Origin: Natrinema hispanicum
GTDB lineage: Archaea > Halobacteriota > Halobacteria > Halobacteriales > Natrialbaceae
DNA length: 64,000 nucleotides
Reading direction: 5' to 3'
Assembly: GCF_900111485.1 (NCBI RefSeq)
Contig: NZ_FOIC01000003.1
Location: 62,001 to 126,000, forward strand
Shown: piece after piece, positions 1 through 64,000 of the stretch
Numbering within the stretch: position 1 is the stretch's first letter
Layout of the letters: each line of letters starts with the position of its first letter
Translations under genes and position numbers: made by a program
The notes under the pieces: generated by a model
Databases searched by the model: none
What the model was told of the DNA's origin: nothing
What the model saw: only the letters and a program-made list of their open reading frames with translations

Positions 1-48
1 CTCACCACCGACTGACGCTTATAGGTTTCAGGCCAGCGGTTGGGTCGA

Positions 49-600
49 TCACGCCTCACGGTCGGCATACCACTCTGCGAACGCCGCGAGCGCGCGCCCG
101 CGGTGAGAGATTGCGTTCTTCTCCTCGGTACTCATCTCGGCCATCGTCTGCCCGTTGTACTCGAAGATTGGATCGTAGCCGAACCCGCCCTCGCCGCGGG
201 GGGCGACGAGCGTGCCGGCGACCGAGCCCGAAAACGTCTCCGTCCCGTCGGCGTCCGCGTAGGCGAGGACAGTTCGGAAGCGTGCACGGCGGTTCTCCTC
301 GGTCTTCGCCAGTCGCCACAGCCGCTCGACGCCGACGGTGTCCTCGACGTACGCCGAGTACGGCCCCGGAAAGCCCCCCAGCGCGTCGACGAACAGCCCG
401 GCGTCGTCGACCAGTACTGGCTCGTCACTTCCCAACTCCTCGAACGCCTCGCGGGCCCCGTGAGCCGCGATTTCGGCGAGCGAGTCGCTTTGGACCTCGG
501 TGTAGTCGTACTCGATCTGTTCGACGGGTTCGATCCCCTCGAGATACTCGCGTGCCTCGCGGACTTTCCCCTCGTTGCCGGTGACAAATTGAATGGCCAT
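49..600 (-). CDS. rdgB: XTP/dITP pyrophosphatase (RdgB/HAM1 family)
   Basis: A 183-residue house-cleaning NTPase that hydrolyses non-canonical purine triphosphates (XTP, dITP) to monophosphates, keeping them out of DNA and RNA. The N-terminal FVTGNEGKVREA is the family's nucleotide-binding signature, and FVDALGGFPGPYSAYV, GEGGFGYDPIF and EKNAISHRGRAL follow in the usual order. The in-frame region upstream of MAIQFVTG has no conserved content, so the ATG at 600 is taken as the start, giving the usual family length. It is the last gene of a minus-strand run that begins with ribosomal protein S24e. Family assignment is firm; substrate preference is from the family. Confidence 0.95.
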   Translation of the reverse strand: MAIQFVTGNEGKVREAREYLEGIEPVEQIEYDYTEVQSDSLAEIAAHGAREAFEELGSDEPVLVDDAGLFVDALGGFPGPYSAYVEDTVGVERLWRLAKTEENRRARFRTVLAYADADGTETFSGSVAGTLVAPRGEGGFGYDPIFEYNGQTMAEMSTEEKNAISHRGRALAAFAEWYADREA

Positions 601-713
601 ATGCGAGCGACGGTGCGTCGGCGGCAAAGCGTCATCGGTTGCGCGGCGGCTCCGCATACGGGCCGCTGTGTGGCGAGTCGCAAACGCGGTCGCGAGAAAG
701 AACAGTCTCGCGC

Positions 714-998
714 TCAGTCGTCGGTCTCGTCGACGATGACTTCGACTGGCTCGTCCGCTCGCTCCTCACTGTCGTCGCTCGAGCCCTGCTCCTGTTGCCA
801 CAGGAGGCCGCCGGCGATGAGGACGACGATCCACGACCGCCAGTTAGCGAGATTCAGCGTGTAGCCGACGCCAAAGGGTTTCTCGACGAGCATGCCTTCG
901 CCGGGCTGCCAGTACGCCGAGAGCATGCGGCCGATGCTCGGTCGTTCGAAATTGTACGGAATCCCAAGAATCTCACCGGAAGTCGGCTTGTCTGCCAT
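714..998 (-). CDS. DUF5808-type small membrane protein
   Basis: A 94-residue protein with the layout of a haloarchaeal family I know as DUF5808: an N-terminal soluble part starting GEILGIPYNFERPS, then a stretch ending GVGYTLNLANWRSW, one hydrophobic segment (about residues 55-68, IVVLIAGGLLW) and an acidic tail. The single membrane span suggests membrane anchoring with the acidic tail exposed. It sits between kae1-bud32 and rdgB on the same strand. No biochemical role is known to me. Confidence 0.75.
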   Translation of the reverse strand: MADKPTSGEILGIPYNFERPSIGRMLSAYWQPGEGMLVEKPFGVGYTLNLANWRSWIVVLIAGGLLWQQEQGSSDDSEERADEPVEVIVDETDD

Positions 999-1088
999 GG
1001 ACGGTGATACGTCGTCCCCCGATAAAGATATTGTGTGCTGCGACGAGCGCTGCGAGTCGCCAACAGCAGTCCACCGATATGGGTCCGC

Positions 1089-2792
1089 TTATGTGTCTGA
1101 CTGATAGCGGCCACGTCCCTCTACGTCGTGTAGGCGCTCGAGCACCCGTTCGTCACCAACGTCGCGATACCCATCACGGGCCGCCTCACGAAGTGGCTCG
1201 GGGTCGTCGGCAGTGCCGACGAGGCTCTGATCGAAGACGTGTAGGTCCATCGCGTAGTCCTCGACGTGGTCGGTGTGGTAGCCGAGGCCGAAATCGATGA
1301 GATACGCCTTCTCGCCGTCAACACGAACATTTCGCGTCGTCGGGTCGCCGTGGACGAACCCGGCCTGGTGGAGTCGTGCGAGGTGGCGGCCGACGTCACG
1401 GACGCGGTCGGACGACAGCGCCGCTTGTAAGTCGCGCTCGCCAACGTACTCGAGTTCGAGTCGCGCCTCGGTCTGATCGACGTCCGACAGGACCGGCGTC
1501 GGAACCCCCTCACGGCGGGCCAGACTGGTCAGGCGGGCCTCGAGCGTCGTTCGCTCTTTACGGAGGCGCTCGTCGAGAGCGGGATGGCGGTAGGTCTTGG
1601 CCCGACGACGCTTCGTGACGCGGCCGCCAGTGGGCTCGAGATCGACCAGCGCCTCGGCCCCACGGACCTGACTGTCGTCGGCCGCATCCACGCCACGACC
1701 GGCCGCGAGCTCGGGCTCGGCGGCTCGCTCGCGGTTCCTCGCGTCACCGCTCGCGTTGTCGAGGTCCTCGCTTCGCTCGGACCTCCCACGCCACGTCACC
1801 GGCACCTGATCGGGCCGGAAATTGGGGTCGACATGTGACTCCTCGAGTGCGAGCGTATCGCCCGCGGCGTACATCTTCGCACCGAGTACGGCGATCATCC
1901 CGGCGTTGTCACCCAGGAATCGGGGTTCGGGCGCGTGGAACTCGGCCCCGCGCTGGGCACACATCTCGGCGAGCATCTCGCGCAGGCGGGCGTTGTGCCC
2001 AACGCCACCACCGAGGACGAGTTCGTCGCTGCCGGTCAGCGACAGGGCGCGTTCCGAGACTTCGGTCAACATGCTGAAAATATTCTCCTGGAGCGAGTAA
2101 CAGACGTCCTCGACCGGGACGCCCTCGTCGTAGCGCTGCTTGGCAGCGCTCATGATCCCCGAAAACGAGAAGTCCATCCCCTTGACGACGTAGGGCAGGT
2201 CGACGTACTCGCCGTCTTTGGCCGCTTGCTCGACCTTCGGTCCGCCGGGATGTGACCAGCCGACGTGGCGGGTGAACTTGTCGATCGAGTTGCCGACGCC
2301 CGTGTCCATCGTCTCCCCGAGGACGCGATAGCGGCCGTTGCGGTAGGCCAGCAGGTGGGCGTTTGCCCCACTCGCGTTGAGACAGACCGGTGAGTCGAAT
2401 CCCGAAGTGTGGCGACCGATCTCGAGGTGGGCGACCATGTGATTGACGCCGACCAGTGGTACCTCGAGGACCTGACTCAGCGCCCGGGCGGCGGTCCCAA
2501 CGACGCGCAGACAGGGTCCGAGCCCGGGGCCACGGGAAAAGGCGACGGCATCAACGGGCGGTTCCGACACCGGGCCGTCGTGGGTCTCGCGGGCGTGCTC
2601 GAGGATCCGCCCGACAACGTCCGGGATGGCGTCGTGCATGTGTTCGGACGCCTCGCGGGGGTGAATGCCGCCGCTTTCGGGCTGGTAGGCGTCGGTTTCG
2701 ATGACTACGTCGTCAGTCTCGGCGTCGAAAAGCGCTGCGCTGGCAGCCCAGGCAGTGCCTTCGATCCCGAGGATACGGATGGAATTACTCAC
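1089..2792 (-). CDS. kae1-bud32: Kae1-Bud32 fusion: tRNA N6-threonylcarbamoyladenosine synthase / kinase
   Basis: A 567-residue bifunctional protein of the KEOPS complex, which makes t6A at position 37 of ANN-decoding tRNAs. Residues about 1-325 are the Kae1 (TsaD-like) ASKHA domain: ILGIEGTAWAAS at the N-terminus, the metal-site HMVAHLE around residue 118, and LGDNAGMIA near the end of the domain. An acidic/Arg-rich linker follows, then the Bud32 atypical kinase with catalytic loop HGDPTTRNV and the DFG-like LIDFGLGY. The start is GTG (MSNSIRILG). It is downstream of the S27ae gene on the same strand, a common haloarchaeal arrangement. The assignment is firm. Confidence 0.97.
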   Translation of the reverse strand: MSNSIRILGIEGTAWAASAALFDAETDDVVIETDAYQPESGGIHPREASEHMHDAIPDVVGRILEHARETHDGPVSEPPVDAVAFSRGPGLGPCLRVVGTAARALSQVLEVPLVGVNHMVAHLEIGRHTSGFDSPVCLNASGANAHLLAYRNGRYRVLGETMDTGVGNSIDKFTRHVGWSHPGGPKVEQAAKDGEYVDLPYVVKGMDFSFSGIMSAAKQRYDEGVPVEDVCYSLQENIFSMLTEVSERALSLTGSDELVLGGGVGHNARLREMLAEMCAQRGAEFHAPEPRFLGDNAGMIAVLGAKMYAAGDTLALEESHVDPNFRPDQVPVTWRGRSERSEDLDNASGDARNRERAAEPELAAGRGVDAADDSQVRGAEALVDLEPTGGRVTKRRRAKTYRHPALDERLRKERTTLEARLTSLARREGVPTPVLSDVDQTEARLELEYVGERDLQAALSSDRVRDVGRHLARLHQAGFVHGDPTTRNVRVDGEKAYLIDFGLGYHTDHVEDYAMDLHVFDQSLVGTADDPEPLREAARDGYRDVGDERVLERLHDVEGRGRYQSDT

Positions 2793-2857
2793 GGGTGAAA
2801 ACGGGTAAGAAGCGACGTGCCAGCGCTGTCCGCGGCACGTCGGCCATCACTCAGAGG

Positions 2858-2992
2858 TTATTCCCACTCGGTGTAGCCGCACTTCCCGCAGTGTTTGCGG
2901 TCGCCGTGGTCGGCGAGGAAGACGTCGCCACAGCGCGGGCAGAGTTCGCCGCTGGTGGTGCCGTCGTCGTTGTAGAGGTCGTAGCGCGCCAT
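2858..2992 (-). CDS. rps27ae: 30S ribosomal protein S27ae
   Basis: A 44-residue zinc-ribbon ribosomal protein, reading [11 protein letters not shown] at the start and GYTEWE at the end. Two CxxC knuckles, CPRCG and CGKCG, form the zinc site. The length fits archaeal S27ae, which lacks the ubiquitin part of the eukaryotic fusion. It follows the S24e stop codon by a single base, so the two are translated from one mRNA. The pair S24e-S27ae is conserved in Archaea. Confidence 0.97.
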
Positions 2993-2993
2993 C

Positions 2994-3308
2994 TTAGGCC
3001 TCCTCCGCTTCGGCGTCAGCGTCTTCCTCAGCGCCGATCTTGTTGCGCTCGAGCATGTGGTCTTGCTCGACGTCGCGGGCGTCGTCGGCCGTGTCGTAGA
3101 CCTTCGCCTGACCGACCGTCTTGCGCATCCCGAACTTGGTGTCGAGCTTGCGGATGACGACCTCGTCGGCGTCCTTGTTCAGCTTCGCGGCGAGGCTGTC
3201 CCGAACCTGCAGGCGCTCGGGGGTGGCGTCCTCGTGGGACAGTTCGAAAGTCACGTCCGTTCGATGCAACATGGGGTTCTCCTCCTCGGAGATGATGTCG
3301 ACGTCCAT
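2994..3308 (-). CDS. rps24e: 30S ribosomal protein S24e
   Basis: A 104-residue small-subunit protein. The N-terminal [19 protein letters not shown] and the central [18 protein letters not shown] match the S24e family, and the C-terminus is an acidic Glu/Ala tail typical of halophiles. It is the first gene of the minus-strand cluster with S27ae and Kae1-Bud32. A TATA-like element lies about 40 nt upstream. The assignment is firm. Confidence 0.97.
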
Positions 3309-3344
3309 GATATCACTCAGTTACTCTACTATCCCCGTGTAGCG

Positions 3345-3360
3345 CCTAAAAGGATTTCGA
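3345..3360 (-). promoter_or_regulatory. Probable BRE/TATA promoter of the rps24e cluster
   Basis: On the minus strand the sequence reads CGAAATCCTTTTAGG: a purine-rich BRE-like CGAAA followed by a TATA-like TTTTAG about 40 nt before the S24e start codon. Inferred from position and composition only. Confidence 0.45.
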
Positions 3361-3471
3361 ACCACCCACCCGTGTTTCGGCGCTCGATTGCGACGTGTTC
3401 TGTTCGTTTCTCCCGTCTCGAACGAAAACGCACTCGGTGGACGGTTTCGCCGCCATGTAATCTCCGAGTGA

Positions 3472-3479
3472 TATATAAA
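3472..3479 (+). promoter_or_regulatory. TATA box of the beta-propeller/membrane protein pair
   Basis: TATATAAA occurs in an AT-rich stretch about 45 nt before the ATG at 3523. Transcription would start near 3503, leaving a short leader. It is the clearest TATA box in the divergent gap between S24e and this gene. Confidence 0.6.
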
Positions 3480-3522
3480 TTCATAAATGTATTTCAATTA
3501 GAACTCAACTAGGTCGAATCGA

Positions 3523-4728
3523 ATGCCCTCCAGACGACAGACACTCGCCGGTATCGGACTCGCCGCGGCTGGCCTCGTCGGTGGCTACGCCACGACGGCT
3601 GCACAGTCCGCGTCGGCGACGCTCGGCTGGCCGATGGCCCGGTACGACGCCGCTGGCACCGGCTACAACCCCGACGCGTCGGGGCCGAAAGACGATCCGC
3701 GAGTCGCGTGGGCCGGAGACCTCGAGCGGACCGGCGGGCTCGAACCCGATCCACCGGTGGTCGTCGACGGGACGGTCTACGCCGGCACCGAGAACCTGTT
3801 CGCACTCGATGCCGCCACGGGTGACGTCCTGTTTTCCTACGGCAACTACGGCGTCTCCCACTCGAGTCCCGCATGTGCCGCGACATCGATTTATCGAACG
3901 AAGACGCTGGCGATCAGTTCACCCGGAGGGACCGTCGGGTTGAACGCCGGCGGCGGGATGGCGCTGTTCGGCGTTCATGTTGGCAAACAACGGTGGCGAG
4001 GGCCAGGTACCGAGCCGGAACCGTCCGTTTTCGGCCCCTCGAAGGCACCGCCACCAGTCACGGTCGACGAGACAGTGTATGCTGTGGCACCCACCACAAG
4101 CGATATCGTCGCGCTTGAGGCGGACAACGGCCGCAAGCGATGGCGGCGACGATTTCCCGGGGGCGACATCAGTGGCACCGCCTTCCGGCCCGCAGTAAGC
4201 GGTGACACCGTGTACGCGACCGGCTGGCCCAGTGACGTGGCGGCGTTCGACGCTGAAACCGGCTCCAAGCAGTGGGCTGAGTCACTCGACGATGCCGATG
4301 TCAACCGGCCGCCAACGGCCACTGAAAACGGCGTCGTCGTCCCGACTCGACGTGGCGTAACACTGTACGAGGACAGCGGTGACGCTCGCTGGACGCGAAA
4401 TCTAGACGGGAACGCGACCGAAGGGGCTGTCGCCGTTGCCGAGGGGCGCGTGTTCGTCAGCGACGGCGACGAGTCGCTGTATGCGCTCGACCTCGAGACG
4501 GGTGCCGACGTGTGGTCAGTCGCGTTTAGTCACGAAGCGACACCGGTCGTCGCCGACGGCGTCGTCTATATGACGAGCGGTGCCGAACTCATCGCGTTCG
4601 ATGCAGCGACCGGCGAACGACGCTTTACTCGTGAATCGGGGTGGTACTTCTCCCCGCCAGCGGTTGGTGACGGCGTGCTCTACGTCGTCGACGGCGATCA
4701 GGTGCTTGCGCTGGAGGACGAACCATGA
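3523..4728 (+). CDS. Tat-exported PQQ/BamB-like beta-propeller protein
   Basis: A 401-residue secreted protein. The N-terminus MPSRRQTLAGIGLAAAG carries the twin-arginine signal and a hydrophobic core. The mature part holds successive beta-propeller blades with the PQQ/BamB-like motif: LFALDAATGDVLFSYG, IVALEADNGRKRWRRR, VAAFDAETGSKQWAES, LYALDLETGADVWSV and LIAFDAATGERRFTRE. Such propellers usually serve as cell-surface scaffolds; none of the catalytic residues of quinoprotein dehydrogenases could be identified. It overlaps the next gene by 4 bp (ATGA), so the two are translationally coupled. The specific role is unknown. Confidence 0.85.
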   Translation: MPSRRQTLAGIGLAAAGLVGGYATTAAQSASATLGWPMARYDAAGTGYNPDASGPKDDPRVAWAGDLERTGGLEPDPPVVVDGTVYAGTENLFALDAATGDVLFSYGNYGVSHSSPACAATSIYRTKTLAISSPGGTVGLNAGGGMALFGVHVGKQRWRGPGTEPEPSVFGPSKAPPPVTVDETVYAVAPTTSDIVALEADNGRKRWRRRFPGGDISGTAFRPAVSGDTVYATGWPSDVAAFDAETGSKQWAESLDDADVNRPPTATENGVVVPTRRGVTLYEDSGDARWTRNLDGNATEGAVAVAEGRVFVSDGDESLYALDLETGADVWSVAFSHEATPVVADGVVYMTSGAELIAFDAATGERRFTRESGWYFSPPAVGDGVLYVVDGDQVLALEDEP

Positions 4729-5525
4729 CTGAGGAACCGTTCGATCCAACACCGGGTGGAAGCGATCGCGCCGGCGTCGGCCATCCGGTCTCGCCGTTCT
4801 CGCTGACGCTCGATCGACTCCGGCGCGACCCCGTTCTTTTCGTGCCGTTCGTCGTCGCCGGCGTGTGCCTCTGGCTCCTCGACTGGATTCGACGCCACGA
4901 CCCGCTCCCAACGATTCCGGCAGAGCAAACCGACGCGACGGTGACCGTCGCGTACACTGGCTACCCGACCGGTGTGACGGAGACAGCACGAGCGCTGTCG
5001 TCCCTGATCGATCTGAAACTTCCCTATCTCGTCTGGGGAATCACACTCGAGGTCGTCGCCGTCTTCGTTATTGCGGCCGCTGGCACCGTGACGATCGCTC
5101 GCGGGCTGTCGGCCGACAGCGGCGGGACGCCGCTGCGGCGACTGCTCGCGTACGTCGGCCTCGTCGCGTCGTTCGACGTGGCGTTTCGCATCCTTACCGC
5201 GCTCGTCGGAGATGCTGTCGGGCTGATCGCCGGACTCATCTTGCTCGTTCCCCTCTTCGCCGTCTTCGTTCGCGTCTTCGCTGCGCCAGCGTTCATCGTC
5301 AGCGGATCGGGACCGGTCACTGCACTCCAGCAGAGCGGACGCGCAACTCGCGGTCGTGGCTGGTCGATTCTTGCGCTCGTCGTCGCATTTGGCCTCGCAG
5401 CGTGGCTTCTCGGACTCGTTCCATGGGTCGGCACGATTCTGAGTACCGCCCTCGTCGGCTCCGTTCACGCCGTCACGGTGGCCGTCGTTCGGGAGACAGC
5501 CACCGACGGTCACGGCGGTCGCTGA
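4725..5525 (+). CDS. Multi-spanning membrane protein, partner of the beta-propeller
   Basis: A 266-residue integral membrane protein with about six hydrophobic segments, for example around residues 38-52, 108-125, 142-160, 170-190 and 208-245. It starts inside the stop codon of the upstream exported beta-propeller gene, so the products are made together. I do not recognise the family. The pairing suggests a surface complex, but that is inference from gene order. Confidence 0.7.
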   Translation: MTEEPFDPTPGGSDRAGVGHPVSPFSLTLDRLRRDPVLFVPFVVAGVCLWLLDWIRRHDPLPTIPAEQTDATVTVAYTGYPTGVTETARALSSLIDLKLPYLVWGITLEVVAVFVIAAAGTVTIARGLSADSGGTPLRRLLAYVGLVASFDVAFRILTALVGDAVGLIAGLILLVPLFAVFVRVFAAPAFIVSGSGPVTALQQSGRATRGRGWSILALVVAFGLAAWLLGLVPWVGTILSTALVGSVHAVTVAVVRETATDGHGGR

Positions 5526-5529
5526 CGGC

Positions 5530-6603
5530 TCAGGGAAGCGCGACCAGCCCGCGCGGCGTCTCCTCCTTGAGTCCCTCAGACCAGTCGATGTCGACCTGCG
5601 TCCACGAGTCACCGAAATCCCGCGTCAGAAACAGCCCGCGGTTGTTGACCGCGACGACTACACCCGGCTCGCCGCTCGTCGCAAGCACCGTTCGGACGAC
5701 GCCCTCGCCGGTCCGCAGGCCACGTCCCTCGAGGCGCTCCCACGACTCCGTCTCACCCGCACGCCGATAGACGAACGAGTTCGCCCTGCGCGGGGTGTGT
5801 GCCGTCCTCGCGCCGCGTGCACTCGAGATCATGACACAGTCCGGGTCACCGGGATCGGGGGCGATCGACCAGCAATATCGATGTGCGAGTCCGTCCTGTG
5901 GATGTCGCCACGAGTCTCCGAAGTCGTCGCTCTCGGCGTAGCCGTCGCCAGCCGCGGCGTAGAGCCGTCCCTCGCGGTCGGGATGGGTCACGAGGCTGTG
6001 ATTGTCCCGGCGCGAGCCGGGCGGCCGCTCGTGCCACGTCTCGCCGCCGTCGGACGTGGTGACGAACGCACCGGCCTCGATCCCGACGGCGAGCCGGTCG
6101 CGGTTGAACGGATCGACCGCGAGTGTGCGGACGTGATGGGTGTGTGGCCGCGGCGGAAACGACCATTCGTCGGCCGAGGAAAGGGCGGCAAGCCCCTCGA
6201 GATGCGTCCAGGAGTCACCGCCGTCGCGTGAGCGATAGAGCCTGCTAGGTTCGGTGCCGGCGTAGACGACTGCCGGATCGTGCGGGCTGACGGTTACGGC
6301 CATCACGCGGTCGCCCTCGCTGGCGGTCGATGCTGCATCGGTTTGCGCGACCGCCTGTCCGCCAGCCGCATCCTCGGCCACGAACTGCGTCTCGAAGCGG
6401 TCGAACGAGTCCCCGCCATCGACGGAACGGACCAGTCCAGTGCGAGTGCCGACGAACACCTGCTCGGGCGTGCTCGGATGTGCGCCGACACACTCGAGCG
6501 CGCGTCCCTCGAGTCGCGACGCCGTCGTCCAGCCGTCCGGCTCGAGCCCGTCGCTCGTACAGACGAGCAATCGATCTCGAACAGCCACGAGCACTGTTCC
6601 CAT
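5530..6603 (-). CDS. BNR/sialidase-like beta-propeller protein (photosystem II stability factor-like)
   Basis: A protein of about 357 residues built of repeated BNR/Asp-box motifs of the form S-x-D-x-G-x-(T/S)-W: SVDGGDSFDRF, SRDGGDSWTHL, TSDGGETWHER, DDFGDSWRHP and TRDFGDSWTQVD. These are the hairpins of sialidase- and Ycf48-like propellers. No signal peptide is seen, so it is probably cytoplasmic. The ATG at 6603 (MGTVLVAVRDR) is preferred over a GTG at 6615 because the propeller begins directly after it. It is convergent with the upstream membrane protein gene. Substrate and role are unknown. Confidence 0.75.
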   Translation of the reverse strand: MGTVLVAVRDRLLVCTSDGLEPDGWTTASRLEGRALECVGAHPSTPEQVFVGTRTGLVRSVDGGDSFDRFETQFVAEDAAGGQAVAQTDAASTASEGDRVMAVTVSPHDPAVVYAGTEPSRLYRSRDGGDSWTHLEGLAALSSADEWSFPPRPHTHHVRTLAVDPFNRDRLAVGIEAGAFVTTSDGGETWHERPPGSRRDNHSLVTHPDREGRLYAAAGDGYAESDDFGDSWRHPQDGLAHRYCWSIAPDPGDPDCVMISSARGARTAHTPRRANSFVYRRAGETESWERLEGRGLRTGEGVVRTVLATSGEPGVVVAVNNRGLFLTRDFGDSWTQVDIDWSEGLKEETPRGLVALP

Positions 6604-6680
6604 ATCTGTCTGCACGGGAGCGGGACGTATGAGTCGTGCCCCGGCTTGGTCGTCACGAGCGAGACGAGCAGGAATTGCTG

Positions 6681-7559
6681 TTACGTCTCGTCGCGCTCCC
6701 CGCGAACGGTCAGTACCGGAACCGGCGACATCCGAACGAGCTGTTCAGTGACGCTACCGAGCAGATATCGGTCGAATCCCGTACGGCCGTGCGTGCCGAC
6801 GACGACGAGGTCGATGTCGTGGTCGTCGATGTACGTCCGGATCGTCTGGGGGATCGACGAGCCGAACTCGACCGCTTCGGCGGCCGGCTCGACGCCAGTC
6901 TCGGTCGCGAACGCCGACGCATCGTCGAGGATCTGGGTCGCGCTCTCCTCGAGCATCGACAGCTGGATCTCGTTTCGAACGTCGACGCCAAGCGTCGCGG
7001 TCGTGACGACCGAGAGGAGATGCAACGCAGCCCCCTCGGTGGTCGCGATGTCGGCTCCGATGGCGAGTGCATCCTGTGCGCCTTCGCTGCCGTCCGTTGG
7101 GACGAGTACGTTCCGGTAGGGGTACTCGATCGTATCGGTATCCGGTCGAATCGTCAAGACCGGCGTCTCGGCTTGCCTGATGACGCGTTCGCTCGTACTG
7201 CCGAGTAGGAATCGGCGAAGCCCCTGCCGTCCGTGGGTTGGCATGACGACGAGATCGACATCGTGTGACGCTGCGTAGTCGACGATCGTACTGTATGGGA
7301 CGCCCTGCCGGACCTCGGTGACCGTCTCGATCCCCCGCTGCTTGGCTCGATCGTCGGCATCGTCGACGATCGTCTCGCCCTCCTGGACGAGCGTATCGAC
7401 GACCTCGCCTTGTCGGCGGAGCACGCTGTCTTGTGTCGTATCTGCCACATTGAGGATGTGAACCGTCGAGTCGTGGCTGTCGGCGATCTCGAGGACGTGA
7501 TCGAACGCGGCTGCCGATCCCTCGCTACCGTCAGTTGGAAAGAGGATTTGGGTATACAT
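6681..7559 (-). CDS. Tandem UspA universal stress protein
   Basis: A 292-residue protein with two full UspA domains. The first starts ILFPTDGSEGSAAAFDHV and ends with the ATP-binding GSTSERVIR; the second starts VLVPTDGSEGAQDALAI and ends GSVTEQLVRMSPVPVL. Both carry the G-2x-G-9x-(S/T) type nucleotide loop (MPTHGRQGLRRFLLGSTS and GTHGRTGFDRYLLGS), so both are likely ATP-binding. These proteins are cytoplasmic stress or regulatory factors; the specific signal cannot be inferred. Confidence 0.93.
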   Translation of the reverse strand: MYTQILFPTDGSEGSAAAFDHVLEIADSHDSTVHILNVADTTQDSVLRRQGEVVDTLVQEGETIVDDADDRAKQRGIETVTEVRQGVPYSTIVDYAASHDVDLVVMPTHGRQGLRRFLLGSTSERVIRQAETPVLTIRPDTDTIEYPYRNVLVPTDGSEGAQDALAIGADIATTEGAALHLLSVVTTATLGVDVRNEIQLSMLEESATQILDDASAFATETGVEPAAEAVEFGSSIPQTIRTYIDDHDIDLVVVGTHGRTGFDRYLLGSVTEQLVRMSPVPVLTVRGERDET

Positions 7560-7578
7560 CTGTCTCTGTCAGCCTGCA

Positions 7579-7857
7579 TCACTCACGAATATCGAGCGTA
7601 CCCTCGTCTGCAGTGTGGGCCTCACGCCACCAGACGAGTTCGAATTCGATACTCTGCTTTGCCTCCGTGTCGCCCTCGGACCAGTCCGACTCGCCTTCCA
7701 ATTTGAACGTGATCGGCTCCGACGGCGTCATCGCGACGGTGGTCTCACCGAGTTCGAGAGTTACGTCGCCGTCACCGTCGAGTTGATCGGCCACCTCGCG
7801 GAGAGACGCTGCAACCTCCGACCGAGATTTCTGTGCTTCAGTCTCGAGTTCACCCAT
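7579..7857 (-). CDS. amphi-Trp domain protein
   Basis: A 92-residue acidic protein starting MGELETEAQKSRSEVA. The order of a charged helical N-terminus with REVADQL, a beta-rich middle (VTLELGE) and a C-terminal KQSIEFELVWW with paired Trp matches the small archaeal amphi-Trp domain family. An upstream in-frame ATG exists, but the conserved part begins at 7857. It lies 20 nt beyond the start of the tandem UspA gene on the same strand, and the two may be cotranscribed. Function is unknown. Confidence 0.8.
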   Translation of the reverse strand: MGELETEAQKSRSEVAASLREVADQLDGDGDVTLELGETTVAMTPSEPITFKLEGESDWSEGDTEAKQSIEFELVWWREAHTADEGTLDIRE

Positions 7858-7989
7858 GTGCGTCGGCACATCAAGGACTGGGATAAACACGCAGGGGAGC
7901 TCTCAGCAGGGTAGAATTCCATTCTCTTGGTACATTTCACGTCCCGAACCGACCTCGTACTCGAAGCCGGTGACGACTCGAGGCGCACT

Positions 7990-8072
7990 GAGACCGGCTG
8001 CTGTCCCGCTGTCCCGGCCCGACCGCAGTGCGGGGCGCGGCCAGCCGGCACTGACTGACAGGAGTCCGTCTA
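7990..8072. repeat. Dispersed palindromic intergenic element, copy 1
   Basis: An ~83-bp element whose ends are inverted: left GAGACCGGCTGCTGTC, right the complement of AGACGGACTCCTGTCAGT. The right arm ends CACTGACTGACAGGAGTCCG. The middle contains a conserved GACCGCAGT. The same arrangement occurs at 37317, 45494 and 61619. It lies between two divergently transcribed genes. Confidence 0.75.
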
Positions 8073-8217
8073 ACTCACGTCACACGAGTCGAATCACGAC
8101 ACGCCTTGCGCCCCACCGTGACCAGCGGTGCGGGATACCAAGCGTCGGTCGTCTTGGCCGCCACTGGTACTTTCCGTCTGCGGCCCCTTGTGACTAACTC
8201 ACAATGAGCCGATTTCG

Positions 8218-8406
8218 ATGACCCCCTCTGACGAACGCAAAGAGAAAGCGCCCGGCGTCTGCAGCACCTGTGGCGAGTTGCTGACGGTCTGGATTACTCC
8301 AGACGGAACGATCCACCCCATCAGCCCGCACAATACCTGTTCGTGTGATGATCCATCACTTCGAATCGTCGAGGCAGACGACGTCTTCGAGGAGGACGTT
8401 CGCTGA
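8218..8406 (+). CDS. Small Cys-rich (zinc-binding-like) protein
   Basis: A 62-residue protein with CSTCGELL near residue 15 and HNTCSCDD near residue 38, an arrangement (CxxC...HxxCxC) that could bind one zinc ion. Composition is acidic, as expected for a haloarchaeal protein. It stands alone between divergent neighbours. I do not recognise a named family; coding is supported by composition and the paired cysteine motifs. Confidence 0.55.
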   Translation: MTPSDERKEKAPGVCSTCGELLTVWITPDGTIHPISPHNTCSCDDPSLRIVEADDVFEEDVR

Positions 8407-8685
8407 GAGCGGTCACTCGAGGACGGAAGGCCGTGCTCGTCTGCGCTCTGTCACCGTGACGTGCAAACGGGCGTCCCAGCGAAAGTTTGTATTCCACTGT
8501 TTGACACTCCCCCTCCGAGGCCAGTCACCGACGTCCTCGAGCTGGACCTGCAGACACAGCACTAAAGCACGAGGCACATCCTGTCGGACAGCACGACGTG
8601 AAGATCAGTCACTCTGCTGGGGCCGTCACCAGTGGAGACGGCCGCGAATTCCGACCGCCTTCGGCTTGACTGCTGGCCGACAGTA

Positions 8686-9153
8686 TCAGGAGTGACGCAC
8701 CGTCTCCGCACCACATTCCTCACAGATGGCAACGAGAGCGTCGCGGTCAGCGGTCGGTTCGATACGGACCAACTGCCGCTCGCCACAGTCAGGACACAGC
8801 CGGCGAATGTCTGTCTCGCCGGTCTCGGCAGGTGCACCGAGTGCGAGCGCCACGACCCGTTCGTCAGTCTCGTTGCGGCCGAGTTGCCATTCGCCGGGCG
8901 CAAAGCGGATCGCTTCCTCCGCGCTGACGGTCACATCACCCTCCTCCGTCTCGAACGTCGCCGTCCCCTCGAGGACGTAGAAGAGTTCTTCCTGGTCAGC
9001 GTGGCGATGATAGCCGAATCCGAAGCTCTCGCCGGGCTCGAGGATGTAGTGATTTACTGCGAGGTGTTCGGCTCCGAGTGCGTTCGAAAGTGAGCGCTTG
9101 CTCTGTGCTGGACTCATCCACCGGTCGACCTCGTTGAGACTAACCCGCTCCAT
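8686..9153 (-). CDS. Cupin with C-terminal zinc ribbon
   Basis: A 155-residue protein. Residues about 30-105 are a single cupin barrel with the metal-site motif GYHRHADQEELFYVLEG and the second motif EAIRFAPGEWQ. Residues about 118-153 form a zinc ribbon with CPDCGE and CEECGAE. The start MERVSLNEVDRW is the only in-frame ATG giving a full cupin. Small cupins often bind metals or act as sensors; the added ribbon suggests nucleic-acid or protein contact, which is inference. No operon partner is seen. Confidence 0.85.
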   Translation of the reverse strand: MERVSLNEVDRWMSPAQSKRSLSNALGAEHLAVNHYILEPGESFGFGYHRHADQEELFYVLEGTATFETEEGDVTVSAEEAIRFAPGEWQLGRNETDERVVALALGAPAETGETDIRRLCPDCGERQLVRIEPTADRDALVAICEECGAETVRHS

Positions 9154-9422
9154 AGGACGCAGTCACACGATGAGGGTAAAGAGACTAGTGGCCAGAAATC
9201 AATGATGGGAGACACCTTTCCCTCGAAGATTGGATTCGCAGACAGCAAATCTATATAGAACACACATGATGTCACTTACACTGGATCTGAAATCAACATC
9301 TGTCTGACTGCTGTCGCTATTTTTTAAAGCCGCCTGTCCGACCCTGTTCTCCTTCTCAGACACAGCACGTGCGGTAAGTCGATGTGGGTTGCCAGCACCT
9401 AGAGTGTGATCTGTTTATTACC
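9154..9422. other. AT-rich intergenic region at the left edge of the accessory island
   Basis: This stretch between the cupin gene and the lipoprotein gene is clearly AT-richer than the flanking core genes (for example CTATATAGAAC near 9251 and ATTTTTTAAAG near 9321). No open frame with coding character was found on either strand. Confidence 0.5.
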
Positions 9423-9430
9423 AATATTTA
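9423..9430 (+). promoter_or_regulatory. TATA box of the lipoprotein gene
   Basis: AATATTTA lies 27-34 nt before the ATG at 9457, the spacing of a leaderless haloarchaeal promoter. This supports the ATG at 9457 rather than an upstream GTG. Confidence 0.55.
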
Positions 9431-9456
9431 ACCAGTAAACAGTGGAAGTTGCTTCT

Positions 9457-10026
9457 ATGATTCGGCGAAACTATCTCGCTGCCAGTGGGTTACTGACAGT
9501 CGGCATTGCGGGGTGTACGAGGGTGAGAGGGGAGACACAACTCACGGCTGACGATGTAGTTGCTGACGATTCGAGCGCCACGCTGCCATTTGAGACCGAT
9601 GGCGAAGACGTACTGAGTATTCAGCTCCAGAAACAGTTCCTCGACGGCGAGAAGCGCGAATACTATCCATTCTACGTTTCTTCGTGGCAACGAGACGGAG
9701 TCCGGTTAGACTCGCTCCGACTCGAATTTCGCTCTCCGCCGTACACGAGTGGCTTCTCACCGGCCGGGATCTCCCTTCAAGCAGACGCCCACGCACACAA
9801 AGCGACGCTCTCTCGAGATGAAGACGATCCATCGACAACCATCTTAAACGTCCTCGAGACGACCGACATCGGCCATGGGAGCGTGGTCGTTCAGTTGCTC
9901 CTGTCTGCAGATCACACACAAGACCCACAAAAACTCTGGATCGGGGCCGAAGCCACACTCTCATCCGACAGTCTTCTTGGAGCCGACTACCGTGCGACTG
10001 GTGACGTTACTGTCGAATTTCCCTGA
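9457..10026 (+). CDS. Putative exported lipoprotein, function unknown
   Basis: A 189-residue protein beginning MIRRNYLAASGLLTVGIAGC: an Arg-Arg pair, a hydrophobic core and a lipobox-like GIAGC, typical of haloarchaeal Tat lipoproteins anchored through the Cys. The mature domain is beta-rich without recognisable catalytic motifs. Codon use is less GC-biased than in the core genes, in line with its position at the start of an accessory island. I do not recognise the family. Confidence 0.7.
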   Translation: MIRRNYLAASGLLTVGIAGCTRVRGETQLTADDVVADDSSATLPFETDGEDVLSIQLQKQFLDGEKREYYPFYVSSWQRDGVRLDSLRLEFRSPPYTSGFSPAGISLQADAHAHKATLSRDEDDPSTTILNVLETTDIGHGSVVVQLLLSADHTQDPQKLWIGAEATLSSDSLLGADYRATGDVTVEFP

Positions 10027-10066
10027 CAGGCGACAGATTATTCATCCGCGTCTACCGTCGCTCTTA

Positions 10067-10096
10067 GACACCGCGTTCGCGGTAACTACGGATGCG
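10067..10096. repeat. Accessory-island repeat, copy A (contains a 14-bp palindrome)
   Basis: The 30 bp from GACACCGCGTTCGCGGTAAC onward match 11985-12014 at 25 of 30 positions. At 10070-10083 it contains the perfect palindrome ACCGCGTTCGCGGT. It lies just upstream of the DUF7344 regulator gene. Confidence 0.5.
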
Positions 10097-10131
10097 AACC
10101 CACGGCTCATTTTGGCCCAACCATTTACTGT

Positions 10132-10476
10132 ATGGATATTGGCTGCAAATCTGTGAACCAGTCAACTGATTGGGAGACCATGATGACTGTCCTCGCCGAC
10201 CGGAGCCGTCGTCGTTTATTAATGAACCTAATCGAACACAATCCACAAGAAGAGAGGGTGAATATCCCAGAGGGCGTTCAGATTGGTGAAGAGGAATTAG
10301 AAGTCTTACAAACAGAGTTTGTCCATAACCATCTTCCAAAATTGGAGGAAGAGGGGTATATTAGGTGGAAAAGAGACTCGCACGAAGTAGTCAAAGGTCC
10401 CAAATTTGACGAGATTCGGCCCTTACTTGAATTAATCTCTAACCACCGGAATGAACTTCCAGACGGGTGGATTTGA
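10132..10476 (+). CDS. DUF7344-type winged-helix regulator
   Basis: A 114-residue protein with the LADRSRRRLLMNLIE helix and the HNHLPKLEEEGYIRW recognition helix/wing typical of ArsR-like winged-helix proteins. It matches the haloarchaeal family I know as DUF7344. A second possible start is the ATG at 10180, which would keep the whole HTH. It is probably a local transcriptional regulator in the accessory island; targets are unknown. Codon use is AT-richer than core genes. Confidence 0.75.
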   Translation: MDIGCKSVNQSTDWETMMTVLADRSRRRLLMNLIEHNPQEERVNIPEGVQIGEEELEVLQTEFVHNHLPKLEEEGYIRWKRDSHEVVKGPKFDEIRPLLELISNHRNELPDGWI

Positions 10477-10643
10477 CCGTGATTAGATCTAGCCAATAAC
10501 ACCCACTCTTATTTTCAACCGATAATATCCAATCCGATACGCTTGCTCTTCTGGTGCGAACCTACGATGAGTACACCTGTATACTAACGTCCCGTATTCA
10601 TATAAAATAGTATACCTTACGCAACTTCTGTTGAAATATGACC

Positions 10644-10651
10644 TTTGTAAC
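10644..10651. repeat. Target-site duplication, left copy
   Basis: TTTGTAAC directly abuts the left end of the IS5-type element and is repeated exactly at 11592-11599 on the other side. Eight bp is the duplication length known for the ISH1 subgroup of IS5. Confidence 0.9.
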
Positions 10652-11591
10652 GGCTCTGTTGAATCGCTGTAAGGCGGTGGGTTTCACTGTTTGATGGCAC
10701 GCTTGATGTTGTAGACGACACACATCAGGGTGGCTTCACGGAACTCTCGATACCAGGTACGCGCTCGCACGGCGTAGCCGAGCGAGCGCTTGACGGCTGA
10801 GTTGACGGTTTCGGTCATTGACCGCTGAGCATACCGATCTTCATCAATACGAGCGTTGTGCGCGTGATCGTACGGCGCGAAGATCCGGTGTTTGATCAGC
10901 GGTCGAATGTCGAGTTCACGGAGTCGTTCTCGGAGTTGTTGCTTGTCATAGCCTTTGTCAGCAGCAAGCGACCGCAGATCGCCCGCATTCCGGCGGGCGA
11001 TCTGCTCACAAAGATCCGCGTCACTGCCTTCTAATGTCGTCGAACAGTGAAGGTCGAGTACAGCCTGCGTTGCTGTATCGACGAGCTTTGTGACTTTGAG
11101 CGTCTGGACGCGATAATTCGTTCGCTGGCAGTAGTGGCGGCTCGCACGATCTCGTTCGTAGAATGTTGCGTCGATAGCAGCGTGTTCGGATGGATCGTGT
11201 AGCTGCGCCGACTGGCGCAGCAACACTCGACAGACGCTCATGCTGATCCGATCGAACGCCTTACACAACGTGGATGGCGAGGGGAGATCGGCCGCGCTGA
11301 GGCCGATCTCCCCGGTTATTTGTGGCATCTCCTTGAGCAGGTCAATCGTCATTCGGTAGGACGCATCGAGGTAAATCCGCAGACAGTGCAGGGAAACAAG
11401 GGCATAGTCGGCGAATCCGCCGCCACCTTCCGGGGCGGCGGATTCGTCTCCATCGCCAGTAACGTTTTGAGCAATCGGCACAACTGCCTCAATGAAGCGG
11501 GAGATTTGGGTCATGGACAACTCGACTCTTCCGCTTCAACTCCTTTGATTTAGCGACCTATCCCGACGCCGTCTAGTGATTCAACACAGCC
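10652..11591 (-). mobile_element. IS5-family (ISH1-type) insertion sequence, complete
   Basis: A 940-bp element. Left end GGCTCTGTTGAATCGCT (10652-10668) and the complement of the right end, GGCTGTGTTGAATCACT (11591 down to 11575), form 17-bp terminal inverted repeats with two mismatches. It is flanked by an exact 8-bp duplication TTTGTAAC and carries one intact transposase gene. Nothing suggests decay, so it is probably a recent insertion into the island. Confidence 0.95.
10684..11514 (-). CDS. IS5-family DDE transposase
   Basis: A 276-residue transposase filling the element. The catalytic triad is visible: Asp in AIDATFYERD, Asp in LAADKGYDKQQL, and Glu in the signature Y-(2)-R-(3)-E-(6)-K, seen as YAQRSMTETVNSAVK. 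A TTG at 11520 could be an alternative start. The frame is intact, so it is likely active. Neither programmed frameshifting nor a second frame is needed. Confidence 0.95.
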   Translation of the reverse strand: MTQISRFIEAVVPIAQNVTGDGDESAAPEGGGGFADYALVSLHCLRIYLDASYRMTIDLLKEMPQITGEIGLSAADLPSPSTLCKAFDRISMSVCRVLLRQSAQLHDPSEHAAIDATFYERDRASRHYCQRTNYRVQTLKVTKLVDTATQAVLDLHCSTTLEGSDADLCEQIARRNAGDLRSLAADKGYDKQQLRERLRELDIRPLIKHRIFAPYDHAHNARIDEDRYAQRSMTETVNSAVKRSLGYAVRARTWYREFREATLMCVVYNIKRAIKQ

Positions 11592-11599
11592 TTTGTAAC
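11592..11599. repeat. Target-site duplication, right copy
   Basis: TTTGTAAC follows the right terminal inverted repeat and is identical to 10644-10651. Confidence 0.9.
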
Positions 11600-11660
11600 A
11601 CAGTGTGTGAATGAGCACTGCGTTTATCATGCGAGTCGTTGCTTCTGCTACTGTGAGAAT

Positions 11661-11903
11661 ATGGCGTTGCCCATAATTGGCCGGATCATAGATTTCTTTA
11701 CTAAGTCAGAGTCATCGGTGGAGAGTCAAAAGCCGAATTCTGACAAGAGTTCCTCTACTGACCTCTATACGTGCTCAGACTGTAAGATCACATACATTAA
11801 GAATGACATGGTCGTGTGTCCGAAATGCGGTGAAACCGTTGAACAGACCCCATCATTCGCTGATTTAGGTATCGATCCCAAGAGAAAACCGAAATCTCAG
11901 TAA
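11661..11903 (+). CDS. Small zinc-ribbon protein with amphipathic N-terminus
   Basis: An 80-residue protein. It begins MALPIIGRIIDFFTKSE, a likely amphipathic membrane-associating helix, followed by a Ser-rich linker and a C-terminal zinc ribbon with CSDCK and CPKCGE. The ATG at 11661 is chosen because the Cys-rich codons upstream do not fit the domain. It lies 70 bp right of the IS element, whose insertion may have separated it from its original upstream DNA. Function is unknown. Confidence 0.6.
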   Translation: MALPIIGRIIDFFTKSESSVESQKPNSDKSSSTDLYTCSDCKITYIKNDMVVCPKCGETVEQTPSFADLGIDPKRKPKSQ

Positions 11904-11932
11904 AGAAGTAACCGCCACGGCAGCTACTTGCT

Positions 11933-12014
11933 CTGTACTTACTGCTAACCCGAGATCGCCAGTCCGATCCTCTCCGATTTCTCGGACACCGCGCTCGTGG
12001 TAACGACAGCTGCG
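11933..12014. repeat. Accessory-island repeat, copy B
   Basis: The first 55 bp (CTGTACTTACTGCTAAC...) match 12497-12551 at about 41 of 55 positions. The last 30 bp match 10067-10096 at 25 of 30. It lies downstream of the zinc-ribbon gene and upstream of the small membrane protein gene, with no open frame of coding quality. Confidence 0.55.
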
Positions 12015-12056
12015 TACTATCCGAACAGGATATGAAATGTTGAATTTCATAAGGGA

Positions 12057-12065
12057 TTTAATATT
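12057..12065 (+). promoter_or_regulatory. TATA box of the small membrane protein gene
   Basis: TTTAATATT lies about 20-27 nt before the ATG at 12084, fitting a leaderless transcript. Confidence 0.5.
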
Positions 12066-12083
12066 GAGTGACAACAACGGAAT

Positions 12084-12305
12084 ATGGGTGTTGCCACCCT
12101 CCAAGAAAAGACTCCACGGGCGACTGTCCCCATAATTATCGTGCTTTTTGTTAGCAGCCTCTTGTACGCCGTACTCACATCGACAGCGCTGTTTGCATTG
12201 CTCGTCTTTTGGGGTGGGCTATTCTCGATCGGAATCGGGCTCGTTGCTGTCTCTCTGCTTTACCGGCTTGTACTGGCAGTCGAACGTATCGCGGACAGTC
12301 AATAA
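12084..12305 (+). CDS. Small two-span membrane protein
   Basis: A 73-residue protein with two hydrophobic segments, about residues 14-34 (VPIIIVLFVSSLLYAVL) and 37-64 (LFALLVFWGGLFSIGIGLVA), and a short charged C-terminus. No family is recognised. A promoter at the right distance and the clean membrane topology support it as a real gene. Confidence 0.55.
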   Translation: MGVATLQEKTPRATVPIIIVLFVSSLLYAVLTSTALFALLVFWGGLFSIGIGLVAVSLLYRLVLAVERIADSQ

Positions 12306-12682
12306 AATACCTAAAAACGCTCCTTCAACCGATACTTCGGATCAAAATGAACTTATCCCTGTCTTAATCGAAGACCCAAGAAAAGCTGATAAGTGTGTGT
12401 TTTCCCATGAAATGCAACAGGTGGTGAGCTACATACAAAGTTGGTCCTTGCTCTCGAGGATTCTTACGTCCATCCAGGAGACGCTCAATAACTCGCTTGT
12501 ACTTATTGCTAACTCGAAATTATCTGTCCGATCCTATGCGAGTTCTTGAATATCTATCTCCGATCCGTGAGTAGCTCTCGAACATAGACATTCACCGTGA
12601 ATACCAACTGAGGACTGTCAGACTTACCAACATTGCCAAAGAAGGCGAACAGACGATGCCAATTGCAGTCGATAGATAGACC
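12306..12682. other. Intergenic region without a convincing gene
   Basis: A stretch of 377 bp between the small membrane protein and the HTH-10 gene. It contains a degenerate repeat copy at 12497-12551. A frame open to 12549 runs through it but begins inside the preceding membrane protein gene and lacks haloarchaeal codon bias. Confidence 0.5.
12497..12551. repeat. Accessory-island repeat, copy C
   Basis: A 55-bp segment (TTGTACTTATTGCTAACTC...) related to 11933-11987, including a shared GTCCGATCCT. See the corresponding finding. Confidence 0.5.
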
Positions 12683-13339
12683 ATGTTACTCGCGACGTTT
12701 CAGCTGGAAACAAGCGCCATTTCTCTCGAGGAGACCTTCGAACGGTTACCAAACCTTGAAATTGAGGCCGAGCAGATCGCTGCTCACAGCACCAAATGGA
12801 CGATGCCCTGTCTCTGGATGACCAATGTCGAGCAGTCACGCATCAATAATGCACTGATGAAGGATCCGTCAGTCGATTCCATCGTTGAGGATAAGGGATT
12901 CGAAGACGAGTGCTTTTATCAGGTTCAGTGGAGCGACAATGTGGAAGACCGAATTGATGCCTATCTTGGGACAGGAGGAACGATTCTTCACGCAGAAGCT
13001 ACCGCTGATGGATGGCGAGTGCGGATTCGGTTTGGGACTCGCGATCAGTTCGACGTATTTCGCGAGAGAATGGCTGATCGAGGGTGTGAATACACACTGA
13101 TAGGATTGAGCCAACCAAATGAGCCTCGTCATATGGGCGGACAGTTGACTGCAGCCCAGCGCGAGGCCCTCAGCGCAGCCAAAGAACATGGCTACTACGA
13201 GGTTCCGCGCAAGGTCTCGACTCGAGACCTCGCAGACGAACTTGATATGTCCCATCAAAACCTCTCAGAGTTGCTTCGACGAGCGACCAGTAAACTCATC
13301 GACGAAACACTCACTATATCAGCCGGTAGGAAGGAGTAG
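12683..13339 (+). CDS. HTH-10 family (Bat-like) transcriptional regulator
   Basis: A 218-residue protein. Residues about 1-150 are the Bat-type N-terminal sensor-like region without PAS/GAF motifs. Residues about 155-210 form the HTH-10 domain: LTAAQREALSAAKEHGYYEVP, then STRDLADELDMSHQNLSELLRRAT as helix-turn-helix. This family controls many haloarchaeal genes, including bacterioopsin. It lies in the accessory island with HalOD1 and DUF7344 proteins, so it may regulate local genes; that is inference. Confidence 0.88.
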   Translation: MLLATFQLETSAISLEETFERLPNLEIEAEQIAAHSTKWTMPCLWMTNVEQSRINNALMKDPSVDSIVEDKGFEDECFYQVQWSDNVEDRIDAYLGTGGTILHAEATADGWRVRIRFGTRDQFDVFRERMADRGCEYTLIGLSQPNEPRHMGGQLTAAQREALSAAKEHGYYEVPRKVSTRDLADELDMSHQNLSELLRRATSKLIDETLTISAGRKE

Positions 13340-13421
13340 ACATCCAACTCACCGATCCCTATTTAAAAAGGTGCCAGGGAAAGCCCTACCCTCATCATCC
13401 TAACCTGTCTATAAAACAGTA

Positions 13422-13682
13422 ATGAACACGGATGCTGACCAAATCACGATTGACGCCACGTCAAGCCCCAGCGAATCGATTGTTATGGAAATCGCCAAGC
13501 GAGATAATACAAGTCCATTTGAGATGCAGCCGCTGTATGAGGTGATTGATCCAGAGGCGCTTGATACACTCTTCAAAAGAGGAATGAAAGGAGATGTGAT
13601 GTTTGAATACGCTGGATATGAGGTAACTGTCACCGGGAGTACCTCTAATGAGATACTACTGTCTGGAGCAGATGGCGAATGA
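13422..13682 (+). CDS. HalOD1 output-domain protein
   Basis: An 86-residue protein matching the HalOD1 family: SIVMEIAKRDNTSPFEMQPL near residue 19, then YEVIDPEALDTLF and a C-terminal FEYAGYEVTVTG. HalOD1 is predicted to be an output module in haloarchaeal signalling, often encoded as a stand-alone protein. The position beside an HTH-10 regulator fits a local regulatory set. Confidence 0.85.
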   Translation: MNTDADQITIDATSSPSESIVMEIAKRDNTSPFEMQPLYEVIDPEALDTLFKRGMKGDVMFEYAGYEVTVTGSTSNEILLSGADGE

Positions 13683-13903
13683 GTGAGACAAGCGGAGCAC
13701 AGCTACGCTGTGAGGTTTGTGGGTGGAAAATATCGATTGACGAGGATACCGACTCAACAGACGCAAGTTGTTTGGCTATCGACCATTTTCTGAAAACAGA
13801 TCATACACCCATTAGAAAACAGAATTTGACTGTAGTATAGGGCCCAATTCGTGACTACAACGCTCAGTTTGTTCCGGTTTCTCACGTCTCAGCTTCCCGA
13901 AAG
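13683..13903. other. Convergent intergenic gap with a short hairpin
   Basis: A gap of 221 bp between the convergent HalOD1 and AbrB-like genes. At 13698-13712 CACAGC-TAC-GCTGTG is a perfect 6-bp stem with a 3-nt loop, possibly involved in transcription ending. No gene is visible. Confidence 0.4.
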
Positions 13904-14080
13904 TCATTTGGGTTGATTACGGACACCCCCCCACGTCCCCGTATCCATCCGTGTCACCCGCACTGGCTGATCCTTCACGTTGCCCTCGTCGTCGACCAAT
14001 CCAAGCGCCCGAAGCTCGCTTTTCGGGAGCACAACACCGCCCGACGTACGACCAACCTGTGTCAACTGATGGATCAGCAT
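13904..14080 (-). CDS. Small AbrB/SpoVT-like protein
   Basis: A 58-residue protein. It begins MLIHQLTQVGRTSGGVVLPK, continues SELRALGLVDDEGNV and ends in a basic-acidic DQPVRVTRMDTGTW segment. The G-R-x-x-G-x-V-(L/I)-P-K-x-x-(L/R) pattern followed by a short helix is the swapped-hairpin fold of AbrB/MazE-type DNA-binding proteins. A minus-strand TATA-like GGTTAAAC lies at 14109-14116, about 30-36 nt before the ATG, which supports a real transcript. No partner toxin gene is next to it. The family is inferred from the motif only. Confidence 0.55.
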   Translation of the reverse strand: MLIHQLTQVGRTSGGVVLPKSELRALGLVDDEGNVKDQPVRVTRMDTGTWGGVRNQPK

Positions 14081-14108
14081 GGCTACGTTTTCAACTGATG
14101 CTGAATCT

Positions 14109-14116
14109 GTTTAACC
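14109..14116 (-). promoter_or_regulatory. TATA-like element of the AbrB-like gene
   Basis: GGTTAAAC on the minus strand, about 30-36 nt upstream of the start at 14080, the usual archaeal spacing. Confidence 0.4.
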
Positions 14117-14185
14117 AGTGGTCTCACCAGTACGAGACGGTGATATTCCCGAACACAATCACTTGCTCGAGCGACCCATCTGAGC

Positions 14186-14284
14186 ATGGGTGCAGACAAC
14201 CTGATACCGATTGACAAGAAGCTTCCCGACGAGGTCTACCATGACCGGAATCTCCTCGCGATCACCTTCGCGAGGGCAATGTGA
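14186..14284 (+). pseudogene. 32-codon frame, possible gene remnant
   Basis: An ATG-to-TGA frame reading MGADNLIPIDKKLPDEVYHD at the start and LLAITFARAM at the end. It has protein-like composition and haloarchaeal codon use over its whole length but stops abruptly just left of the tRNA-Ala 3'-end copies. It may be the 5' end of a gene truncated by recombination at this site, or a real mini-gene. No family is recognised. Confidence 0.3.
14254..14275. other. Hairpin CCTCGCG...CGCGAGG
   Basis: A perfect 7-bp stem with an 8-nt loop. It overlaps the end of the 32-codon frame. Its role is unknown. Confidence 0.4.
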
Positions 14285-14319
14285 CTGAGCGGAGAGCTCG
14301 AACTGTCAAAACAGAGGCA

Positions 14320-14373
14320 TGGACTCGCCGGGACTGAGCAAACGCGAAGCGATTGCGATGTACGGCGAGTCCA
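14320..14373. repeat. Extra copies of the tRNA-Ala 3' end, in inverted orientation
   Basis: TGGACTCGCCGGGA at 14320-14333 equals the first 14 bp of the tRNA 3' end at 14404-14417. Its first 11 bp also recur inverted as CGGCGAGTCCA at 14363-14373. The two copies could fold as an 11-bp stem downstream of the tRNA transcript, or be remnants of an attachment site. Confidence 0.6.
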
Positions 14374-14403
14374 CGACTGAACGAGCGAAGTGACGCGAAG
14401 AAG

Positions 14404-14475
14404 TGGACTCGCCGGGATTTGAACCCGGGGCCTCTTCCTTGCGAAGGAAGCGATCTGCCACTGATCTACGAGCCC
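14404..14475 (-). tRNA. tRNA-Ala (anticodon CGC)
   Basis: A 72-nt cloverleaf on the minus strand. The acceptor stem GGGCTCG pairs with CGAGTCC (one G-U), and the discriminator base is A. The anticodon stem CTTCC/GGAAG encloses TTCGCAA with CGC at positions 34-36. The T arm has GGTTCAAATCC. The terminal CCA is not encoded. No intron is present. It marks the right edge of the AT-richer accessory island. Confidence 0.95.
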
Positions 14476-14589
14476 TCGCACGTTCCTATCCGTGGTTTCT
14501 ATTTGAGGCTTGTGTTTCGGAGCCGACTCGAGACAGCGAACCATGGTGGCCACTCAAGACAATTGCACATCGCAGTGCGCCGCGAGTGG

Positions 14590-15273
14590 TTACGAACCGA
14601 CGGCAAGCACGCGAGCGCGGCCGGCGAGTGCACCGACCAGAAAGCCGGCGAAGTGAGCGAGCACGGCGACGCCGGGTGAGGCGGTCGCAAGCGTGAGCGC
14701 GACTGCGAGCCCGACGAACACGAGCGCCGACAGCCAGTTCGGGACGTCGACGAGCGAGGCGAGGCCGCTCGAGAGCCGGTTCGACGCGACGAGATAGCCC
14801 AGGAGTGCGAAGACGGCACCGCTGGCACCGAGGACGCCGGCTGTTGGCGCGACGGGGACGATTGGGAGCGCGGCAAGCGTCCCCGTCAGAACGAGCTGGG
14901 CGACGCCGGCGATCGCGCCGGCGATCGCAAAGAAGACGTGAAAGCGAAGCCGCGTGGTCGCCCGCGCGACCGGCCAGCCGAAGACGAGCAAGGCGAGGCT
15001 GTTCGAGAGCAGGTGGCCGAAACCGCTGTGGGCGTAGACGCTCGTGACGATCGTCCACGGGTTGGTCGCCAGCGGCGGCGCGAGGACGAACAGCGTGCCC
15101 ATCACGCCTGCAAAGGCCGTGAGTCCCTGGACGACGAAAACGAGCACGAAGACGACGAGGAGCTCGAGGATCGGACTCGGGCTCCCCGCCGCAGCGGGTG
15201 GCTGCTCGCCAGCGCTGGGAGTGGACCGGCGGGGAGTCGAGGACTGCGTTCGGGACCGCGAGCGCCGTACCAT
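14590..15273 (-). CDS. Rhomboid-family intramembrane serine protease
   Basis: A 227-residue membrane protein with about six hydrophobic spans after a basic, disordered N-terminus. Signature elements are HSGFGHLLSN (residues 82-91), the catalytic GASGAVFAL with Ser151, and the last-helix AHFAGFLVGALAG with His207, forming the Ser-His dyad. Rhomboids cleave transmembrane segments of substrate proteins. The start MVRRSRSRTQ at 15273 is preferred to upstream ATGs because they would add unconserved sequence overlapping the thiD promoter. It is divergent from thiD-thiN. Confidence 0.92.
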   Translation of the reverse strand: MVRRSRSRTQSSTPRRSTPSAGEQPPAAAGSPSPILELLVVFVLVFVVQGLTAFAGVMGTLFVLAPPLATNPWTIVTSVYAHSGFGHLLSNSLALLVFGWPVARATTRLRFHVFFAIAGAIAGVAQLVLTGTLAALPIVPVAPTAGVLGASGAVFALLGYLVASNRLSSGLASLVDVPNWLSALVFVGLAVALTLATASPGVAVLAHFAGFLVGALAGRARVLAVGS

Positions 15274-15352
15274 ACGAACGAATACATCCCGAGCGCCAAA
15301 AGGCTCCGTCCTTGCCGAGAGGGGGACCATCATGGCTTAGTACAACCGCGGA

Positions 15353-15366
15353 ATACGATATCGTAT
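15353..15366. promoter_or_regulatory. 14-bp perfect palindrome over the thiD-thiN start codon
   Basis: ATACGATATCGTAT is a perfect palindrome ending inside the ATG at 15365. A weak TATA-like CTTAGTAC sits about 25 nt before the ATG, so the palindrome would cover the transcription start of a leaderless mRNA. It is well placed to be an operator; the regulator is not known from the window. Confidence 0.55.
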
Positions 15367-16726
15367 GCGAACACCAGCACCCGAGAGCCGGCCGGTCGCG
15401 CTGACGATCGCCGGCAGCGACTCCGGTGGCGGCGCGGGCATCCAGGCTGATCTCGCGACGATGGCCGCCCACGGTGTTTTCGGGACATCGGCGATCACCG
15501 CCGTCACGGCCCAGAACACCCGCGGCGTCGCGTCCTCGCACGTCCTGCCGGTCGACGAAGTCGACGCACAACTCGAGGCGGTCACCGACGACTTCGCAGT
15601 CGGCGCGGCGAAGACGGGGATGCTCGCGACGACCGAGGTCATCGAGACCGTCGCCGACCACGCACAGAGCTTCGACTTCCCGCTGGTGGTCGACCCCGTC
15701 ATGGTCGCGACCTCCGGCGACCGACTGCTCGAGCCCGAAGCCGAGCGCGCCTACGAGGACCTGCTGAGCGCGGCGACGGTGGCGACGCCCAACGCCGACG
15801 AGGCCGAGGTGCTGACCGACGTCGCCGTCACCGACGAAGAGACTGCCCACGAGGCCGGCGAAGCCATCCTCGAGACGGGCGTCGACGCGGTCCTGATCAA
15901 GGGTGGCCACGTCCCTGGCGAGCAGGTACGGGATACGCTCGTCACTGCCGACACCGTCCGGACGTTCGAACACCCACGCGTCGCCACCGATGCGACGCAT
16001 GGCTCCGGCTGTACGCTCGCCGCGGCGATCGCGGCCCGCCTGGCGAAGGGAGAAGCCCTCGAGCCCGCGGTCGGCGGTGCGACGGACTTCCTCGCGCGTG
16101 CGGTACGCTACTACTACGACGTGGGCAAGGGCCACGGCGCGGTCAACCACATGGCCGCGCTGCGAAACGAAGCGGCCCGGGAACCCACTGCCGAGATGGT
16201 TCAGGCGGTCGTCGATCGGTTCGTCGACGCCGACGTGTCGGCGCTGGTTCCCGAGGTGGGCATGAACGTCGTCGGCGCGACGCCGTATGCCGACTCCGTC
16301 GCCGAGACGGCCGCCGTCGAGGGCCGGATCACCCGCACCCTCTCGGGGGTCCACCCTAACCGCGGTGTCCGATTCGGGGCCTCGAGCCACGTCGCTCGCT
16401 TCCTCCTCTCTGCGCGGGAGTTCTTCCCGGATCTCCGCTTTGCGGTCAACTGCCGGTTCGACGCGGACGTCGAGGCAGCACTCGAGACCCTCGGATGGCC
16501 GGTCGCCGAGTACGATCGGAGCCAACAGCCCGACGCAGTCGCGGAGATCGAGGACAGCACGATGGGCTGGGGTGCCCGACAGGCCTTCGAGGACCGTGAC
16601 GAGCCGCCTGCTGCCATCATCGACCGCGGGGAGATCGGCAAGGAGGCGATCGTGAAACTCGTCGCTGCCGACCCCGAGACGCTCGCCGAGCAGGTGCTGG
16701 CACTCGACGAGGCGGTCTCCGAATGA
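15365..16726 (+). CDS. thiDN: ThiD-ThiN: HMP/HMP-P kinase fused to thiamine-phosphate synthase
   Basis: A 453-residue bifunctional enzyme of thiamine synthesis. Residues about 1-265 are the ribokinase-like ThiD, which phosphorylates hydroxymethylpyrimidine twice: [28 protein letters not shown] and the anion-hole [14 protein letters not shown]. Residues about 275-453 are ThiN, the archaeal thiamine-phosphate synthase domain that replaces ThiE, with [14 protein letters not shown] and [14 protein letters not shown]. It overlaps the next gene by ATGA. A ThiL gene lies at 43.4 kb. The assignment is firm. Confidence 0.95.
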
Positions 16727-17697
16727 GCGCGACCGACCTCGACGTCGGCGTCATTCTGCCCCAATACGGAACCGACGCCGACACGGTTCGAGAGACGGCA
16801 CTCGAGGCCGAACGGCTGGGCTACAACGCGGTCTGGCTCGAGGACCACTTCCAGTCGTGGATCGGCGACCCGCGGCGGGCAACCCAGGAGTGTTGGACGA
16901 CCCTGAGTGCCGTCGCCGAGGCGACCGACCGGATCCGGCTGGGAACCCTCGTGACGAGCCAATCCTATCGCCATCCGGCCCTGCTTGCGAAGATGGCAGC
17001 GACGGTCGATCAGATCAGTGACGGGCGGCTCGACCTCGGTCTGGGCGGCGGCTGGTACGAGGACGAGTACGACCGCTTTGGCTACGAGTTCCGCGAGCCG
17101 CCGGCCGAACGCCTGCGCCGGCTCGCCGAAACCGTCGAGATCCTCCAGGGGCTGTGGACCAACGACACCTACAGCCACGAGGGCACACATCTCGACGTCG
17201 ATCTCGAGGCGGCCTTCTGTGAACCCCAACCCGTCCAAGACCCTCATCCACCGATCTGGATCGGTGGCGGCGGCGAGCAGTTCACGCTACGATACACCGC
17301 CGAACTGGCCGACGGCTGGAACTTCGGAACCCTCGAGCCCGACGGCTTCGCCGAGAAACTCGACGTGCTCCGGGACCACTGCGAAAGCGAGACCCGGTAC
17401 GACGAAATCCGTAAATCCGCCGAGTTGTTCGTCTTCGTCGGCGAGACGACCGCCGCGGCCGAACGAAAGCGCGAGCAGTTCCAACAGGCGGTCCTCGCTG
17501 GTGAGCCCAGCGAGCCCCGTGAGTTTTTCCTCGCGGGCTATCTCGAGACGGCACCTACGGGAACGCCAGCGGCGGTCCGCGACCGGCTCGCAGACTACGC
17601 CGACGTCGGCATCGAGGAAGTCATGCTCGCGGTTCCGGACGCGGCCGCCGATGAAGACGAGAGCCTCGAGTTGCTGGCCAACGAGCTCGCCGACTAA
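16723..17697 (+). CDS. F420-dependent LLM-class (luciferase-like) oxidoreductase
   Basis: A 324-residue TIM-barrel protein of the luciferase-like monooxygenase class. It shows GVILPQYGTDADTVRETA, AVWLEDHFQSWIGDP, IRLGTLVTSQSYRHPALLAK and GRLDLGLGGGWYEDEY, then PPIWIGGGGEQFTLR. In Archaea these enzymes generally use coenzyme F420. It is translationally coupled to thiD-thiN by a 4-bp overlap, which may hint at a shared role in cofactor metabolism; the substrate is unknown. Confidence 0.9.
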   Translation: MSATDLDVGVILPQYGTDADTVRETALEAERLGYNAVWLEDHFQSWIGDPRRATQECWTTLSAVAEATDRIRLGTLVTSQSYRHPALLAKMAATVDQISDGRLDLGLGGGWYEDEYDRFGYEFREPPAERLRRLAETVEILQGLWTNDTYSHEGTHLDVDLEAAFCEPQPVQDPHPPIWIGGGGEQFTLRYTAELADGWNFGTLEPDGFAEKLDVLRDHCESETRYDEIRKSAELFVFVGETTAAAERKREQFQQAVLAGEPSEPREFFLAGYLETAPTGTPAAVRDRLADYADVGIEEVMLAVPDAAADEDESLELLANELAD

Positions 17698-17789
17698 GAA
17701 CCGATCCGGATCGGGTGAGACCGACATGCCGTGTTCAGATGCCCGCACTTGACAGCAGAGCTATACGGCAGGCGTGAGACGCCCCTGAT

Positions 17790-19211
17790 ATGAGTGATCA
17801 ATCGTCGGTCGGTGGGACCAACGTCGAGGGAGAGTCACCACAGATCGAGCCGACGATCGAGACCGACGAGGCGACGATCACCGACGACGCCGAACTCGAG
17901 CGGACGCTCGGGTTGACTGGCGGCCTCGCCATCGGGATCGGGACGATGATCGGCGCGGGAATCTTCGTGTTCCCGGGACTGGCGGCTGGCCGGGCCGGCC
18001 CCGCCGCGGCGGGATCGTTTGCGATCGGCGCGCTGGTTGCCCTACTGGTCGCACTGCCGGCTTCCGAACTCGCGACGGCGATGCCCAAAAGCGGCGGTGG
18101 GTACTACTATATTTCGCGTGGGCTGGGGACGCTGCCCGGTGCCGTTGTCGGGCTGTCGCTGTGGTTTGGTCTGGTGTTCGCGACGGCGTTTTATCTCGTC
18201 GGCTTCGGCTACTACGCCGTCGACACGCTCGCGGAACTCGGTGTCACGGTCGGTGACGGACTCGTTATCCCGCTGGCGCTGCTGTTCGGGGCGGGCTTTA
18301 CGGTGTTGAACATCACCGGAACGGAAAACGCGGCGAAACTTCAGAACGGGATCGTCGCGTTGTTGCTCTCGATACTGGCCGTCTTCCTCGGGTACGGCGG
18401 CCTCGACGCGGTGGGACTCATCGGTGATCCGTCCACGCCCGAACAGTTTGCCCCGTTCGGGGCGATGCCGGTGTTGACGACCGCGGCGCTCGTGTTCACC
18501 TCGTATCTGGGCTTCGCGCAGGTGGCGACCGTCGCCGGCGAGATGCGCGATCCGGGGCGGAACCTGCCGCTGGCGATGGTCGGCTCCGTGCTCATCGTCG
18601 GCGTCCTCTACGTTGCGGCGATCTTCGTCTCGACCAGCGCGTTCGGCAGCGAGCGGCTCGCGACGTTCGGCGAGACGGCGATGGTCGAGGTGGGCCGCCA
18701 CTACTTCGGCTCGATCGGCGCGGTCGCGATCGTCTTCGGCGGCCTGCTCGCGACGATGTCAAGTGCCAACGCGTCGGTACTCAGCACGTCGCGAGCGATC
18801 TACGCGGTCTCGAAAGACGCCCTGTTGCCGCGGCGAGCGAGTCATATCAATCTCCGGTACGGCACCCCACACGTCGCGCTGGGGATGGCCGGCGGGCCGA
18901 TCCTCGCCCTGGTCGCGACCGGGCGCGTGGAACTGCTCGCGGAGGTCGCGTCGTTTCTCCACCTGATCACGTACGGACTGCTCTGCGTGGCGTTGCTCGC
19001 ACTACGGCGCGCCGACCCGGCATGGTACGACCCCGACTTCCGTGTCCCCGGCTATCCCATCGTCCCGGTACTCGGCGCGCTCGCCAGTTTCGCCCTTCTC
19101 GCGTTCATGCAACCAGTGTCACAGCTCGTCGGCATTGCCATTATGCTCGTAACCGCCGGCTGGTACGCCTACTACGGCCGTGACGTGAGGCTCAAGGGGG
19201 CGATCGAATGA
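17790..19211 (+). CDS. APC-family amino-acid permease
   Basis: A 473-residue transporter with about 12 membrane spans after an acidic 45-residue N-terminus. TM1 carries the substrate-site motif GIGTMIGAGIFVFPG, and the TM2 region contains ELATAMPKSGGGYYYI, both typical of the APC superfamily. The substrate is probably an amino acid or polyamine. It overlaps the next gene, a UspA protein, by 4 bp; permease-Usp coupling is common in haloarchaea and suggests regulation of transport. Confidence 0.92.
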   Translation: MSDQSSVGGTNVEGESPQIEPTIETDEATITDDAELERTLGLTGGLAIGIGTMIGAGIFVFPGLAAGRAGPAAAGSFAIGALVALLVALPASELATAMPKSGGGYYYISRGLGTLPGAVVGLSLWFGLVFATAFYLVGFGYYAVDTLAELGVTVGDGLVIPLALLFGAGFTVLNITGTENAAKLQNGIVALLLSILAVFLGYGGLDAVGLIGDPSTPEQFAPFGAMPVLTTAALVFTSYLGFAQVATVAGEMRDPGRNLPLAMVGSVLIVGVLYVAAIFVSTSAFGSERLATFGETAMVEVGRHYFGSIGAVAIVFGGLLATMSSANASVLSTSRAIYAVSKDALLPRRASHINLRYGTPHVALGMAGGPILALVATGRVELLAEVASFLHLITYGLLCVALLALRRADPAWYDPDFRVPGYPIVPVLGALASFALLAFMQPVSQLVGIAIMLVTAGWYAYYGRDVRLKGAIE

Positions 19212-19912
19212 CGCGCGTCCTCGTTCCCCTGGCGATCCTCGAGGGCGAATCGGTCTCGACCGGCCTCCCGACGCTGCTTGCGACGATGGACGTAACCGTG
19301 CTTGGCTATCACGTCCTGCCAGAACAGACGCCGCCGGATCAGGCACGACTGCAGTACGAGGACAGAGCGACTGGGGCGCTTGTCGATCTCGAGGCGGCGT
19401 TCGACGCCGCTGGCGGGAGCGCCGACCACCGCCTCGTGTTCACCCACGATCGCGACCGAACGGTCGAGCGGATCGCCGACGACACGGCCGCCGATGCCTA
19501 CGCCATCACCGGCACGACCGGGCCAGTCGATCGTCTGCTCGTGACGCTGACCGGCGACGTCGCCGTCGACCGGCTCACCAGCTTCGTCACGGAACTGATC
19601 GGCGACCGTGAAATCGGCGTCACACTCCTGCTCGCGACTGACGACGAACCCCGCGGGCGGACTGTCCTCGAGCGGGCTGTCGCCTCCCTCGCCGAGCACG
19701 GCATCGACATCGAACCCGAGCTTGCGGTCGACGAGCCGCCACTCGAGGCGCTGCTTGCGGCCGCAGCCGGCCACGACGCGATCGTCATGGGCGAGCAGGC
19801 ACCGTCGCTACGGTCGTTCCTCCTCGGTGAAGACGCCGAACGGATCGCAGCCGAGTCTGTCGGGCCGGTCCTCGTCGTCCGCGAGCACCGCAACGAGACC
19901 GAAGTCGAGTGA
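19208..19912 (+). CDS. UspA-like universal stress protein coupled to the permease
   Basis: A 234-residue protein related to the one at 22182-22946: VLVPLAILEGESVSTGLP, VLGYHVLPEQTPPDQARLQY and a C-terminal VMGEQAPSLRSFLLGEDAER that replaces the classic G-2x-G nucleotide loop, so ATP binding is doubtful. It is probably a regulatory partner of the permease whose stop codon it overlaps. The family is clear; the mechanism is inferred. Confidence 0.88.
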   Translation: MTRVLVPLAILEGESVSTGLPTLLATMDVTVLGYHVLPEQTPPDQARLQYEDRATGALVDLEAAFDAAGGSADHRLVFTHDRDRTVERIADDTAADAYAITGTTGPVDRLLVTLTGDVAVDRLTSFVTELIGDREIGVTLLLATDDEPRGRTVLERAVASLAEHGIDIEPELAVDEPPLEALLAAAAGHDAIVMGEQAPSLRSFLLGEDAERIAAESVGPVLVVREHRNETEVE

Positions 19913-19939
19913 GGGCAGCGGGCAGTCGTCGCCTGCGTG

Positions 19940-22102
19940 TTAGCTGTCGGTCGGGAGTTCGACGACGAACACAGCGCCACGAGGCTCGTTGTCCTCGACG
20001 TGGACGCTGCCGCCGTAGGTGTCGACGAGCGTCTCGACGAGATAAAGCCCGAGTCCCGTCCCGGCACTCTCCCCGCCTTTCGTTCCTTTGGCGAAGATCT
20101 CGTCTTTCTGCTCGTCTGAGACACCTGGCCCGTTGTCGGCGACGCGAACGACGACAGTTTCGTCGCGCTCGCTCGCGGAGACTGTCACGGTGGGTACCTC
20201 CCGGTCGTTGTGTTGGACGGCGTTAGTCAGCAGGTTCCGAAAGATCGAGTGGAGCATGTCGTCGGCGACGACCGTCGTCTGCGGAATCGTCCCGTCGACG
20301 GTGACTGCGGCGTTTGCATACTCCGAGCGTACCCGCTCGAGTTCGCTCTCGAGGGTGTGTCGAAGGTCGACGCGGGTCCGGTTTTCGTCCGTCGAGAGCA
20401 TCACGTCGGACATGTCGCGTGCCGTCTGGGTCAACTCGACGGCATGATCGGCGCTCTCGTGGATCGTCTCGAGGTAGTCGCGTCCCGCGTCGTCGACGTG
20501 GTCGCGGAGGAAGTCCGCGTAGGCGGTGACGAGTTGGAGGTCGTTGCGGATATCGTGGCGCAGCATTTGGTTCAGCACGTCGAGGTCGTCGCGCTGTTCT
20601 TTCAGCCGCTGTTCGTACTGCTTGCGCTCCGTGATATCCTGGATCACGCCGTCGAAGACGGTCGTGCCGTCGACCTCCCGGGCGATCGCCGTGACGGCAC
20701 CCCAGAGTGGCTCGTCATGAAGCGTCGTCAACTCGAGTTCCGCTTCCGTCACGACGCCTCGCTCGCACAGACGCTCGCTAAAGGCGGCACGTTCGTCGGG
20801 ATCGGCGTACAGCTCACAGACGGGCTGCTCGCGAAGGTGGGCCGTCGAGTCCGCATCGAAGATGTCTGCCATCGCGTCGTTGACGAGGCGAAACCGACCT
20901 TCGGAGCCGGGCGTGTTCTGATAGACGCCAATTGGGAGGTTCTCGACGAGGCGCTCGTAGCGCTCGAGTCGCCGTTCGCGTGCTTTGCGCTCGGTGATGT
21001 CCTGGACGACCTTGTGGACGTGTTCGGAACCCGACTCGTCGACCGTGAGAGAAGCCGTAATCACCACGTCGATCGGGTCACCCGCAACCGGCTCGAGTGT
21101 CACTTCGTGTGTGACGGCGTCGTCGGCGGCGGTCCGAAGTGATTCGACGAGATCCATCCGCGCGTCCGGATTCGCGTAGAAGTCAGCGACACGACGATCC
21201 TGCAGTTGGTCGGGGGAGTCGACGCCCAAAAGCGACGCAAGGGCCGGGTTGGCATACTCGAAGGTCCCATCGGGCGAGGGCTCGGTCCGAAACACGCCGC
21301 TGGGGACGGTCTCTAACAGGTGATCGGCGAGCTCGAGCGCCTGTCTGCTCTGTTTTCGTTCCGTGATGTCCTCCTGGAACCCGATGTAGTGTGTGACCGT
21401 CCCATCGTCGTCGCGAACCGGGGCGATCGTGACGCGATTCCAAAACGGCGTGCCGTCCTTACGATAGTTTTTGAGTTCGACCGTGACCGGTTCGGCGGCT
21501 GCGATCGCCCCACGCATCTCGGCGACCGGCTCGGTTCGTGTCTCCGGCCCCTGTAAGAACCGACAGTTTCGCCCGACGGCCTCGGAAGCCGAATACCCGG
21601 TGAGTTCCTCGAACATCTCGTTGGTATAGATCATCGGGTTGTCCGGCTGGCTGGGATCGCTGATCGTAATCCCGATCGGTGCGGCGTCGATCGCCCGCGA
21701 TTTCAACTCGCGGTCGACCGCATCATCAGACCGGTCAGCCTCGTCTGTGGCCGCCGTGAGCCGGGCGAGGATGTAGCGCTCGCCGTCGATCGAAACCGGT
21801 GACAGCTGGACATCGAACGGAGCCACCGTCTGCTGGCCGGTTCGGAGCACCCACGTCCGAGTGGCGTCGTCGTCTCGCTCGAGCGGCGGCACCGGCTCGT
21901 CCCCCGGTCCCTGAACCCCGTCTATGAGCGCCGTTACGTCGCGGTCGAGGAGGTCCGCGCGCTCATGGCCGACTATCTCACAGGCCCGAGCGTTGCACTC
22001 GCGGATCCGATTCGTTTCTGGATCGACGATCACGAGCGCGTCAGGGGCTTCGTCGAACACCGTCTCGTATGCCGACGCCGACAGACGCATGCCGAGGGCC
22101 AT
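19940..22102 (-). CDS. Multi-PAS histidine kinase with a LOV-type domain
   Basis: A 720-residue cytoplasmic sensor kinase without membrane spans. PAS domains occupy about 10-115, 138-250, 255-372 and 383-493; the kinase core follows with phospho-acceptor His516 in LRHDIRNDL, the N box NLLTNAVQHND, the G1 box DNGPGV and the G2 box GTGLGLYL. The second PAS has the LOV signature GRNCRFLQGPETR with Cys180, then ELKNYRKDGTPFWN (Asn212, Asn222) and GFQEDIT (Gln243), the residues that form a flavin-cysteinyl adduct under blue light. The partner response regulator is not in the window. An internal ATG at 22090 is an alternative start. Confidence 0.93.
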   Translation of the reverse strand: MALGMRLSASAYETVFDEAPDALVIVDPETNRIRECNARACEIVGHERADLLDRDVTALIDGVQGPGDEPVPPLERDDDATRTWVLRTGQQTVAPFDVQLSPVSIDGERYILARLTAATDEADRSDDAVDRELKSRAIDAAPIGITISDPSQPDNPMIYTNEMFEELTGYSASEAVGRNCRFLQGPETRTEPVAEMRGAIAAAEPVTVELKNYRKDGTPFWNRVTIAPVRDDDGTVTHYIGFQEDITERKQSRQALELADHLLETVPSGVFRTEPSPDGTFEYANPALASLLGVDSPDQLQDRRVADFYANPDARMDLVESLRTAADDAVTHEVTLEPVAGDPIDVVITASLTVDESGSEHVHKVVQDITERKARERRLERYERLVENLPIGVYQNTPGSEGRFRLVNDAMADIFDADSTAHLREQPVCELYADPDERAAFSERLCERGVVTEAELELTTLHDEPLWGAVTAIAREVDGTTVFDGVIQDITERKQYEQRLKEQRDDLDVLNQMLRHDIRNDLQLVTAYADFLRDHVDDAGRDYLETIHESADHAVELTQTARDMSDVMLSTDENRTRVDLRHTLESELERVRSEYANAAVTVDGTIPQTTVVADDMLHSIFRNLLTNAVQHNDREVPTVTVSASERDETVVVRVADNGPGVSDEQKDEIFAKGTKGGESAGTGLGLYLVETLVDTYGGSVHVEDNEPRGAVFVVELPTDS

Positions 22103-22181
22103 GGACGCACCCGAGTTAACCGTTGTGCGTCTCGCCCCCGGCCGGGAATCGACCGGCTGCTGGTGGCGCGCCGCTGCTCTG

Positions 22182-22946
22182 TTAGCCGTCCTCGGTGGGT
22201 GCTGTCGCCTCGTCGGCTTCGGGCTCGAGGTACTCGCCGCGAATCACGACCACTGGATCGACCGTCCGCCGCGCCAGCCGTTTCGCTCGATCCCGAAAGA
22301 TCGCCCGACGGATCGACGGCCGACTTTCGCCGGCGACGAGGAGGTCGTGGTCGGCCGACGCCTCGACGATCGCCGCCGTCGGCGAGTCGTCGACGACGAC
22401 TGTGCTGTCGATCCGATCGTCGTCGACGCCTGCAGCGACCAGCTCCGATCGAGCCGTCTCGAGCAGGGCCGTTCCTGCCGCTTTCTGCACGTCGTCGGGC
22501 GCGACGTGAAAGAGCGTCAGCTCGAGGGTCGTGTCGGCGAGGATCGTCGCGAGCAGCCGGGCGATGTGATCGACGTTGACATCGCCCCGGAGTGCGACGA
22601 GTACCGTCTCGAGGATGGGTGCTGGATTGAGTATCAACACGGCGTCGCAGGCGTCCTCGACGGCGACACGCTCGAACGTTTGCAACCGGTCGTGGGTAAA
22701 CACCAGTCGCGAGGTGACGTCACAGCCGGCGTCCTCGAAAACCGTCCGTAGTTCCTCGAGGTCGGCTCGTGCGCGATCGCCGTACTCGTCGCGTGCCTGC
22801 TCCGGGCTGGTCTGGTCCGGGATTTCGCGATAGCCAAGCAAGACAACCGGAATTGACGCGAACGCGTCGACGATCGTTTCCGGAACGGACTCACCCTCGA
22901 GAACGTCGACCGGAATGAGAACGCGGTGATCGCGAGGCGCGGACAT
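22182..22946 (-). CDS. UspA-like universal stress protein
   Basis: A 254-residue protein of the same type as the permease-linked UspA at 19208: VLIPVDVLEGESVPETIV, VLLGYREIPDQTSPEQARDEY and a second half starting LELTLFHVAPDDVQ. The C-terminal nucleotide loop reads VAGESRPSIRRAIFRD, again without the classic G-2x-G. It lies about 80 nt upstream of the LOV kinase on the same strand, so the two may be cotranscribed and functionally linked. Confidence 0.88.
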   Translation of the reverse strand: MSAPRDHRVLIPVDVLEGESVPETIVDAFASIPVVLLGYREIPDQTSPEQARDEYGDRARADLEELRTVFEDAGCDVTSRLVFTHDRLQTFERVAVEDACDAVLILNPAPILETVLVALRGDVNVDHIARLLATILADTTLELTLFHVAPDDVQKAAGTALLETARSELVAAGVDDDRIDSTVVVDDSPTAAIVEASADHDLLVAGESRPSIRRAIFRDRAKRLARRTVDPVVVIRGEYLEPEADEATAPTEDG

Positions 22947-22980
22947 GAAATGTTGTCTACTACCCTACCACGGTAAGCGA

Positions 22981-22986
22981 TATATA
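22981..22986 (-). promoter_or_regulatory. TATA box of the UspA / LOV-kinase unit
   Basis: TATATA, about 35-40 nt upstream of the UspA start at 22946 on the minus strand (GGGGTATATATCGC), leaving a leader of about 10 nt. Confidence 0.55.
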
Positions 22987-22989
22987 CCC

Positions 22990-23564
22990 CCTGTCGACCG
23001 TCGTCTCTCGAGAAGTGATCGCGATCGTACCAATCGAACCGATTGATACACTGACGCAGAACTGGCGTGCGATCAGGTGTGCACTCAGTTTGTCGGCGTC
23101 AAGCTCGAGGGCGGCGACGTGATCGACGCCAACCCGTTCTCGGAACCGGCATGTGGTGGGGTGACACCATTTTCACTATCACGAGTCCGTTCAAGCGGCT
23201 TAACAACCTAATAAGTATACTGAGCCACCGCGAACGAACGACGTGGCGAGGCGGACCGGATTCGGTCGTTCCCCCCTACCGAACCCGTCCGATCATCCGA
23301 GACATCGCCGAACCCTCGCCACCGATCGGGGCACGTCCCAACGTCTAGTGACACCCTCACGCTCCGATCGCCCATCCACCGCACACGGACCCGGCAGGGG
23401 GTGTTCGGGTCCGTGTCGGTTTCGGCAACTGGTTTCGAAACGCATGTTCGACCCGAAGCTGACTCCCTGCGAACGCCGTTGCGATCGATCCGATCCAGCG
23501 TCACCGCGATCACTTTCACCGCGGATCCCGCAGGGTTTTTGAGATGGAACGATACGCATCCAGT
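22990..23564. other. 575-bp gap upstream of mutS
   Basis: No convincing gene on either strand. A short frame around 23075-23180 has haloarchaeal composition but neither a usable start nor a recognisable family. The rest is mixed sequence with an AT-richer patch near 23200-23225. Confidence 0.45.
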
Positions 23565-26231
23565 ATGACTGAGGCGACGGGGATCGTCGGAGAGTTTTTC
23601 TCCCTCAAAGAGGGGACCGACGCCGATCTACTGGCGATGCAGTGTGGTGACTTCTACGAGTTCTTCGGCGAGGACGCCGAACGTGTTAGCGAGGAACTCG
23701 ATCTCAAGGTCTCCCAGAAGTCCTCCCATGGATCATCGTATCCGATGGCCGGCGTGCCGATCGACGACCTCACGCCCTACCTCAAGGCCCTCGTCGAACG
23801 TGGCTACCGGGTCGCCGTCGCCGACCAGTACGAGACCGACTCCGGCCACGCTCGCGAGATCGTCCGCGTCGTGACGCCTGGGACTTTGCTCGAGACCAGC
23901 GATGCCGATGCCCAGTACCTCGCGGCGGTCGTCGACGGCAACGGTGCCAGTGGCTCGAGCGGGAGCGGAGACGGGTACGGCCTTGCCTTTGCGGACGTGA
24001 CGACCGGCCGGTTTCTCGTCGCCGAGGCCGACGACGCCGACGACGCACTGACGGAACTCTACCGGTTCGATCCGGTCGAGGTCCTGCCGGGGCCGGACGT
24101 GCGAACCGACGACGACCTCCTCGGGCGGGTACGCGAACGCAGCGATGCAACCCTCACACTCCACGAGACGGAGGCGTTCGCGCCCAAGCGTGCAGCCCAT
24201 CAGGTGCGCGAACAGTTCGGCACCGAAACCGTCGACCGACTGGCCGTCGACGAACCAGCCATCGCCGCCGCCGGGGCCGTCCTTGCGTACGTCGCGGACA
24301 CCGGTGCGGGCGTGCTGGCCTCGATGACCCGCATCCAGGCCCACCACGGCGACGATCACGTCACGCTGGATGCGACCACCCAGCGCAACCTCGAGTTGAC
24401 CGAGACGATGCAAGGCGAGCGCGACGGCTCGTTGTTCGCGACGATCGATCACACCGAGACCAGTGCCGGCGGTCGCCTGCTGAAAGAGTGGCTTCAGCGT
24501 CCCCGTCGGTCGCTCACGACCTTAGAGCAACGTCAGGAATCCGTGGCCGCGCTGTCGACGGCGGCGCTGGCTCGCGACGAGCTACAGGATGCGCTCGGCG
24601 AGGCCTACGATCTGGCGCGACTCGCCTCGAAGGCGACCCACGGTAGCGCCGACGCACGGGATCTGCTTGCGGTCCAGGAGACGCTCGCGGTCCTGCCTGC
24701 GCTGGCCGAAATCGTCGCATCGAACCCAGATCTGGCCGACTCCCCGCTCTCCGAGATCGTCGCCCGACCGGATCGTGCGGCCGCTGCCGAGCTTCGAGAG
24801 ACGCTCGAGGAAGCCATCGCCGAGGATCCGCCGTCGACGGTCACGCAAGGCGAACTCCTCCAGCAGGGATACGACGACGACCTCGACGAGGTCATCGAGC
24901 GCCACGACGCCGTCAAAGAGTGGCTCGACACGCTCGCCGACCGCGAGAAAGCCCAGCACGGCCTCTCGCACGTCACTGTCGACCGGAACAAGACCGACGG
25001 CTACTACATCCAGGTCGGCAAGTCCGCCGCCGATGGCGTCCCGGATCACTACGAGCAGATCAAGACGCTGAAAAACTCCAAACGGTTTACAACCGACGAA
25101 CTCGAGGCAAAAGAGCGCGAAATCCTCAGACTCGAGGAACAACGCGGCGAACTCGAGTACGAGCTGTTCTGCGAGCTTCGCGAGTCGGTCGCTTCCCATG
25201 CCGAACTGCTCCAGGATGTCGGCCGGGCGCTGGCGACCGTCGACGCACTCGCAAGTCTGGCAACCCACGCTGCCGAGAACCGCTGGGTCCAGCCCGACCT
25301 CCACCAGGGCGATCGCCTCGAGATCGATCAAGGACGCCACCCAGTCGTCGAGCAGACGACTGAGTTCGTCCCCAACGACGTGCGACTCGACGAGGATCGG
25401 GGCTTTCTGGTCGTCACCGGCCCTAACATGTCGGGCAAGTCGACGTACATGCGCCAGGTCGCGTGTATCGTCTTGCTCGCCCAGATCGGCAGTTTCGTCC
25501 CGGCAAAGGAGGCTGAAATCGGGCTGGTCGACGGCATCTTCACCCGTGTCGGTGCGCTGGACGAACTCGCACAGGGGCGCTCGACGTTCATGGTCGAGAT
25601 GAGCGAACTCTCGAACATTCTCCATACCGCGACCGAGGAGTCGCTGGTCATCCTCGATGAGGTCGGCCGCGGGACCGCGACCTACGACGGAATCTCGATC
25701 GCGTGGGCCGCGACAGAGTACCTGCACAACGAGGTCCAGGCCAAGACCCTCTTTGCGACCCACTACCACGAGCTGACTGGGCTGGCGGAGAACCTCCCGC
25801 GCGTCGCCAACGTCCACGTCGCAGCCGACGAACGCGACGGCGATGTGACGTTCCTCCGAACGGTTCGGGACGGCCCCACGGACCGCAGCTACGGGATCCA
25901 CGTCGCCGACCTCGCAGGGGTGCCCGATCCCGTCGTCGACCGCGCTCGAGACGTCTTAGAGCGTCTGCGCGAGGAGAAAGCCATCGAAGCCAAAGGTGGC
26001 GGCTCGAGCGAACCAGTCCAGGCGGTTTTCGATCTGGGCAGCGGAACCATGCAGACACAGGGGCAGGCTGCATCGACCGACGGCGGGCCGACGGAGGCAG
26101 ACGTTGGAGGGGCGCTCGATCCCGACACCGAGGCCGTTCTCGAAGACCTTGAGTCGATCGACGTGAATACGACACCGCCGATCGAACTCGTCTCGAAGGT
26201 CCAAGAGTTACAAGAGCGACTCGAGGACTGA
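23565..26231 (+). CDS. mutS: DNA mismatch repair protein MutS
   Basis: An 888-residue mismatch-recognition ATPase. Domain I contains the mismatch-contacting F-x-E motif in GDFYEFFGEDA. The middle lever and clamp follow, and the C-terminal ABC ATPase has Walker A GPNMSGKST (near residue 620), the signature region ELAQGRSTFMVEMSEL and Walker B ILDEVGRGTATYDG, then ATHYHELTGL. Length and layout fit MutS1. The start MTEATGIVGEFF is chosen because the seven upstream codons are not conserved. mutL follows 390 bp downstream. Confidence 0.96.
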   Translation: MTEATGIVGEFFSLKEGTDADLLAMQCGDFYEFFGEDAERVSEELDLKVSQKSSHGSSYPMAGVPIDDLTPYLKALVERGYRVAVADQYETDSGHAREIVRVVTPGTLLETSDADAQYLAAVVDGNGASGSSGSGDGYGLAFADVTTGRFLVAEADDADDALTELYRFDPVEVLPGPDVRTDDDLLGRVRERSDATLTLHETEAFAPKRAAHQVREQFGTETVDRLAVDEPAIAAAGAVLAYVADTGAGVLASMTRIQAHHGDDHVTLDATTQRNLELTETMQGERDGSLFATIDHTETSAGGRLLKEWLQRPRRSLTTLEQRQESVAALSTAALARDELQDALGEAYDLARLASKATHGSADARDLLAVQETLAVLPALAEIVASNPDLADSPLSEIVARPDRAAAAELRETLEEAIAEDPPSTVTQGELLQQGYDDDLDEVIERHDAVKEWLDTLADREKAQHGLSHVTVDRNKTDGYYIQVGKSAADGVPDHYEQIKTLKNSKRFTTDELEAKEREILRLEEQRGELEYELFCELRESVASHAELLQDVGRALATVDALASLATHAAENRWVQPDLHQGDRLEIDQGRHPVVEQTTEFVPNDVRLDEDRGFLVVTGPNMSGKSTYMRQVACIVLLAQIGSFVPAKEAEIGLVDGIFTRVGALDELAQGRSTFMVEMSELSNILHTATEESLVILDEVGRGTATYDGISIAWAATEYLHNEVQAKTLFATHYHELTGLAENLPRVANVHVAADERDGDVTFLRTVRDGPTDRSYGIHVADLAGVPDPVVDRARDVLERLREEKAIEAKGGGSSEPVQAVFDLGSGTMQTQGQAASTDGGPTEADVGGALDPDTEAVLEDLESIDVNTTPPIELVSKVQELQERLED

Positions 26232-26237
26232 CTGGCG

Positions 26238-26438
26238 TTAGACGCGGCGCTCGAGTGCGTCGAAAACAGCCGTGTACGTCCACAGATACGAGAACACCAG
26301 CGCCAGCACAAGAAGTGGAAGTGTATAGAGCAGTTGCGTGTACGGATCAGGTGGTGAGACGAGTCCCGCTATGAGGTTCGCAACGGCGCTCGAGACGATC
26401 AGCGTCACCAAAAATCGCCCCAGCGTATGCAAATCCAT
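26238..26438 (-). CDS. Small two-span membrane protein between mutS and mutL
   Basis: A 66-residue protein with two hydrophobic spans, about residues 7-26 (GRFLVTLIVSSAVANLIAGL) and 36-56, separated by a Pro-rich loop VSPPDPYTQ. It is on the opposite strand to mutS and mutL and its stop lies 6 bp from the mutS stop. I know similar small haloarchaeal membrane proteins but no function. Confidence 0.65.
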   Translation of the reverse strand: MDLHTLGRFLVTLIVSSAVANLIAGLVSPPDPYTQLLYTLPLLVLALVFSYLWTYTAVFDALERRV

Positions 26439-26616
26439 AGCGAAACTACTTAGAAAAGATTTATATCCGTTGTGATCCGTCTCCTCGAGCGTTGGGCAGT
26501 ACTCTGCTGTCGGGACAGTCGATCCAGCCGGGACGTAAGACCTAACCAGCCGCCATCTGTAGAGCCATCAAGCACATCAGGCGCGTCTCCCCCGTCGCGT
26601 GCCGACGCTGTCTATC

Positions 26617-28812
26617 ATGAGTGAGGAGCCTCTTCCATCGGACGGCGAGACCGAGATCCACCAGCTAGACGAAGACACCGTCGCCCGCATTGCCGCCGGC
26701 GAGGTCGTCGAACGGCCCGCCAGCGCGGTCAAAGAACTCGTCGAGAACAGTCTTGACGCCGGCGCCTCGAGCGTCGACGTCACCGTCGATGGCGGCGGCA
26801 CCGAACTAATCCGGGTCGCCGACGACGGCCACGGGATGGGCGAGGCCGATCTCCGCGCGGCCGTCCGCGAGCACACGACGAGCAAGATCGACGGCCTCGA
26901 GGACTTAGAGTCGGGCGTTGCCACGCTGGGCTTTCGTGGCGAGGCCCTGCACACGATCGGGTCGGTGTCACGGCTGACGATCCGCTCGCGCCCGCGCGAC
27001 GGCGAGGGCGCGGGAACGGAACTCGTCTACGAGGGCGGCGACGTGACGAGTGTCGAGCCGACGGGCTGTCCGGCAGGGACGACGGTCGAGGTCGAAGACC
27101 TCTTTTATAACACGCCCGCCCGCCGGAAGTTCCTGAAGACGACGGCGACGGAGTTCGCCCACGTCAACCGCGTCGTCACGCGCTATGCGCTCGCAAACCC
27201 CGACGTGGCCGTCTCGCTGACCCACGACGGCCGCGAGGTGTTCGCGACGACCGGGCAAGGCGACCTCCAGGCTGCCGTGTTGGCGGTCTACGGCCGCGAG
27301 GTCGCCTCGGCGATGATCCCCGTCGAGGCTGACGGCGACGAACTTCCGCCGGGCCCGCTCGAGTCCGTCTCCGGGCTCGTCTCACATCCCGAAACGAACC
27401 GTTCGAGTCGGGACTATCTCGCAACCTACGTCAACGGCCGGGCCGTGACTGCCGATGCCGTCCGCGAGGGAATTATGGGTGCCTACGGCACGCAACTTGG
27501 CGGCGACCGCTATCCCTTCGTGACGCTCTTTCTGTCGGTTCCCGGCGACGCGGTCGACGTGAACGTCCACCCGCGCAAGCGAGAGGTGCGCTTCGACGAC
27601 GACGATGCGGTCCGCCGGCAAGTCGACGCTGCCGTGGAGTCGGCGCTGCTCGAGCACGGCCTGCTGCGCTCGCGTGCACCACGGGGCCGGTCAGCACCGA
27701 GCGAGGCGCGGGTCGAGCCCGGAGTCGAGACTGGGACGCCCGACTACGAGTCGGCGACGCTCGAGGAGAGCACTGGCGATGTGACACCGACCAGCGGCGC
27801 AGATGGTAACGAAAGCGATCCGGCAGCCACGGCCGACGACGGGACGGACGACGTGCCATCGACCGCTGACCCTGAGCCGGCGAGTACCGATACAGGCGTC
27901 GCCTCACGTGGGGGCGATGCCAGCACCGAGCGCACATTGCGGCCGACGGCGACCACGAGCGAACCGGACGAGTCGTCGACGACCGCGGCGGAGCCGAACA
28001 CTGATCCAGCGCGCGGAACGGGCAGCGAGGCGACGGCCGATTCGACGGCGACGGCAGCCAGTTCGAGTCAGCCGGATTCGAATCCGAGTCACGGCTCGAG
28101 CAGCGAGCGCGACATCGGTTCTGGCGAAGAGCGCACGTTCAGTGCCGCCACCGAACAGCGGACGCTGACCGGCGACGCTGCGACGGGCGACGAAATCGAG
28201 TTCGACTCGCTGCCGTCATTGCGCATACTGGGCCAACTCCACGATACCTATCTGGTCTGTGAGACGCCCGCTGGACTCGTCTTAATCGACCAGCACGCCG
28301 CCGACGAACGGGTCAACTACGAGCGCCTGCAGGACGCGTTCGCCGACGATCCGACCGCACAGGCGCTCGCCGAACCCGTCGAACTCGAGTTGACCGCCGC
28401 GGAGGCGGAAGCCTTCACCCACTACCGCGAGGCGCTCTCGCGGCTTGGGTTCTATGCTGACCGAGTCGACGATCGAACGGTCGCGGTGACGACCGTCCCC
28501 GCGGTGCTCGAGGAGACGCTCGAGCCGGATCGACTGCGGGACGTGCTCACTGCCTTTGTCGACGGCGATGACGAGGCGGGGGCCGAGACGATCGATGCGC
28601 TGGCTGACCAGTTTCTCGGCGATCTGGCCTGCTATCCCTCGATCACGGGGAACACGTCGCTGACCGAGGGATCGGTGATCGACCTGCTCGAGGCGTTAGA
28701 CGACTGTGAAAACCCCTATTCCTGTCCGCACGGGCGACCGGTACTCGTCGAGTTCGACGAAGCCGAGCTCGAAGCGCGGTTCGAGCGGGATTATCCAGGT
28801 CACGGCAGCTAG
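26617..28812 (+). CDS. mutL: DNA mismatch repair protein MutL
   Basis: A 731-residue GHKL ATPase. The N-terminal domain has ELVENSLDAGASSVDV, DDGHGMGEADL, GFRGEALHTIGSVS and DLFYNTPARRKF. A long acidic Ser/Thr/Pro linker of roughly 180 residues follows. The C-terminal domain carries DQHAADERVNYE, the DQHA-x2-E-x4-E metal-site motif of endonuclease-type MutL, and CPHGRP near the end, so it is probably a nicking MutL. The stop codon shares the tetranucleotide CTAG with the stop of the convergent MFS gene. Confidence 0.96.
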   Translation: MSEEPLPSDGETEIHQLDEDTVARIAAGEVVERPASAVKELVENSLDAGASSVDVTVDGGGTELIRVADDGHGMGEADLRAAVREHTTSKIDGLEDLESGVATLGFRGEALHTIGSVSRLTIRSRPRDGEGAGTELVYEGGDVTSVEPTGCPAGTTVEVEDLFYNTPARRKFLKTTATEFAHVNRVVTRYALANPDVAVSLTHDGREVFATTGQGDLQAAVLAVYGREVASAMIPVEADGDELPPGPLESVSGLVSHPETNRSSRDYLATYVNGRAVTADAVREGIMGAYGTQLGGDRYPFVTLFLSVPGDAVDVNVHPRKREVRFDDDDAVRRQVDAAVESALLEHGLLRSRAPRGRSAPSEARVEPGVETGTPDYESATLEESTGDVTPTSGADGNESDPAATADDGTDDVPSTADPEPASTDTGVASRGGDASTERTLRPTATTSEPDESSTTAAEPNTDPARGTGSEATADSTATAASSSQPDSNPSHGSSSERDIGSGEERTFSAATEQRTLTGDAATGDEIEFDSLPSLRILGQLHDTYLVCETPAGLVLIDQHAADERVNYERLQDAFADDPTAQALAEPVELELTAAEAEAFTHYREALSRLGFYADRVDDRTVAVTTVPAVLEETLEPDRLRDVLTAFVDGDDEAGAETIDALADQFLGDLACYPSITGNTSLTEGSVIDLLEALDDCENPYSCPHGRPVLVEFDEAELEARFERDYPGHGS

Positions 28813-30107
28813 GTTCCTCGAGCTGTGCGGCAGGCCGTGCGCTCGTGTCGATAGAGCCAGATCGCACAGCAAAACGAGATCGCGCCGGCGGCGGTAGCAA
28901 TAGCGAACGCGATCCGATAGCCAAGCGGCGTATAGACGCGCACGCCGCCGGTGAGGTCGCCGGTCCAGTAGGTATCGAGCGCCCAGCCCATCACCGTTGG
29001 CAAGATCGCAGCCCCAACGAACGCACCGAAGTTGACCGTCCCGGTCGAGATGCCGCTCGCGTTGCTGGGGTGGCGATCCTTCACGACAGCGTAGCCAAGC
29101 AAGAACGCGCCCTGCAGGAAGCCGGTCAGGAAAAAGACCGCGCCGACGACGACGAGCGGCGACGATCCAACGGCTGCGATCACGGCGAGACAGGCCGTAA
29201 AACAGCCGGCTCCGGCGACGATCAGTTCCATCCGGCGCTCGAGGCGGTCCGAGAGCCAGCCGATCGCCGGCGGCCCGGTCATGATCCCGACGCTGCCGAG
29301 CAAGGTAATCGTCGACGCCGTCGTGACGGAGACGTCGTACATCTGGACGACGTACGGGACGCCCCAGAGCCCGAAGAGGGTGAGATTCACGCCAGTTATA
29401 CAGAAGAGCATGATCGAGACGACCCAGACCAACGGGTCGCAGAGTACGGCTGTGAGCGACGAGCGAAGCTGCGCGTTCGTGACCGTCTCCCGTTGGGGGA
29501 CGCCCTCGAGCGGCTCGAATCCCGCCTTGGCTGGCGTGTCTCGGACGAGGGCGAACACAGCCACGGCGGCGACGAATCCAGCCACACCGACTGAGCCGAT
29601 CGAGACTCGCCAGCCGACGGCACCGACGGCGATCGCAAGCGGGGTCGTCGCGAGGACGCCGCCGAACCCGGAGAGCGTAAACGTCAGGCCGCTCATCGTC
29701 GCGAACTCATCGGCGCGAAACCAGGTCGCACAGAATCGGAGAATACAGACGAAAATAACGCTGCCGCCGAGGCCGACGAGGCCGCGGGCGAGCACGGCCA
29801 CGAGATACGAGTCGGCGATGGCGAATCCGATCGTGCCGACGCTCATCACCGCCGCGCCGATCGTCGCCGTACGCCGCGGGCCGACGTGGTCGGCCAGCAA
29901 GCCGGTTGGGATCTGCATCACAGCATACACCCAGAAGAAGACGGCGTGAAGCGTCCCCAACTGTGTGCCCGTCGTTTCGAACGCGGCCATGAGATTTGCT
30001 GCGAGTACCGCAGTCGAGAGCCGATTGGTGTTGACGAGCAGAAAGGCGATACCCATCGTCGCCCAGAGAACCCACCGCCACCGAACGGGATCACGCCAGC
30101 GTCGCAT
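28809..30107 (-). CDS. MFS transporter
   Basis: A 432-residue protein with 12 hydrophobic spans of the major facilitator superfamily. The loop 2-3 signature appears as GLLADHVGPRRTAT, and the equivalent in the second half as GWLSDRLERRMELI. NTNRLSTAVLAANL in TM1 resembles anion/organic-acid symporters, but the substrate cannot be named. The start at 30107 removes a poorly conserved upstream extension. It is convergent with mutL. Confidence 0.88.
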   Translation of the reverse strand: MRRWRDPVRWRWVLWATMGIAFLLVNTNRLSTAVLAANLMAAFETTGTQLGTLHAVFFWVYAVMQIPTGLLADHVGPRRTATIGAAVMSVGTIGFAIADSYLVAVLARGLVGLGGSVIFVCILRFCATWFRADEFATMSGLTFTLSGFGGVLATTPLAIAVGAVGWRVSIGSVGVAGFVAAVAVFALVRDTPAKAGFEPLEGVPQRETVTNAQLRSSLTAVLCDPLVWVVSIMLFCITGVNLTLFGLWGVPYVVQMYDVSVTTASTITLLGSVGIMTGPPAIGWLSDRLERRMELIVAGAGCFTACLAVIAAVGSSPLVVVGAVFFLTGFLQGAFLLGYAVVKDRHPSNASGISTGTVNFGAFVGAAILPTVMGWALDTYWTGDLTGGVRVYTPLGYRIAFAIATAAGAISFCCAIWLYRHERTACRTARGT

Positions 30108-30580
30108 GTCCCACCCTCTCCATCCCGCAGTGCCGAAAAGATTCACCATCCGGATACTTCCAGACGAGCGCATCGGCGACCGCGGGACAAACGAGTTGGG
30201 TCGTATCCACAGGACCCGTAACCGACTCCGTCGTTCTGTCGTCTGTTTGTCAACTGTCGGAAGGATAGAAACCGTCAGTCCTCGCCATCCGGAACATATT
30301 ATCAGCTAGTTTTGGTATTAGGTATCATATACGTTAGATATGTCTCGAGCGGCCAGCGAAATACAAATCGATAGATTCATCATTATTATTTTATTAAGTT
30401 CACAACGGAGGTGGAGTCAGTGACCGCGACTCCTGCATGCGAATTTCGTTTGTGTCATATATTACCGCGGCAAAGAATACCTATATTGTGTGTCACTATC
30501 AGACATGCTCGGTGGCGGTCTATGAGCCTAGCTAGCGCATCATACTACTGAAGTCTGTCACCATTTTTGTCCAAACATCA
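30108..30580. other. Divergent intergenic region, AT-rich toward the right
   Basis: A gap of about 470 bp between the divergent MFS and acetate-channel genes. From about 30290 it becomes strongly AT-rich (for example ATTATTATTTTATTAAG near 30383), consistent with regulatory DNA. No gene is visible. Confidence 0.5.
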
Positions 30581-30583
30581 TGC

Positions 30584-30590
30584 TTTATAA
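30584..30590 (+). promoter_or_regulatory. TATA box of the acetate-channel gene
   Basis: TTTATAA lies 25-31 nt before the ATG at 30615, indicating a leaderless transcript and supporting that start. Confidence 0.65.
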
Positions 30591-30614
30591 CCCGGTATTC
30601 ACTATGATGTTTTG

Positions 30615-31238
30615 ATGCCTGCAAATACCAACACCGGAAACCCGGGTCCCCTTGGCCTGGCTGCGTTCAGCCTCACGACGATTTTGCTGAGCCTCGTTAA
30701 TTCCGGACTCTTCGGTCTCGAACTCGAAATGGCGCTGATTCCGATGGCACTCGGCTTTGGCGGCTTTGTCCAGTTGCTCGTCGGGATGTTGGAGTACAAC
30801 GAAGGCAACACCTTCGGACTGACCGCCTTTACCAGCTACGGTGCGTTCTGGATCTGGTTTGGCCTCCTCATCACGATGACTCACAACGGGATTCTCCCGT
30901 CGGTTGGCGCACAGGCGATCGGTGTGGTGCTCCTCGTCTGGGGGCTGTTCACCGTTGGAATGTGGATCAGCACGTTCAAGCTCAACTGGGCGCTCTGGAG
31001 CGTCTTCCTCGTGCTCTCGATCACGTTCTTCCTGCTCGCCTTCGGCGACATCCTCGGGATCGCGTCGCTGGTCACCCTCGGTGGCTACCTCGGACTCGTC
31101 ACCGGCGCGGGTGCACTCTACATCAGCGTCGCGGAAGTGACCAACTGGAGCTTCGACGCCGAAGTCCTCCCGCTGGGCGGCCAGCCGCTCAAGTCGAAAC
31201 CGACCAGCCAGGACTCGATGAGCGTCGCTGACGACTGA
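30615..31238 (+). CDS. Acetate uptake channel (GPR1/FUN34/YaaH = SatP family)
   Basis: A 207-residue protein with six hydrophobic spans. The family signature NPGPLGLAAFSLTT stands at the N-terminus, and the last part ends in a soluble tail. The GPR1/YaaH family carries acetate and succinate across the membrane. The start at 30615 is preferred over the preceding codon because of the TATA spacing. Confidence 0.92.
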   Translation: MPANTNTGNPGPLGLAAFSLTTILLSLVNSGLFGLELEMALIPMALGFGGFVQLLVGMLEYNEGNTFGLTAFTSYGAFWIWFGLLITMTHNGILPSVGAQAIGVVLLVWGLFTVGMWISTFKLNWALWSVFLVLSITFFLLAFGDILGIASLVTLGGYLGLVTGAGALYISVAEVTNWSFDAEVLPLGGQPLKSKPTSQDSMSVADD

Positions 31239-31398
31239 TCGGCACCCACAGGTAGCTGACTGTCGTATCCAGTGCGCCCTCCACCAGACCGCCGCGCTGG
31301 GGACGATTCCTTTCTGCTGTCGACACACCGTCCAAAACACCCGAGTCGTCACTGTCGGTGTCCAACAGTATAGGATTCTCGAGCCCGTAGCACCGCCT

Positions 31399-32475
31399 AT
31401 GACTTCCCCTCGCGTCCTCGACGGGGCGAGCGCCGGCGGCCAGTTTCTCCGGACCGCGCTCGCGCTGTCGGTCCTCGAGAACGAACCGGTTCGCCTCGAG
31501 AACGTCCGCGGTGATCGGCCGAATCCGGGACTGGCCCACCAGCATCTGGCGGCCCTCGAGACGATCGCCGACGTGTGTGACGCCGACGTGTCGGGCGACG
31601 AACTCGGTGCGGAGACGATCGAATTCGAGCCGATGCTCGAGCCGGCCGCTGATCGAACGGTCCGTGGCCGACTCGCAGGCGGCGAGTACACGGTCGACAT
31701 CGGAACTGCGGGCAGCGCCACGCTGCTGTTCGATACCCTCCTGCCGCTCGCGACGATCCTCGAGTCGCCGCTGTCGGTGACCGTGACCGGGGGGACGGAC
31801 GTAGCGTGGTCGCCGCCGCTGGATTACGTTCGGTACGTGAAACTGCCCCTGCTTCGCCGATTCGGCCTTGCGGCTGCCTGCGAGGTCGACCGCCGAGGGT
31901 TCTACCCCGCTGGCGGCGGCCGAGCGACGCTGCACCTCGCGCCCTCGACGCTCGAGCGAATCGAACTCGTCGATCGTGGCCCGATCGAGCGCCTCCGGAT
32001 CTATTCGACCGAATCGGCATCGCTGGCCGACCGCGACGTGGCACACCGCCAAGCTGCGGGGGCGCTCGAGCGGCTGGCTCACGACGCCACACCCGACCTC
32101 GAAGAACGCTGCGAGACGACTGCTGAAAGCGCCTGTCCGGGCTCCGCGCTGGTGCTCCGAATCGATCACGGGACCGGCATCGCCGGCGTGTCGGCCCTCG
32201 GCGAGCGCGGCACGCCAGCCGAACGCGTCGGCGAAGACGCCGCCGACGCCGCGATCCGATTTCTCGAGGGGAGCGCCCCTGTCGACCGTCATATGGCCGA
32301 CCAGTTGCTGGTCGTCCTCGCAGTCGCTGGCGGACGGGTTCGTATCCCGGCCGTCACCGATCACGTCGAGACCGGCTGTGCGCTGCTCGAAGATGTCGGG
32401 ATCGACGTCGACCGTGAACCCGACGGTGAGACGACGGTCGTGTCGGTCACGTCGCCGCTGACCGAGAACCGGTAG
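31399..32475 (+). CDS. rtcA: RNA 3'-terminal phosphate cyclase
   Basis: A 358-residue enzyme that uses ATP to convert RNA 3'-phosphates to 2',3'-cyclic phosphates through an adenylated histidine. It begins LDGASAGGQFLRTALALSVL; archaeal RtcA usually has G-E-G-G-G in this position, so this start is variant. RPNPGLAHQHLAAL, TVDIGTAGSATLLF and RGFYPAGGGRATL follow, and the catalytic His298 lies in RHMADQLLVVLA. The length is normal. Confidence 0.93.
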   Translation: MTSPRVLDGASAGGQFLRTALALSVLENEPVRLENVRGDRPNPGLAHQHLAALETIADVCDADVSGDELGAETIEFEPMLEPAADRTVRGRLAGGEYTVDIGTAGSATLLFDTLLPLATILESPLSVTVTGGTDVAWSPPLDYVRYVKLPLLRRFGLAAACEVDRRGFYPAGGGRATLHLAPSTLERIELVDRGPIERLRIYSTESASLADRDVAHRQAAGALERLAHDATPDLEERCETTAESACPGSALVLRIDHGTGIAGVSALGERGTPAERVGEDAADAAIRFLEGSAPVDRHMADQLLVVLAVAGGRVRIPAVTDHVETGCALLEDVGIDVDREPDGETTVVSVTSPLTENR

Positions 32476-32657
32476 CTCGAGACCGACTGCAGCTGTCTTC
32501 GGCTCTGGACACCCAATCCGCAGCCGGTCGCCAGCGGGCGATTCGGTGGTTCGTTCGTCGACTGACCGCCATAACTTATATCGGTGCCGTCCGTTGACAG
32601 AACTATGACCGGCGGACAGACTGCCGTTTGCGCCCTCGCGACCCGGGTGGTCACTCC

Positions 32658-33611
32658 GTGAGCGATATCGTTACGTTCGGCGAGACGATGCTCCGACTGT
32701 CGCCACCGGGCTCCGAGCGTCTCGAGAACGCCGACGAGCTCGAGGTTCGTGCCGGCGGTGCAGAGAGCAACGTCGCCATCGCGGCGAGTCGGCTGGGCGC
32801 GTCGGCGACCTGGCTGTCGAAGGTCCCCGAGACGCCGCTTGGCCGCCGCGTCGTCGGCGAACTCCAGGGCCACGGCATCGAGACAGACGTCGTCTGGAGC
32901 CACCACGGGCGACAAGGGACCTACTATCTCGAGCATGCAGGCGAGCCACGCGGGACGAACGTGATCTACGACCGGGAAAACACCGCCATCTCGACCGCGG
33001 AGGCACGCGAGTTCGACATCGACCTGATTCAGAACGCGCAGGTGTTCTTTACGACCGGGATCACGCCCGCACTCTCGACGACGCTTCGGGACACGACGCT
33101 AAACCTGCTCAAAGCAGCCCGCAAGGGCGGCACATCGGCCGCCTTCGATTTCAACTATCGGCGCAAGCTCTGGTCGCCCGACGAGGCCAGAGAGACGCTG
33201 ACGAAACTGTTTCCGGGGATCGACATCCTCGTCATCGCCGCCCGCGACGCCCGCACCGTCCTCGGATTCGAAGGCGACCCGCGCCAGCTCGCGCACAAAC
33301 TCGGCTCCCAGTACGACTTCACGACTGTCGTCGTCACTCGCGGCGAGGAGGGCGCGGTCGGCTGGCACGACAGCGTCGTCCACGATCATGCGGCCTACGA
33401 GACCGACACCGTCGATCCGATCGGCACCGGCGACGCCTTTACCGGCGCGTTCATCGCCCGCCGACTCGACGGCGACGACGTCCCGACCGCCCTCGAGTAC
33501 GCCGCAGCGACGGCCGCGCTCAAGCGGACGATTCCCGGCGACGCAGCCCTCGTTACCGCCGACGAGGTCGACGCCGTCGTCAAAGACAGTAGCAAGGGTA
33601 TCTCTCGGTAG
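32658..33611 (+). CDS. kdgK: 2-keto-3-deoxygluconate kinase (PfkB family)
   Basis: A 317-residue sugar kinase of the ribokinase fold. It shows ITFGETMLRLSP-like SDIVTFGETMLRLSP at the N-terminus, GGAESNVAIAASRLG, DFNYRRKLWSPDEA and the C-terminal PfkB signature DTVDPIGTGDAFTGAF with catalytic Asp. These sequences resemble archaeal KDG/KDGal kinases of the semi-phosphorylative Entner-Doudoroff pathway. The start is a GTG, chosen because the family begins directly at SDIVTFGE. Substrate assignment is from similarity. Confidence 0.85.
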   Translation: MSDIVTFGETMLRLSPPGSERLENADELEVRAGGAESNVAIAASRLGASATWLSKVPETPLGRRVVGELQGHGIETDVVWSHHGRQGTYYLEHAGEPRGTNVIYDRENTAISTAEAREFDIDLIQNAQVFFTTGITPALSTTLRDTTLNLLKAARKGGTSAAFDFNYRRKLWSPDEARETLTKLFPGIDILVIAARDARTVLGFEGDPRQLAHKLGSQYDFTTVVVTRGEEGAVGWHDSVVHDHAAYETDTVDPIGTGDAFTGAFIARRLDGDDVPTALEYAAATAALKRTIPGDAALVTADEVDAVVKDSSKGISR

Positions 33612-33745
33612 TCCGGTTGCCCGAACGATCCATCCTGTTTGCAGCTGTTGGCTCCCGCTCGGATCGATTTCTCGCACACTGCGACGGTAAAGGATCGGTG
33701 GCAGTTGCCCGCCGCTTTTTACCGGCTGCCGTGATAGCCACCCCC

Positions 33746-34294
33746 GTGACTCGAGTCGTCCGGCAGGCGACGGTCGACGATATCTGGGCCGTCCACGAAA
33801 TCGCACGCGAGAGCTGGCATGCCGTCTACGACGACGTCCTCGGCTCCGAAACAGTCGACGACGTCGTCGACGACTGGTATGCGATCGGTGATCTCGAGTC
33901 AGCGATGACCACCACCGAAAGCCGCGACGACGCCGCGTTTCTCGTCGCTGAGACGGCATCGAACGCCGCCTCTGCCCACGGGGCCGGCTGCCGAACAGCC
34001 CCCGAACTCGATGGCTTCGCGCACGTCGTTCCGTGGCCCGAGGACACCGCAGTCGCATTTCTCGCGTGCCTGTACGTCCGGCCCGCCGTCTGGAACGAGG
34101 GGACCGGCACGGTGTTGCTCGAGACCCTCGAGACGGGTCTCGCTCCTGGATTCGACCGCGTTCGGCTGCCCATCCTCACAGACAACGCGGTCGGGATCTC
34201 GTTTTCCGAATCGCGGGGCTTCGATCGCGTCGAGACGCGGTCGTCCGGGCTGGCGGCCGGGCTCGAAGAGCACGTCTACGAGAAGGAGTTGTGA
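33746..34294 (+). CDS. GNAT-family N-acetyltransferase
   Basis: A 182-residue protein. VVRQATVDDIWAVHEIARES is the usual GNAT beginning, LYVRPAVWNEGTGTVLLETL holds the acetyl-CoA binding R/Q-x-x-G-x-G/A loop, and VGISFSESRGFDRVETR the last strands. The start is the GTG at 33746, about 30 nt after the TATA-like CTTTTTACC; the in-frame codons before it are not protein-like. The substrate is unknown. Confidence 0.88.
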   Translation: MTRVVRQATVDDIWAVHEIARESWHAVYDDVLGSETVDDVVDDWYAIGDLESAMTTTESRDDAAFLVAETASNAASAHGAGCRTAPELDGFAHVVPWPEDTAVAFLACLYVRPAVWNEGTGTVLLETLETGLAPGFDRVRLPILTDNAVGISFSESRGFDRVETRSSGLAAGLEEHVYEKEL

Positions 34295-34301
34295 TGCGTC
34301 G

Positions 34302-35600
34302 TTACAGCGTCTTCTCTGCTTCTTCCTCATCGACGACCTCGATGCCGCGGTTGTTGACCGCCATCGGGTCGAGGCCGACTTCCTGAAGGAAGGTCTTGTA
34401 CTCGCGTTCACACTGCTCGGCGTCTTTTTGCTTGTCGCTTGCGCGATCGCAGAGTTCGACGAGGTTCTCCGGCACGTCGTTTTGGTAGACGATCCAGTGG
34501 TTGATCAGGTCTGACAGCCGGCGGATGGGACTCGTGAAGTGGCCGTAGATCTCGAAGTTCAGCGCGTGGTGGCCGCCAAAGGGATCGTTCATGTAGCGGG
34601 CCCGGGGCATCACCTTCATCACGGCCCACTGGATCTTGTCGAGCTGGCGGCCGGGTGCCTCCTCGAGCGTCGCGTTGACCGCCTTTCGCGGGTCGTCCCA
34701 GGTGCTGCCGGGGATCGAGACGCCATCTAAGTCCTGAATCTCCTGGAGGGCTTCGGACCACTCGTCGGGGCTGGGCTGGGGATGAACCCGGTACATGGCC
34801 GAGACACCGCGATTCCACATGAGTTCGTGCGTGACGGCCTTGTTGGCCTTCAACATGCACTCCTCGATGATGGTGTGGGCGCGGTCGCGGCTCGGATTGA
34901 GGACGAGCGAACCGTCTTCCTTGCGCTGTTCGTGCATCCGGTCGGCGAGGTCGTAGACCAGTTTGTTCTCTTCGTGTAGGGGTGCGTCAGGGTCATCGAG
35001 GCGGTTCTCGGCTTGGGCGTAGGTGAGTCGCTCGTCGGACTCGATGACCGATTTGTAGATGTCGATGGTCTCGTAGGTCAGATTCTCCTTATCGAGGTGC
35101 ATCTCGACAGTGTGGGCCAGTCGTTCCTCGTTTGGCACCAGCGAACAGACCGTTTCGGCGAGCACCGGCGGCAGCATATGGACCGTGTAGCCGGGCAGAT
35201 AGACCGTGTTGCTGCGGTCGACGGCTTCGTCCCACATCGCTGTCTCGGGGGTGACGTAGTGGGTCACGTCGGCGATGTGCACCCAGAGGACGTACTCGTC
35301 GTCGCGTTCTTCGATCGACAGCGCGTCGTCGAAGTCCTGGGCGTCGATCGGGTCGGTAGTCCACGTCGTCAGCTCACGCAGGTCTTTTCGCTCCTCGATC
35401 TCGTCGCTGATCTCCTGTGTTACGCCTTCCGTCCGAGCCTCTGCCTCCTCGAGAACCTCCGGCGGGAACTCGTAGGGAATCTCGAACTTCTCGAACAATT
35501 CCTCGCGCTTGTTCTCGAGATGGCGCGCGAGATCCTCCGAGACCTCCACGGGGCCTTGGCCGTCGACCGTGCCGGCCTCGGCCTGTGCGTCGTCACTCAT
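34302..35600 (-). CDS. RNB-domain ribonuclease (RNase II/R family)
   Basis: A 432-residue protein containing one RNB catalytic domain: the metal-binding DPIDAQDFDDALSIE near residue 87, WVHIADVTHYV, YLPGYTVHMLPPVL and the C-terminal HFTSPIRRLSDLINHW. The N-terminal cold-shock and C-terminal S1 RNA-binding domains of bacterial RNase R are absent, so this is the short archaeal form. It degrades RNA 3' to 5' by family. The start MSDDAQAEAG at 35600 begins the acidic N-terminus. Confidence 0.92.
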   Translation of the reverse strand: MSDDAQAEAGTVDGQGPVEVSEDLARHLENKREELFEKFEIPYEFPPEVLEEAEARTEGVTQEISDEIEERKDLRELTTWTTDPIDAQDFDDALSIEERDDEYVLWVHIADVTHYVTPETAMWDEAVDRSNTVYLPGYTVHMLPPVLAETVCSLVPNEERLAHTVEMHLDKENLTYETIDIYKSVIESDERLTYAQAENRLDDPDAPLHEENKLVYDLADRMHEQRKEDGSLVLNPSRDRAHTIIEECMLKANKAVTHELMWNRGVSAMYRVHPQPSPDEWSEALQEIQDLDGVSIPGSTWDDPRKAVNATLEEAPGRQLDKIQWAVMKVMPRARYMNDPFGGHHALNFEIYGHFTSPIRRLSDLINHWIVYQNDVPENLVELCDRASDKQKDAEQCEREYKTFLQEVGLDPMAVNNRGIEVVDEEEAEKTL

Positions 35601-35684
35601 GGCGACGGCTACGGACGTGAAGGTGAAAGTCGTGTCGGGACGCGGGCCAGGCGTTCGACACCCCACGATAAGACGAATGCGGTG

Positions 35685-35981
35685 TTACCGCTCGTGTTCC
35701 TCGAGCGTGCCGTATCGCTCTTCGACAGCCGCGAGATACCGCGCGAGAAACGCTTCCTGGCTCTGCGTGTCGGCGTCGAGCTCGACTAACAGTGCCTCGA
35801 GTTCGGTGCGCGGATGGTGACACAGCTCGCGGTGACAGGGCTTACAGAGATACTCGAACGTCTTGTCCTCGCGATCCCAGCGATCGCCGTGCTTGTCGTA
35901 CTCGCGGGCCTCATCGCGCGGTCGCTCGGTACCACAGGCGACGCACGTGACCGTTCTCACCCGGTTCCGAGAGGGCCACAT
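35685..35981 (-). CDS. Small CxxC-containing protein
   Basis: A 98-residue protein starting MWPSRNRVRTVTC. It has CVACG (residues 13-17) and CKPCHRELCHH, which together could bind one zinc ion, similar to an HNH-like or treble-clef fold, then a helical acidic C-terminus. It lies upstream of the RNB ribonuclease on the same strand with a gap of about 84 bp. No family name is recognised with certainty. Confidence 0.65.
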   Translation of the reverse strand: MWPSRNRVRTVTCVACGTERPRDEAREYDKHGDRWDREDKTFEYLCKPCHRELCHHPRTELEALLVELDADTQSQEAFLARYLAAVEERYGTLEEHER

Positions 35982-36183
35982 ACGCAGGCCAACGGCATGA
36001 GAGTACTTAGCGATTGGCACAGGTTACGGTCGCCGTGACGGTCAGGCCGGGCGAGCGACCGCGACCGGTGTCGCTGGCTGGTGGCCCAACGCTGGTCTGG
36101 CTCGGCACTGCTGGCAGGGGGCTCGGTCGCCGAGACAGGACGCGAATCTTATCTATTAAATGCGTACGGGCGGTAGCACGGGT

Positions 36184-36663
36184 ATGCAGGTTAAATCACG
36201 ACACCACCTCCGTAGCGACGCCGTCTCGGAACTCGAGACCGCGCTCGAGGAACACCTCGGCGTCTCGCCCGAGGGAGACACCTACGAACTCGTTGAGTTC
36301 GAGGACACCGACTGGGAGGTCGTCCTCATCGACGACGAACCACAAGTCGCATACTTCGACGAGGAACCGTTCCCGACGGTTCGTGGAGCCAACGCCTACG
36401 AGCCCGACAAGCGGCTGGTCACCGTCGACGCGGGGGCCGTTTCGTTCGTCAGCGACGGGGCAGACGTGATGCGGCCCGGGATCACGGCGGCCACCGACGA
36501 TATCTCACCGGACGATCTGGTCGTCATTGCCGAGGAATCCCACGGGAAGGTGCTCGCGGTCGGCCGCGCCCGCGTCGACGGGGCGGATATGGTCGGCGAC
36601 GAAGGGAAGGTCGTCGACTCGCTACACCACGTCGGCGACGAACTCTACGAGTTTACCGGCTAG
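36184..36663 (+). CDS. PUA-domain RNA-binding protein
   Basis: A 159-residue protein. The N-terminal half (MQVKSRHHLRSDAVSELETA, residues about 1-75) resembles the pre-PUA region of the archaeal MCT-1-like family. The C-terminal half, RLVTVDAGAVSFVSDGADVM through GKVLAVGRARVDG, is a PUA domain, the RNA-binding fold of tRNA and rRNA modification enzymes. The start is chosen where the family begins; an AT-rich TTATCTATTAAAT lies about 30 nt before it. Confidence 0.85.
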   Translation: MQVKSRHHLRSDAVSELETALEEHLGVSPEGDTYELVEFEDTDWEVVLIDDEPQVAYFDEEPFPTVRGANAYEPDKRLVTVDAGAVSFVSDGADVMRPGITAATDDISPDDLVVIAEESHGKVLAVGRARVDGADMVGDEGKVVDSLHHVGDELYEFTG

Positions 36664-36794
36664 TCAGACAGCCACTATCGATCGACCACCGGCTCGGGTC
36701 CCGTACAGAAACTGTTGCTCCGCCCCCAAATGTCTCTTCTACGACAGTAGTAAAAGACACTTGTCAATATATTCGGAATTTAGGTGTAAGTATG

Positions 36795-36809
36795 ACTAGT
36801 AATACTAGT
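36795..36809. promoter_or_regulatory. Paired ACTAGT sites upstream of the CBS gene
   Basis: ACTAGT-AAT-ACTAGT: two 6-bp palindromes separated by 3 bp, together forming one 15-bp symmetric site, about 25 bp upstream of the TATA element of the CBS gene. The position fits a regulator-binding site. Inferred only. Confidence 0.35.
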
Positions 36810-36834
36810 TCCTAGAAGACGTATGCCCACCGAA

Positions 36835-36843
36835 CTTAAATAT
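36835..36843 (+). promoter_or_regulatory. TATA box of the CBS gene
   Basis: CTTAAATAT lies 26-34 nt before the ATG at 36869, again predicting a leaderless mRNA. Confidence 0.6.
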
Positions 36844-36868
36844 TGGTACGTGGTAGCACGGGCTAGAG

Positions 36869-37318
36869 ATGATCGAACTGACAGTCGACGCCGTTCGCCT
36901 CCATTCGCCGCGGACGATCACCACCGGCACACCCATGTCCGAGGCAGCCACGTCTCTCCGACGTGCTGACGTGTCCGCACTCCCCGTTGTCGTTGACGGG
37001 TCGATCGTCGGCATCGTCACCCAATCGGATATCGTCGCCCTGGTCGCGGAAACGGACGACAGGCCGGCCGTTCGGATGGTTATGTCGTCACCAGTGACCA
37101 CGATTTCGCCGACCGCGACGCTATCTGAAGCCGCCGAAACGATGCGAACTGCCGGCGTCAAACATCTCCCCGTCGTCGACGACGGCAACTACTGTGGCCT
37201 GCTTTCGGTCCGGACGCTTGCGCCGTACCTCTCGCGACACCGCCTCGAGATCAAGCCACACGACGAATCGATGCACATTGACTCGGCCGACAGTCACGAA
37301 CTCACAGTGGGAGATTGA
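36869..37318 (+). CDS. Two-CBS-domain protein
   Basis: A 149-residue protein with a pair of CBS domains (a Bateman module): SEAATSLRRADVSALPVV and IVGIVTQSDIVALV in the first, LSEAAETMRTAGVKHLPVV and YCGLLSVRTLAPYL in the second. Bateman modules bind adenosyl ligands and act as energy or stress sensors. Its stop codon TGA falls in the left end of the dispersed palindromic element at 37317. Confidence 0.92.
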   Translation: MIELTVDAVRLHSPRTITTGTPMSEAATSLRRADVSALPVVVDGSIVGIVTQSDIVALVAETDDRPAVRMVMSSPVTTISPTATLSEAAETMRTAGVKHLPVVDDGNYCGLLSVRTLAPYLSRHRLEIKPHDESMHIDSADSHELTVGD

Positions 37319-37392
37319 GACGGACCGCTGTCAGTCAGTTCCGGCGAAACCGCGCCCCATGGCCGGTGCATCGTTACAGCATACCGTATGAG
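37317..37392. repeat. Dispersed palindromic intergenic element, copy 2
   Basis: A 76-bp copy. Left end GAGACGGACCGCTGTCAGTC; right end ACAGCATACCGTATGAG, whose complement reads CTCATACGGTATGCTGT. The middle has AAACCGCGCC. The TGA at its left edge is the stop codon of the CBS gene. Confidence 0.75.
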
Positions 37393-37481
37393 CGCCTCGA
37401 GCAGCCAGAGATTCGTTCACGACATGTGAACGGTCACGTCTGACGTAAGAACTATGGACACAGCGACGGACTCTCTCGCCT

Positions 37482-37832
37482 ATGGGATTGATGAGCAAAA
37501 TTCTCGGTGGGAACCAGTCGCGAACTGTCGAGGACTACGCCGAACTGAATCTCGAAGACGTCTCTGCGAGTTCAGCCGAGGCAACAATGCAGGTACGCAT
37601 CGCGGAAGTCGCTGGGCAAGCCGATGCGATCGATATCAAAGACGCCATCTACGACGGCGACATCGTCATCGCGGATATTACGCGCTTGCGAACCGAAGAC
37701 AGCACCGTCGAACACATCGTCGACGAACTCCGACAGGTCGCCCAGGAGGTCGACGGCGACATCGTCCGGAAAGGCGACGACCAGATGATCATCACGCCGA
37801 CCGATATCCGAATCAGTCGCGAAAAACTGTAG
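37482..37832 (+). CDS. sepF: Archaeal SepF, FtsZ membrane anchor
   Basis: A 116-residue protein. It has a short N-terminal amphipathic helix (MGLMSKILGG), then a single SepF alpha/beta domain: VRIAEVAGQADAIDIKDAIY, GDIVIADITRL and DGDIVRKGDDQMIITPTDIR. SepF recruits FtsZ to the membrane in Euryarchaeota and is essential for division in Haloferax. Two closely spaced starts exist (37482 and 37491). It follows the CBS gene but is separated from it by a repeat element. Confidence 0.93.
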   Translation: MGLMSKILGGNQSRTVEDYAELNLEDVSASSAEATMQVRIAEVAGQADAIDIKDAIYDGDIVIADITRLRTEDSTVEHIVDELRQVAQEVDGDIVRKGDDQMIITPTDIRISREKL

Positions 37833-37971
37833 TCGCCGCCGAGACTGCCGATCAAGCAGGTTCAGACACGATCGGACACCGGCGATGCCATCCTGTCGGA
37901 CGGGACGCTGAATTTTCATCCGGCGGGAATTGCCTGTGCTGATTATGCCATGTGCATCCGTTCGAGCCGAT

Positions 37972-38634
37972 ATGACGGGCTTTCGTGCAACGGTCGTGGT
38001 CAACGAGCCAATGGACTGTCCGCTCGCCGATGTCTCGGCGTCTGCCGGCGAACAGATCGATAGCGTCTCCCGATCGTCACAGCCAACAGCCAATGGGATG
38101 ATCGTCGAGGAGTTCGGCGTCGCGGCGGACGCATCGATTGCCGGCGATCACGGCGTCGAAATGACGCCAGTCCAAGCCAACGATCGCGAAGCGATCTACC
38201 GATTCGAGCGTGACAGCAATACTAACTGTGCGTGTGAAATAATCGAACAGACTGGAACGCCGGTTTCGTCCGTCCGTGCTCAGAACGGCTCGTTGTACCT
38301 GTCCTTTCGGACGCTCGAGCTCGATACGATCACCGAAATCGTCGAGCAGTTGCGCGCGTCCTTCGATGGGATCATCGTCGAAGAACTCTCGCAGGATCAC
38401 GGGGACGTCACCGCCGATCCGGTCGTCGTCGATCGAAATCAACTCACGACTCGTCAACGGGAGATCGTCGAGACCGCCCACGAGATGGGCTATTTCGAAT
38501 ATCCCAAGGGCGCGAACGCGACCGACGTTGCCGAAGACCTCGGCGTTGCACGGTCGACGTTTACCGAACACTTAGCGGCGGCCCAGACGAAGCTCATGGA
38601 CGCCCTTCTCGAGGCAGAGCGGCCCCAGCAGTGA
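37972..38634 (+). CDS. HTH-10 family (Bat-like) transcriptional regulator
   Basis: A 220-residue protein. Residues 1-150 are the Bat-type N-terminal region beginning MTGFRATVVVNEP, with no PAS or GAF motif. Residues about 155-210 are the HTH-10 domain: LTTRQREIVETAHEMGYFEYP then TDVAEDLGVARSTFTEHLAA. It is the second such regulator in the window, after 12683, but the N-terminal halves are not closely alike. An upstream ATG at 37930 is possible. Confidence 0.88.
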   Translation: MTGFRATVVVNEPMDCPLADVSASAGEQIDSVSRSSQPTANGMIVEEFGVAADASIAGDHGVEMTPVQANDREAIYRFERDSNTNCACEIIEQTGTPVSSVRAQNGSLYLSFRTLELDTITEIVEQLRASFDGIIVEELSQDHGDVTADPVVVDRNQLTTRQREIVETAHEMGYFEYPKGANATDVAEDLGVARSTFTEHLAAAQTKLMDALLEAERPQQ

Positions 38635-38681
38635 CGGCGACACGCCAGTAACACTTTGACCGTCGACCGTTTGCTCACGAT

Positions 38682-39056
38682 ATGGACGTCATTCATACTG
38701 CGCTGTGGGTCTCGGACATCGAACGGACGCGTGAGTTCTACGTCGACACACTCGGTCTGACCGAAAACTGGTCGTTCACCAGTGACGACGGCGTCGAAAA
38801 CGTCTACATCGGTGGCGACAACGCGGAGTTTCAGTTCAAGTACGATCCCGTGGGCAGTCCCGACATCGATTCGGGGACGATGGCACACGTCGCCGTCGGC
38901 GTCGAAAACACCGACGAAACCGTCGAGCGACTGGTCGAGCGCGTCGATCCGCCAATCCAGCGACCACCGACGACGATGGACGACCTCGGCCTCCGCGTCG
39001 CGTTCGTCGAGGATCCCGACGGCTACGTCGTCGAACTCGTCGAAGAACTCGAGTAA
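38682..39056 (+). CDS. VOC-family (glyoxalase/dioxygenase-like) protein
   Basis: A 124-residue protein of the vicinal oxygen chelate fold. It begins VIHTALWVSDIERTREFYVD with the first metal-ligand His, and ends AFVEDPDGYVVELVEE with the metal-ligand Glu. The middle HVAVGVENTDETVERL carries a second His. The set H/H/E suggests a metal-binding glyoxalase I-like protein. The substrate is unknown. Confidence 0.9.
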   Translation: MDVIHTALWVSDIERTREFYVDTLGLTENWSFTSDDGVENVYIGGDNAEFQFKYDPVGSPDIDSGTMAHVAVGVENTDETVERLVERVDPPIQRPPTTMDDLGLRVAFVEDPDGYVVELVEELE

Positions 39057-39094
39057 GACGGAGCCTGCTGGCGGTCGGCGGCGCTCGAGGGCGA

Positions 39095-40300
39095 CTACTC
39101 GGACGTGTCGGCCGCAGCGGGGGCCGCGACCGACGGTGGCGTCCGGACGACATAGACGAGGAGCACGGCTGCGATCGCCACGACAGCGGCCAAAAACAGC
39201 CAGCCAGTTCGATACCCGACGGTGTCGGCGAGCGAGCCGAACGCGGGCGGCGCGACGAGCGCCCCACTTGTGAGCGCGAGCTGGCCGCCCGCGGTCGCAC
39301 CGCCCATCTCGTCGGCCCGGACGAGCGTCGCCATGACGGAGTAGTAGACGCCGGTGTACCCGAGGACGAAAAAGCCGAGGGCGGAAAACGCGATCGCGGC
39401 ACCGCGTTCGGCCGTCGTCGCCGCGACCACGACGAACATAGCCGCACTGCCGAGCGACTGGGCGATGAGCACCAGTCCGATCCTGACGCGTGGCTCGCCG
39501 GGCAGCACGTCGCTCAGCCAGCCGGTCAGCACGCGGCCGACGCTGCCAAACAGCTGAACGAGCGCGAGTATGACGCCGCCGAAGGCGACGGACGCCCCGA
39601 TCGATTCCTCGACGTACAGGATCGTGTACCCGGTGGTGGTAAACAGTGCTGCGCCAAGAAAGAAGCCAGCAGCCGTCAACGCGACGTACGATCGGTTCGA
39701 AAGCAGCGCCCGAAAGTCGGGATACCCGTCCGCACTGCCACTGCTATCGCTCGAGTAGGTCAGAGAGAAGCCGACGGCGACGACGGAACCGACACCAGCG
39801 GCGACGAGAAACCCGACCTGCCAGAACAGGACACCGGCGAGGCCGGTGATCAGGAGCGCGCTACTACCGCTGCCGCCGGTGACGCCGACTTGCTTGATGC
39901 CCATCGCGAGGTTCTGGTGGTTCGGGTCGACGGTGTCGAAGACAGCCTTGTTCGTGCCGGGCATCGCAGTTCCGTACATCGATCCCAGAACGAACACCGC
40001 TGCAAGCAACAGCGCGTACGTCGGCGCACCAGCGACCAGTACCGCCCCCGCTGCGAGCCCGAAGAGACCGAATGTCAGCGTCACCCGTTCGCCAAACCGG
40101 TCCGTCAGCGCGCCGAGTGGCATCAAGAAGACGGCGTAGCCGAGGGTGAGCGTGGTGACGACGAGTCCAACCGAAAACCGGGAGAGTCCGAATGCGTCCC
40201 GGAAAAACGGCGTTGCAGCGAACACGGTGTAATAACAGATACTCGCGGCGATCTGCCACGTCGTAACGAGTACCACCGTCTGCCAGTCTGATCGGTCCAT
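39095..40300 (-). CDS. MFS transporter
   Basis: A 401-residue transporter with 12 hydrophobic spans. The loop 2-3 motif is GALTDRFGERVTLT. In the second half the corresponding motif is GWLSDVLPGEPRVR. The start MDRSDWQTVV at 40300 is preferred; an upstream ATG would add only ten poorly conserved residues. It is convergent with the VOC gene. Substrate unknown. Confidence 0.88.
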   Translation of the reverse strand: MDRSDWQTVVLVTTWQIAASICYYTVFAATPFFRDAFGLSRFSVGLVVTTLTLGYAVFLMPLGALTDRFGERVTLTFGLFGLAAGAVLVAGAPTYALLLAAVFVLGSMYGTAMPGTNKAVFDTVDPNHQNLAMGIKQVGVTGGSGSSALLITGLAGVLFWQVGFLVAAGVGSVVAVGFSLTYSSDSSGSADGYPDFRALLSNRSYVALTAAGFFLGAALFTTTGYTILYVEESIGASVAFGGVILALVQLFGSVGRVLTGWLSDVLPGEPRVRIGLVLIAQSLGSAAMFVVVAATTAERGAAIAFSALGFFVLGYTGVYYSVMATLVRADEMGGATAGGQLALTSGALVAPPAFGSLADTVGYRTGWLFLAAVVAIAAVLLVYVVRTPPSVAAPAAADTSE

Positions 40301-40412
40301 CAGCCGGTGATGCTTGGCAAACGGGTTCAAAAAACGTACTGCTCTCGAGGGCCTGCCGGCGGCGACAGCGCTCGCGTCTCACTCGCGGTTACTGACGACC
40401 GATCCGAATCGC

Positions 40413-41711
40413 TTATTCGAAGTCCGAAAGCGTCGGCCGCTCGAGGTCGCCCGGGAACGCGTCGACCGAGACCTGCGTCTGGTCGCCGGATTCCATGTCC
40501 TTGATCGTCACCTCGTCGTTTTCGAGGTCCTGTTCGCCGGCGATGACGACGGTCTCGGCGTTGATCGAATCCGCGTAGTTCAGTTGCGCACCGAAGGAGC
40601 GACCGGCGACGTCGGTCTCGACGACGTGGCCACGGTTGCGAAGGTCGCGAACGATTCGAGCCGCTTCAGCCCGCGTGTCGCCAATCTGGAGGACGTAGTA
40701 GTCGGTCGTCACTTCCTCCTCGGGCCAGACGCCGGCCCGCTGGAGCAACAGCGACAACGTCGCGTGGCCGGGTGCGACGCCGACTGCGGGCGTCGGCTGG
40801 CCGCCGAAGCTCTCGATCAGGTCGTCGTAGCGGCCGCCGCCGAAGATCGACCGGGAGACCTCGCCCGTGGAGTCGAAACACTCGAAGACGACGCCAGTAT
40901 AGTAGTCCAGCCCGCGAGCGGTCTCGAGCGAGATCGTACAGTACTCGCGTGCGCCGAAGTCTTCGGCAGCGTCGAGGACGTTCTGGAGGTTCTCGACAGC
41001 AGCGGTCACGCGCTCGGTGTCGGCGAAGGCCTTGACGGCCTCGAGGTCCCCTTCGGCGATGAGGTCGGCGAACTCGGCGGCCTGGTCGGCCGAGAGCCCG
41101 GCATCGATCAACAGGTCGTGGTACTCGACCTGGGAGATCTTGTCGGACTTGTCGACCGCGCGGATCGCCGCCTCGGTGTCGATGTCGACGTCGTAGCTCT
41201 CGAGGACGCCCCCGAGAATGTCGCGATGGGAGATGCGGAACTCGAAGTGCTCGCCGGTGAGCCCGAGGCCGGTCATCGCGTCGGCAGCCCACGCGAGGAT
41301 CTCGGCGTCGGCTTCGGGTTCCGAGGAGCCAAAGATGTCGACGTTAGTCTGGTAGAACTCCCGATAGCGGCCCTGTTGGACCTGCTCGTAGCGCCAGAAC
41401 GGTCGCGTCGAGACCCACTTGATCGGCTTCGACAGTTCCTGTTGTTTCGCGACGACCATCCGGGCGACTGTCGGCGTCAGTTCCGGCGTCAGCGTGACGT
41501 GGCGGCCGCTTTGGTCCTCGAAAGAGTAGAGTTCGTCGACGATCTCGTCGCCACTCTTGTCCGTCCACATCTCGGCACGCTCTACGGCCGGCGTCCCGAT
41601 CTCGCGGAAGCCGTACTCGCGGGCCGTCTCCTCTAATACGTCGGTCGTCGCCCGCCGTGACGACATCTCGCCGGGATAGAAGTCACGAAATCCCTTGATC
41701 CGGTCGTACAT
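40413..41711 (-). CDS. hisS: Histidine--tRNA ligase
   Basis: A 432-residue class II aminoacyl-tRNA synthetase. Motif 1 includes YGFREIGTPAVERAEMW, motif 2 FWRYEQVQQGRYREFYQTNV, the histidine-A motif RGLDYYTGVVFE, and motif 3 GVAPGHATLSLLL. The C-terminal anticodon-binding domain begins at about residue 335. The start MYDRIKGFRDFYPGE is the typical archaeal beginning. It is the last gene of the S19e-PDCD5-PP-loop-hisS cluster. Confidence 0.97.
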   Translation of the reverse strand: MYDRIKGFRDFYPGEMSSRRATTDVLEETAREYGFREIGTPAVERAEMWTDKSGDEIVDELYSFEDQSGRHVTLTPELTPTVARMVVAKQQELSKPIKWVSTRPFWRYEQVQQGRYREFYQTNVDIFGSSEPEADAEILAWAADAMTGLGLTGEHFEFRISHRDILGGVLESYDVDIDTEAAIRAVDKSDKISQVEYHDLLIDAGLSADQAAEFADLIAEGDLEAVKAFADTERVTAAVENLQNVLDAAEDFGAREYCTISLETARGLDYYTGVVFECFDSTGEVSRSIFGGGRYDDLIESFGGQPTPAVGVAPGHATLSLLLQRAGVWPEEEVTTDYYVLQIGDTRAEAARIVRDLRNRGHVVETDVAGRSFGAQLNYADSINAETVVIAGEQDLENDEVTIKDMESGDQTQVSVDAFPGDLERPTLSDFE

Positions 41712-41770
41712 GACCACTCGTTGGGCGACGACGACCTTCTATTCTTTCGTTCGGCGACGGCTGGTGACCG

Positions 41771-42361
41771 TCACCGAACGTTCGTCACGGACGTCTGATC
41801 GTGATCGGGGAAGTACTCCGCGATCGCTTCCGGGGCCTCTTCGGCGGCGATGAGTGCCCGGAGTTCGGCCTCGTAATCGGCCCTGTCGATCTCCTCGCTG
41901 GGGCCGGCGGTCACGTCCAGTCGTGTTTCGACCAACCGATCGACGGCGGACCGGCCGAACCCTGACAGCGGCGCGATATAGTCGATATCGTGGCGGTCCT
42001 CTAAGCTCTGGGCCTGGGCCCGCGAGACCGTCGGGACGCGGTCGTCGCGGCGGGTGCCGTCAGCGATCGCATCGAACTCCCGGGCCGCGAGTCGCTCGAG
42101 GGCGTGTTCATGGACCAGTTGAATACCGTTGCGAGGAAAGCCATCCTCGCGGATCAGATCGACGGCCTCGTGGGCGACGTCGGGATCGCACTCGAGTCGG
42201 TCGAACGGGAAGCCGACCGTCTCGGCCGTCTCGTGGGCGTGTTTCCAGTCGTCGCTGATACCGAAATGTGCGGTCACGAGCGTCACGTCGTAGAACTCCT
42301 CGAGCAAGAGCGCCGCGAGCGTCGAATCCTTGCCGCCGCTGTAGAGCAATCCGAGCTCCAT
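41771..42361 (-). CDS. PP-loop ATP pyrophosphatase-like protein
   Basis: A 196-residue protein of the adenine-nucleotide alpha-hydrolase fold. It begins [18 protein letters not shown] with the PP-loop SGGKDS. The later ADGTRRDDRVPTVSRAQAQS resembles tRNA-modifying or diphthamide-amidating members of the family, but no specific member is identifiable. Its ATG overlaps the stop codon of the PDCD5-type gene, so the two are coupled. It lies upstream of hisS on the same strand. Confidence 0.85.
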   Translation of the reverse strand: MELGLLYSGGKDSTLAALLLEEFYDVTLVTAHFGISDDWKHAHETAETVGFPFDRLECDPDVAHEAVDLIREDGFPRNGIQLVHEHALERLAAREFDAIADGTRRDDRVPTVSRAQAQSLEDRHDIDYIAPLSGFGRSAVDRLVETRLDVTAGPSEEIDRADYEAELRALIAAEEAPEAIAEYFPDHDQTSVTNVR

Positions 42362-42711
42362 CACCGGCGCTGGATGTCGAAGCTCTTGGAGTCGGGTTGC
42401 AGCTCTTTCAGGAGCTGTTTCATCTTGTCGTCGTCGATTTTCCCCTGAATGCGGCCGCTGCGGGCGAGGGTGACGACCTGTCGTTCGACTTGCTCGCCGA
42501 ACTGGGGTTTGCTCATCTTGACCGTGTTGAGCCGCTTGCGGGCGTCGTCGGTCAGATACTGTCGGAGCAGGGCGTTCTTCTGGGCTTCAGCCTGTTGCTG
42601 GGCCGCTTCTTGGGCCTCGTCTCCCTGACCGCCCTCGGCGCGGTCCTGCAGCTGCTCCATTTTTTTCTGTCGGAGCTCCTCGAGTCGTTCGTCGTCGGGT
42701 GAGCCACTCAT
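42361..42711 (-). CDS. PDCD5-family DNA-binding protein
   Basis: A 116-residue helical protein matching archaeal PDCD5/TFAR19: an N-terminal coiled helix [13 protein letters not shown], then [19 protein letters not shown] and [19 protein letters not shown]. Archaeal PDCD5 proteins are small DNA-binding proteins of uncertain role. It follows rps19e, a gene order conserved across Archaea. Confidence 0.95.
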
Positions 42712-42809
42712 AGCTGTGATTCACTTGTTTCGCAGGCGGGAAAATGATTACGGACGCCAGAGAGCGATGGCTCTCGGCGGTGAAACCGGCACGAAAACGA
42801 TCCCGGGAA

Positions 42810-43265
42810 TTACGCGTAGCGCTCGAGTTCCGGACGGTCGAGGTCTTCGAGGACTGCACCGGCGGTGTCGTCGAGCAGGCTCTGTCCGTCGGCCGTAACG
42901 CGACGGCCCTCACCTTCGGCGGTCTCGACGAGGTCTTCCTCCTCGAGCTGCTGGAGGATGGTCCGAATCAGGTTCTTCGAGCCATCGGCACGTTTGTCGG
43001 GGGCGACCTGATAGCGGTTGGAGCCGTCTTTCGCGCCGCCGTACTCCGTCGAGAGTCGTTCGACGCCGACGGGACCGCGGTCGGCGACCTTGCGCAGCAG
43101 GCTTGCAGCGCGAGTTGCCCAGAAGTCCTCCTGTTCGGGTGGGAGTTCATTGTCGACGCCGGTCTTGGCGAACTTGGCCCAGTCCGGTTCCTCGAGTCGA
43201 TCCGCGAGATCGTCGGCGAGCGCCTCGATGAGGTCGTCCGCCGGAACGTCGTACATCGTAGCCAT
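42810..43265 (-). CDS. rps19e: 30S ribosomal protein S19e
   Basis: A 151-residue protein. It begins MATMYDVPADDLIEAL, then WAKFAKTGVDNELPPEQED, GPVGVERLSTEYGG and LIRTILQQLEEEDLVE, all as in archaeal S19e. It heads the cluster with PDCD5, the PP-loop protein and hisS. The ATG at 43265 agrees with a TATA box about 25-31 nt upstream. Confidence 0.97.
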   Translation of the reverse strand: MATMYDVPADDLIEALADDLADRLEEPDWAKFAKTGVDNELPPEQEDFWATRAASLLRKVADRGPVGVERLSTEYGGAKDGSNRYQVAPDKRADGSKNLIRTILQQLEEEDLVETAEGEGRRVTADGQSLLDDTAGAVLEDLDRPELERYA

Positions 43266-43289
43266 TGGCGTGTGGTTCCCGTCGGCGGC

Positions 43290-43296
43290 ATTTAAG
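43290..43296 (-). promoter_or_regulatory. TATA box of the rps19e cluster
   Basis: CTTAAAT on the minus strand, 25-31 nt upstream of the start at 43265, fitting a leaderless transcript. Confidence 0.55.
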
Positions 43297-43363
43297 AGCA
43301 TCGTATCTCGGCAGCGCCGCGTCGGCCCGGACCGTTTTTCGCGCTCGAGTCGAAACGGGAGGT

Positions 43364-44260
43364 ATGGACGAACGAGCCGCTCTGGCGCTGCTCGATGGGG
43401 AACTCGAGGCTGCCGGGGACGATGCCGCCGTCGTCGACGGACTGGTCGTCACGACGGATATGCTCCACGAGCGGACGGACTTTCCGAATGGAACGACACG
43501 CTACACGGCCGGCTGGCGCGCTGTCGGCGCGTCCGTATCGGATGTCGCCGCAATGGGTGCCAAGCCGACTGCTGCGGTTGCTGCCTACGCCGCCCCCGAG
43601 TTCGACCGTGACGAACTGCTCGCGTTCGTCCGCGGCGCGAGCGACGTCTGCGAACTGGTTGGCACCGAGTATGTCGGTGGCGACTTAGACGGTCACGACG
43701 AGTTCACCGTTTCGACGACCGTGATCGGCCGTACCGACGATCCCGTTCGGAGACGCGGCGCACAGCCCGGCGACGTCGTCTGCGTGACCGGCACGCTCGG
43801 TCGGAGCGCGGCTGCACTCGAGTTCTTCGATCGTGCGATCGATGACGACGATGCCTTCCTCGAGCGGGCGAACGACCTGTTTCGGTTTCCGCCGCGGATT
43901 GCCGCTGGCCGAGCGCTCGCCCCCCACGCGACCGCGATGATGGACTCGAGCGACGGGCTCGCTCGCTCGCTCCACCAGCTCGCCGAAGCCAGCGACTGTG
44001 GGTTTGCGATCGAGGCCGATCGGCTCCCGATCGACAACGCCGTTTACGACGTCACGGACGATGAAGACGAGGCGCTCGAGCTCGCGACGACCTTCGGCGA
44101 GGACTTCGAACTCGTCGCGACGCTTCCCGAAGCTGCACTGTCAGCGGTCCGAGCGGCGACTGACGTCCCGCTGTCGGTGATCGGCTCGGTCCGCGAAGCC
44201 GACGACGGCCTCACCATGGATGGCGAACCGCTCGCGGATCGCGGCTACACGCACGGCTGA
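43364..44260 (+). CDS. thiL: Thiamine-monophosphate kinase
   Basis: A 298-residue ATP-dependent kinase that makes thiamine diphosphate from thiamine phosphate. It has DDAAVVDGLVVTTDMLHERT near the start, GWRAVGASVSDVAAMGAKPT, EYVGGDLDGHDEFTVS and the typical MMDSSDGLARSLHQLAE. The N-terminus is a little shorter than in E. coli ThiL, as usual in haloarchaea. Together with ThiD-ThiN at 15.4 kb it supplies late steps of the pathway, but the genes are far apart. Confidence 0.95.
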   Translation: MDERAALALLDGELEAAGDDAAVVDGLVVTTDMLHERTDFPNGTTRYTAGWRAVGASVSDVAAMGAKPTAAVAAYAAPEFDRDELLAFVRGASDVCELVGTEYVGGDLDGHDEFTVSTTVIGRTDDPVRRRGAQPGDVVCVTGTLGRSAAALEFFDRAIDDDDAFLERANDLFRFPPRIAAGRALAPHATAMMDSSDGLARSLHQLAEASDCGFAIEADRLPIDNAVYDVTDDEDEALELATTFGEDFELVATLPEAALSAVRAATDVPLSVIGSVREADDGLTMDGEPLADRGYTHG

Positions 44261-44261
44261 G

Positions 44262-45422
44262 TTAGCCGATGATCATGACCGGCACCGGCATGAAACAGAG
44301 CAATCCGAGTCCGAACGTGACGGTCCCAAGGACGAATCGCCCCCGACCGAGTCGCTCATCTTGAACCGGCGTGGCCGGTCCCTTCGAGGCGAGAAACGCC
44401 GTCAACAACCCCCAGAGGATCCAGACGAACACCGTGTTCACGCTGTAGCCGTCGACGTAGTAGAGGTACGCGGCGAGCGCGAACAGCACGCCCGGAACCA
44501 GCGCCGCGATCGTCTCCTGGAACTCGCCGGCCATCGCCCGGAGGATATGACCACCGTCGAGTTGGCCCACTGGAATGAGGTTGAGGAAGGTGACGAACAT
44601 CCCGACCCACGCGCCAATGACGACCGGATTCACCCCGGTCGCCGGATCGTTCCGGTACAGCGGCTGGTCGAACCCCGCCGCGAGTAACTCGAGCAAGGGC
44701 GGATAGCCGAGTTCGATCCGGATCGAATTGGGATCCTGGACGACCGCTTCGGGGACAGTCACGGGCGGCAGATGCAGGCCGATCACCGTCACGACGAGCG
44801 TCGCGATGAGTCCGGCCAGCGGCCCGGCAACGCCGATGTCGAACAGCGCTTTCCGGTCGGGCATCCTGCCTTTCAGCGTGATGACTGCCCCCATCGTCCC
44901 GATCAGCGTCGGGACCGGGATGAAATACGGCAGCGAGGCGTTGACCTGATGATAGCGGCTCATGACGTAGTGGCCCATCTCGTGGATGCCGAGCACGCCC
45001 AGAATCGCTGCGGTAAACGGCCAGGCCTGCCAGATCACGGTCGGGTCAGCGACCGGATCGAGCTGATACCAGAACGAGCCCGCAAACAGCGTCGAACACA
45101 CCGTTAACAGGAGCAACACGATGTTCGTCCACGGAATCCCGTCGACGCCGAGGGTCGTCGGCTCGGCGACGAGCGCGTACTCGCCGTGGCGACGCTCGAG
45201 CGTCGCATCGTAACCGCGCTCACGAAACGCCGGCCAGAGTTCCCGCATCACCCGCTCGGGGTGGGCCAATGGATCACCGTAGTAGACGAGCTGTCCATCC
45301 TCGCGGCGAACCTCGTAGACTGCAAACACTGACTCGATTCGGTCGATCGGCGGCCCATCCTCGAGCGAGTGAGTCCCTCGCCCTGCCGTGTCGAATCCGG
45401 GCCGGTCGACGTCGTCCATCAT
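44262..45422 (-). CDS. Site-2 protease-like M50 metalloprotease
   Basis: A 386-residue membrane protein. A soluble N-terminal part of about 120 residues precedes several spans. The zinc motif is GIHEMGHYVM and the second, NLIPVGQLDGGHIL, supplies the Asp ligand. The arrangement matches plant EGY-like and archaeal S2P proteins without a PDZ domain. It may cleave membrane-anchored regulators. It is convergent with thiL with only 1 bp between stop codons. Confidence 0.9.
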   Translation of the reverse strand: MMDDVDRPGFDTAGRGTHSLEDGPPIDRIESVFAVYEVRREDGQLVYYGDPLAHPERVMRELWPAFRERGYDATLERRHGEYALVAEPTTLGVDGIPWTNIVLLLLTVCSTLFAGSFWYQLDPVADPTVIWQAWPFTAAILGVLGIHEMGHYVMSRYHQVNASLPYFIPVPTLIGTMGAVITLKGRMPDRKALFDIGVAGPLAGLIATLVVTVIGLHLPPVTVPEAVVQDPNSIRIELGYPPLLELLAAGFDQPLYRNDPATGVNPVVIGAWVGMFVTFLNLIPVGQLDGGHILRAMAGEFQETIAALVPGVLFALAAYLYYVDGYSVNTVFVWILWGLLTAFLASKGPATPVQDERLGRGRFVLGTVTFGLGLLCFMPVPVMIIG

Positions 45423-45493
45423 ATGTGGTTCATTCTCGCCGAGTATAAATCGACTGCCGTCGGCAGGGGTCTCCGTTTCCCTGAAGCGGGTTT

Positions 45494-45580
45494 GATACGG
45501 CTGCTGTCAGTCAGTGCCGGTGGGACCGCAGGATAGTCGCGGGTGCATCGGGAACCTGTGACTCGCAAGCGGTCACAGCC
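45494..45580. repeat. Dispersed palindromic intergenic element, copy 3
   Basis: Left end GATACGGCTGCTGTCAGTCA followed by GTGCCGG. The middle has GGACCGCAGG and the right side degenerates to GGTCACAGCCC. This copy has the best-preserved left arm and the poorest right arm. Confidence 0.65.
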
Positions 45581-45692
45581 CATGACCACGACGAACACGG
45601 CCGCGAGACGCATGTCTCGCTCACACCGAGGGAAATGGAGAACGAGCGGGGGCAGTCAATCGAGCGGTCCGATCTCACCAGCCAAATGCGTG

Positions 45693-45935
45693 TTAGGCGG
45701 GTGCGACGCGCCACGTCGTCGCACTCGTGTACGACCACTTCTCGATCTCGAGGTCGGCAACGGAGCCGGAGAGCTTGGCCATCAGCGCGCCGATCTCTTT
45801 GGGCGACATGCCGACGTCGTCTGCGATGAACTTACCTTTGAAGTACAGCTCACCGTCGTCTTCGGCACGTTCGCGTAGATAGCGTTTCAGGCGGCTTTCC
45901 TTGCTTTCCGTGGAGGGGTGGGCAGTCGTACTCAT
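45693..45935 (-). CDS. DUF7123-type small winged-helix-like protein
   Basis: An 80-residue protein: ESRLKRYLRERAEDDGELYF, KGKFIADDVGMSPKEIGALMAKL (kept here as a whole helix-turn-helix-like part at about residues 33-55) and a C-terminal WSYTSATTWRVA. It matches a conserved haloarchaeal family I know as DUF7123, predicted to fold as a winged helix. Targets are unknown. Confidence 0.78.
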   Translation of the reverse strand: MSTTAHPSTESKESRLKRYLRERAEDDGELYFKGKFIADDVGMSPKEIGALMAKLSGSVADLEIEKWSYTSATTWRVAPA

Positions 45936-45963
45936 CGACGTTCACTCCTTGTGGCCGATAGCT

Positions 45964-45972
45964 GTTATAAAG
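45964..45972 (-). promoter_or_regulatory. TATA box of the DUF7123 gene
   Basis: CTTTATAAC on the minus strand, about 30-37 nt upstream of the ATG at 45935. Confidence 0.6.
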
Positions 45973-46192
45973 GAAGGATGATTCGCGACGTTTCGATTGT
46001 GTTCAGTTATCTGGGGGGTAAGCGGCGTTTCAGACTTCGATAAAGAACGATTAATAAACGGACGAGAGAGCTCGAGACATTTTAAAACAGCTGCTAATAT
46101 ATTATCTCGGTTGTTACGATCACGAGTTAGACACTGTTCCCCTTTCGATACTGTTTCGATATTTCAGCCACTTCGATAAACGAACATAACAG

Positions 46193-47050
46193 TCAGGATC
46201 GTTCGTGGACCCAGAACTCGTCCTCGACGGTGACCTCCTTTTTGAACAGCGGCACCTCGTCTTTCAGACGGTTGATCCCGTCTTCGACGGTCCGGAACGC
46301 CTCCTCTCGGTGGCCGGCCAGCACCACCACGAAGACGATGTCTTCGCCGTCCTCGACGACCCCCGTCCGATGATAGAGTTCGACGTCGAAGATGCCGTCT
46401 CGCGCCTCGAGGTCGGTTGCGAGGGCAGCCATCCGTTCGTCGGCGACGCCGTCGTACTTCTCGAACTCGAGATACTGTGTGCGCGCGTCGTCGGCGCTGT
46501 CTTTCGCACGGACCCGTCCGGTGAACGTCGCGATCGCCCCGGCCCGGTCGGCTCGCGGCGATCGTTTGATCCGCGTCACCAGCGACTCGAGGGTCTCGTG
46601 GGGCTCGGCCGACTCGAGGGCTGTCACGAGGGCATCGAATTCGAGGTCGCCGGGCCCGTCGACGCTCGCGATCGTCTTGTCGTCGGTCTCGTCGGCAGCG
46701 CTGGCCGATCCGACGACGACCGAGGGGTACCGCAGCGCAGACACACCGACGACGACGGCGTAGTCACAGTCGGTCGCGAGGCTATCGAGTGCGTCACCGA
46801 CGGACATCCCCGTTCCCGAGGCGGTCCAGTCGCCGTCGACGCCGAGGTCGTAGGTCACGTCGCCACCGACCGTGGTGATGTCCTCGTCGAACGTGAGCGA
46901 TTCGCGTGCATGGGTTCCGTCAGCGATCGTCGCATCGTATCTGACGACGCCGACCCGCCCGCGTTCGGAGAGCCGATCGACGATCCGATCGACGACCGCC
47001 TCGAGCGTGTCGTGGTTGGCTCCCGCCTCCCGGACACCGAGTACGTGCAT
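46193..47050 (-). CDS. moaE: Molybdopterin synthase MoaE with decayed MobB-like N-terminus
   Basis: A 285-residue fusion. Residues about 150-285 are MoaE, the catalytic subunit that inserts sulfur into precursor Z: GAIATFTGRVRAKD, YLEFEKYDGVADERM, LYHRTGVVEDGEDIV, GHREEAFRTV and the active-site Lys region VPLFKKEVTVEDE. Residues about 1-145 look like MobB, but where MobB has a Walker A Gly-Lys-Thr this protein has GVREAGANHDTLE, so the P-loop is lost. The fusion is known in haloarchaea. Upstream is a divergent CapA-like gene. Confidence 0.88.
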   Translation of the reverse strand: MHVLGVREAGANHDTLEAVVDRIVDRLSERGRVGVVRYDATIADGTHARESLTFDEDITTVGGDVTYDLGVDGDWTASGTGMSVGDALDSLATDCDYAVVVGVSALRYPSVVVGSASAADETDDKTIASVDGPGDLEFDALVTALESAEPHETLESLVTRIKRSPRADRAGAIATFTGRVRAKDSADDARTQYLEFEKYDGVADERMAALATDLEARDGIFDVELYHRTGVVEDGEDIVFVVVLAGHREEAFRTVEDGINRLKDEVPLFKKEVTVEDEFWVHERS

Positions 47051-47155
47051 GTCCGAGACATGGTCGGCTCAGGGTTTGTAGCTATCGCCGGTCGCGGGAG
47101 CCGGCAGTCGATGGCGAGTGTGAGATCTTTGCACACAGCGCCCGTCAATACGGCT

Positions 47156-48175
47156 ATGGTCCTTCGAATCGGCTTTACGGGCGACGTCATGCTCGGACGG
47201 GTCGTCGACGATCGCCAGCGTCGCCGCTCCGTCGACGCGGTGTGGGGATCGACCCTCGAGCGCCTACGCAGCCTTGACGGGCTGGTGATCAACCTCGAGT
47301 GTTGTCTCTCGACGCGCGGCCAGCAGTGGCAACGCACCTACCGGCCGTTTCACTTCCGGGCCGACCCCGACTGGGCGATTCCCGCACTCGAGCACGCCGG
47401 GGTCGACGTCTGTACACTGGCGAACAACCACATCCTCGACTACGAGGAAGTAGCGTTGCGAGATACCTTCGCGGCGCTCGACGACGCCGGCATCGCGCGT
47501 GCCGGTGCCGGCGAGACGATCGACGAGGCCCTCGAACCGGCAGTTCGAACGATCAGCGGTTCGAACGCGGACAGCGACGACACGCTCGAGGTCGCCGTGA
47601 TCTCGCTGACCGATAACACGCCGGAGTACGCCGCCAGTGAGGATTCGCCGGGAACGGCCTGGATCGATATTGCTGTTGACGACACGGAGACGCGACAGCG
47701 CGTGGCAGCGGCCCTCGAGCGCGCACGCGAGACGAATCCGGATCTGGTCGTCGCCTCGCTACATTGGGGGCCGAACATGGTCACGACGCCGCCCGACTCG
47801 TTCCGCGAGTTCGGCCGCTGGCTGGTCGAAGAAGGCGTCGACGTCGTGCACGGCCACAGCGCCCACGTCTTCCAGGCGATCGAGGTTCACGAAGGGTGTC
47901 CAATCATCTACGATGCCGGGGATTTCGTCGACGATTACCGGGTCGACCCCGAGTTGCGAAACGACCGGAGCTTCCTATTCGTCCTCTCGGTGACTGCCGA
48001 CGGCGACCCGGTCGAGCTCCGATTGCACCCGACCGAGATCGACGACTGTGCGGTCCACGAGGCGAGTTCGGGGACGGCCGAGTGGTCCCGTAACCGGATG
48101 CGGAACCTCTCGGAACCGTTCGAGACCTCCTTCGACCGGGACGGCGACGCACTCGTCCTCTCGCTCGAGGCGTAG
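47156..48175 (+). CDS. CapA-family metallophosphatase-like protein
   Basis: A 339-residue protein of the CapA/PgsA family (calcineurin-like fold). Motifs: GFTGDVMLGRVVDD at the N-terminus, NLECCLS, VCTLANNHILDYEE, SLHWGPNM and GHSAHVFQAIEVHEG, then YDAGDFVDDY. The family includes poly-gamma-glutamate synthesis proteins, but no pgsBC partners are present here. No signal peptide is seen, so it is probably cytoplasmic. The start is the ATG opening MVLRIGFTGD. Confidence 0.87.
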   Translation: MVLRIGFTGDVMLGRVVDDRQRRRSVDAVWGSTLERLRSLDGLVINLECCLSTRGQQWQRTYRPFHFRADPDWAIPALEHAGVDVCTLANNHILDYEEVALRDTFAALDDAGIARAGAGETIDEALEPAVRTISGSNADSDDTLEVAVISLTDNTPEYAASEDSPGTAWIDIAVDDTETRQRVAAALERARETNPDLVVASLHWGPNMVTTPPDSFREFGRWLVEEGVDVVHGHSAHVFQAIEVHEGCPIIYDAGDFVDDYRVDPELRNDRSFLFVLSVTADGDPVELRLHPTEIDDCAVHEASSGTAEWSRNRMRNLSEPFETSFDRDGDALVLSLEA

Positions 48176-48258
48176 CTGGCTTGGATCGGCGAGACGGGCT
48201 CGATACCGATTCGCGGCTCGAGGGGTGTGTCACCATGCCGTCCGGGCAGTTGGCAACC

Positions 48259-48267
48259 CTTAAGATA
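48259..48267 (+). promoter_or_regulatory. TATA box of pyrH-lysS
   Basis: CTTAAGATA, 25-33 nt before the ATG at 48292, predicting a leaderless mRNA. Confidence 0.55.
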
Positions 48268-48291
48268 GCAACTCCGCTACACCGGGGTAGT

Positions 48292-49017
48292 ATGAAAGTG
48301 GTCGTCTCTATCGGCGGAAGCGTCCTCGTGCCCGAACCCGGCGCAGACCGGGTGGCCGAGCACGCGGCCGTCATCGAAGACCTCATCGACGAGGGCTGTC
48401 GAATCGGTGCCGTCATCGGGGGTGGCGGTGTCGCTCGTGAATACATCTCTGCTGCACGGAATCTCGGGGCCAACGAGATCGAACTCGACCAGCTCGGGAT
48501 CGATGTCACTCGACTCAACGCCCGGCTGCTCATCGCTGCGCTGAGCGAGGAGTCCGTGACCGCGCCCGCGCTGGATTACGAGGAGGCAAGCGAAGCACTC
48601 CGCAGAGACGATATCTGCGTCATGGGCGGTGTCGCGCCGGCCCAGACCACCGACGCCGTCGGGGCCGCGCTGGCGGAGTATATCGACGCCGACCTGCTCG
48701 TCTACGCGACGAGCGTTCCCGGCGTCTACAGCGCCGACCCGAACGAAGACGACGACGCAACGAAGTACGACGAACTCTCCGCGACGGAACTGGTCGACGC
48801 CATCGCCGGCCTCGAGATGAACGCCGGAGCCTCCGCGCCCGTCGACCTGCTGGCGGCGAAGATCATCCAGCGCTCGGGGATGCGGACGATCGTCCTCGAT
48901 GGAACGGACCCCGACCGGATCGCCCGCGCGGTCCGACACGGCGAACACGGCGGCACTGACATCGTCCCCGAGGGTGTCGGTGCGGAACCGACCTACTGGG
49001 CAAGCGACGAGCAATGA
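48292..49017 (+). CDS. pyrH: UMP kinase
   Basis: A 241-residue amino-acid-kinase-fold enzyme that makes UDP. It begins MKVVVSIGGSVLVPEPGADR, then AVIGGGGVAREYI, ELDQLGIDVTRLNARL, CVMGGVAPAQTTDAVGAALA and YATSVPGVYSADP. The archaeal form lacks the extended GTP-regulation region of bacterial PyrH. The ATG of lysS overlaps its stop codon (ATGA). Confidence 0.95.
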   Translation: MKVVVSIGGSVLVPEPGADRVAEHAAVIEDLIDEGCRIGAVIGGGGVAREYISAARNLGANEIELDQLGIDVTRLNARLLIAALSEESVTAPALDYEEASEALRRDDICVMGGVAPAQTTDAVGAALAEYIDADLLVYATSVPGVYSADPNEDDDATKYDELSATELVDAIAGLEMNAGASAPVDLLAAKIIQRSGMRTIVLDGTDPDRIARAVRHGEHGGTDIVPEGVGAEPTYWASDEQ

Positions 49018-50702
49018 GCGACGACGGCGACGCAGACGACACGCCGGAGTCGGAGGCGATCAGCCCCTACACGCTCCAGCGTGAGGAAGCCAGCGAGACG
49101 CGGCATGCGTTCTGGGCCGACACCGTTGCGGATCGAATCGAAGCGCGCGAACCGGACGAGCCGATCGTCATCAAAGGCGGCATCTCGCCCTCGGGCGTGC
49201 CCCATCTGGGCAACGTCAACGAGATCATGCGCGGTTACTACGTCGCCGAAGTCCTTCGCGACCGCGGCTACGAGGTCCGACAGGTCTTCACCGCCGACGA
49301 CCGCGATCCACTCCGAGGGCTGCCCCGGACGCTCTGTGACTTAGAGGGCAACCTCGTCGATCTCGGCGAGGTCGACGCCGGCGCACTCGGCCGAAATCTT
49401 GGCGCACCCTACACCGACATTCCGGACCCATTCGGCTGCTGTGACTCCTATGGCGACCACTTCTCGACCATTATCCAGAACAGCGCCGACGCCGTCGACG
49501 TGCCGATCGAGCTGGTCTCGAACACCGAACTCTACGAATCCGGCGACTTAGAGGACATCACCCGCTTCGTCCTCGAGCATCAGGATCGCGCCCGCGAAGT
49601 CCTCGCACAGTACCAGGACAAAGTCGACGAGGACTACGTTCCCTTCAACCCGATCTGCGAGGAGTGTGGCAAGATCACGGAGACGGTGACGAGCGTCGAC
49701 GCCGACGCCGGAACCGTCGACTACCGCTGTACCGACATGGACGCCGGCGATCAGACGATCGACGGCTGTGGCCACGAGGGCACGGCGACGCTGCGTGAGG
49801 GCAAACTCCCCTGGCGCTTCGAGTGGCCCGCCCAGTGGCAACTGTTCGGCGTCGACTTCGAGCCCTTCGGCAAGGACCACGCCGAGGGCTCCTGGCCCAG
49901 CGGCCAGGACGTCGCGCGGAACGTCTTCGAGATTCAGCCACCAGTGCCGATGGTCTACGAGTGGTTCACCCTCGAGGGCGAGCCCTTCTCCTCCTCTGCG
50001 GGCAACGTCATCCTCGTCTCGGACGTGCTCGAACTCTTAGAGCCCGAAGTCCTGCGCTATTTCTTCGCGAAGGACCCCTCGAAAGCGCGGGACTTCAGCA
50101 TCGAACGGCTCGATCAGCTCGTCGACGAGTTCGACCGGCTCGAGGCGATCTACTTCGGGGAGATCGACGCCGACGAAGACGAGCAGGCCTTCGCCGAACG
50201 CGTCTATCCGTTCGTGGTCGAGGAGCCACGCGAAGAACGCATTCGACTGCCCTACACCTTCGCGGCGGTGCTCGGGATGACCGACGATCCCGATCTTCGC
50301 GAAGAGATCGCCCGCCGCGAGGGCCACATTCCCGACGATCCGCCCGAGTGGGCCGTCGAGGGTGCCCTAAAGCGCGTCGAGCGGGCCCGCAACTGGGCGC
50401 GCCGAACTGGCAACGAGTTCGATTACGAACTCAAGCGCAGCGAGATTCCGGCCCACGACTTCGGTGCGGACACCGAAGCCGCACTCGCGGAACTAGCCGA
50501 CTTTATTGAGGAGGGCCACGAGCCCGACGAGATTCAGGGCGAGATCTACGAGACCGCGAAACGCAACGACGTCGATGTCGGCGACTTCTTCGGGGCTGGC
50601 TACCGGCTGTTCTTCGACGAAGACCAGGGACCGAAACTCGGCCCCTTCCTCGCGAAAGTCGACCAGGAATTCGTCGTCGACCGGCTCCGGCGCGAACGCT
50701 GA
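49014..50702 (+). CDS. lysS: Lysine--tRNA ligase, class I
   Basis: A 562-residue class I-type LysRS, the archaeal version unrelated to class II LysRS. The HIGH-like motif is SGVPHLGNVNE, the KMSKS-like motif is GEPFSSSAGN. A zinc-ribbon with CEECGK and a second Cys pair lies at about residues 218-250. Downstream YGDHFSTIIQ belongs to the catalytic core. It is translationally coupled to pyrH. Confidence 0.97.
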   Translation: MSDDGDADDTPESEAISPYTLQREEASETRHAFWADTVADRIEAREPDEPIVIKGGISPSGVPHLGNVNEIMRGYYVAEVLRDRGYEVRQVFTADDRDPLRGLPRTLCDLEGNLVDLGEVDAGALGRNLGAPYTDIPDPFGCCDSYGDHFSTIIQNSADAVDVPIELVSNTELYESGDLEDITRFVLEHQDRAREVLAQYQDKVDEDYVPFNPICEECGKITETVTSVDADAGTVDYRCTDMDAGDQTIDGCGHEGTATLREGKLPWRFEWPAQWQLFGVDFEPFGKDHAEGSWPSGQDVARNVFEIQPPVPMVYEWFTLEGEPFSSSAGNVILVSDVLELLEPEVLRYFFAKDPSKARDFSIERLDQLVDEFDRLEAIYFGEIDADEDEQAFAERVYPFVVEEPREERIRLPYTFAAVLGMTDDPDLREEIARREGHIPDDPPEWAVEGALKRVERARNWARRTGNEFDYELKRSEIPAHDFGADTEAALAELADFIEEGHEPDEIQGEIYETAKRNDVDVGDFFGAGYRLFFDEDQGPKLGPFLAKVDQEFVVDRLRRER

Positions 50703-50873
50703 GCCGGTCCCGGACGACAAACCAACAATTAGTGACAGGCAACTGACTTGCAGCAGCCGGCCCAACGGGCGGTCGTCTGCGCTCGAGACGTGATTCGAGA
50801 GGGGTACCAGTCTCGGTTCCGACCAATGGGATAGACAAAAGCCATTTGAGACTGCCGGCCCGAATCACTACCA

Positions 50874-52715
50874 ATGGATCACGGTTTCCCCGCTGTCGTC
50901 TCACCCCCCGAGATCTACGGATCGGAGGTGCTGACGTGGGTTCTGGTCGGCCTCCTCCTCTACTGGGTCGCAGTCCTCAGCCTGCGAAATGGCGGCTATT
51001 TGCCCGACTACATCGGTACACAGGGGCCGATTCTCACGTTCCACACCAAACGCGGCCGTGCCCTGCTCGACCGGCTCGCACAGCCAAAGCGGTTCTGGCG
51101 TGCGTGGTCGAATCTCGGCGTTGGCATTGCGATCGTCGTGATGGTGAGCATGTTCGTGTTCCTCATCCGTGCGGCGATGGTCACGCTCTCGTCGCCACAG
51201 GTGTCGTCATCGGCAGTCCGACAGCCACGCAACGTCCTCGTGATCCCCGGCGTCAACGACTTCCTGCCGCTTGCGGCCACACCGGGCATCGTCTTCGGGC
51301 TGCTCGTCGGGCTCGTCGTCCACGAGGGTGGCCACGGGCTGCTCTGTCGCGTCGAGGACATCGACATCGACTCCATGGGTGTTGCGATGCTCGCCATCCT
51401 CCCCGTCGGTGCGTTCGTCGAACCCGATCAAGAGAGCAGCAAGGCGGCCTCCCGTGGCGGCCAGACGCGGATGTTCGCCGCCGGCGTCACGAACAACTTC
51501 GCGATCACGATCCTCGCCTTTGCGCTCCTCTTTGGTCCGGTTGCTGGCTCGATCGCCATCGCACCGGGCGCTGCCGTCGGCGGCGTCGCGGACAGTTCCC
51601 CTGCTGCCGACGCCGGGATCGAACCCAACGACCGCATCACGGCGATCAACGGCACCGCAGTCGAGAGCAACGGCGACCTTGCGAACCGACTCGAGGCCAC
51701 CAACGGCGAGCAGGTGCGTGTCGAACTCAACGGCGAGGAGACGGTCCCCGTTGACCGCGCGCTGCTCGTGACCGCGGCGACCGACGACGGGCCGACAGGA
51801 CTGTCCGCTGGCGATAAGGTCCGGGCGGTCGATGGGCAGTCGGTCGCGACTGAACGCGGCTTCACCGACGCTGTCGGCGACAACGAGCGCGTCACGCTGA
51901 CGATCGAACCCGAAAACAGCGGGGAGCGCACTGAACGTGAGGTAACGATCGGTGCTGCAGTTTCGATCGTCGACGACGAGCCACTCGAGTCTCAGACTGG
52001 GCCGACCGACGAGACGTTCGTCATCACCCACTTCGATGGCGAACGGGTGCACGACTACGGGAGCCTCGCCGGGCTGCTCGAGGACACCGAGCCGGGCCAG
52101 GAGGTCACCGTCGAGGGCTATTTCGGCGATGAGCGTGGGACCTACACTGTCACCCTTGACGAGCATCCGCGCACCGACAGCGGGTTCCTCGGCATTCAGC
52201 CCCAGCCGGGAACGTCCGGCATCTCGATGAGCGATATCGGCGTCCAGCTCTACCCCGCAGGCGAATATCTCGGCCTGCTCGGTGGCGACAGCGAGACGCG
52301 GTTCGGCCCGGTTGCCGACACCTTCCTCGGTAAGATCGGCGTGGCACTGTTGCTGCCCGTTATCGGCGTCAGCGGCGTGCTTCCCTTCAACTTCGCCGGC
52401 TTCACCGGTGGGATTCAGAACTTCTACGAGGTCCAGGGCGCACTCGGCGCGTTCGGCGACGGAGGCATCTTCCTGCTGGCGAACCTGTTGTTCTGGACCG
52501 GCTGGATCAACGTCCAGCTCGGCTTTTTCAACTGCATCCCGGCGTTCCCGCTCGACGGCGGGCACATCCTCCGGACGAGCACCGAAGCGATCGTCTCGCG
52601 GCTCCCGATCAACGCCACCCGTGGCATGGTCCGCGTGGTGACGACCACGATCGGCGTGACGATGCTCGTCAGCTTCCTCATGTTGCTGTTCGGGCCGCAA
52701 CTGCTCGCGGGCTGA
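50874..52715 (+). CDS. Site-2 protease (M50) with PDZ domains
   Basis: A 613-residue membrane metalloprotease. TM segments flank the zinc motif VVHEGGHGLLC, and the second ligand motif is CIPAFPLDGGHILRT near the C-terminus. Between them lie PDZ repeats, seen as SSPAADAGIEPNDRITAING and GLSAGDKVRAVDGQSV. S2P proteases release membrane-bound transcription factors or clear signal peptides. It is a separate gene from the EGY-like S2P at 44262. Confidence 0.93.
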   Translation: MDHGFPAVVSPPEIYGSEVLTWVLVGLLLYWVAVLSLRNGGYLPDYIGTQGPILTFHTKRGRALLDRLAQPKRFWRAWSNLGVGIAIVVMVSMFVFLIRAAMVTLSSPQVSSSAVRQPRNVLVIPGVNDFLPLAATPGIVFGLLVGLVVHEGGHGLLCRVEDIDIDSMGVAMLAILPVGAFVEPDQESSKAASRGGQTRMFAAGVTNNFAITILAFALLFGPVAGSIAIAPGAAVGGVADSSPAADAGIEPNDRITAINGTAVESNGDLANRLEATNGEQVRVELNGEETVPVDRALLVTAATDDGPTGLSAGDKVRAVDGQSVATERGFTDAVGDNERVTLTIEPENSGERTEREVTIGAAVSIVDDEPLESQTGPTDETFVITHFDGERVHDYGSLAGLLEDTEPGQEVTVEGYFGDERGTYTVTLDEHPRTDSGFLGIQPQPGTSGISMSDIGVQLYPAGEYLGLLGGDSETRFGPVADTFLGKIGVALLLPVIGVSGVLPFNFAGFTGGIQNFYEVQGALGAFGDGGIFLLANLLFWTGWINVQLGFFNCIPAFPLDGGHILRTSTEAIVSRLPINATRGMVRVVTTTIGVTMLVSFLMLLFGPQLLAG

Positions 52716-52852
52716 ACCCGGAGCTGGGGCGGTCAGCCGACGAAACAGCCGATAACGCGCAGTGTGCGCGACCGCTCACAGACAGGAGGATCATCACACG
52801 ATATTGGGGAGAAACCCGGCCCTTCTTAGCGTCGCCGTCCTAACCCGCGTCT

Positions 52853-54337
52853 ATGGAACGACGGCAACCACCACAGACCGAAGAGGGCTGGTACGTCCTG
52901 CACGACTTCCGGTCGATCGACTGGGACGCCTGGCGAGACGCGCCCGAGCGACGGCGCGAACGGGCGATCGAGGAGGGTATGGAGTATCTCACGTCCTGTG
53001 AACACGTCGACGACGCCGACGAGGGCGAGTCGGCAACGTTCGCGGTGCTCGGCCACAAGGCCGACCTGCTCGTCTTGCACCTGCGGCCGACGCTCGCCGA
53101 CATCGACACGCTCGAGCGCCGGTTCGAACACACCGCCCTCGCCGAGTTCACCGAGCGGACCGACTCCTATCTCTCGGTGACGGAAGTCTCGGGCTATATG
53201 TCCCAGGACTACTTCGAGGAGGGCGAAACCGCCGACACCGGGATCGCAAACTACATCGAGTCCCGGCTCAAGCCAGAGCTGCCGGACAGCGACTTCCTCT
53301 GTTTCTACCCGATGGACAAGCGCCGCGGGCCCGACCACAACTGGTACGAGCTGCCCTTCGACGAGCGCGCGGACTACCTCTCGAACCACGGCGAGATCGG
53401 CAAGGACTACGCCGGTCGCGTCACACAGATCATCGCCGGCAGCATCGGTTTCGACGACTTCGAGTGGGGGATCACCCTCTTTGGCGACGACCCGACCGAC
53501 GTCAAGGAACTGCTCTACGAGATGCGCTTCGATCCCTCGAGTTCCCGCTTCGCCGAGTTCGGACAGTTCTTCTCGGCCCGCCGGATGGATCCCACCGATC
53601 TGGATGCCTATCTCGCGGGCGAGCCGGTGCCACAGGAAGACGATGCACACGGCGGCCACCCCCATGCGAGCAGCGACACCGAAGGCCACCACCACGGCGA
53701 GTCGGGCGGCCACCATGGCGGCTCCGGCGGCTCACACGGCGACGACGAGGACGTCCGCAGCGAACTCAAGGAGCAGGGCGTCTACGCGGGCCAACCACAC
53801 GGCGAAGACGTCCACGCGGTCGTGCTCTACTCCGAGGCCAACGCCGATGAGCTCTCCGACGAAGTCGACGGGCTGCGCCAGAACTTCGACCACTACGACA
53901 CGCACGTGAAGACGGCCGTCTACGAGGCACGGGACGAAGACAGCGAGACCGCAGTCGTCAGCCTCTGGGACACCGAACGCGCTGCGAACACGGCTGCCGG
54001 CTTCCTCGCGGACCTCCCTGATATCGTCCGGCAGGCGGGCGACGACGAGGACGACTCGTGGGGCACGATGGGGATGTTCTACACGGTCAAGCCGGAGCAT
54101 CGCAGCGACTTCACCGGCGTGTTCGATGACGCCGCCGACATGCTCGCCGACATGGACGGCCACCGAAAGACCGACCTGCTGGTCAACCGCGAGGACGAAA
54201 ACGACATGTTCATCGCCAGCCGCTGGGACTCTCGCGAGGACGCCATGGAGTTCTTCCGCAGCGACGCCTTCTCGGAGACCGTCGAGTTCGGTCGCGACGT
54301 CCTCGCCGACCGGCCGCGACACGTCTTCCTCGCCTGA
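52853..54337 (+). CDS. pitA: PitA-type Cld/ABM heme-binding fusion
   Basis: A 494-residue protein. Residues about 10-245 are a chlorite-dismutase/HemQ domain: WYVLHDFRSIDWDAWRDAP, CFYPMDKRRGPDHNWYELPF and NHGEIGKDYAGRVTQIIAGS with a likely heme-ligand His. A His/Gly-rich linker (about 262-300) joins a C-terminal antibiotic-monooxygenase-like ABM domain of two repeats with MGMFYTVKPEHRSDF. The fusion matches haloferax PitA. HemQ-type domains bind coproheme in the archaeal heme pathway; the enzyme activity of PitA is not settled. Confidence 0.9.
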   Translation: MERRQPPQTEEGWYVLHDFRSIDWDAWRDAPERRRERAIEEGMEYLTSCEHVDDADEGESATFAVLGHKADLLVLHLRPTLADIDTLERRFEHTALAEFTERTDSYLSVTEVSGYMSQDYFEEGETADTGIANYIESRLKPELPDSDFLCFYPMDKRRGPDHNWYELPFDERADYLSNHGEIGKDYAGRVTQIIAGSIGFDDFEWGITLFGDDPTDVKELLYEMRFDPSSSRFAEFGQFFSARRMDPTDLDAYLAGEPVPQEDDAHGGHPHASSDTEGHHHGESGGHHGGSGGSHGDDEDVRSELKEQGVYAGQPHGEDVHAVVLYSEANADELSDEVDGLRQNFDHYDTHVKTAVYEARDEDSETAVVSLWDTERAANTAAGFLADLPDIVRQAGDDEDDSWGTMGMFYTVKPEHRSDFTGVFDDAADMLADMDGHRKTDLLVNREDENDMFIASRWDSREDAMEFFRSDAFSETVEFGRDVLADRPRHVFLA

Positions 54338-54381
54338 ACACTGGGCGCTTTTTCCGACCGGCTCGAGATCGAGACTCGAGC

Positions 54382-54570
54382 TTAAATCGCGCCTGCGTCC
54401 GACGACTCGTCGTAGAAGAAGTACGCGGCGACCCCGGCTAACCCGAACGCGAGCGTCACGAACGGCCACTTGCCGGCCTCGGTCTCAGTCAGGCGCGCGT
54501 GGCCGGTCACGAACAGTGCGAGCCCGACGTGGGCAACGAGCGTTGCAACGACAAACGCCTGTGGGTCCAT
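54382..54570 (-). CDS. Small two-span membrane protein
   Basis: A 62-residue protein: MDPQAFVVATLVAHVGLALF as span 1, a short loop with HARLTETEAGKW, then FVTLAFGLAGVAAYFFY as span 2 and an acidic tail. An upstream in-frame ATG at 54624 adds a further hydrophobic stretch, so a three-span form is possible. Convergent with pitA. No function known. Confidence 0.6.
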   Translation of the reverse strand: MDPQAFVVATLVAHVGLALFVTGHARLTETEAGKWPFVTLAFGLAGVAAYFFYDESSDAGAI

Positions 54571-54970
54571 GACTCGAGGGTTCGACGCAGCGATCAAAGC
54601 CGTTACGAAGAGGACAGCATCCAATTCCTCACAAGGTATTGATTTCAGATAGAGACGAATGAATCAACTGATCAGTGTCTCTGCGAACGTATCGCAGAAT
54701 TGTCTCCCAGTTGGAGCACATGTTTTGGGAGGCGTGCGAGATACACAGCGCAAGTGCAACACGAACTGACGGGTGAATAGCGGGGTCCGTGAACGCTCAC
54801 TACAGGGACAGGAGGTCCATTGAGAATTTAGAAACACTCAGCAATCTACTACCAACATCACATCATGAAATCATTCTCGAGTCGTGTCACTGTATTATAT
54901 GGAATGCTGGAGTGGATGCGTGTGAGTCGGCCGCAACTGCTGCTGTGGGCCACTCAGAGAGGCACGAGCC
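54571..54970. other. Intergenic region before the DUF1254 gene
   Basis: AT-richer sequence with no coding frame supported by composition. A TATA-like TATTATATG near 54893 could serve the DUF1254 gene with a leader of about 50 nt. Confidence 0.45.
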
Positions 54971-56107
54971 ATGCGTAACGAGTCAAATGACACGACACCA
55001 GAATCGGACTTCGAACCGCTTCGGGCAACGCGTCGAACCGCGCTTCGCGGGGCAGGTCTCGCCGGAATACTCGCGCTAGCCAGTGGCAGTGCCACTGCCA
55101 GCCAAAACTCCTCGGAGGCGAACACCCAGCAGACGGACCAGCAGTCGTCAGCAGCTGACGAGTCGATCCCAGTGACGTGGGAGAACTACCCACGCGCCAA
55201 CTGTCATGCTTCGTTCCAGGCAACCGTCGACGAGGGCGGGTTCGGACAGCTCTATAATTTCAGAAATATAACTCCAGTCAGCGAGCAGTTGGACGTCGAG
55301 CCAAATCGTGACACGGTCTACTCACTCGGGGTGTTCGATTTGACCGAACCAGTCTCTATCACGCTCCCAGACAGTGGTGACCGCTACCAGTCAATGAGTG
55401 TCCAGAACGAGGATCAATACGTGAAGATATTCGCCACCGACGCCGGCGAGTACACGATCACACAAGATATGGTTGGGACTCGGTATGCTGGCGTCCTGAT
55501 CCGCATGTTTGTTGACCCGAACGATCCGACTGATCTGGACCAGGTCCGGCAACTCCAAGACGAGATCAGCGTCGAACAAGCATCGTCTGGCTCGTTCGAG
55601 ATCCCCAACTGGGATCAGCAATCGTTCAAACAGCTCGACGAGGCGATGACAACGGTTTTTAGAACGCTCGAAGACTTCTCGGGCGCGTATGGTGACGTCG
55701 ACCAGGTCGACCCGGTGAAATTCTTCGTCGCCAGCCCGTCGGGGTGGACCGGCCCCCCGCAGCCATCGGAAGCGCTGTTCCTCCAACGGATTCCAACCCA
55801 GAACGACGGCACAACGCCATACACCCTCACCGTTGGCGATGTCCCGGTCGACGCGTTCTGGTCGGTCACCGTCTACAACAGTGATCTCTTCCTCGAGGAG
55901 AACGAGTTCGACGCGTATTCGGTCAACAACGTGACCGCAGAACCAAACGACGACGGCAGCGTCACGATCCACTTCGGTGGCGACCCCGACCAGCCGAACT
56001 TCATCTACACGCCAGAAGGATGGCACTATATCATCCGGCTCTACCAACCGCGCGAACCAATCATCGACGGAAGTTATCAGTTCCCCGAAGCCCAGCCGGT
56101 CGAGTGA
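54971..56107 (+). CDS. Tat-exported DUF1254/DUF1214 protein
   Basis: A 378-residue protein. The N-terminus includes LRATRRTALRGAGLAGILAL, a twin-arginine signal. The DUF1254 domain follows at about residues 75-185 (PNRDTVYSLGVFDLTEPVSI and RYQSMSVQNEDQYV), and the DUF1214 domain occupies the C-terminus (VPVDAFWSVTVYN, then a final YIIRLYQPREPI). Such proteins are secreted in bacteria and archaea; their enzymatic role is unknown. No operon partner is seen. Confidence 0.9.
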   Translation: MRNESNDTTPESDFEPLRATRRTALRGAGLAGILALASGSATASQNSSEANTQQTDQQSSAADESIPVTWENYPRANCHASFQATVDEGGFGQLYNFRNITPVSEQLDVEPNRDTVYSLGVFDLTEPVSITLPDSGDRYQSMSVQNEDQYVKIFATDAGEYTITQDMVGTRYAGVLIRMFVDPNDPTDLDQVRQLQDEISVEQASSGSFEIPNWDQQSFKQLDEAMTTVFRTLEDFSGAYGDVDQVDPVKFFVASPSGWTGPPQPSEALFLQRIPTQNDGTTPYTLTVGDVPVDAFWSVTVYNSDLFLEENEFDAYSVNNVTAEPNDDGSVTIHFGGDPDQPNFIYTPEGWHYIIRLYQPREPIIDGSYQFPEAQPVE

Positions 56108-56228
56108 GGGAACCGCACGGATATCGGTCTTGAGGCTTCAGGCGACTGAATCGTCGCGATATCAAACGTCGACTCGTCTTCCATCTTCAACCGACGAGCG
56201 TACTGCACTGGATTCACACCGAATACAG

Positions 56229-56509
56229 CGGCCTGTGGCCGAGAGCCGTCCGACCCAACGGAAGCACACGCTCTTCCGAGCAGCGAGGGACCAACAGTCG
56301 GCGCTTTACGCCGACGACGTCGCGGACGCGAGCGTCCGCTCAACGAGGGATAACGAGCAAGCGGGCCGACGACCGACCCGTAGGGGAGAGGAGTGCTTTT
56401 GATCAACACTAAGCGGGAGCGTCGCTCCCGCGAGGTCCGAGAGAGCTTTGCTCTCTCAAGATTTCACCGAGGGGCGTCGCGAGCGAGACGCTACGCGCTC
56501 GCTCGCGAC
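56229..56509. other. Array of six perfect stem-loops in a convergent gap
   Basis: Six perfect inverted repeats occur in 281 bp: CGGCC/GGCCG (56229-56241), GTCGGCG/CGCCGAC (56297-56315), GCGGACGC/GCGTCCGC (56322-56339), GCGGGAGCG/CGCTCCCGC (56413-56431), GAGAGAGC/GCTCTCTC (56439-56457) and GTCGCGAGCGAG/CTCGCTCGCGAC (56476-56509). They lie between the 3' ends of the DUF1254 and DUF5611 genes. No open frame fits. The region could be a structured RNA, a bidirectional terminator or REP-like repeats. Confidence 0.7.
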
Positions 56510-56530
56510 AGACCGCAGTGTAAAAGGGTG

Positions 56531-56914
56531 TTAGAAGTCGTGGTCGCCGTCGTCTTCGACTTTCCGCTTCATCGAGTCGCGGCGAGACTTGGCGTCGCGG
56601 CCGGTCGCCTCGAGCAGGAAGTCGTTTTTGGCGTCGACGGCATCGGCGGCGGCCTCGAGTTCGTCGGGGCCGAGTTCGGTGGGGTCGCGTTCGTGGAACT
56701 CGACGCCGAGTTTGTCCTTCTTGCCGGAGTACTCGACGGCACCGACGACGATCTTCTCGAAGACAGGGTTGGCAGGCTCCTCGATGCAGAAGAGCTCGCT
56801 GCCCTTGTACTCCTGGGTGCCCGTGATCGGACCGAAGTAGTCCTCGACGGTCGACTCCAGATCCGGAATTCGCTCCTCGAGATATTCACCGCGGCGCATC
56901 TTGTACTCCTTCAT
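56531..56914 (-). CDS. DUF5611-type conserved protein
   Basis: A 127-residue acidic protein: MKEYKMRRGEYLEERIPDLE at the start, then VEDYFGPITGTQEYKGSELF and a basic-acidic C-terminal helix DAKSRRDSMKRKVEDD. It matches a conserved haloarchaeal family I know as DUF5611. No function is known. Its 3' side is the stem-loop array. Confidence 0.8.
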   Translation of the reverse strand: MKEYKMRRGEYLEERIPDLESTVEDYFGPITGTQEYKGSELFCIEEPANPVFEKIVVGAVEYSGKKDKLGVEFHERDPTELGPDELEAAADAVDAKNDFLLEATGRDAKSRRDSMKRKVEDDGDHDF

Positions 56915-57109
56915 GGGTTGGGAGAAACACGGCGGAGCGTTTACCTCTTTTCATAGCCGACGTTTCGGTCTCCTGACCGATCACTGCTACTGAACGCGCT
57001 TGTCGGGCTACGGGGGTGCGTATTCGACCACCGGCTGGGTGGGTCGTCGACCGATCGGCCGGCCAGCAGCGGTGTAAGTGAACGGACGACCACAACTGGT
57101 GGGTGACGG

Positions 57110-58195
57110 CTACTGATGCTCGCGTTCACTGAGATAGCCTTTGCGACAGTCAGGACAGATGTCGCCGGCGCGCAGCGAGGTGCGGTCGCCGCTGGCGACG
57201 TAGTCACACCGCGGACAGTAGAACTCGGTCGGAACGTCATCTGCGGTGTCATTTTCGCGTTCGGTCGGCGTCGGAACCGAGTCGGCCCACTCGATACCGC
57301 TCGCCGACTCGGACGAGGCGTCGTTGGTCGCGTCGTCAGTCGCGTCGGTCGGGGGCGCTGCGGTCACTGACCGAGCGTCGTTTCTGGTATCTGCTGGCAC
57401 GTCGTTGTCAATCACGACCGCGTCGTCGTCGGTCGAGGGCGGGTCGGATGCCACGTCTTCGGTGTCAGTCTCAGTGTCGGTGTCATCATCGGGCCATGCC
57501 GTCGGGGAGGAGTCGGCACCGACCGGTGGACCGACGTCGCTCGAGTCGGGCCACTCACCGTGTTCGCGGTCCCGTTCGGGGGCATGATCGTCGTCCTCGA
57601 GGATCTCGCCGTCATCGACGACGGGGTCGCCGTTTTCGTCGGTCGGGAGATCGATATCGTCGGTGGCCGTGGTCTCCGCGGCGGCAGTCACCGTGTCCGA
57701 GTCAGTGGCTGTGCTTTCAGCGGTCGACTCGGTGGTGTCGTCGATACCATCGACATCGGTCTCGGAACCGGATTCGTCGGCGTCGATGAACTCCGCATCC
57801 GACTCGATGGCAGGTTCGTCAGCGTCAACGAACGCAGCGTCCCCTCCGGAATCGGGTTCGTCGGCGTCGATGAACTCCGCATCCGTCTCAGTGACGGATT
57901 CGTCAGTATCGATGACCGCGGCGTCCGTTTCGGACGTGAGTTCGTCAGTAGCGTCTGGCTCGAGGGGCGGTTCAGTTGGCTCGGGATCGTGATCGTTGGG
58001 GAGTGAGTCGGCATCTGTTCCGGCGGCAAGGCTGGTCACCTCAGTGTTCTCGCTGATGACGTTGCGCTCGCCACAGCGGGAACACTCTTCGAATTCCTGG
58101 ACGGTGACGACGACCTCACTGCCCCGTTCTTCGCGCTCGTGTTCGACTTCGGTGTCGCCGAAGTCGTGTCCGAGCAGCGAACATCGCAGGACCAT
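57110..58195 (-). CDS. Zinc-ribbon protein with acidic repeat linker (DUF7093-like)
   Basis: A 361-residue protein. The N-terminal 60 residues (MVLRCSLLGHDFGDTEVEHE, with CSRCGE) and the C-terminal 45 (FYCPRCDYVASG and CPDCRKGYL) are conserved zinc-binding parts of a family I know as DUF7093. Between them is an extremely acidic low-complexity linker containing tandem units of the type (E/A)FIDADE. The repeat copies number at least five between about residues 95 and 150. The role is unknown. Confidence 0.8.
   Translation of the reverse strand: MVLRCSLLGHDFGDTEVEHEREERGSEVVVTVQEFEECSRCGERNVISENTEVTSLAAGTDADSLPNDHDPEPTEPPLEPDATDELTSETDAAVIDTDESVTETDAEFIDADEPDSGGDAAFVDADEPAIESDAEFIDADESGSETDVDGIDDTTESTAESTATDSDTVTAAAETTATDDIDLPTDENGDPVVDDGEILEDDDHAPERDREHGEWPDSSDVGPPVGADSSPTAWPDDDTDTETDTEDVASDPPSTDDDAVVIDNDVPADTRNDARSVTAAPPTDATDDATNDASSESASGIEWADSVPTPTERENDTADDVPTEFYCPRCDYVASGDRTSLRAGDICPDCRKGYLSEREHQ
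57770..57935. repeat. In-gene tandem repeat (acidic linker)
   Basis: Successive ~45-60-bp units encoding FIDADE/FVDADE-type motifs separated by variable acidic residues. Repeat number may vary by slippage. Located within the zinc-ribbon protein gene. Confidence 0.65.
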
Positions 58196-58416
58196 TGTCC
58201 AATCGTACCGATCCAGTCCATAAAAAACGTACTGCCTGTATGTCTGCTATTCGTGAAAGTAATTCGAACTGTCTTGCGGTTCCAGCCTGTCGAAAAGCGC
58301 AACGGTGTCCGTTCAGGTCCGATCCCAATACTGTGATTGAGTATCGTGAATCGAGCCGATCGCCACGTCGTCAGAACGACAAACGTCAAATCCCGGGTCG
58401 TCGAATGGGAACATGG

Positions 58417-58713
58417 ATGAGAGCAAAGCGGGAGTACCGGAACCGAGAGGGGACGGAGGTGGCGATACTCGATGCCTTGGTCGATCGCGCCGATGACGGC
58501 ATGACCGTCTTCGAACTCCGGGCGGCCGTCGAGGTCGACATCGATGAACTCGAGCAGGCCCTGTCGATGCTCAAAGAAGACGATCTGATCGTCGTCGAGT
58601 CGAACTCAGAGACGGTGATCAAGCCCGCTGACCGCGTCGTCCCCGACGAGCCGGCCGACGAGGACGACGAGCAATCGATCGGCGAGTGGCTGCGCGATCG
58701 GATGCCTTTTTGA
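58417..58713 (+). CDS. DUF6432-type winged-helix-like protein
   Basis: A 98-residue protein beginning MRAKREYRNREGTEVAILDA. DGMTVFELRAAVEVDIDELE and ALSMLKEDDLIVVES look like a winged helix, as in the haloarchaeal family I know as DUF6432. An acidic tail ends DEQSIGEWLRDRMPF. A start at 58405 is possible; the motif begins at MRAKREY. It is probably coregulated with ygfZ, which starts 39 bp later. Confidence 0.75.
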   Translation: MRAKREYRNREGTEVAILDALVDRADDGMTVFELRAAVEVDIDELEQALSMLKEDDLIVVESNSETVIKPADRVVPDEPADEDDEQSIGEWLRDRMPF

Positions 58714-58752
58714 ATCGAAACGCCTGATACGCGCAGCGCCCAGAGGGTATCC

Positions 58753-59844
58753 ATGAGCGTCATCGAGTCCATCCACGAAGATCTCGGGGCCACGTTCGGC
58801 GAGCGCGCAGACCAGCGGATCGTCGAACACTACGGGCGACCGGAGCGCACGCATCGGGCGGTTCGCAACGGCGTCGGCTTACTCGAGTTGGCTTACGGCG
58901 TACTCGTCGTCGAGGGTGACGACCGTCTCGAGTACGTCGACAACGTGGTGTCGAACCGCGTTCCAGCAGAAGACGGACAGGGGTGTTACGCGCTCGTGCT
59001 CGATCCACAGGGCGGGATCGAGGTCGAACTCTACATTTACAATGCGGGCGAGCGACTCCTCTTGTTTACCCAGCCCGAGACCGCCGAGGGGCTGGCCGAG
59101 GAGTGGTCTGAGAAGGTGTTCATCCAGGACGTCGAGATTCGCGTTGCAACCGACGAGTACGCGATTTTCGGAATTCACGGCCCACAGGCCACCGAGAAGA
59201 TCGCAAGTGTCCTCAACGGTGCCGGTTCGCCCGAGCAGCGCTACTCGTTCGTCCGCGGGACGATGGGTGACGAAGGCGTTACCGTCATCCGCACCGACGC
59301 GCTCACCGGCGAGGAGAGCTACGAGGTGGTCTGTGCCGCCGATGACGCCGAGGCCGTCTACGACACGCTGCTCAATCAGGGGCTGAACGCCGCCCCCTTC
59401 GGTTACCGGACCTTCGAGAGTCTCGCACTTGAGGCCGGCTCGCCACTGTTTCACACTGAACTCGAGGGAACGCTCCCGAACGTTCTCGGCCTGCAAAGCG
59501 CCTTGGACTTCGAGAAGGGCTGTTACGTCGGTCAGGAGGTCGTCTCCCGCGTTGAGAACCGCGGACAGCCCAGCCGCCAACTCGTCGGGTTGACCCTCGA
59601 AGGCGAGGCGGTCCCCGAGTCCGGCGCGGCCATCTTCGACGGTGACGCGTCGGTCGGCGAGATCACCCGCGCGGGCGAGAGTCCAATGTGCGAGGCGGTT
59701 CTCGCGCTCGCGCTCGTCGACTACGGCCTCGAGAGCGACGAACTCACGGTCCGGGTTGGCGGCGATGAAGTTGCTGCGACCCGCACGGAACTCCCGTTCG
59801 TCGACGGTTCAGACCGGTCGGATCGGCTGCCAGTGTATGAGTAA
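58753..59844 (+). CDS. ygfZ: YgfZ/GcvT-like folate-binding protein
   Basis: A 363-residue aminomethyltransferase-fold protein. The hallmark of YgfZ, K-G-C-Y-x-G-Q-E, is present as EKGCYVGQEVVSRVENRGQP near residue 255. YgfZ proteins bind folate and help repair or assemble certain iron-sulfur clusters; GcvT itself would be encoded with gcvH/gcvP, which are absent here. Cytoplasmic. Confidence 0.88.
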   Translation: MSVIESIHEDLGATFGERADQRIVEHYGRPERTHRAVRNGVGLLELAYGVLVVEGDDRLEYVDNVVSNRVPAEDGQGCYALVLDPQGGIEVELYIYNAGERLLLFTQPETAEGLAEEWSEKVFIQDVEIRVATDEYAIFGIHGPQATEKIASVLNGAGSPEQRYSFVRGTMGDEGVTVIRTDALTGEESYEVVCAADDAEAVYDTLLNQGLNAAPFGYRTFESLALEAGSPLFHTELEGTLPNVLGLQSALDFEKGCYVGQEVVSRVENRGQPSRQLVGLTLEGEAVPESGAAIFDGDASVGEITRAGESPMCEAVLALALVDYGLESDELTVRVGGDEVAATRTELPFVDGSDRSDRLPVYE

Positions 59845-59882
59845 TCGGGTGGGGCGGAGCTAACCCGCGTTCGGAACCACTG

Positions 59883-59890
59883 TTATATAG
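59883..59890 (+). promoter_or_regulatory. TATA box of the E1-alpha gene
   Basis: TTATATAG, 22-29 nt before the ATG at 59912, indicating leaderless transcription. Confidence 0.6.
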
Positions 59891-59911
59891 GCCGCACTCG
59901 AGTGACAATCC

Positions 59912-61039
59912 ATGGCAGGAGACGGCCGCGAGCGCGACCTTCTCGAGCGGGCACCGGACGATCGGATACAGGTGCTCGACGCCGACGGGACCGTCGTCGC
60001 ACCCGAACTAGAACCGGAGCTCGAGCCGGAGACGTTACGCTCGATGTACCGGGATATGCGGTTTTCTCGGCGGTTCGACGAGCGGATGATCAGCCTCCAG
60101 CGGCAGGGCCGGCTGGGAACGTACTCCTCGCTGGCCGGCCAGGAGGGGTCTCAGATCGGGTCGACGTACGCGCTGGCCGACGACGACACCATCTCCTTTC
60201 AGTACCGCGAACACGGCGCGCTTGCGGCGCGGGGGATGCCGTGGGAATATCTGCTCTACTGGATGGGCCACGAGGACGGCAACGCCGCGCTGGCCGAAAT
60301 CGATGTCTTCCCGCTGAATATCTCGATCGCCGGACATCTGCCTCACATAGTGGGCTGGTCGTGGGCGGCAAAACTAGACGGTGACGAGCGCGTCGGCGTC
60401 GCTCACTTCGGCGATGGCTCGACCTCAGAGGGAGACTTCCACGAGGCGATGAATTTCGCAGGGGTGTTCGACACGCCGACCGTCTTCGTCTGTCACAACA
60501 ACCAGTGGGCCATCTCGGTCCCGCGCGAGAACCAGACCGCGAGCGCGACCATCGCGCAGAAAGCCCACGCCTACGGTTTTGCGGGCGTCCAGGTCGATGG
60601 CATGGATCCGCTCGCGACCTACGTCGTGACGGCGGCCGCGCGGGAAAAAGCACTCGAGCCAGCCGGCGACCAGTCCCGACCGACGCTGATCGAGGCCGTC
60701 CAGTACCGCTACGGCGCGCATACGACGGCGGACGACCCCAGCGTCTACCGGGACGACGAAGAGGTCCAGCGATGGCGCGAGCGGGACCCGATCGATCGGT
60801 TCGAGACATACCTGCGAAACAAGGGCGTCATCGACGACGAGCGGATCGACGCGATCGAGTCCGAGATCGAGGAGACGCTGGCGTCGCTGATCGAGCGCGC
60901 CGAAGGCATCGATGAAGATCCCAGCGAGATGTTCGAGTACACCTACGCGGAGCCGACGCCACGGCTCGAGGCCCAACACGAGTCTCTCGAGACGTTGCGC
61001 GAAACCCACGGCGACGACGCATTACTCGAGGACGAGTAA
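59912..61039 (+). CDS. Stand-alone 2-oxo acid dehydrogenase E1-alpha subunit
   Basis: A 375-residue ThDP-dependent dehydrogenase E1 alpha subunit. ThDP/Mg site: HFGDGSTSEGDFHEAMNFAG then CHNNQWAIS. TYSSLAGQEGSQIGSTYAL and the phosphorylation-loop-like RYGAHTTADDPSVYRD are conserved. The normal partner E1-beta, E2 and E3 genes are not adjacent; the next gene is a small membrane protein. It may be pyruvate or branched-chain specific. Confidence 0.88.
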   Translation: MAGDGRERDLLERAPDDRIQVLDADGTVVAPELEPELEPETLRSMYRDMRFSRRFDERMISLQRQGRLGTYSSLAGQEGSQIGSTYALADDDTISFQYREHGALAARGMPWEYLLYWMGHEDGNAALAEIDVFPLNISIAGHLPHIVGWSWAAKLDGDERVGVAHFGDGSTSEGDFHEAMNFAGVFDTPTVFVCHNNQWAISVPRENQTASATIAQKAHAYGFAGVQVDGMDPLATYVVTAAAREKALEPAGDQSRPTLIEAVQYRYGAHTTADDPSVYRDDEEVQRWRERDPIDRFETYLRNKGVIDDERIDAIESEIEETLASLIERAEGIDEDPSEMFEYTYAEPTPRLEAQHESLETLRETHGDDALLEDE

Positions 61040-61116
61040 ACTCGCAATCGATCGGATAAAGTCCGCAATGGGACAGGCAAACGGCTACCCGGTCATCGCA
61101 TCGAAGTGCAGTCGAG

Positions 61117-61620
61117 ATGCAACTCGAGCAGTCGTCTCGGGAGACGACGGGAAACTGGAGCGGCACGGTGCCGAGCGCGATCGACGTGCGGGTGCTCGGG
61201 TTGGTCGTCGTGACGGCCGCCCTCGCCGCGTCGATTAACGTCCCCTATGGCGGCCTGGCGATGGCAGCCGTCGCGTTCGCACTGCTTTCGGGCGGCGGCA
61301 TCGCCCTCCATCTGCTCGGTGAACGAAAGCTCCGCCGCCTCACCGACGACCTCGTTGAGCGGTGGGTCGCTGCCGGTGGAGAAATCGAAGCCGTCACTCG
61401 ATCGTCGGCCGGGATGGAGACGGCGTGGCACGTTCACACGCCCGGTGGTGAGATCGTCATCGGCGGGGTCGCACTGGTGCCGATCACCCAGCTGTCCGTC
61501 GAGTGGCAGGGCATCGGCGATACGATGGCCGCCGGCGAGGCTGAAGCAAACATCGATCGTCTCGCCGAGAGCCTCTACCGGGAGATCTTCGAACTCGGCT
61601 CAGCGACCCAGCACGCCTGA
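61117..61620 (+). CDS. Two-span membrane-anchored protein
   Basis: A 167-residue protein with a polar N-terminus, two hydrophobic segments at about residues 26-42 (VLGLVVVTAALAASI) and 46-66 (GLAMAAVAFALLSGGG), then a soluble C-terminal half (VHTPGGEIVIGGVALVPI). I do not recognise the family. Its stop codon TGA lies at the edge of the dispersed palindromic element. Confidence 0.65.
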   Translation: MQLEQSSRETTGNWSGTVPSAIDVRVLGLVVVTAALAASINVPYGGLAMAAVAFALLSGGGIALHLLGERKLRRLTDDLVERWVAAGGEIEAVTRSSAGMETAWHVHTPGGEIVIGGVALVPITQLSVEWQGIGDTMAAGEAEANIDRLAESLYREIFELGSATQHA

Positions 61621-61703
61621 TACGGTCTGCTGTCACTGGTTCCCGTCGCAACCGCAGCACGGTCGCGGTTGCGCCGGAACTGACTGACAGCGGTCCGTAT
61701 GAG
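61619..61703. repeat. Dispersed palindromic intergenic element, copy 4
   Basis: An 85-bp copy, the most symmetric. Left end GATACGGTCTGCTGTCACTG; right end ACTGACTGACAGCGGTCCGT. The centre holds a perfect 8-bp stem GCAACCGC/GCGGTTGC around AGCACGGTC. It fills the gap between two convergent genes. Confidence 0.8.
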
Positions 61704-61708
61704 ACCGA

Positions 61709-62227
61709 TCACTCGAACAGTTCTTCGTGGCGCTTGGCCAGATCCGTGTACTCGCCCGAGGAGTACTCCTCGAGGATCGCCTCGGCGTCGATCCCCGTTT
61801 TCTCGAGTGGCGTAATCTCGGCCGGCACGCCACGGACGAACGACTCCGGCGGAATATCGTAGCCGTCTGGGACGACGGTGCCTGCGGCGACGATGCTGCC
61901 GCTGCCGATCGTGACGTCGGAGTTAGTCGTCGCGTTGAACCCGACCAGCGCCCGATCCTCGACGGTCGTCTCGTTGAGAATGGCCCCGTGGCCCACCATG
62001 ACCTGCTCCCCGAGCTGGGAGGCGTGAATCGTCGCGTTATCGCCGACGTGCGTTTCACGGCCGATGCGGACGGGACCGACGTCACCGCGAAGCACGACAC
62101 CGGGCCAGACGCTCGCGTCGGCACCGATGTCGACATCACCAACGAGCGTCGCCTCTCGGCTTACCTGTGCTGTCTCATCGATCGTCGGTTGAGTCCCCTC
62201 GAACGCGTAGGTTCGCCTGTCAACCAT
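61709..62227 (-). CDS. Gamma-class carbonic anhydrase family protein
   Basis: A 172-residue left-handed beta-helix (hexapeptide repeat) protein: TLVGDVDIGADASVWPGVVL, RIGRETHVGDNATIHAS and VGHGAILNETTVEDRALVG. The metal-binding His residues of gamma-CA are visible as H in THVGDNATIHAS and in VGHGAILN. The start MVDRRTYAFEGTQP agrees with a TATA box about 24-31 nt upstream. Activity may be CA or ferripyochelin-type. Confidence 0.9.
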   Translation of the reverse strand: MVDRRTYAFEGTQPTIDETAQVSREATLVGDVDIGADASVWPGVVLRGDVGPVRIGRETHVGDNATIHASQLGEQVMVGHGAILNETTVEDRALVGFNATTNSDVTIGSGSIVAAGTVVPDGYDIPPESFVRGVPAEITPLEKTGIDAEAILEEYSSGEYTDLAKRHEELFE

Positions 62228-62250
62228 GTCCGCGTGCTCAACGATCAGAC

Positions 62251-62258
62251 ATATAATA
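62251..62258 (-). promoter_or_regulatory. TATA box of the gamma-carbonic anhydrase gene
   Basis: TATTATAT on the minus strand, 24-31 nt before the start at 62227; supports the start choice. Confidence 0.6.
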
Positions 62259-62378
62259 CTGAAGTGTGTTAGATGTGACAATCACGCCGCGGCTACATTC
62301 GCGGGTGCCGAAACGATGATTTGATCGACTGTGCGTGCCCACGCGGCGGCTCGAGCCGGGTGTGTCGACAGAGCGAGC

Positions 62379-62648
62379 TTACGATTCGATCTTGTCGACG
62401 ATCTCACGCGCCTCTTCTTTCGCTGTGTCCTCATCGACGTGTTTGTCGATCAGAACGCCCGTGACCTCCCAGTCGTCTTCACCCTCGAGTCTTCCCGTGC
62501 GGACCTCACTGCCTGCCGAGACCGACCGCGCCGGTTGCTCCGTCCAGTCTGGAGTCCGAATCTCCTCGTATCGATCGAGATCGCGAAACCGGACGTGGAT
62601 GTAGTCGTCTTCCGTCTCGACTTTATTGATATCAGGGGTGTTAGCCAT
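62379..62648 (-). CDS. Conserved small acidic protein
   Basis: An 89-residue protein: MANTPDINKVETEDDYIHVR, then FRDLDRYEEIRTPDWTEQPA, and a helical C-terminus KHVDEDTAKEEAREIVDKIE. The composition is strongly haloarchaeal. No named family is recognised. It lies downstream of glnA on the same strand with a gap of about 230 bp. Confidence 0.65.
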   Translation of the reverse strand: MANTPDINKVETEDDYIHVRFRDLDRYEEIRTPDWTEQPARSVSAGSEVRTGRLEGEDDWEVTGVLIDKHVDEDTAKEEAREIVDKIES

Positions 62649-62877
62649 ACGCGGTCGTCAGACGGCCACACCGCTACGCTTCGACCTTGAACGTGCGCGT
62701 CGGGTGTGCAATGCCTGGCCGTCGCTCCAACAGCTGCCCGGGAAACGTCGCCAGTGGTGCTATCCGGTGGATCTCGCGCCCGCGTGGGAGCACGCTCGAG
62801 GGCCACGACACGACCGATTAGCGACTGACCGACCGCAATATAAAAGAACCGACGCTATGGGAACAGCAGGAACCGGG

Positions 62878-64000
62878 TTAGAACGTTTCGAGGTAGCGGT
62901 CGAGTTCCCACTCGGAGACGTCGATGAGGTATTCCTCGAACTCCTGGCGTTTGGCCTCGATGAACTTGGAGGCGACGTGATCGCCGAGCGCGCTGTACAT
63001 CGCTTCGTCTTCCTCTAAGGCGTCGACGGCCTCGCCGAGGTTGGCCGGCAGCGTATCGATGCCGTACTCCTCGCGTTTCTGTTCGTCGAAGTCGTAGATG
63101 TTCTCGCGAACCGGGTCGGGACACTCGAGTCCCTGCTCGATGCCGTCGAGACCGGCGTGGATCATGACCGCAAGCGCGAGGTAGGGGTTACACGACGGGT
63201 CGGGCGAGCGCAGTTCGATGCGCGACGCGGCGGGCGTGCGTGCGGCAGGTCGGCGGATCAGTGCCGAGCGGTTGCGGTCGGACCACGCGACGTAGACGGG
63301 AGCTTCGTAGCCCGGCACCAGTCGCTTGTAGCTGTTGACAGTGGGGTTTGCGATCGCCGTGATCGCAGGTGCGTGCTCTAAGATCCCGGCGGTGAAGGCG
63401 TGGGCCTCCTCGCTCAGGTTGAACTCGTCGTCGTCGTCGTGGAAGGCGTTCTCGCCGTCCTCGGTGAACAACGAGATGTGCGTGTGCATCCCCGAGCCGT
63501 TGATCTTCGGGATGGGCTTGGGCATGAACGTCGCGTGCAGATCGTGCTGGGCGGCGATTGCACGGACGACCGTGCGGAAGGTACCGACGTTGTCGGCCGT
63601 CGTCAGGGCGTCGTCGTAGGTGAAGTTGATCTCGTGTTGGCCTTCAGCGACCTCGTGGTGGCTGGCTTCGACCTCGAAGCCCATGCTCTCGAGGCCGTAG
63701 ATGATGTCACGGCGAACGTCGGAGGCGAGGTCTTTCGGCGCGAGGTCGAAGTAGCCGCCGGCGTCGTTGGTCTTGGTCGTCGCGCGGCCCTCTTCGTCTT
63801 CTTCGAACAGGAAGAATTCCGGCTCGGGTGCGGCGTTGACCGTATAGCCCATCTCGTTGGCGCGGTCGAGCGCGTTCTTGAGGACGCGACGCGGGTCACC
63901 CTCGAAGGGTTCGCTGGTATAGGTGTCGTAGACGTCACAGATCATTCGGGCGGCAGCGCTGCCCTCTTTCTTGCGCCACGGCAGAATCGCAAACGTCTCT
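62878..64000 (-). CDS. glnA: Glutamine synthetase, type I (3' part; runs off the window)
   Basis: About 374 codons of the C-terminal part of glutamine synthetase, which joins ammonia to glutamate using ATP. Visible motifs: [20 protein letters not shown] at the window edge, [67 protein letters not shown] and [18 protein letters not shown]. The N-terminal third lies outside. No adenylylation site typical of enterobacterial GlnA was looked for with confidence. Confidence 0.97.

Follow-up and report, generated by a model that had tools for sequence, protein, structure and literature searches.

A gene for a predicted LOV histidine kinase lies between two convergent genes for Usp-family proteins in the Natrinema hispanicum genome analysed here (G000). 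It falls within a 64,000-nt stretch of DNA, referred to as the window, in which all gene and feature coordinates of this genome are counted. The kinase ORF occupies 19940..22102 on the reverse strand, starts with ATG, encodes 720 amino acids and has orthologues in two closely related species (84% in G074 and about 80% in G071). On the forward strand, an APC-superfamily amino-acid permease (17790..19211), assigned by family searches and synteny, overlaps by 4 bp with UspA (19208..19912), a Usp-family protein by Pfam and synteny whose gene is convergent with that of the kinase. UspB (22182..22946, reverse strand), which shares the orientation of the kinase and precedes it with a gap of 79 bp, is termed Usp-like on a Pfam Usp score of 23.9 bits, just under the 24-bit cut-off. 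UspA and UspB are 39–40% identical, and neither has another close relative in the genome. The same-strand Usp-like neighbour reported in the earlier note, related to the Usp protein coupled to the permease, is thus borne out.

A two-component sensor histidine kinase is expected to carry a phosphoacceptor histidine together with N, D and G boxes, and all of these are found in the ORF. Pfam resolves four PAS stretches, a HisKA domain at residues 510–566 and a HATPase_c domain at residues 615–719, the latter two both above their cut-offs, giving the architecture PAS-LOV-PAS-PAS-HisKA-HATPase; the three further PAS domains and the HisKA/HATPase core described earlier are therefore confirmed. In reverse-strand order from the N terminus, PAS1 (residues about 12–117; 21752..22069) is without a LOV signature and is followed by the LOV domain (about 134–250; 21353..21703), PAS3 (about 262–372; 20987..21319) and PAS4 (about 385–493; 20624..20950). 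The HisKA dimerisation and phosphoacceptor domain (20405..20575) contains the predicted phosphoacceptor His516 in LRHDIRND, and the HATPase_c catalytic domain (19946..20260) has an N-box at 623–632, DNGPG at 656–660 and GLGLYLV at 683–689. No membrane or receiver domain family was found in a Pfam search of the protein. Confidence in the relative placement of domains is low in the full-length model (pTM 0.34); like other HisKA kinases, the protein is presumably a dimer.

LOV photoreceptors are distinguished from other PAS domains by a small set of residues around the flavin. The second PAS domain contains GRNCRFLQ at 177–184 (C180, Q184), NYRKDGTPFWN at 212–222 (N212, N222) and GFQEDIT at 241–247 (Q243), and C180, N212, N222 and Q243 each lie where the earlier note had placed them. 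The codon of Cys180, the predicted adduct-forming residue by motif, homologue alignment and structure mapping, is at 21563..21565 on the reverse strand. An alignment of 42 LOV homologues shows no variation at C180, Q184, N212 or Q243 and retention of N222 in at least 90% of them; the cysteine position in the non-LOV PAS stretches found alongside is occupied by Pro (9/10) or His (1/10). When the sequence was compared with PDB chains, the top ranks were taken by the Meiothermus ruber LOV domain 9VF7 (E = 1.7e-35), Chloroflexus 6RHG, and the LOV domains of aureochrome, YtvA and phototropin; the match is far beyond chance. The best NCBIfam score was to the YtvA blue-light receptor model (1.3e-52), and a blue-light-activated histidine kinase model was among the best four (1.2e-45); both hits cover the LOV region only and fall under the full-length cut-offs.

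The LOV signature is expected to be accompanied by a LOV fold with an accessible flavin pocket. The AlphaFold model of the domain has a mean pLDDT of 91.5 and includes N- and C-terminal helices. It superimposes on 9VF7_C with an rmsd of 1.0 Å over 134 columns (TM 0.92), and its best 50 structural matches in the PDB are LOV proteins. The domain is 50–53% identical to CagLOV and MrLOV, with the equivalents of C85, Q89, N117, N127 and Q148 all kept, and Q184, R181, R197, N212, N222 and Q243 align with identical residues in both. A blocked pocket in a structure prediction had been named earlier as a finding that would speak against a photoreceptor; nothing in the predicted model, viewed without a ligand, suggests such blockage.

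Three substitutions relative to CagLOV (6RHG) were noted: Thr146 for Ile52 (a correspondence deduced from M51 = I145 and V53 = I147), Tyr239 for Phe144 and Phe242 for Val147. Judging from their aligned positions, Tyr239, where a Phe usually lies beside the flavin, and Thr146, where Val or Ile is usual, could quench or tune the chromophore. The I52T mutant of CagFbFP is unchanged in structure and retains absorbance at roughly 450 nm (PMC8131319), and most archaeal LOV domains surveyed are reported to carry Tyr or Trp in place of the Phe (PMC12202551).

Several known systems resemble this kinase. Database mining in 2014 catalogued 167 archaeal LOV proteins, comprising LOV-HTH proteins and LOV-kinases (PMC4844311), and the archaeal LOV kinases described there likewise combine PAS, GAF or RR modules with a two-component kinase and nothing else. 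The first archaeal LOV domain to be characterised, in 2025, was ALovD-1 from a Halonotius PAS histidine kinase (full-length relative WP_120100563; PMC12202551). The Halonotius protein is similarly haloarchaeal, has its LOV domain as the second PAS and carries a GXNCRFLQ-type motif and the archaeal hallmarks, but it contains three PAS domains rather than four, and ALovD-1 has Tyr at the site of Phe182. The Halonotius LOV domain, studied in isolation from the rest of its kinase, was found to bind FMN, to form a 390-nm adduct and to complete a photocycle at 3 M salt (PMC12202551). The closest solved LOV structures, Meiothermus ruber Mrub_1259 (9VF7) and Chloroflexus aggregans Cagg_3753 (6RHG), share all key residues, although they have Ile/Val, Phe and Val/Ile in place of Thr146, Tyr239 and Phe242 and differ in domain arrangement. 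The order LOV-PAS-histidine kinase is shared with Brucella LOV-HK (6PPS, 6PH4), which is 36–39% identical over the LOV domain. The N. hispanicum protein is an ordinary haloarchaeal LOV kinase, of a kind already known. Brucella LOV-HK differs from it in that its LOV domain is N-terminal, there is a single PAS domain besides LOV, and the kinase core is of another type.

Only one other intact LOV signature was found in the genome, that of a Bat-like LOV-BAT-HTH_10 regulator (L002). Its LOV domain is 63% identical to that of the kinase, with all key residues common to both, but its output is DNA-binding, in contrast to the histidine kinase output of the ORF studied here. A Bat-type LOV transcription regulator was ruled out for this ORF, since the BAT/HTH_10 C-terminal output is absent by Pfam.

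If the gene is functional, its coding sequence is expected to be constrained. In comparisons of G000, G074 and G071, dN/dS for the whole kinase gene is about 0.2, indicating purifying selection. The kinase core (0.10–0.25) and the LOV domain (0.20–0.26) have low values, the latter showing that the LOV domain is being maintained, and PAS1, the fastest-evolving domain, has the highest (0.41–0.45). In G071 the orthologue is shorter by PAS4, the missing part being precisely one unit from QDITERK to QDITERK, a simple repeat-mediated change. Constraint on the LOV domain also bears on whether its main role is flavin redox sensing and not light sensing. Tyr239 could quench the excited state, and flavin photoreduction can allow LOV proteins to signal even when the cysteine is missing (PMC4682037). 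However, Cys180 and the LOV signature are strictly conserved under purifying selection, which would be needless for a pure redox sensor, and the Halonotius relative photocycles (PMC12202551); we regard redox sensing as an improbable main role. This analysis shows the order of the domains, that the catalytic and flavin residues are intact, a predicted LOV fold and selection against amino-acid change; the gene most likely encodes a real photoreceptor kinase. At the level of sequence and fold, the blue-light LOV histidine kinase proposed from the first inspection of the DNA is well supported by the residues, the fold, the closest structures, conservation and a characterised haloarchaeal relative.

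Upstream of the kinase, a 23-bp block, CGAGACGCACAACGGTTAACTCG (22112..22134, reverse strand), shows no difference among the three species with an intact kinase gene. It stops 9 bp short of the kinase ATG and is a possible promoter or operator. No second copy was found genome-wide with up to 3 mismatches, and the block therefore gives no regulon lead. A sigma-70 promoter scan, which is not meaningful in archaea, returned no match. Met5 of the kinase is also conserved, so a leaderless start at that codon is possible.

The gene order around the kinase is largely common to the family: ThiD/N, luciferase-like oxidoreductase, APC permease, UspA and, convergent with UspA, UspB, with mutS farther on. 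The permease-UspA/UspB block is present in all 19 Natrialbaceae loci compared. The kinase, by contrast, stands between UspA and UspB at only three of them (G000, G074 and G071, which are closely related species), is reduced to a scar at two and has left no trace at 14. In the two species with the scar, G057 and G058, the last ~42 kinase codons remain in a 172–177-bp spacer between two intact Usp genes (L128 6505–6681 and L129 1723–1893). The remnant is 90% identical to the kinase in amino acids, ends at the UspB stop codon and is frayed in G058; UspB of these species is 96–97% identical to that of G000.

The distribution of the kinase bears directly on the suggestion, also made in the earlier note, that the kinase, UspB, UspA and the permease form one unit in which light regulates transport or stress proteins. 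UspB and the kinase are indeed co-oriented and closely spaced, in an order kept in three species, and the genome contains no close relative of either Usp protein apart from the other one. However, the block occurs without the kinase at 16 of the 19 syntenic loci, including the two from which the kinase was deleted with both Usp genes left intact, and Usp relatives are found in 94 of 125 family genomes, compared with 3 of 125 for the kinase. The nearest PAS-LOV relatives beyond the clade, 44–56% identical along the first 269 residues, are distributed over several haloarchaeal families, and among the kinase relatives whose flanks were checked, none adjoins a Usp or permease relative. A light-linked transport/stress module is thus unlikely. 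As judged by gene order, the kinase does not travel with the Usp and permease genes, which are independent of it. Because the block stands without the kinase at so many loci, and the kinase relatives checked outside the clade lie elsewhere, the Usp genes are most likely the landing site of the kinase and not its output.

Gain and loss of the kinase were placed on a tree of the permease, UspA, UspB and MutS, in which G000, G074, G071, G057 and G058 form one clade. A single gain in the ancestor of these five species, followed by one deletion, is the simplest history, and G057 and G058 appear to share one deletion junction, even though the two do not come out as sisters in the tree, from which G058 MutS was missing (support against this pairing, 0.58). 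The kinase is an accessory gene that was probably acquired by the clade ancestor between two convergent Usp genes and later deleted in two species, and its loss from two close relatives shows that it is dispensable. That these relatives, very close to G000, retain a mere 3' scar could also mean that the gene is on its way out of this lineage and that the photoreceptor is decaying or inactive. The G000 copy, however, is full length and stop-free with every catalytic residue kept, and its dN/dS relative to its orthologues is low, which makes decay highly unlikely for this gene. No record in the plasmid collection gave 80% query coverage in one place.

Other insertions were seen at this locus. 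ABC-transporter-like genes lie between the two Usp genes in G056, and similar genes lie between UspB and mutS in G064 (L132 5467–8408 and L140 5373–8879); from these differing inserts, the Usp-mutS region seems to accept varied DNA. Near the kinase locus, positions 8001–14000 of the window have a G+C content of 48–58%, compared with about 65%, suggesting that this DNA is foreign or mobile.

Of 125 Natrialbaceae genomes, 10 encode another kind of LOV kinase, GAF-(PAS)-LOV-HK, of about 650 amino acids, directly downstream of mutS and in its orientation (for example, L136 8323–10371, L142 9317–11269 and L145 164–2476; mutS of the window is at 23544–26231). The Usp-flanked kinase is absent from all 10. 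Two LOV kinase groups thus lie some 5 kb or less from mutS, each in its own set of Natrialbaceae, the Usp-flanked one beyond UspB in 3 species. This raises the idea that the Usp-flanked LOV kinase is functionally tied to its neighbourhood, which we consider very improbable; if true, it could reflect light control of the stress or DNA mismatch repair genes there.

Following light absorption, a LOV kinase is expected to relay a signal from the flavin to its phosphoacceptor domain. By analogy with LOV histidine kinases, we infer flavin binding, a photocycle and light-dependent kinase activity for the N. hispanicum protein. Its LOV domain would bind FMN, and blue light near 450 nm would drive formation of a Cys180-S-C4a adduct. 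A flip of Gln243 would then alter the helix after the LOV core (residues 247–265), and this change may be relayed through the serial PAS3 and PAS4 helices to the HisKA coiled coil, where it would alter autophosphorylation of His516 and the passing of the phosphoryl group to a response regulator whose gene lies at another site. Nine receiver-domain matches were found in the genome, none of them on the contig that carries the kinase (C58); the phosphoryl partners of haloarchaeal kinases are commonly unknown. Taken as a whole, the gene of this Natrialbaceae haloarchaeon very probably encodes a soluble histidine kinase that senses blue light, with a LOV-to-HisKA relay and a history of clade-level gain and loss.

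Light sensing in haloarchaea is usually credited to rhodopsins, and LOV kinases are common in this group; no output of a haloarchaeal LOV kinase is described in the literature reviewed. The finding of this kinase confirms known biology, to which the present analysis adds the genomic context, the gene loss and a clean pattern of gain and loss. The locus thereby amounts to a natural experiment, with the kinase in some species, a deletion scar in others that are very close to them, and both flanking genes intact. This contrast among very close species makes the locus a good place to look for the kinase's control targets.

Follow-up and report, generated by a model that had tools for sequence, protein, structure and literature searches.

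The six perfect stem-loops between the DUF1254 and DUF5611 genes in the window (the whole 64,000-nt stretch of Natrinema hispanicum DNA that we analysed) represent a single copy of a modular, dispersed hairpin element; this copy occupies about 56235-56532 on the minus strand (Table 1). On the basis of sequence comparisons, we infer that this modular, probably mobile repeat may act as a transcription barrier facing away from the gene that it abuts, a function to which we give slightly less than an even chance.

All six stem-loops described in an earlier sequence-only reading were present at the places noted, with stems of 5-12 bp and loops of 1-10 nt, and both the convergent orientation and the named domains of the neighbouring genes were borne out. 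That reading had taken the 281-bp gap as the unit. The stems held, but the true unit runs from the DUF5611 stop codon at 56532 to about 56235; we set this far end by eye from a conserved CCGGCCAC-type block. It had also stated that no open frame explains the sequence. Frames do cross the hairpins, among them a 187-aa ORF at 56393-56956 (+), antisense to DUF5611, but they look spurious and overlap real genes. At other copies, ORFs of this sort could become misannotated genes.

Table 1. The window copy of the element, its parts and the flanking genes (positions in the window).
Feature	Position	Strand	Remarks
Whole element copy	56235-56532	-	Read outward from the DUF5611 stop codon; matched by copies in the same genome and genus and by the orthologous site in relatives
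P1 5' arm	56520-56532	-	T4 tract at 56522-56525; covers the final two bases of the DUF5611 TAA
Hairpin A, inside P1	56476-56509	-	12-bp stem; exchangeable cassette between copies
P1 3' arm, inner half GTGAAA	56462-56467	-	Pairs with TTTTAC; from sequence and family covariation
Inserted two-hairpin module B+C	56409-56461	-	53 nt; stems 56439-56457 and 56413-56431
P1 3' arm, outer half GTGTT	56405-56409	-	Pairs with AACAC; from sequence
Conserved linker GGAGTGCTTTTGATC	56390-56404	+	T4 tract at 56397-56400 on the plus strand
Conserved block GGTCGTCGGCCCGCTTGC	56358-56375	-	Family form: GGTCGTCGGCCCGCTCGC
Module F' region	56260-56357	-	Hairpins 56322-56339 and 56297-56315, and a decayed one near 56260-56277
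Far end: hairpin F remnant and CTCGGCCAC block	56235-56259	-	Alignment by eye
Stem-loop 1	56229-56241		5-bp stem, loop of 3; straddles the far edge of the element
Stem-loop 2	56297-56315		7-bp stem, loop of 5
Stem-loop 3	56322-56339		8-bp stem, loop of 2
Stem-loop 4	56413-56431		9-bp stem, loop of 1
Stem-loop 5	56439-56457		8-bp stem, loop of 3
Stem-loop 6	56476-56509		12-bp stem, loop of 10
DUF1254+DUF1214 gene	54971-56107	+
DUF5611 gene	56531-56914	-	Stop codon included

P1, the conserved linkers and the variable hairpins are common to the copies, which by eye are about 110-450 bp long and hold no convincing ORF, too short for a transposase. Outward from the gene, the family order is the P1 5' arm (CCAACCTTTTGC or CGAAATTTTAC type), a short conserved internal loop and hairpin A; then the P1 3' arm (GCAAAAGGTTGG or GTAAAATTTCG), the linker GATCAAAAGCACTCCTCC and the variable hairpin D; and then block TCGGTCGTCGGCCCGCTCGC and hairpin E, ending in GCTCGCGG. 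At the genus level an extra part lies beyond hairpin E, consisting of GCCTGCCCTTCCCCG, hairpin F and CCCGGCCAC. In the window copy, the inserted two-hairpin module splits the P1 3' arm into halves; in copies lacking this module, P1 is single and continuous. A shorter variant without hairpin D, in which T5-T6/A5-A6 tracts replace T4/A4, occurred at L292, L294, L162, L120 and L126, occupying sites that hold the long form in relatives. Past hairpin E, the copy at the end of the thermosome gene in the same genome as the window (L071) resembled another haloarchaeal family (f2), unlike the other copies in that genome, a continuation that hints at possible transfer between lineages.

Comparing the gap with its own genome produced matches at many unlinked places, the best with 80-91% identity over 50-180 nt, and model R1 found 17 copies there (E<=0.01). 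Within the genus, all 29 genomes had matches when a close copy was used as the query. Across the class, R1 matched 136 of 242 genomes and 51 of 73 genera at E<=1e-5, with no match in the remaining 106 genomes. Of 294 genomes sampled from the phylum, 33 matched at E<=1e-4, all of them within the window's own order. Copy numbers in the class and phylum searches are lower bounds because only 12 and 10 candidates, respectively, were scored per genome. The exact core pattern was seen, among the matches listed, in Natrinema, Haloterrigena, Natrialba, Halovivax, Natronorubrum, Halostagnicola, Natronococcus, Halopiger and others. Of 30 loci from other families, 29 were inspected by eye and 28 showed the core; L105 was a false match inside a gene, and L095 was left out of this check. 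The conserved linkers and T4 tracts were retained across the whole order, and plasmids of the same archaeal group carried pieces of the element. We rejected a phage origin, with zero matches in phage records. Finding the same element dispersed also ruled out a structured RNA confined to a single locus. The palindrome cluster and terminator that the sequence-only reading had offered as options fit the placement at gene borders described below, but a dispersed, modular, order-wide family lay beyond its reach.

The outer stem P1 covaries strongly. A MAFFT alignment of nine copies without module B+C gave P1 as 11 consecutive pairs, several with compensatory changes. R1 was built from these nine copies, so copies with the module score lower. 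Among 79 matches at 73 loci, orthologs included, 22 of the 24 modelled pairs changed on both sides. Some 90.9% of cells in this alignment (A2) paired, the true register was the best of seven slides (35-50% in the slid versions), and none of 500 shuffles reached any of five measures; A2 was fitted to the model and so leans toward its own structure, but the earlier MAFFT alignment had already shown covariation. Relatives thus kept the pairing with compensatory changes, and the loss of pairing that would have counted against the initial interpretation was not found. Many short stems form in GC-rich genomes, and one could take those in the gap for chance palindromes. However, none of 200 dinucleotide shuffles of the 281-nt stretch folded as well on either strand (z -4.62 and -4.81), and together with the homologous copies elsewhere and the covariation this refutes chance, to which we assign almost no probability.

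Strong covariation and folding beyond every shuffle would also suit transcription of the gene-sense strand into a structured non-coding RNA or 3'-UTR regulator that works in trans or affects mRNA stability. The strand tests disfavoured a classic structured RNA, one of the original options, because G-U showed no excess over A-C on the gene-sense strand. Hairpins with a single mismatch had 9 G-T versus 15 A-C on that strand, and one-sided pair changes between close relatives comprised 33 G-T, 38 A-C and 46 others. Counts so nearly even offer no hint that a sense RNA is under selection, and they fail to demonstrate selection for RNA folding on either strand. Two-sided changes in close relatives included 28 compensated pairs versus 11 non-pairing double changes. 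Loops of the same hairpin were mutually reverse-complementary in 16 of 123 differing pairs. Draws from the loop pool predicted 7.9 (sd 2.2), and 2 of 2000 draws reached the observed count; the excess suggests inversion at the DNA level. Taking the wobble without clear strand bias together with this excess, we attribute the pairing at least partly to upkeep at the DNA level. Rfam gave zero matches in window 54500-57500 even at E<=5 and zero at gathering score for six loci with copies, which also speaks against a regulatory RNA. A kink-turn reading of the internal loops was weighed by eye and dropped, and a scan for sigma-70-type promoters found none.

Most copies sit at one of two points, with P1 adjoining either a stop codon or a position 31-45 nt upstream of a start codon. 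In 52 of the 79 matches, P1 began -3 to +3 nt from a stop codon that closes a frame of 100 codons or more, versus 0-6 at 16 shifts; rows with a late R1 match start were re-anchored on the P1 motif by script. Four of the 27 rows without a stop-codon match were excluded from the divergent-start test: L063, L046 and L058, in which P1 lies at the stops of shorter frames, and L054, in which P1 was misplaced. Among the 23 others, 12 had a divergent ATG that opens a frame of 80 codons or more and lies 31-45 nt from P1, versus 0-3 at 20 shifts, although six of the 12 come from two orthologous sites, one contributing four copies and the other two. Because orthologous copies are included, the placement counts are not independent. 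The 31-45 nt point would fall just upstream of the TATA and BRE boxes of leaderless archaeal genes. All placed copies had the same orientation, with P1 toward the gene border. Genes preceding copies in the window's own genome encode a TFIIS-type transcription factor S, ribosomal protein L10e, a thermosome, diphosphomevalonate decarboxylase-like and amidophosphoribosyltransferase-like proteins, an acyl-CoA dehydrogenase and an Lrp/AsnC regulator, and a PhoU gene precedes a copy in another family; of ten proteins tested, two lacked a Pfam match. In other genera, convergent genes often had two copies on opposite strands, with P1 at each stop (L086, L093, L096, L102 and L087). An element that begins right at stop codons would again suit a 3'-UTR regulator, but copies upstream of a divergent gene would lie off its mRNA. 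We regard a regulatory RNA as improbable, also because module content varies freely among orthologs.

Close relatives (for example, L111 and L112) have a small membrane-protein-like gene directly after DUF5611. In the window (54382-56107), such a gene lies at about 54382-54570 (-), separated from DUF5611 by the DUF1254 gene. The convergent DUF1254/DUF5611 arrangement is therefore a local change.

To follow site history, we compared 60 orthologous stretches from four close relatives, covering 15 of the 17 sites in the own genome; the DUF5611 site was treated separately, and L069 had no usable match. R1 matched 50 of the 60, plus two partially. At the DUF5611 downstream site, 22 of 29 genus genomes matched at E<=1e-3, and in other genus members we saw decayed remnants, a variant of reduced length or another neighbouring gene. 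Outside the genus, 6 of 30 matched at the same threshold, and seven genomes of other genera were seen by eye to have the same DUF5611 neighbour gene and no element. Occupancy of this site is thus old in the genus and was gained or lost between genera. The acyl-CoA dehydrogenase site was near-empty in four relatives. The element is dispensable.

Pairwise alignment of orthologous copies revealed 42 different clean indels, each 18 nt or longer, with recurring lengths of 53 nt (B+C, at many sites), 60 and 109-111 nt (in hairpin A), 52 nt (F) and 48-51 nt (E). Module B+C (~53 nt) was cleanly present or absent between orthologous copies at other sites, and module F' varied in this way among relatives at the DUF5611 site and at other sites. 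Most indel modules (~40-110 nt) folded better than shuffled sequence, with z of -2 to -7; the F hairpin itself (39-41 nt) mostly did not, and neither did a few large indels. The hairpin-A module A'/A'' had a 60-nt form with ends TCGTTCGA and TCGAACGA and a 109-111-nt form that shares the left end but agrees less exactly at the right. The 111-nt form had relatives on plasmids of the same archaeal group and three partial matches in its own genome. Stand-alone hairpin-A modules occurred elsewhere in the genome (L014, L015, L016, L020 and L024). Three of them adjoin palindromes resembling the ends of transposon-like elements, and two adjoin tRNA-Gly or tRNA-Val genes, with apparent remnants of tRNA 3' ends.

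Taken together, homologous copies at unlinked places, presence or absence at the genus level and clean gain and loss of modules argue that the element probably moves. Target duplications flanking the element were absent at most loci, the exceptions being L103, L104 and L106 (repeats of 30-91 bp); with repeats at these loci only, target-site duplication of the ordinary transposon kind looks exceptional. At L103 and L106, the element was tandemly duplicated, and the duplicated unit takes in part of the neighbouring gene end (91 bp, 100% identical, or 39 bp, 92%). At L104, the element is flanked by an exact 30-bp repeat spanning the start region of the gene downstream, as if insertion had recreated the gene start.

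Mobility may be the whole explanation. The element would then be a non-autonomous mobile repeat without a cellular job, surviving where insertion is harmless, between a stop codon and the next promoter, and it would lie flush with functional sequence because unneeded spacer was later lost. Modules gained and lost cleanly, presence that differs between genera beside the same neighbour gene, the tandem duplications and flanking repeat just described, stand-alone copies of one module and the excess of inverted loops, pointing to DNA-level processes, all fit such a repeat. It sits less easily with the constant orientation of placed copies, the high occupancy of orthologous sites (50/60) and the order-wide retention of linkers and T4 tracts, and no transposase is linked to the element. 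We consider a repeat without a job possible but on the doubtful side.

If the element is instead a transcription barrier, the P1 side would face the protected gene, and transcription arriving from the far side would meet GC-rich hairpins first, followed by the T4 tracts (CTTTTGATC and, after it, that in P1). It would end there, before running antisense into the gene or across its promoter. In the window, the DUF1254 transcript would be kept from running antisense into DUF5611, and the DUF5611 transcript may itself end at the T4 just past the DUF5611 stop codon. The repeats would spread and be renewed at the DNA level, through insertion of double-hairpin modules and recombination between copies. 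A one-way barrier fits the paired copies that lie between convergent genes. It is also supported by the occupancy of orthologous sites, the placement at stops and starts and an asymmetry on the incoming strand: 23 of 83 copies had hairpins with C.T mismatches on the element strand, equivalent to tandem G.A opposite, and none had the reverse, the tandem G.A strand being that of the transcript arriving from the far side. Against a barrier stand the short T4, the dispensability of the element, the 106 class genomes without a match, and a consensus terminator scan that found one site (shuffle mean 0.4), on the minus strand, opposite to the strand expected of a barrier. On the supporting side, in the available part of an in vivo study of Haloferax (PMC7237163), T stretches terminate transcription, with 95% for T5C and 59% for one hairpin; the T4 in P1, near-constant just after stop codons, is shorter than that T5C example. 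More broadly, we tentatively propose, while thinking it rather unlikely, an order-wide, self-nesting hairpin DNA system in which self-moving double-hairpin modules build gene-border elements that would mark gene and promoter edges and serve as one-way barriers, their arms being held identical by DNA-level copying and not by RNA selection.

If the barrier reading is true, haloarchaea would gain a recognisable, repeated punctuation mark at gene borders, and the many natural copies per clade could serve the study of archaeal termination and antisense control. The element would provide a new system in which to study the spread of palindromes and the upkeep of perfect pairing, and it accounts for hairpin-rich gaps and spurious frames that annotation leaves blank or may mislabel.

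In the open-access literature we found no description of this hairpin element family, nor do the available portions of PMC3402447, PMC3403918 and PMC4060949 describe it. The PATEs and SMR-A of Haloquadratum walsbyi are, in the accessible part of their description (PMC3119063), haloarchaeal, non-coding, palindrome-rich, nested and without clear target duplication, and SMR-A are ~110 bp long, have inverted ends and insert into palindromes. Compared by description only, our element resembles both in being a haloarchaeal, non-coding, palindrome-rich sequence with nesting, and its 109-111-nt module resembles SMR-A (HqIRS42, HqIRS43 and HqIRS55) in its length of ~110 bp, inverted ends and insertion into palindromes. 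Unlike them, as far as that part of the source goes, it has a long multi-hairpin backbone with conserved linkers, lies at gene borders and spans an order. We took PATEs to be too short for a transposase, free of target duplication and bounded by near-terminal palindromes related to IS605-type transposon ends, and MITEs to carry terminal inverted repeats that match those of a known transposon and to duplicate their target. In length and lack of a convincing ORF the element agrees with PATEs, and the A'/A'' module has the length and inverted terminal repeats of SMR-A.

Bacterial REP/BIME sequences are dispersed extragenic palindromes, often 3' of genes, with stems that vary yet pair, and are mobilised by a REP-associated Y1 transposase that recognises a foot tetranucleotide; compared by description only, the haloarchaeal element is longer, is built of modules and extends across an archaeal order. 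Mobile double-hairpin elements of fungal and other mitochondria are short two-hairpin units that insert and whose stems vary yet stay paired. They are alike in their paired two-hairpin units and differ in belonging to organelle genomes, and we know of no homology between them and the haloarchaeal element. The available part of PMC2800124 mentions this class. The Haloferax terminators, in the portion of PMC7237163 at hand, likewise combine T tracts and hairpins just downstream of genes but are not described there as a repeat family, and the T tracts here are mostly T4 inside a covarying stem. Bacterial intrinsic terminators, in the accessible part of PMC8355165, include hairpin clusters, alike in having several hairpins in a row between operons but bacterial and not a homologous dispersed family. 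Thus, the element probably belongs to a kind already known, that of dispersed, palindrome-rich and probably mobile repeats, and is unusual in its order-wide backbone, nested modules and strict placement at gene borders.
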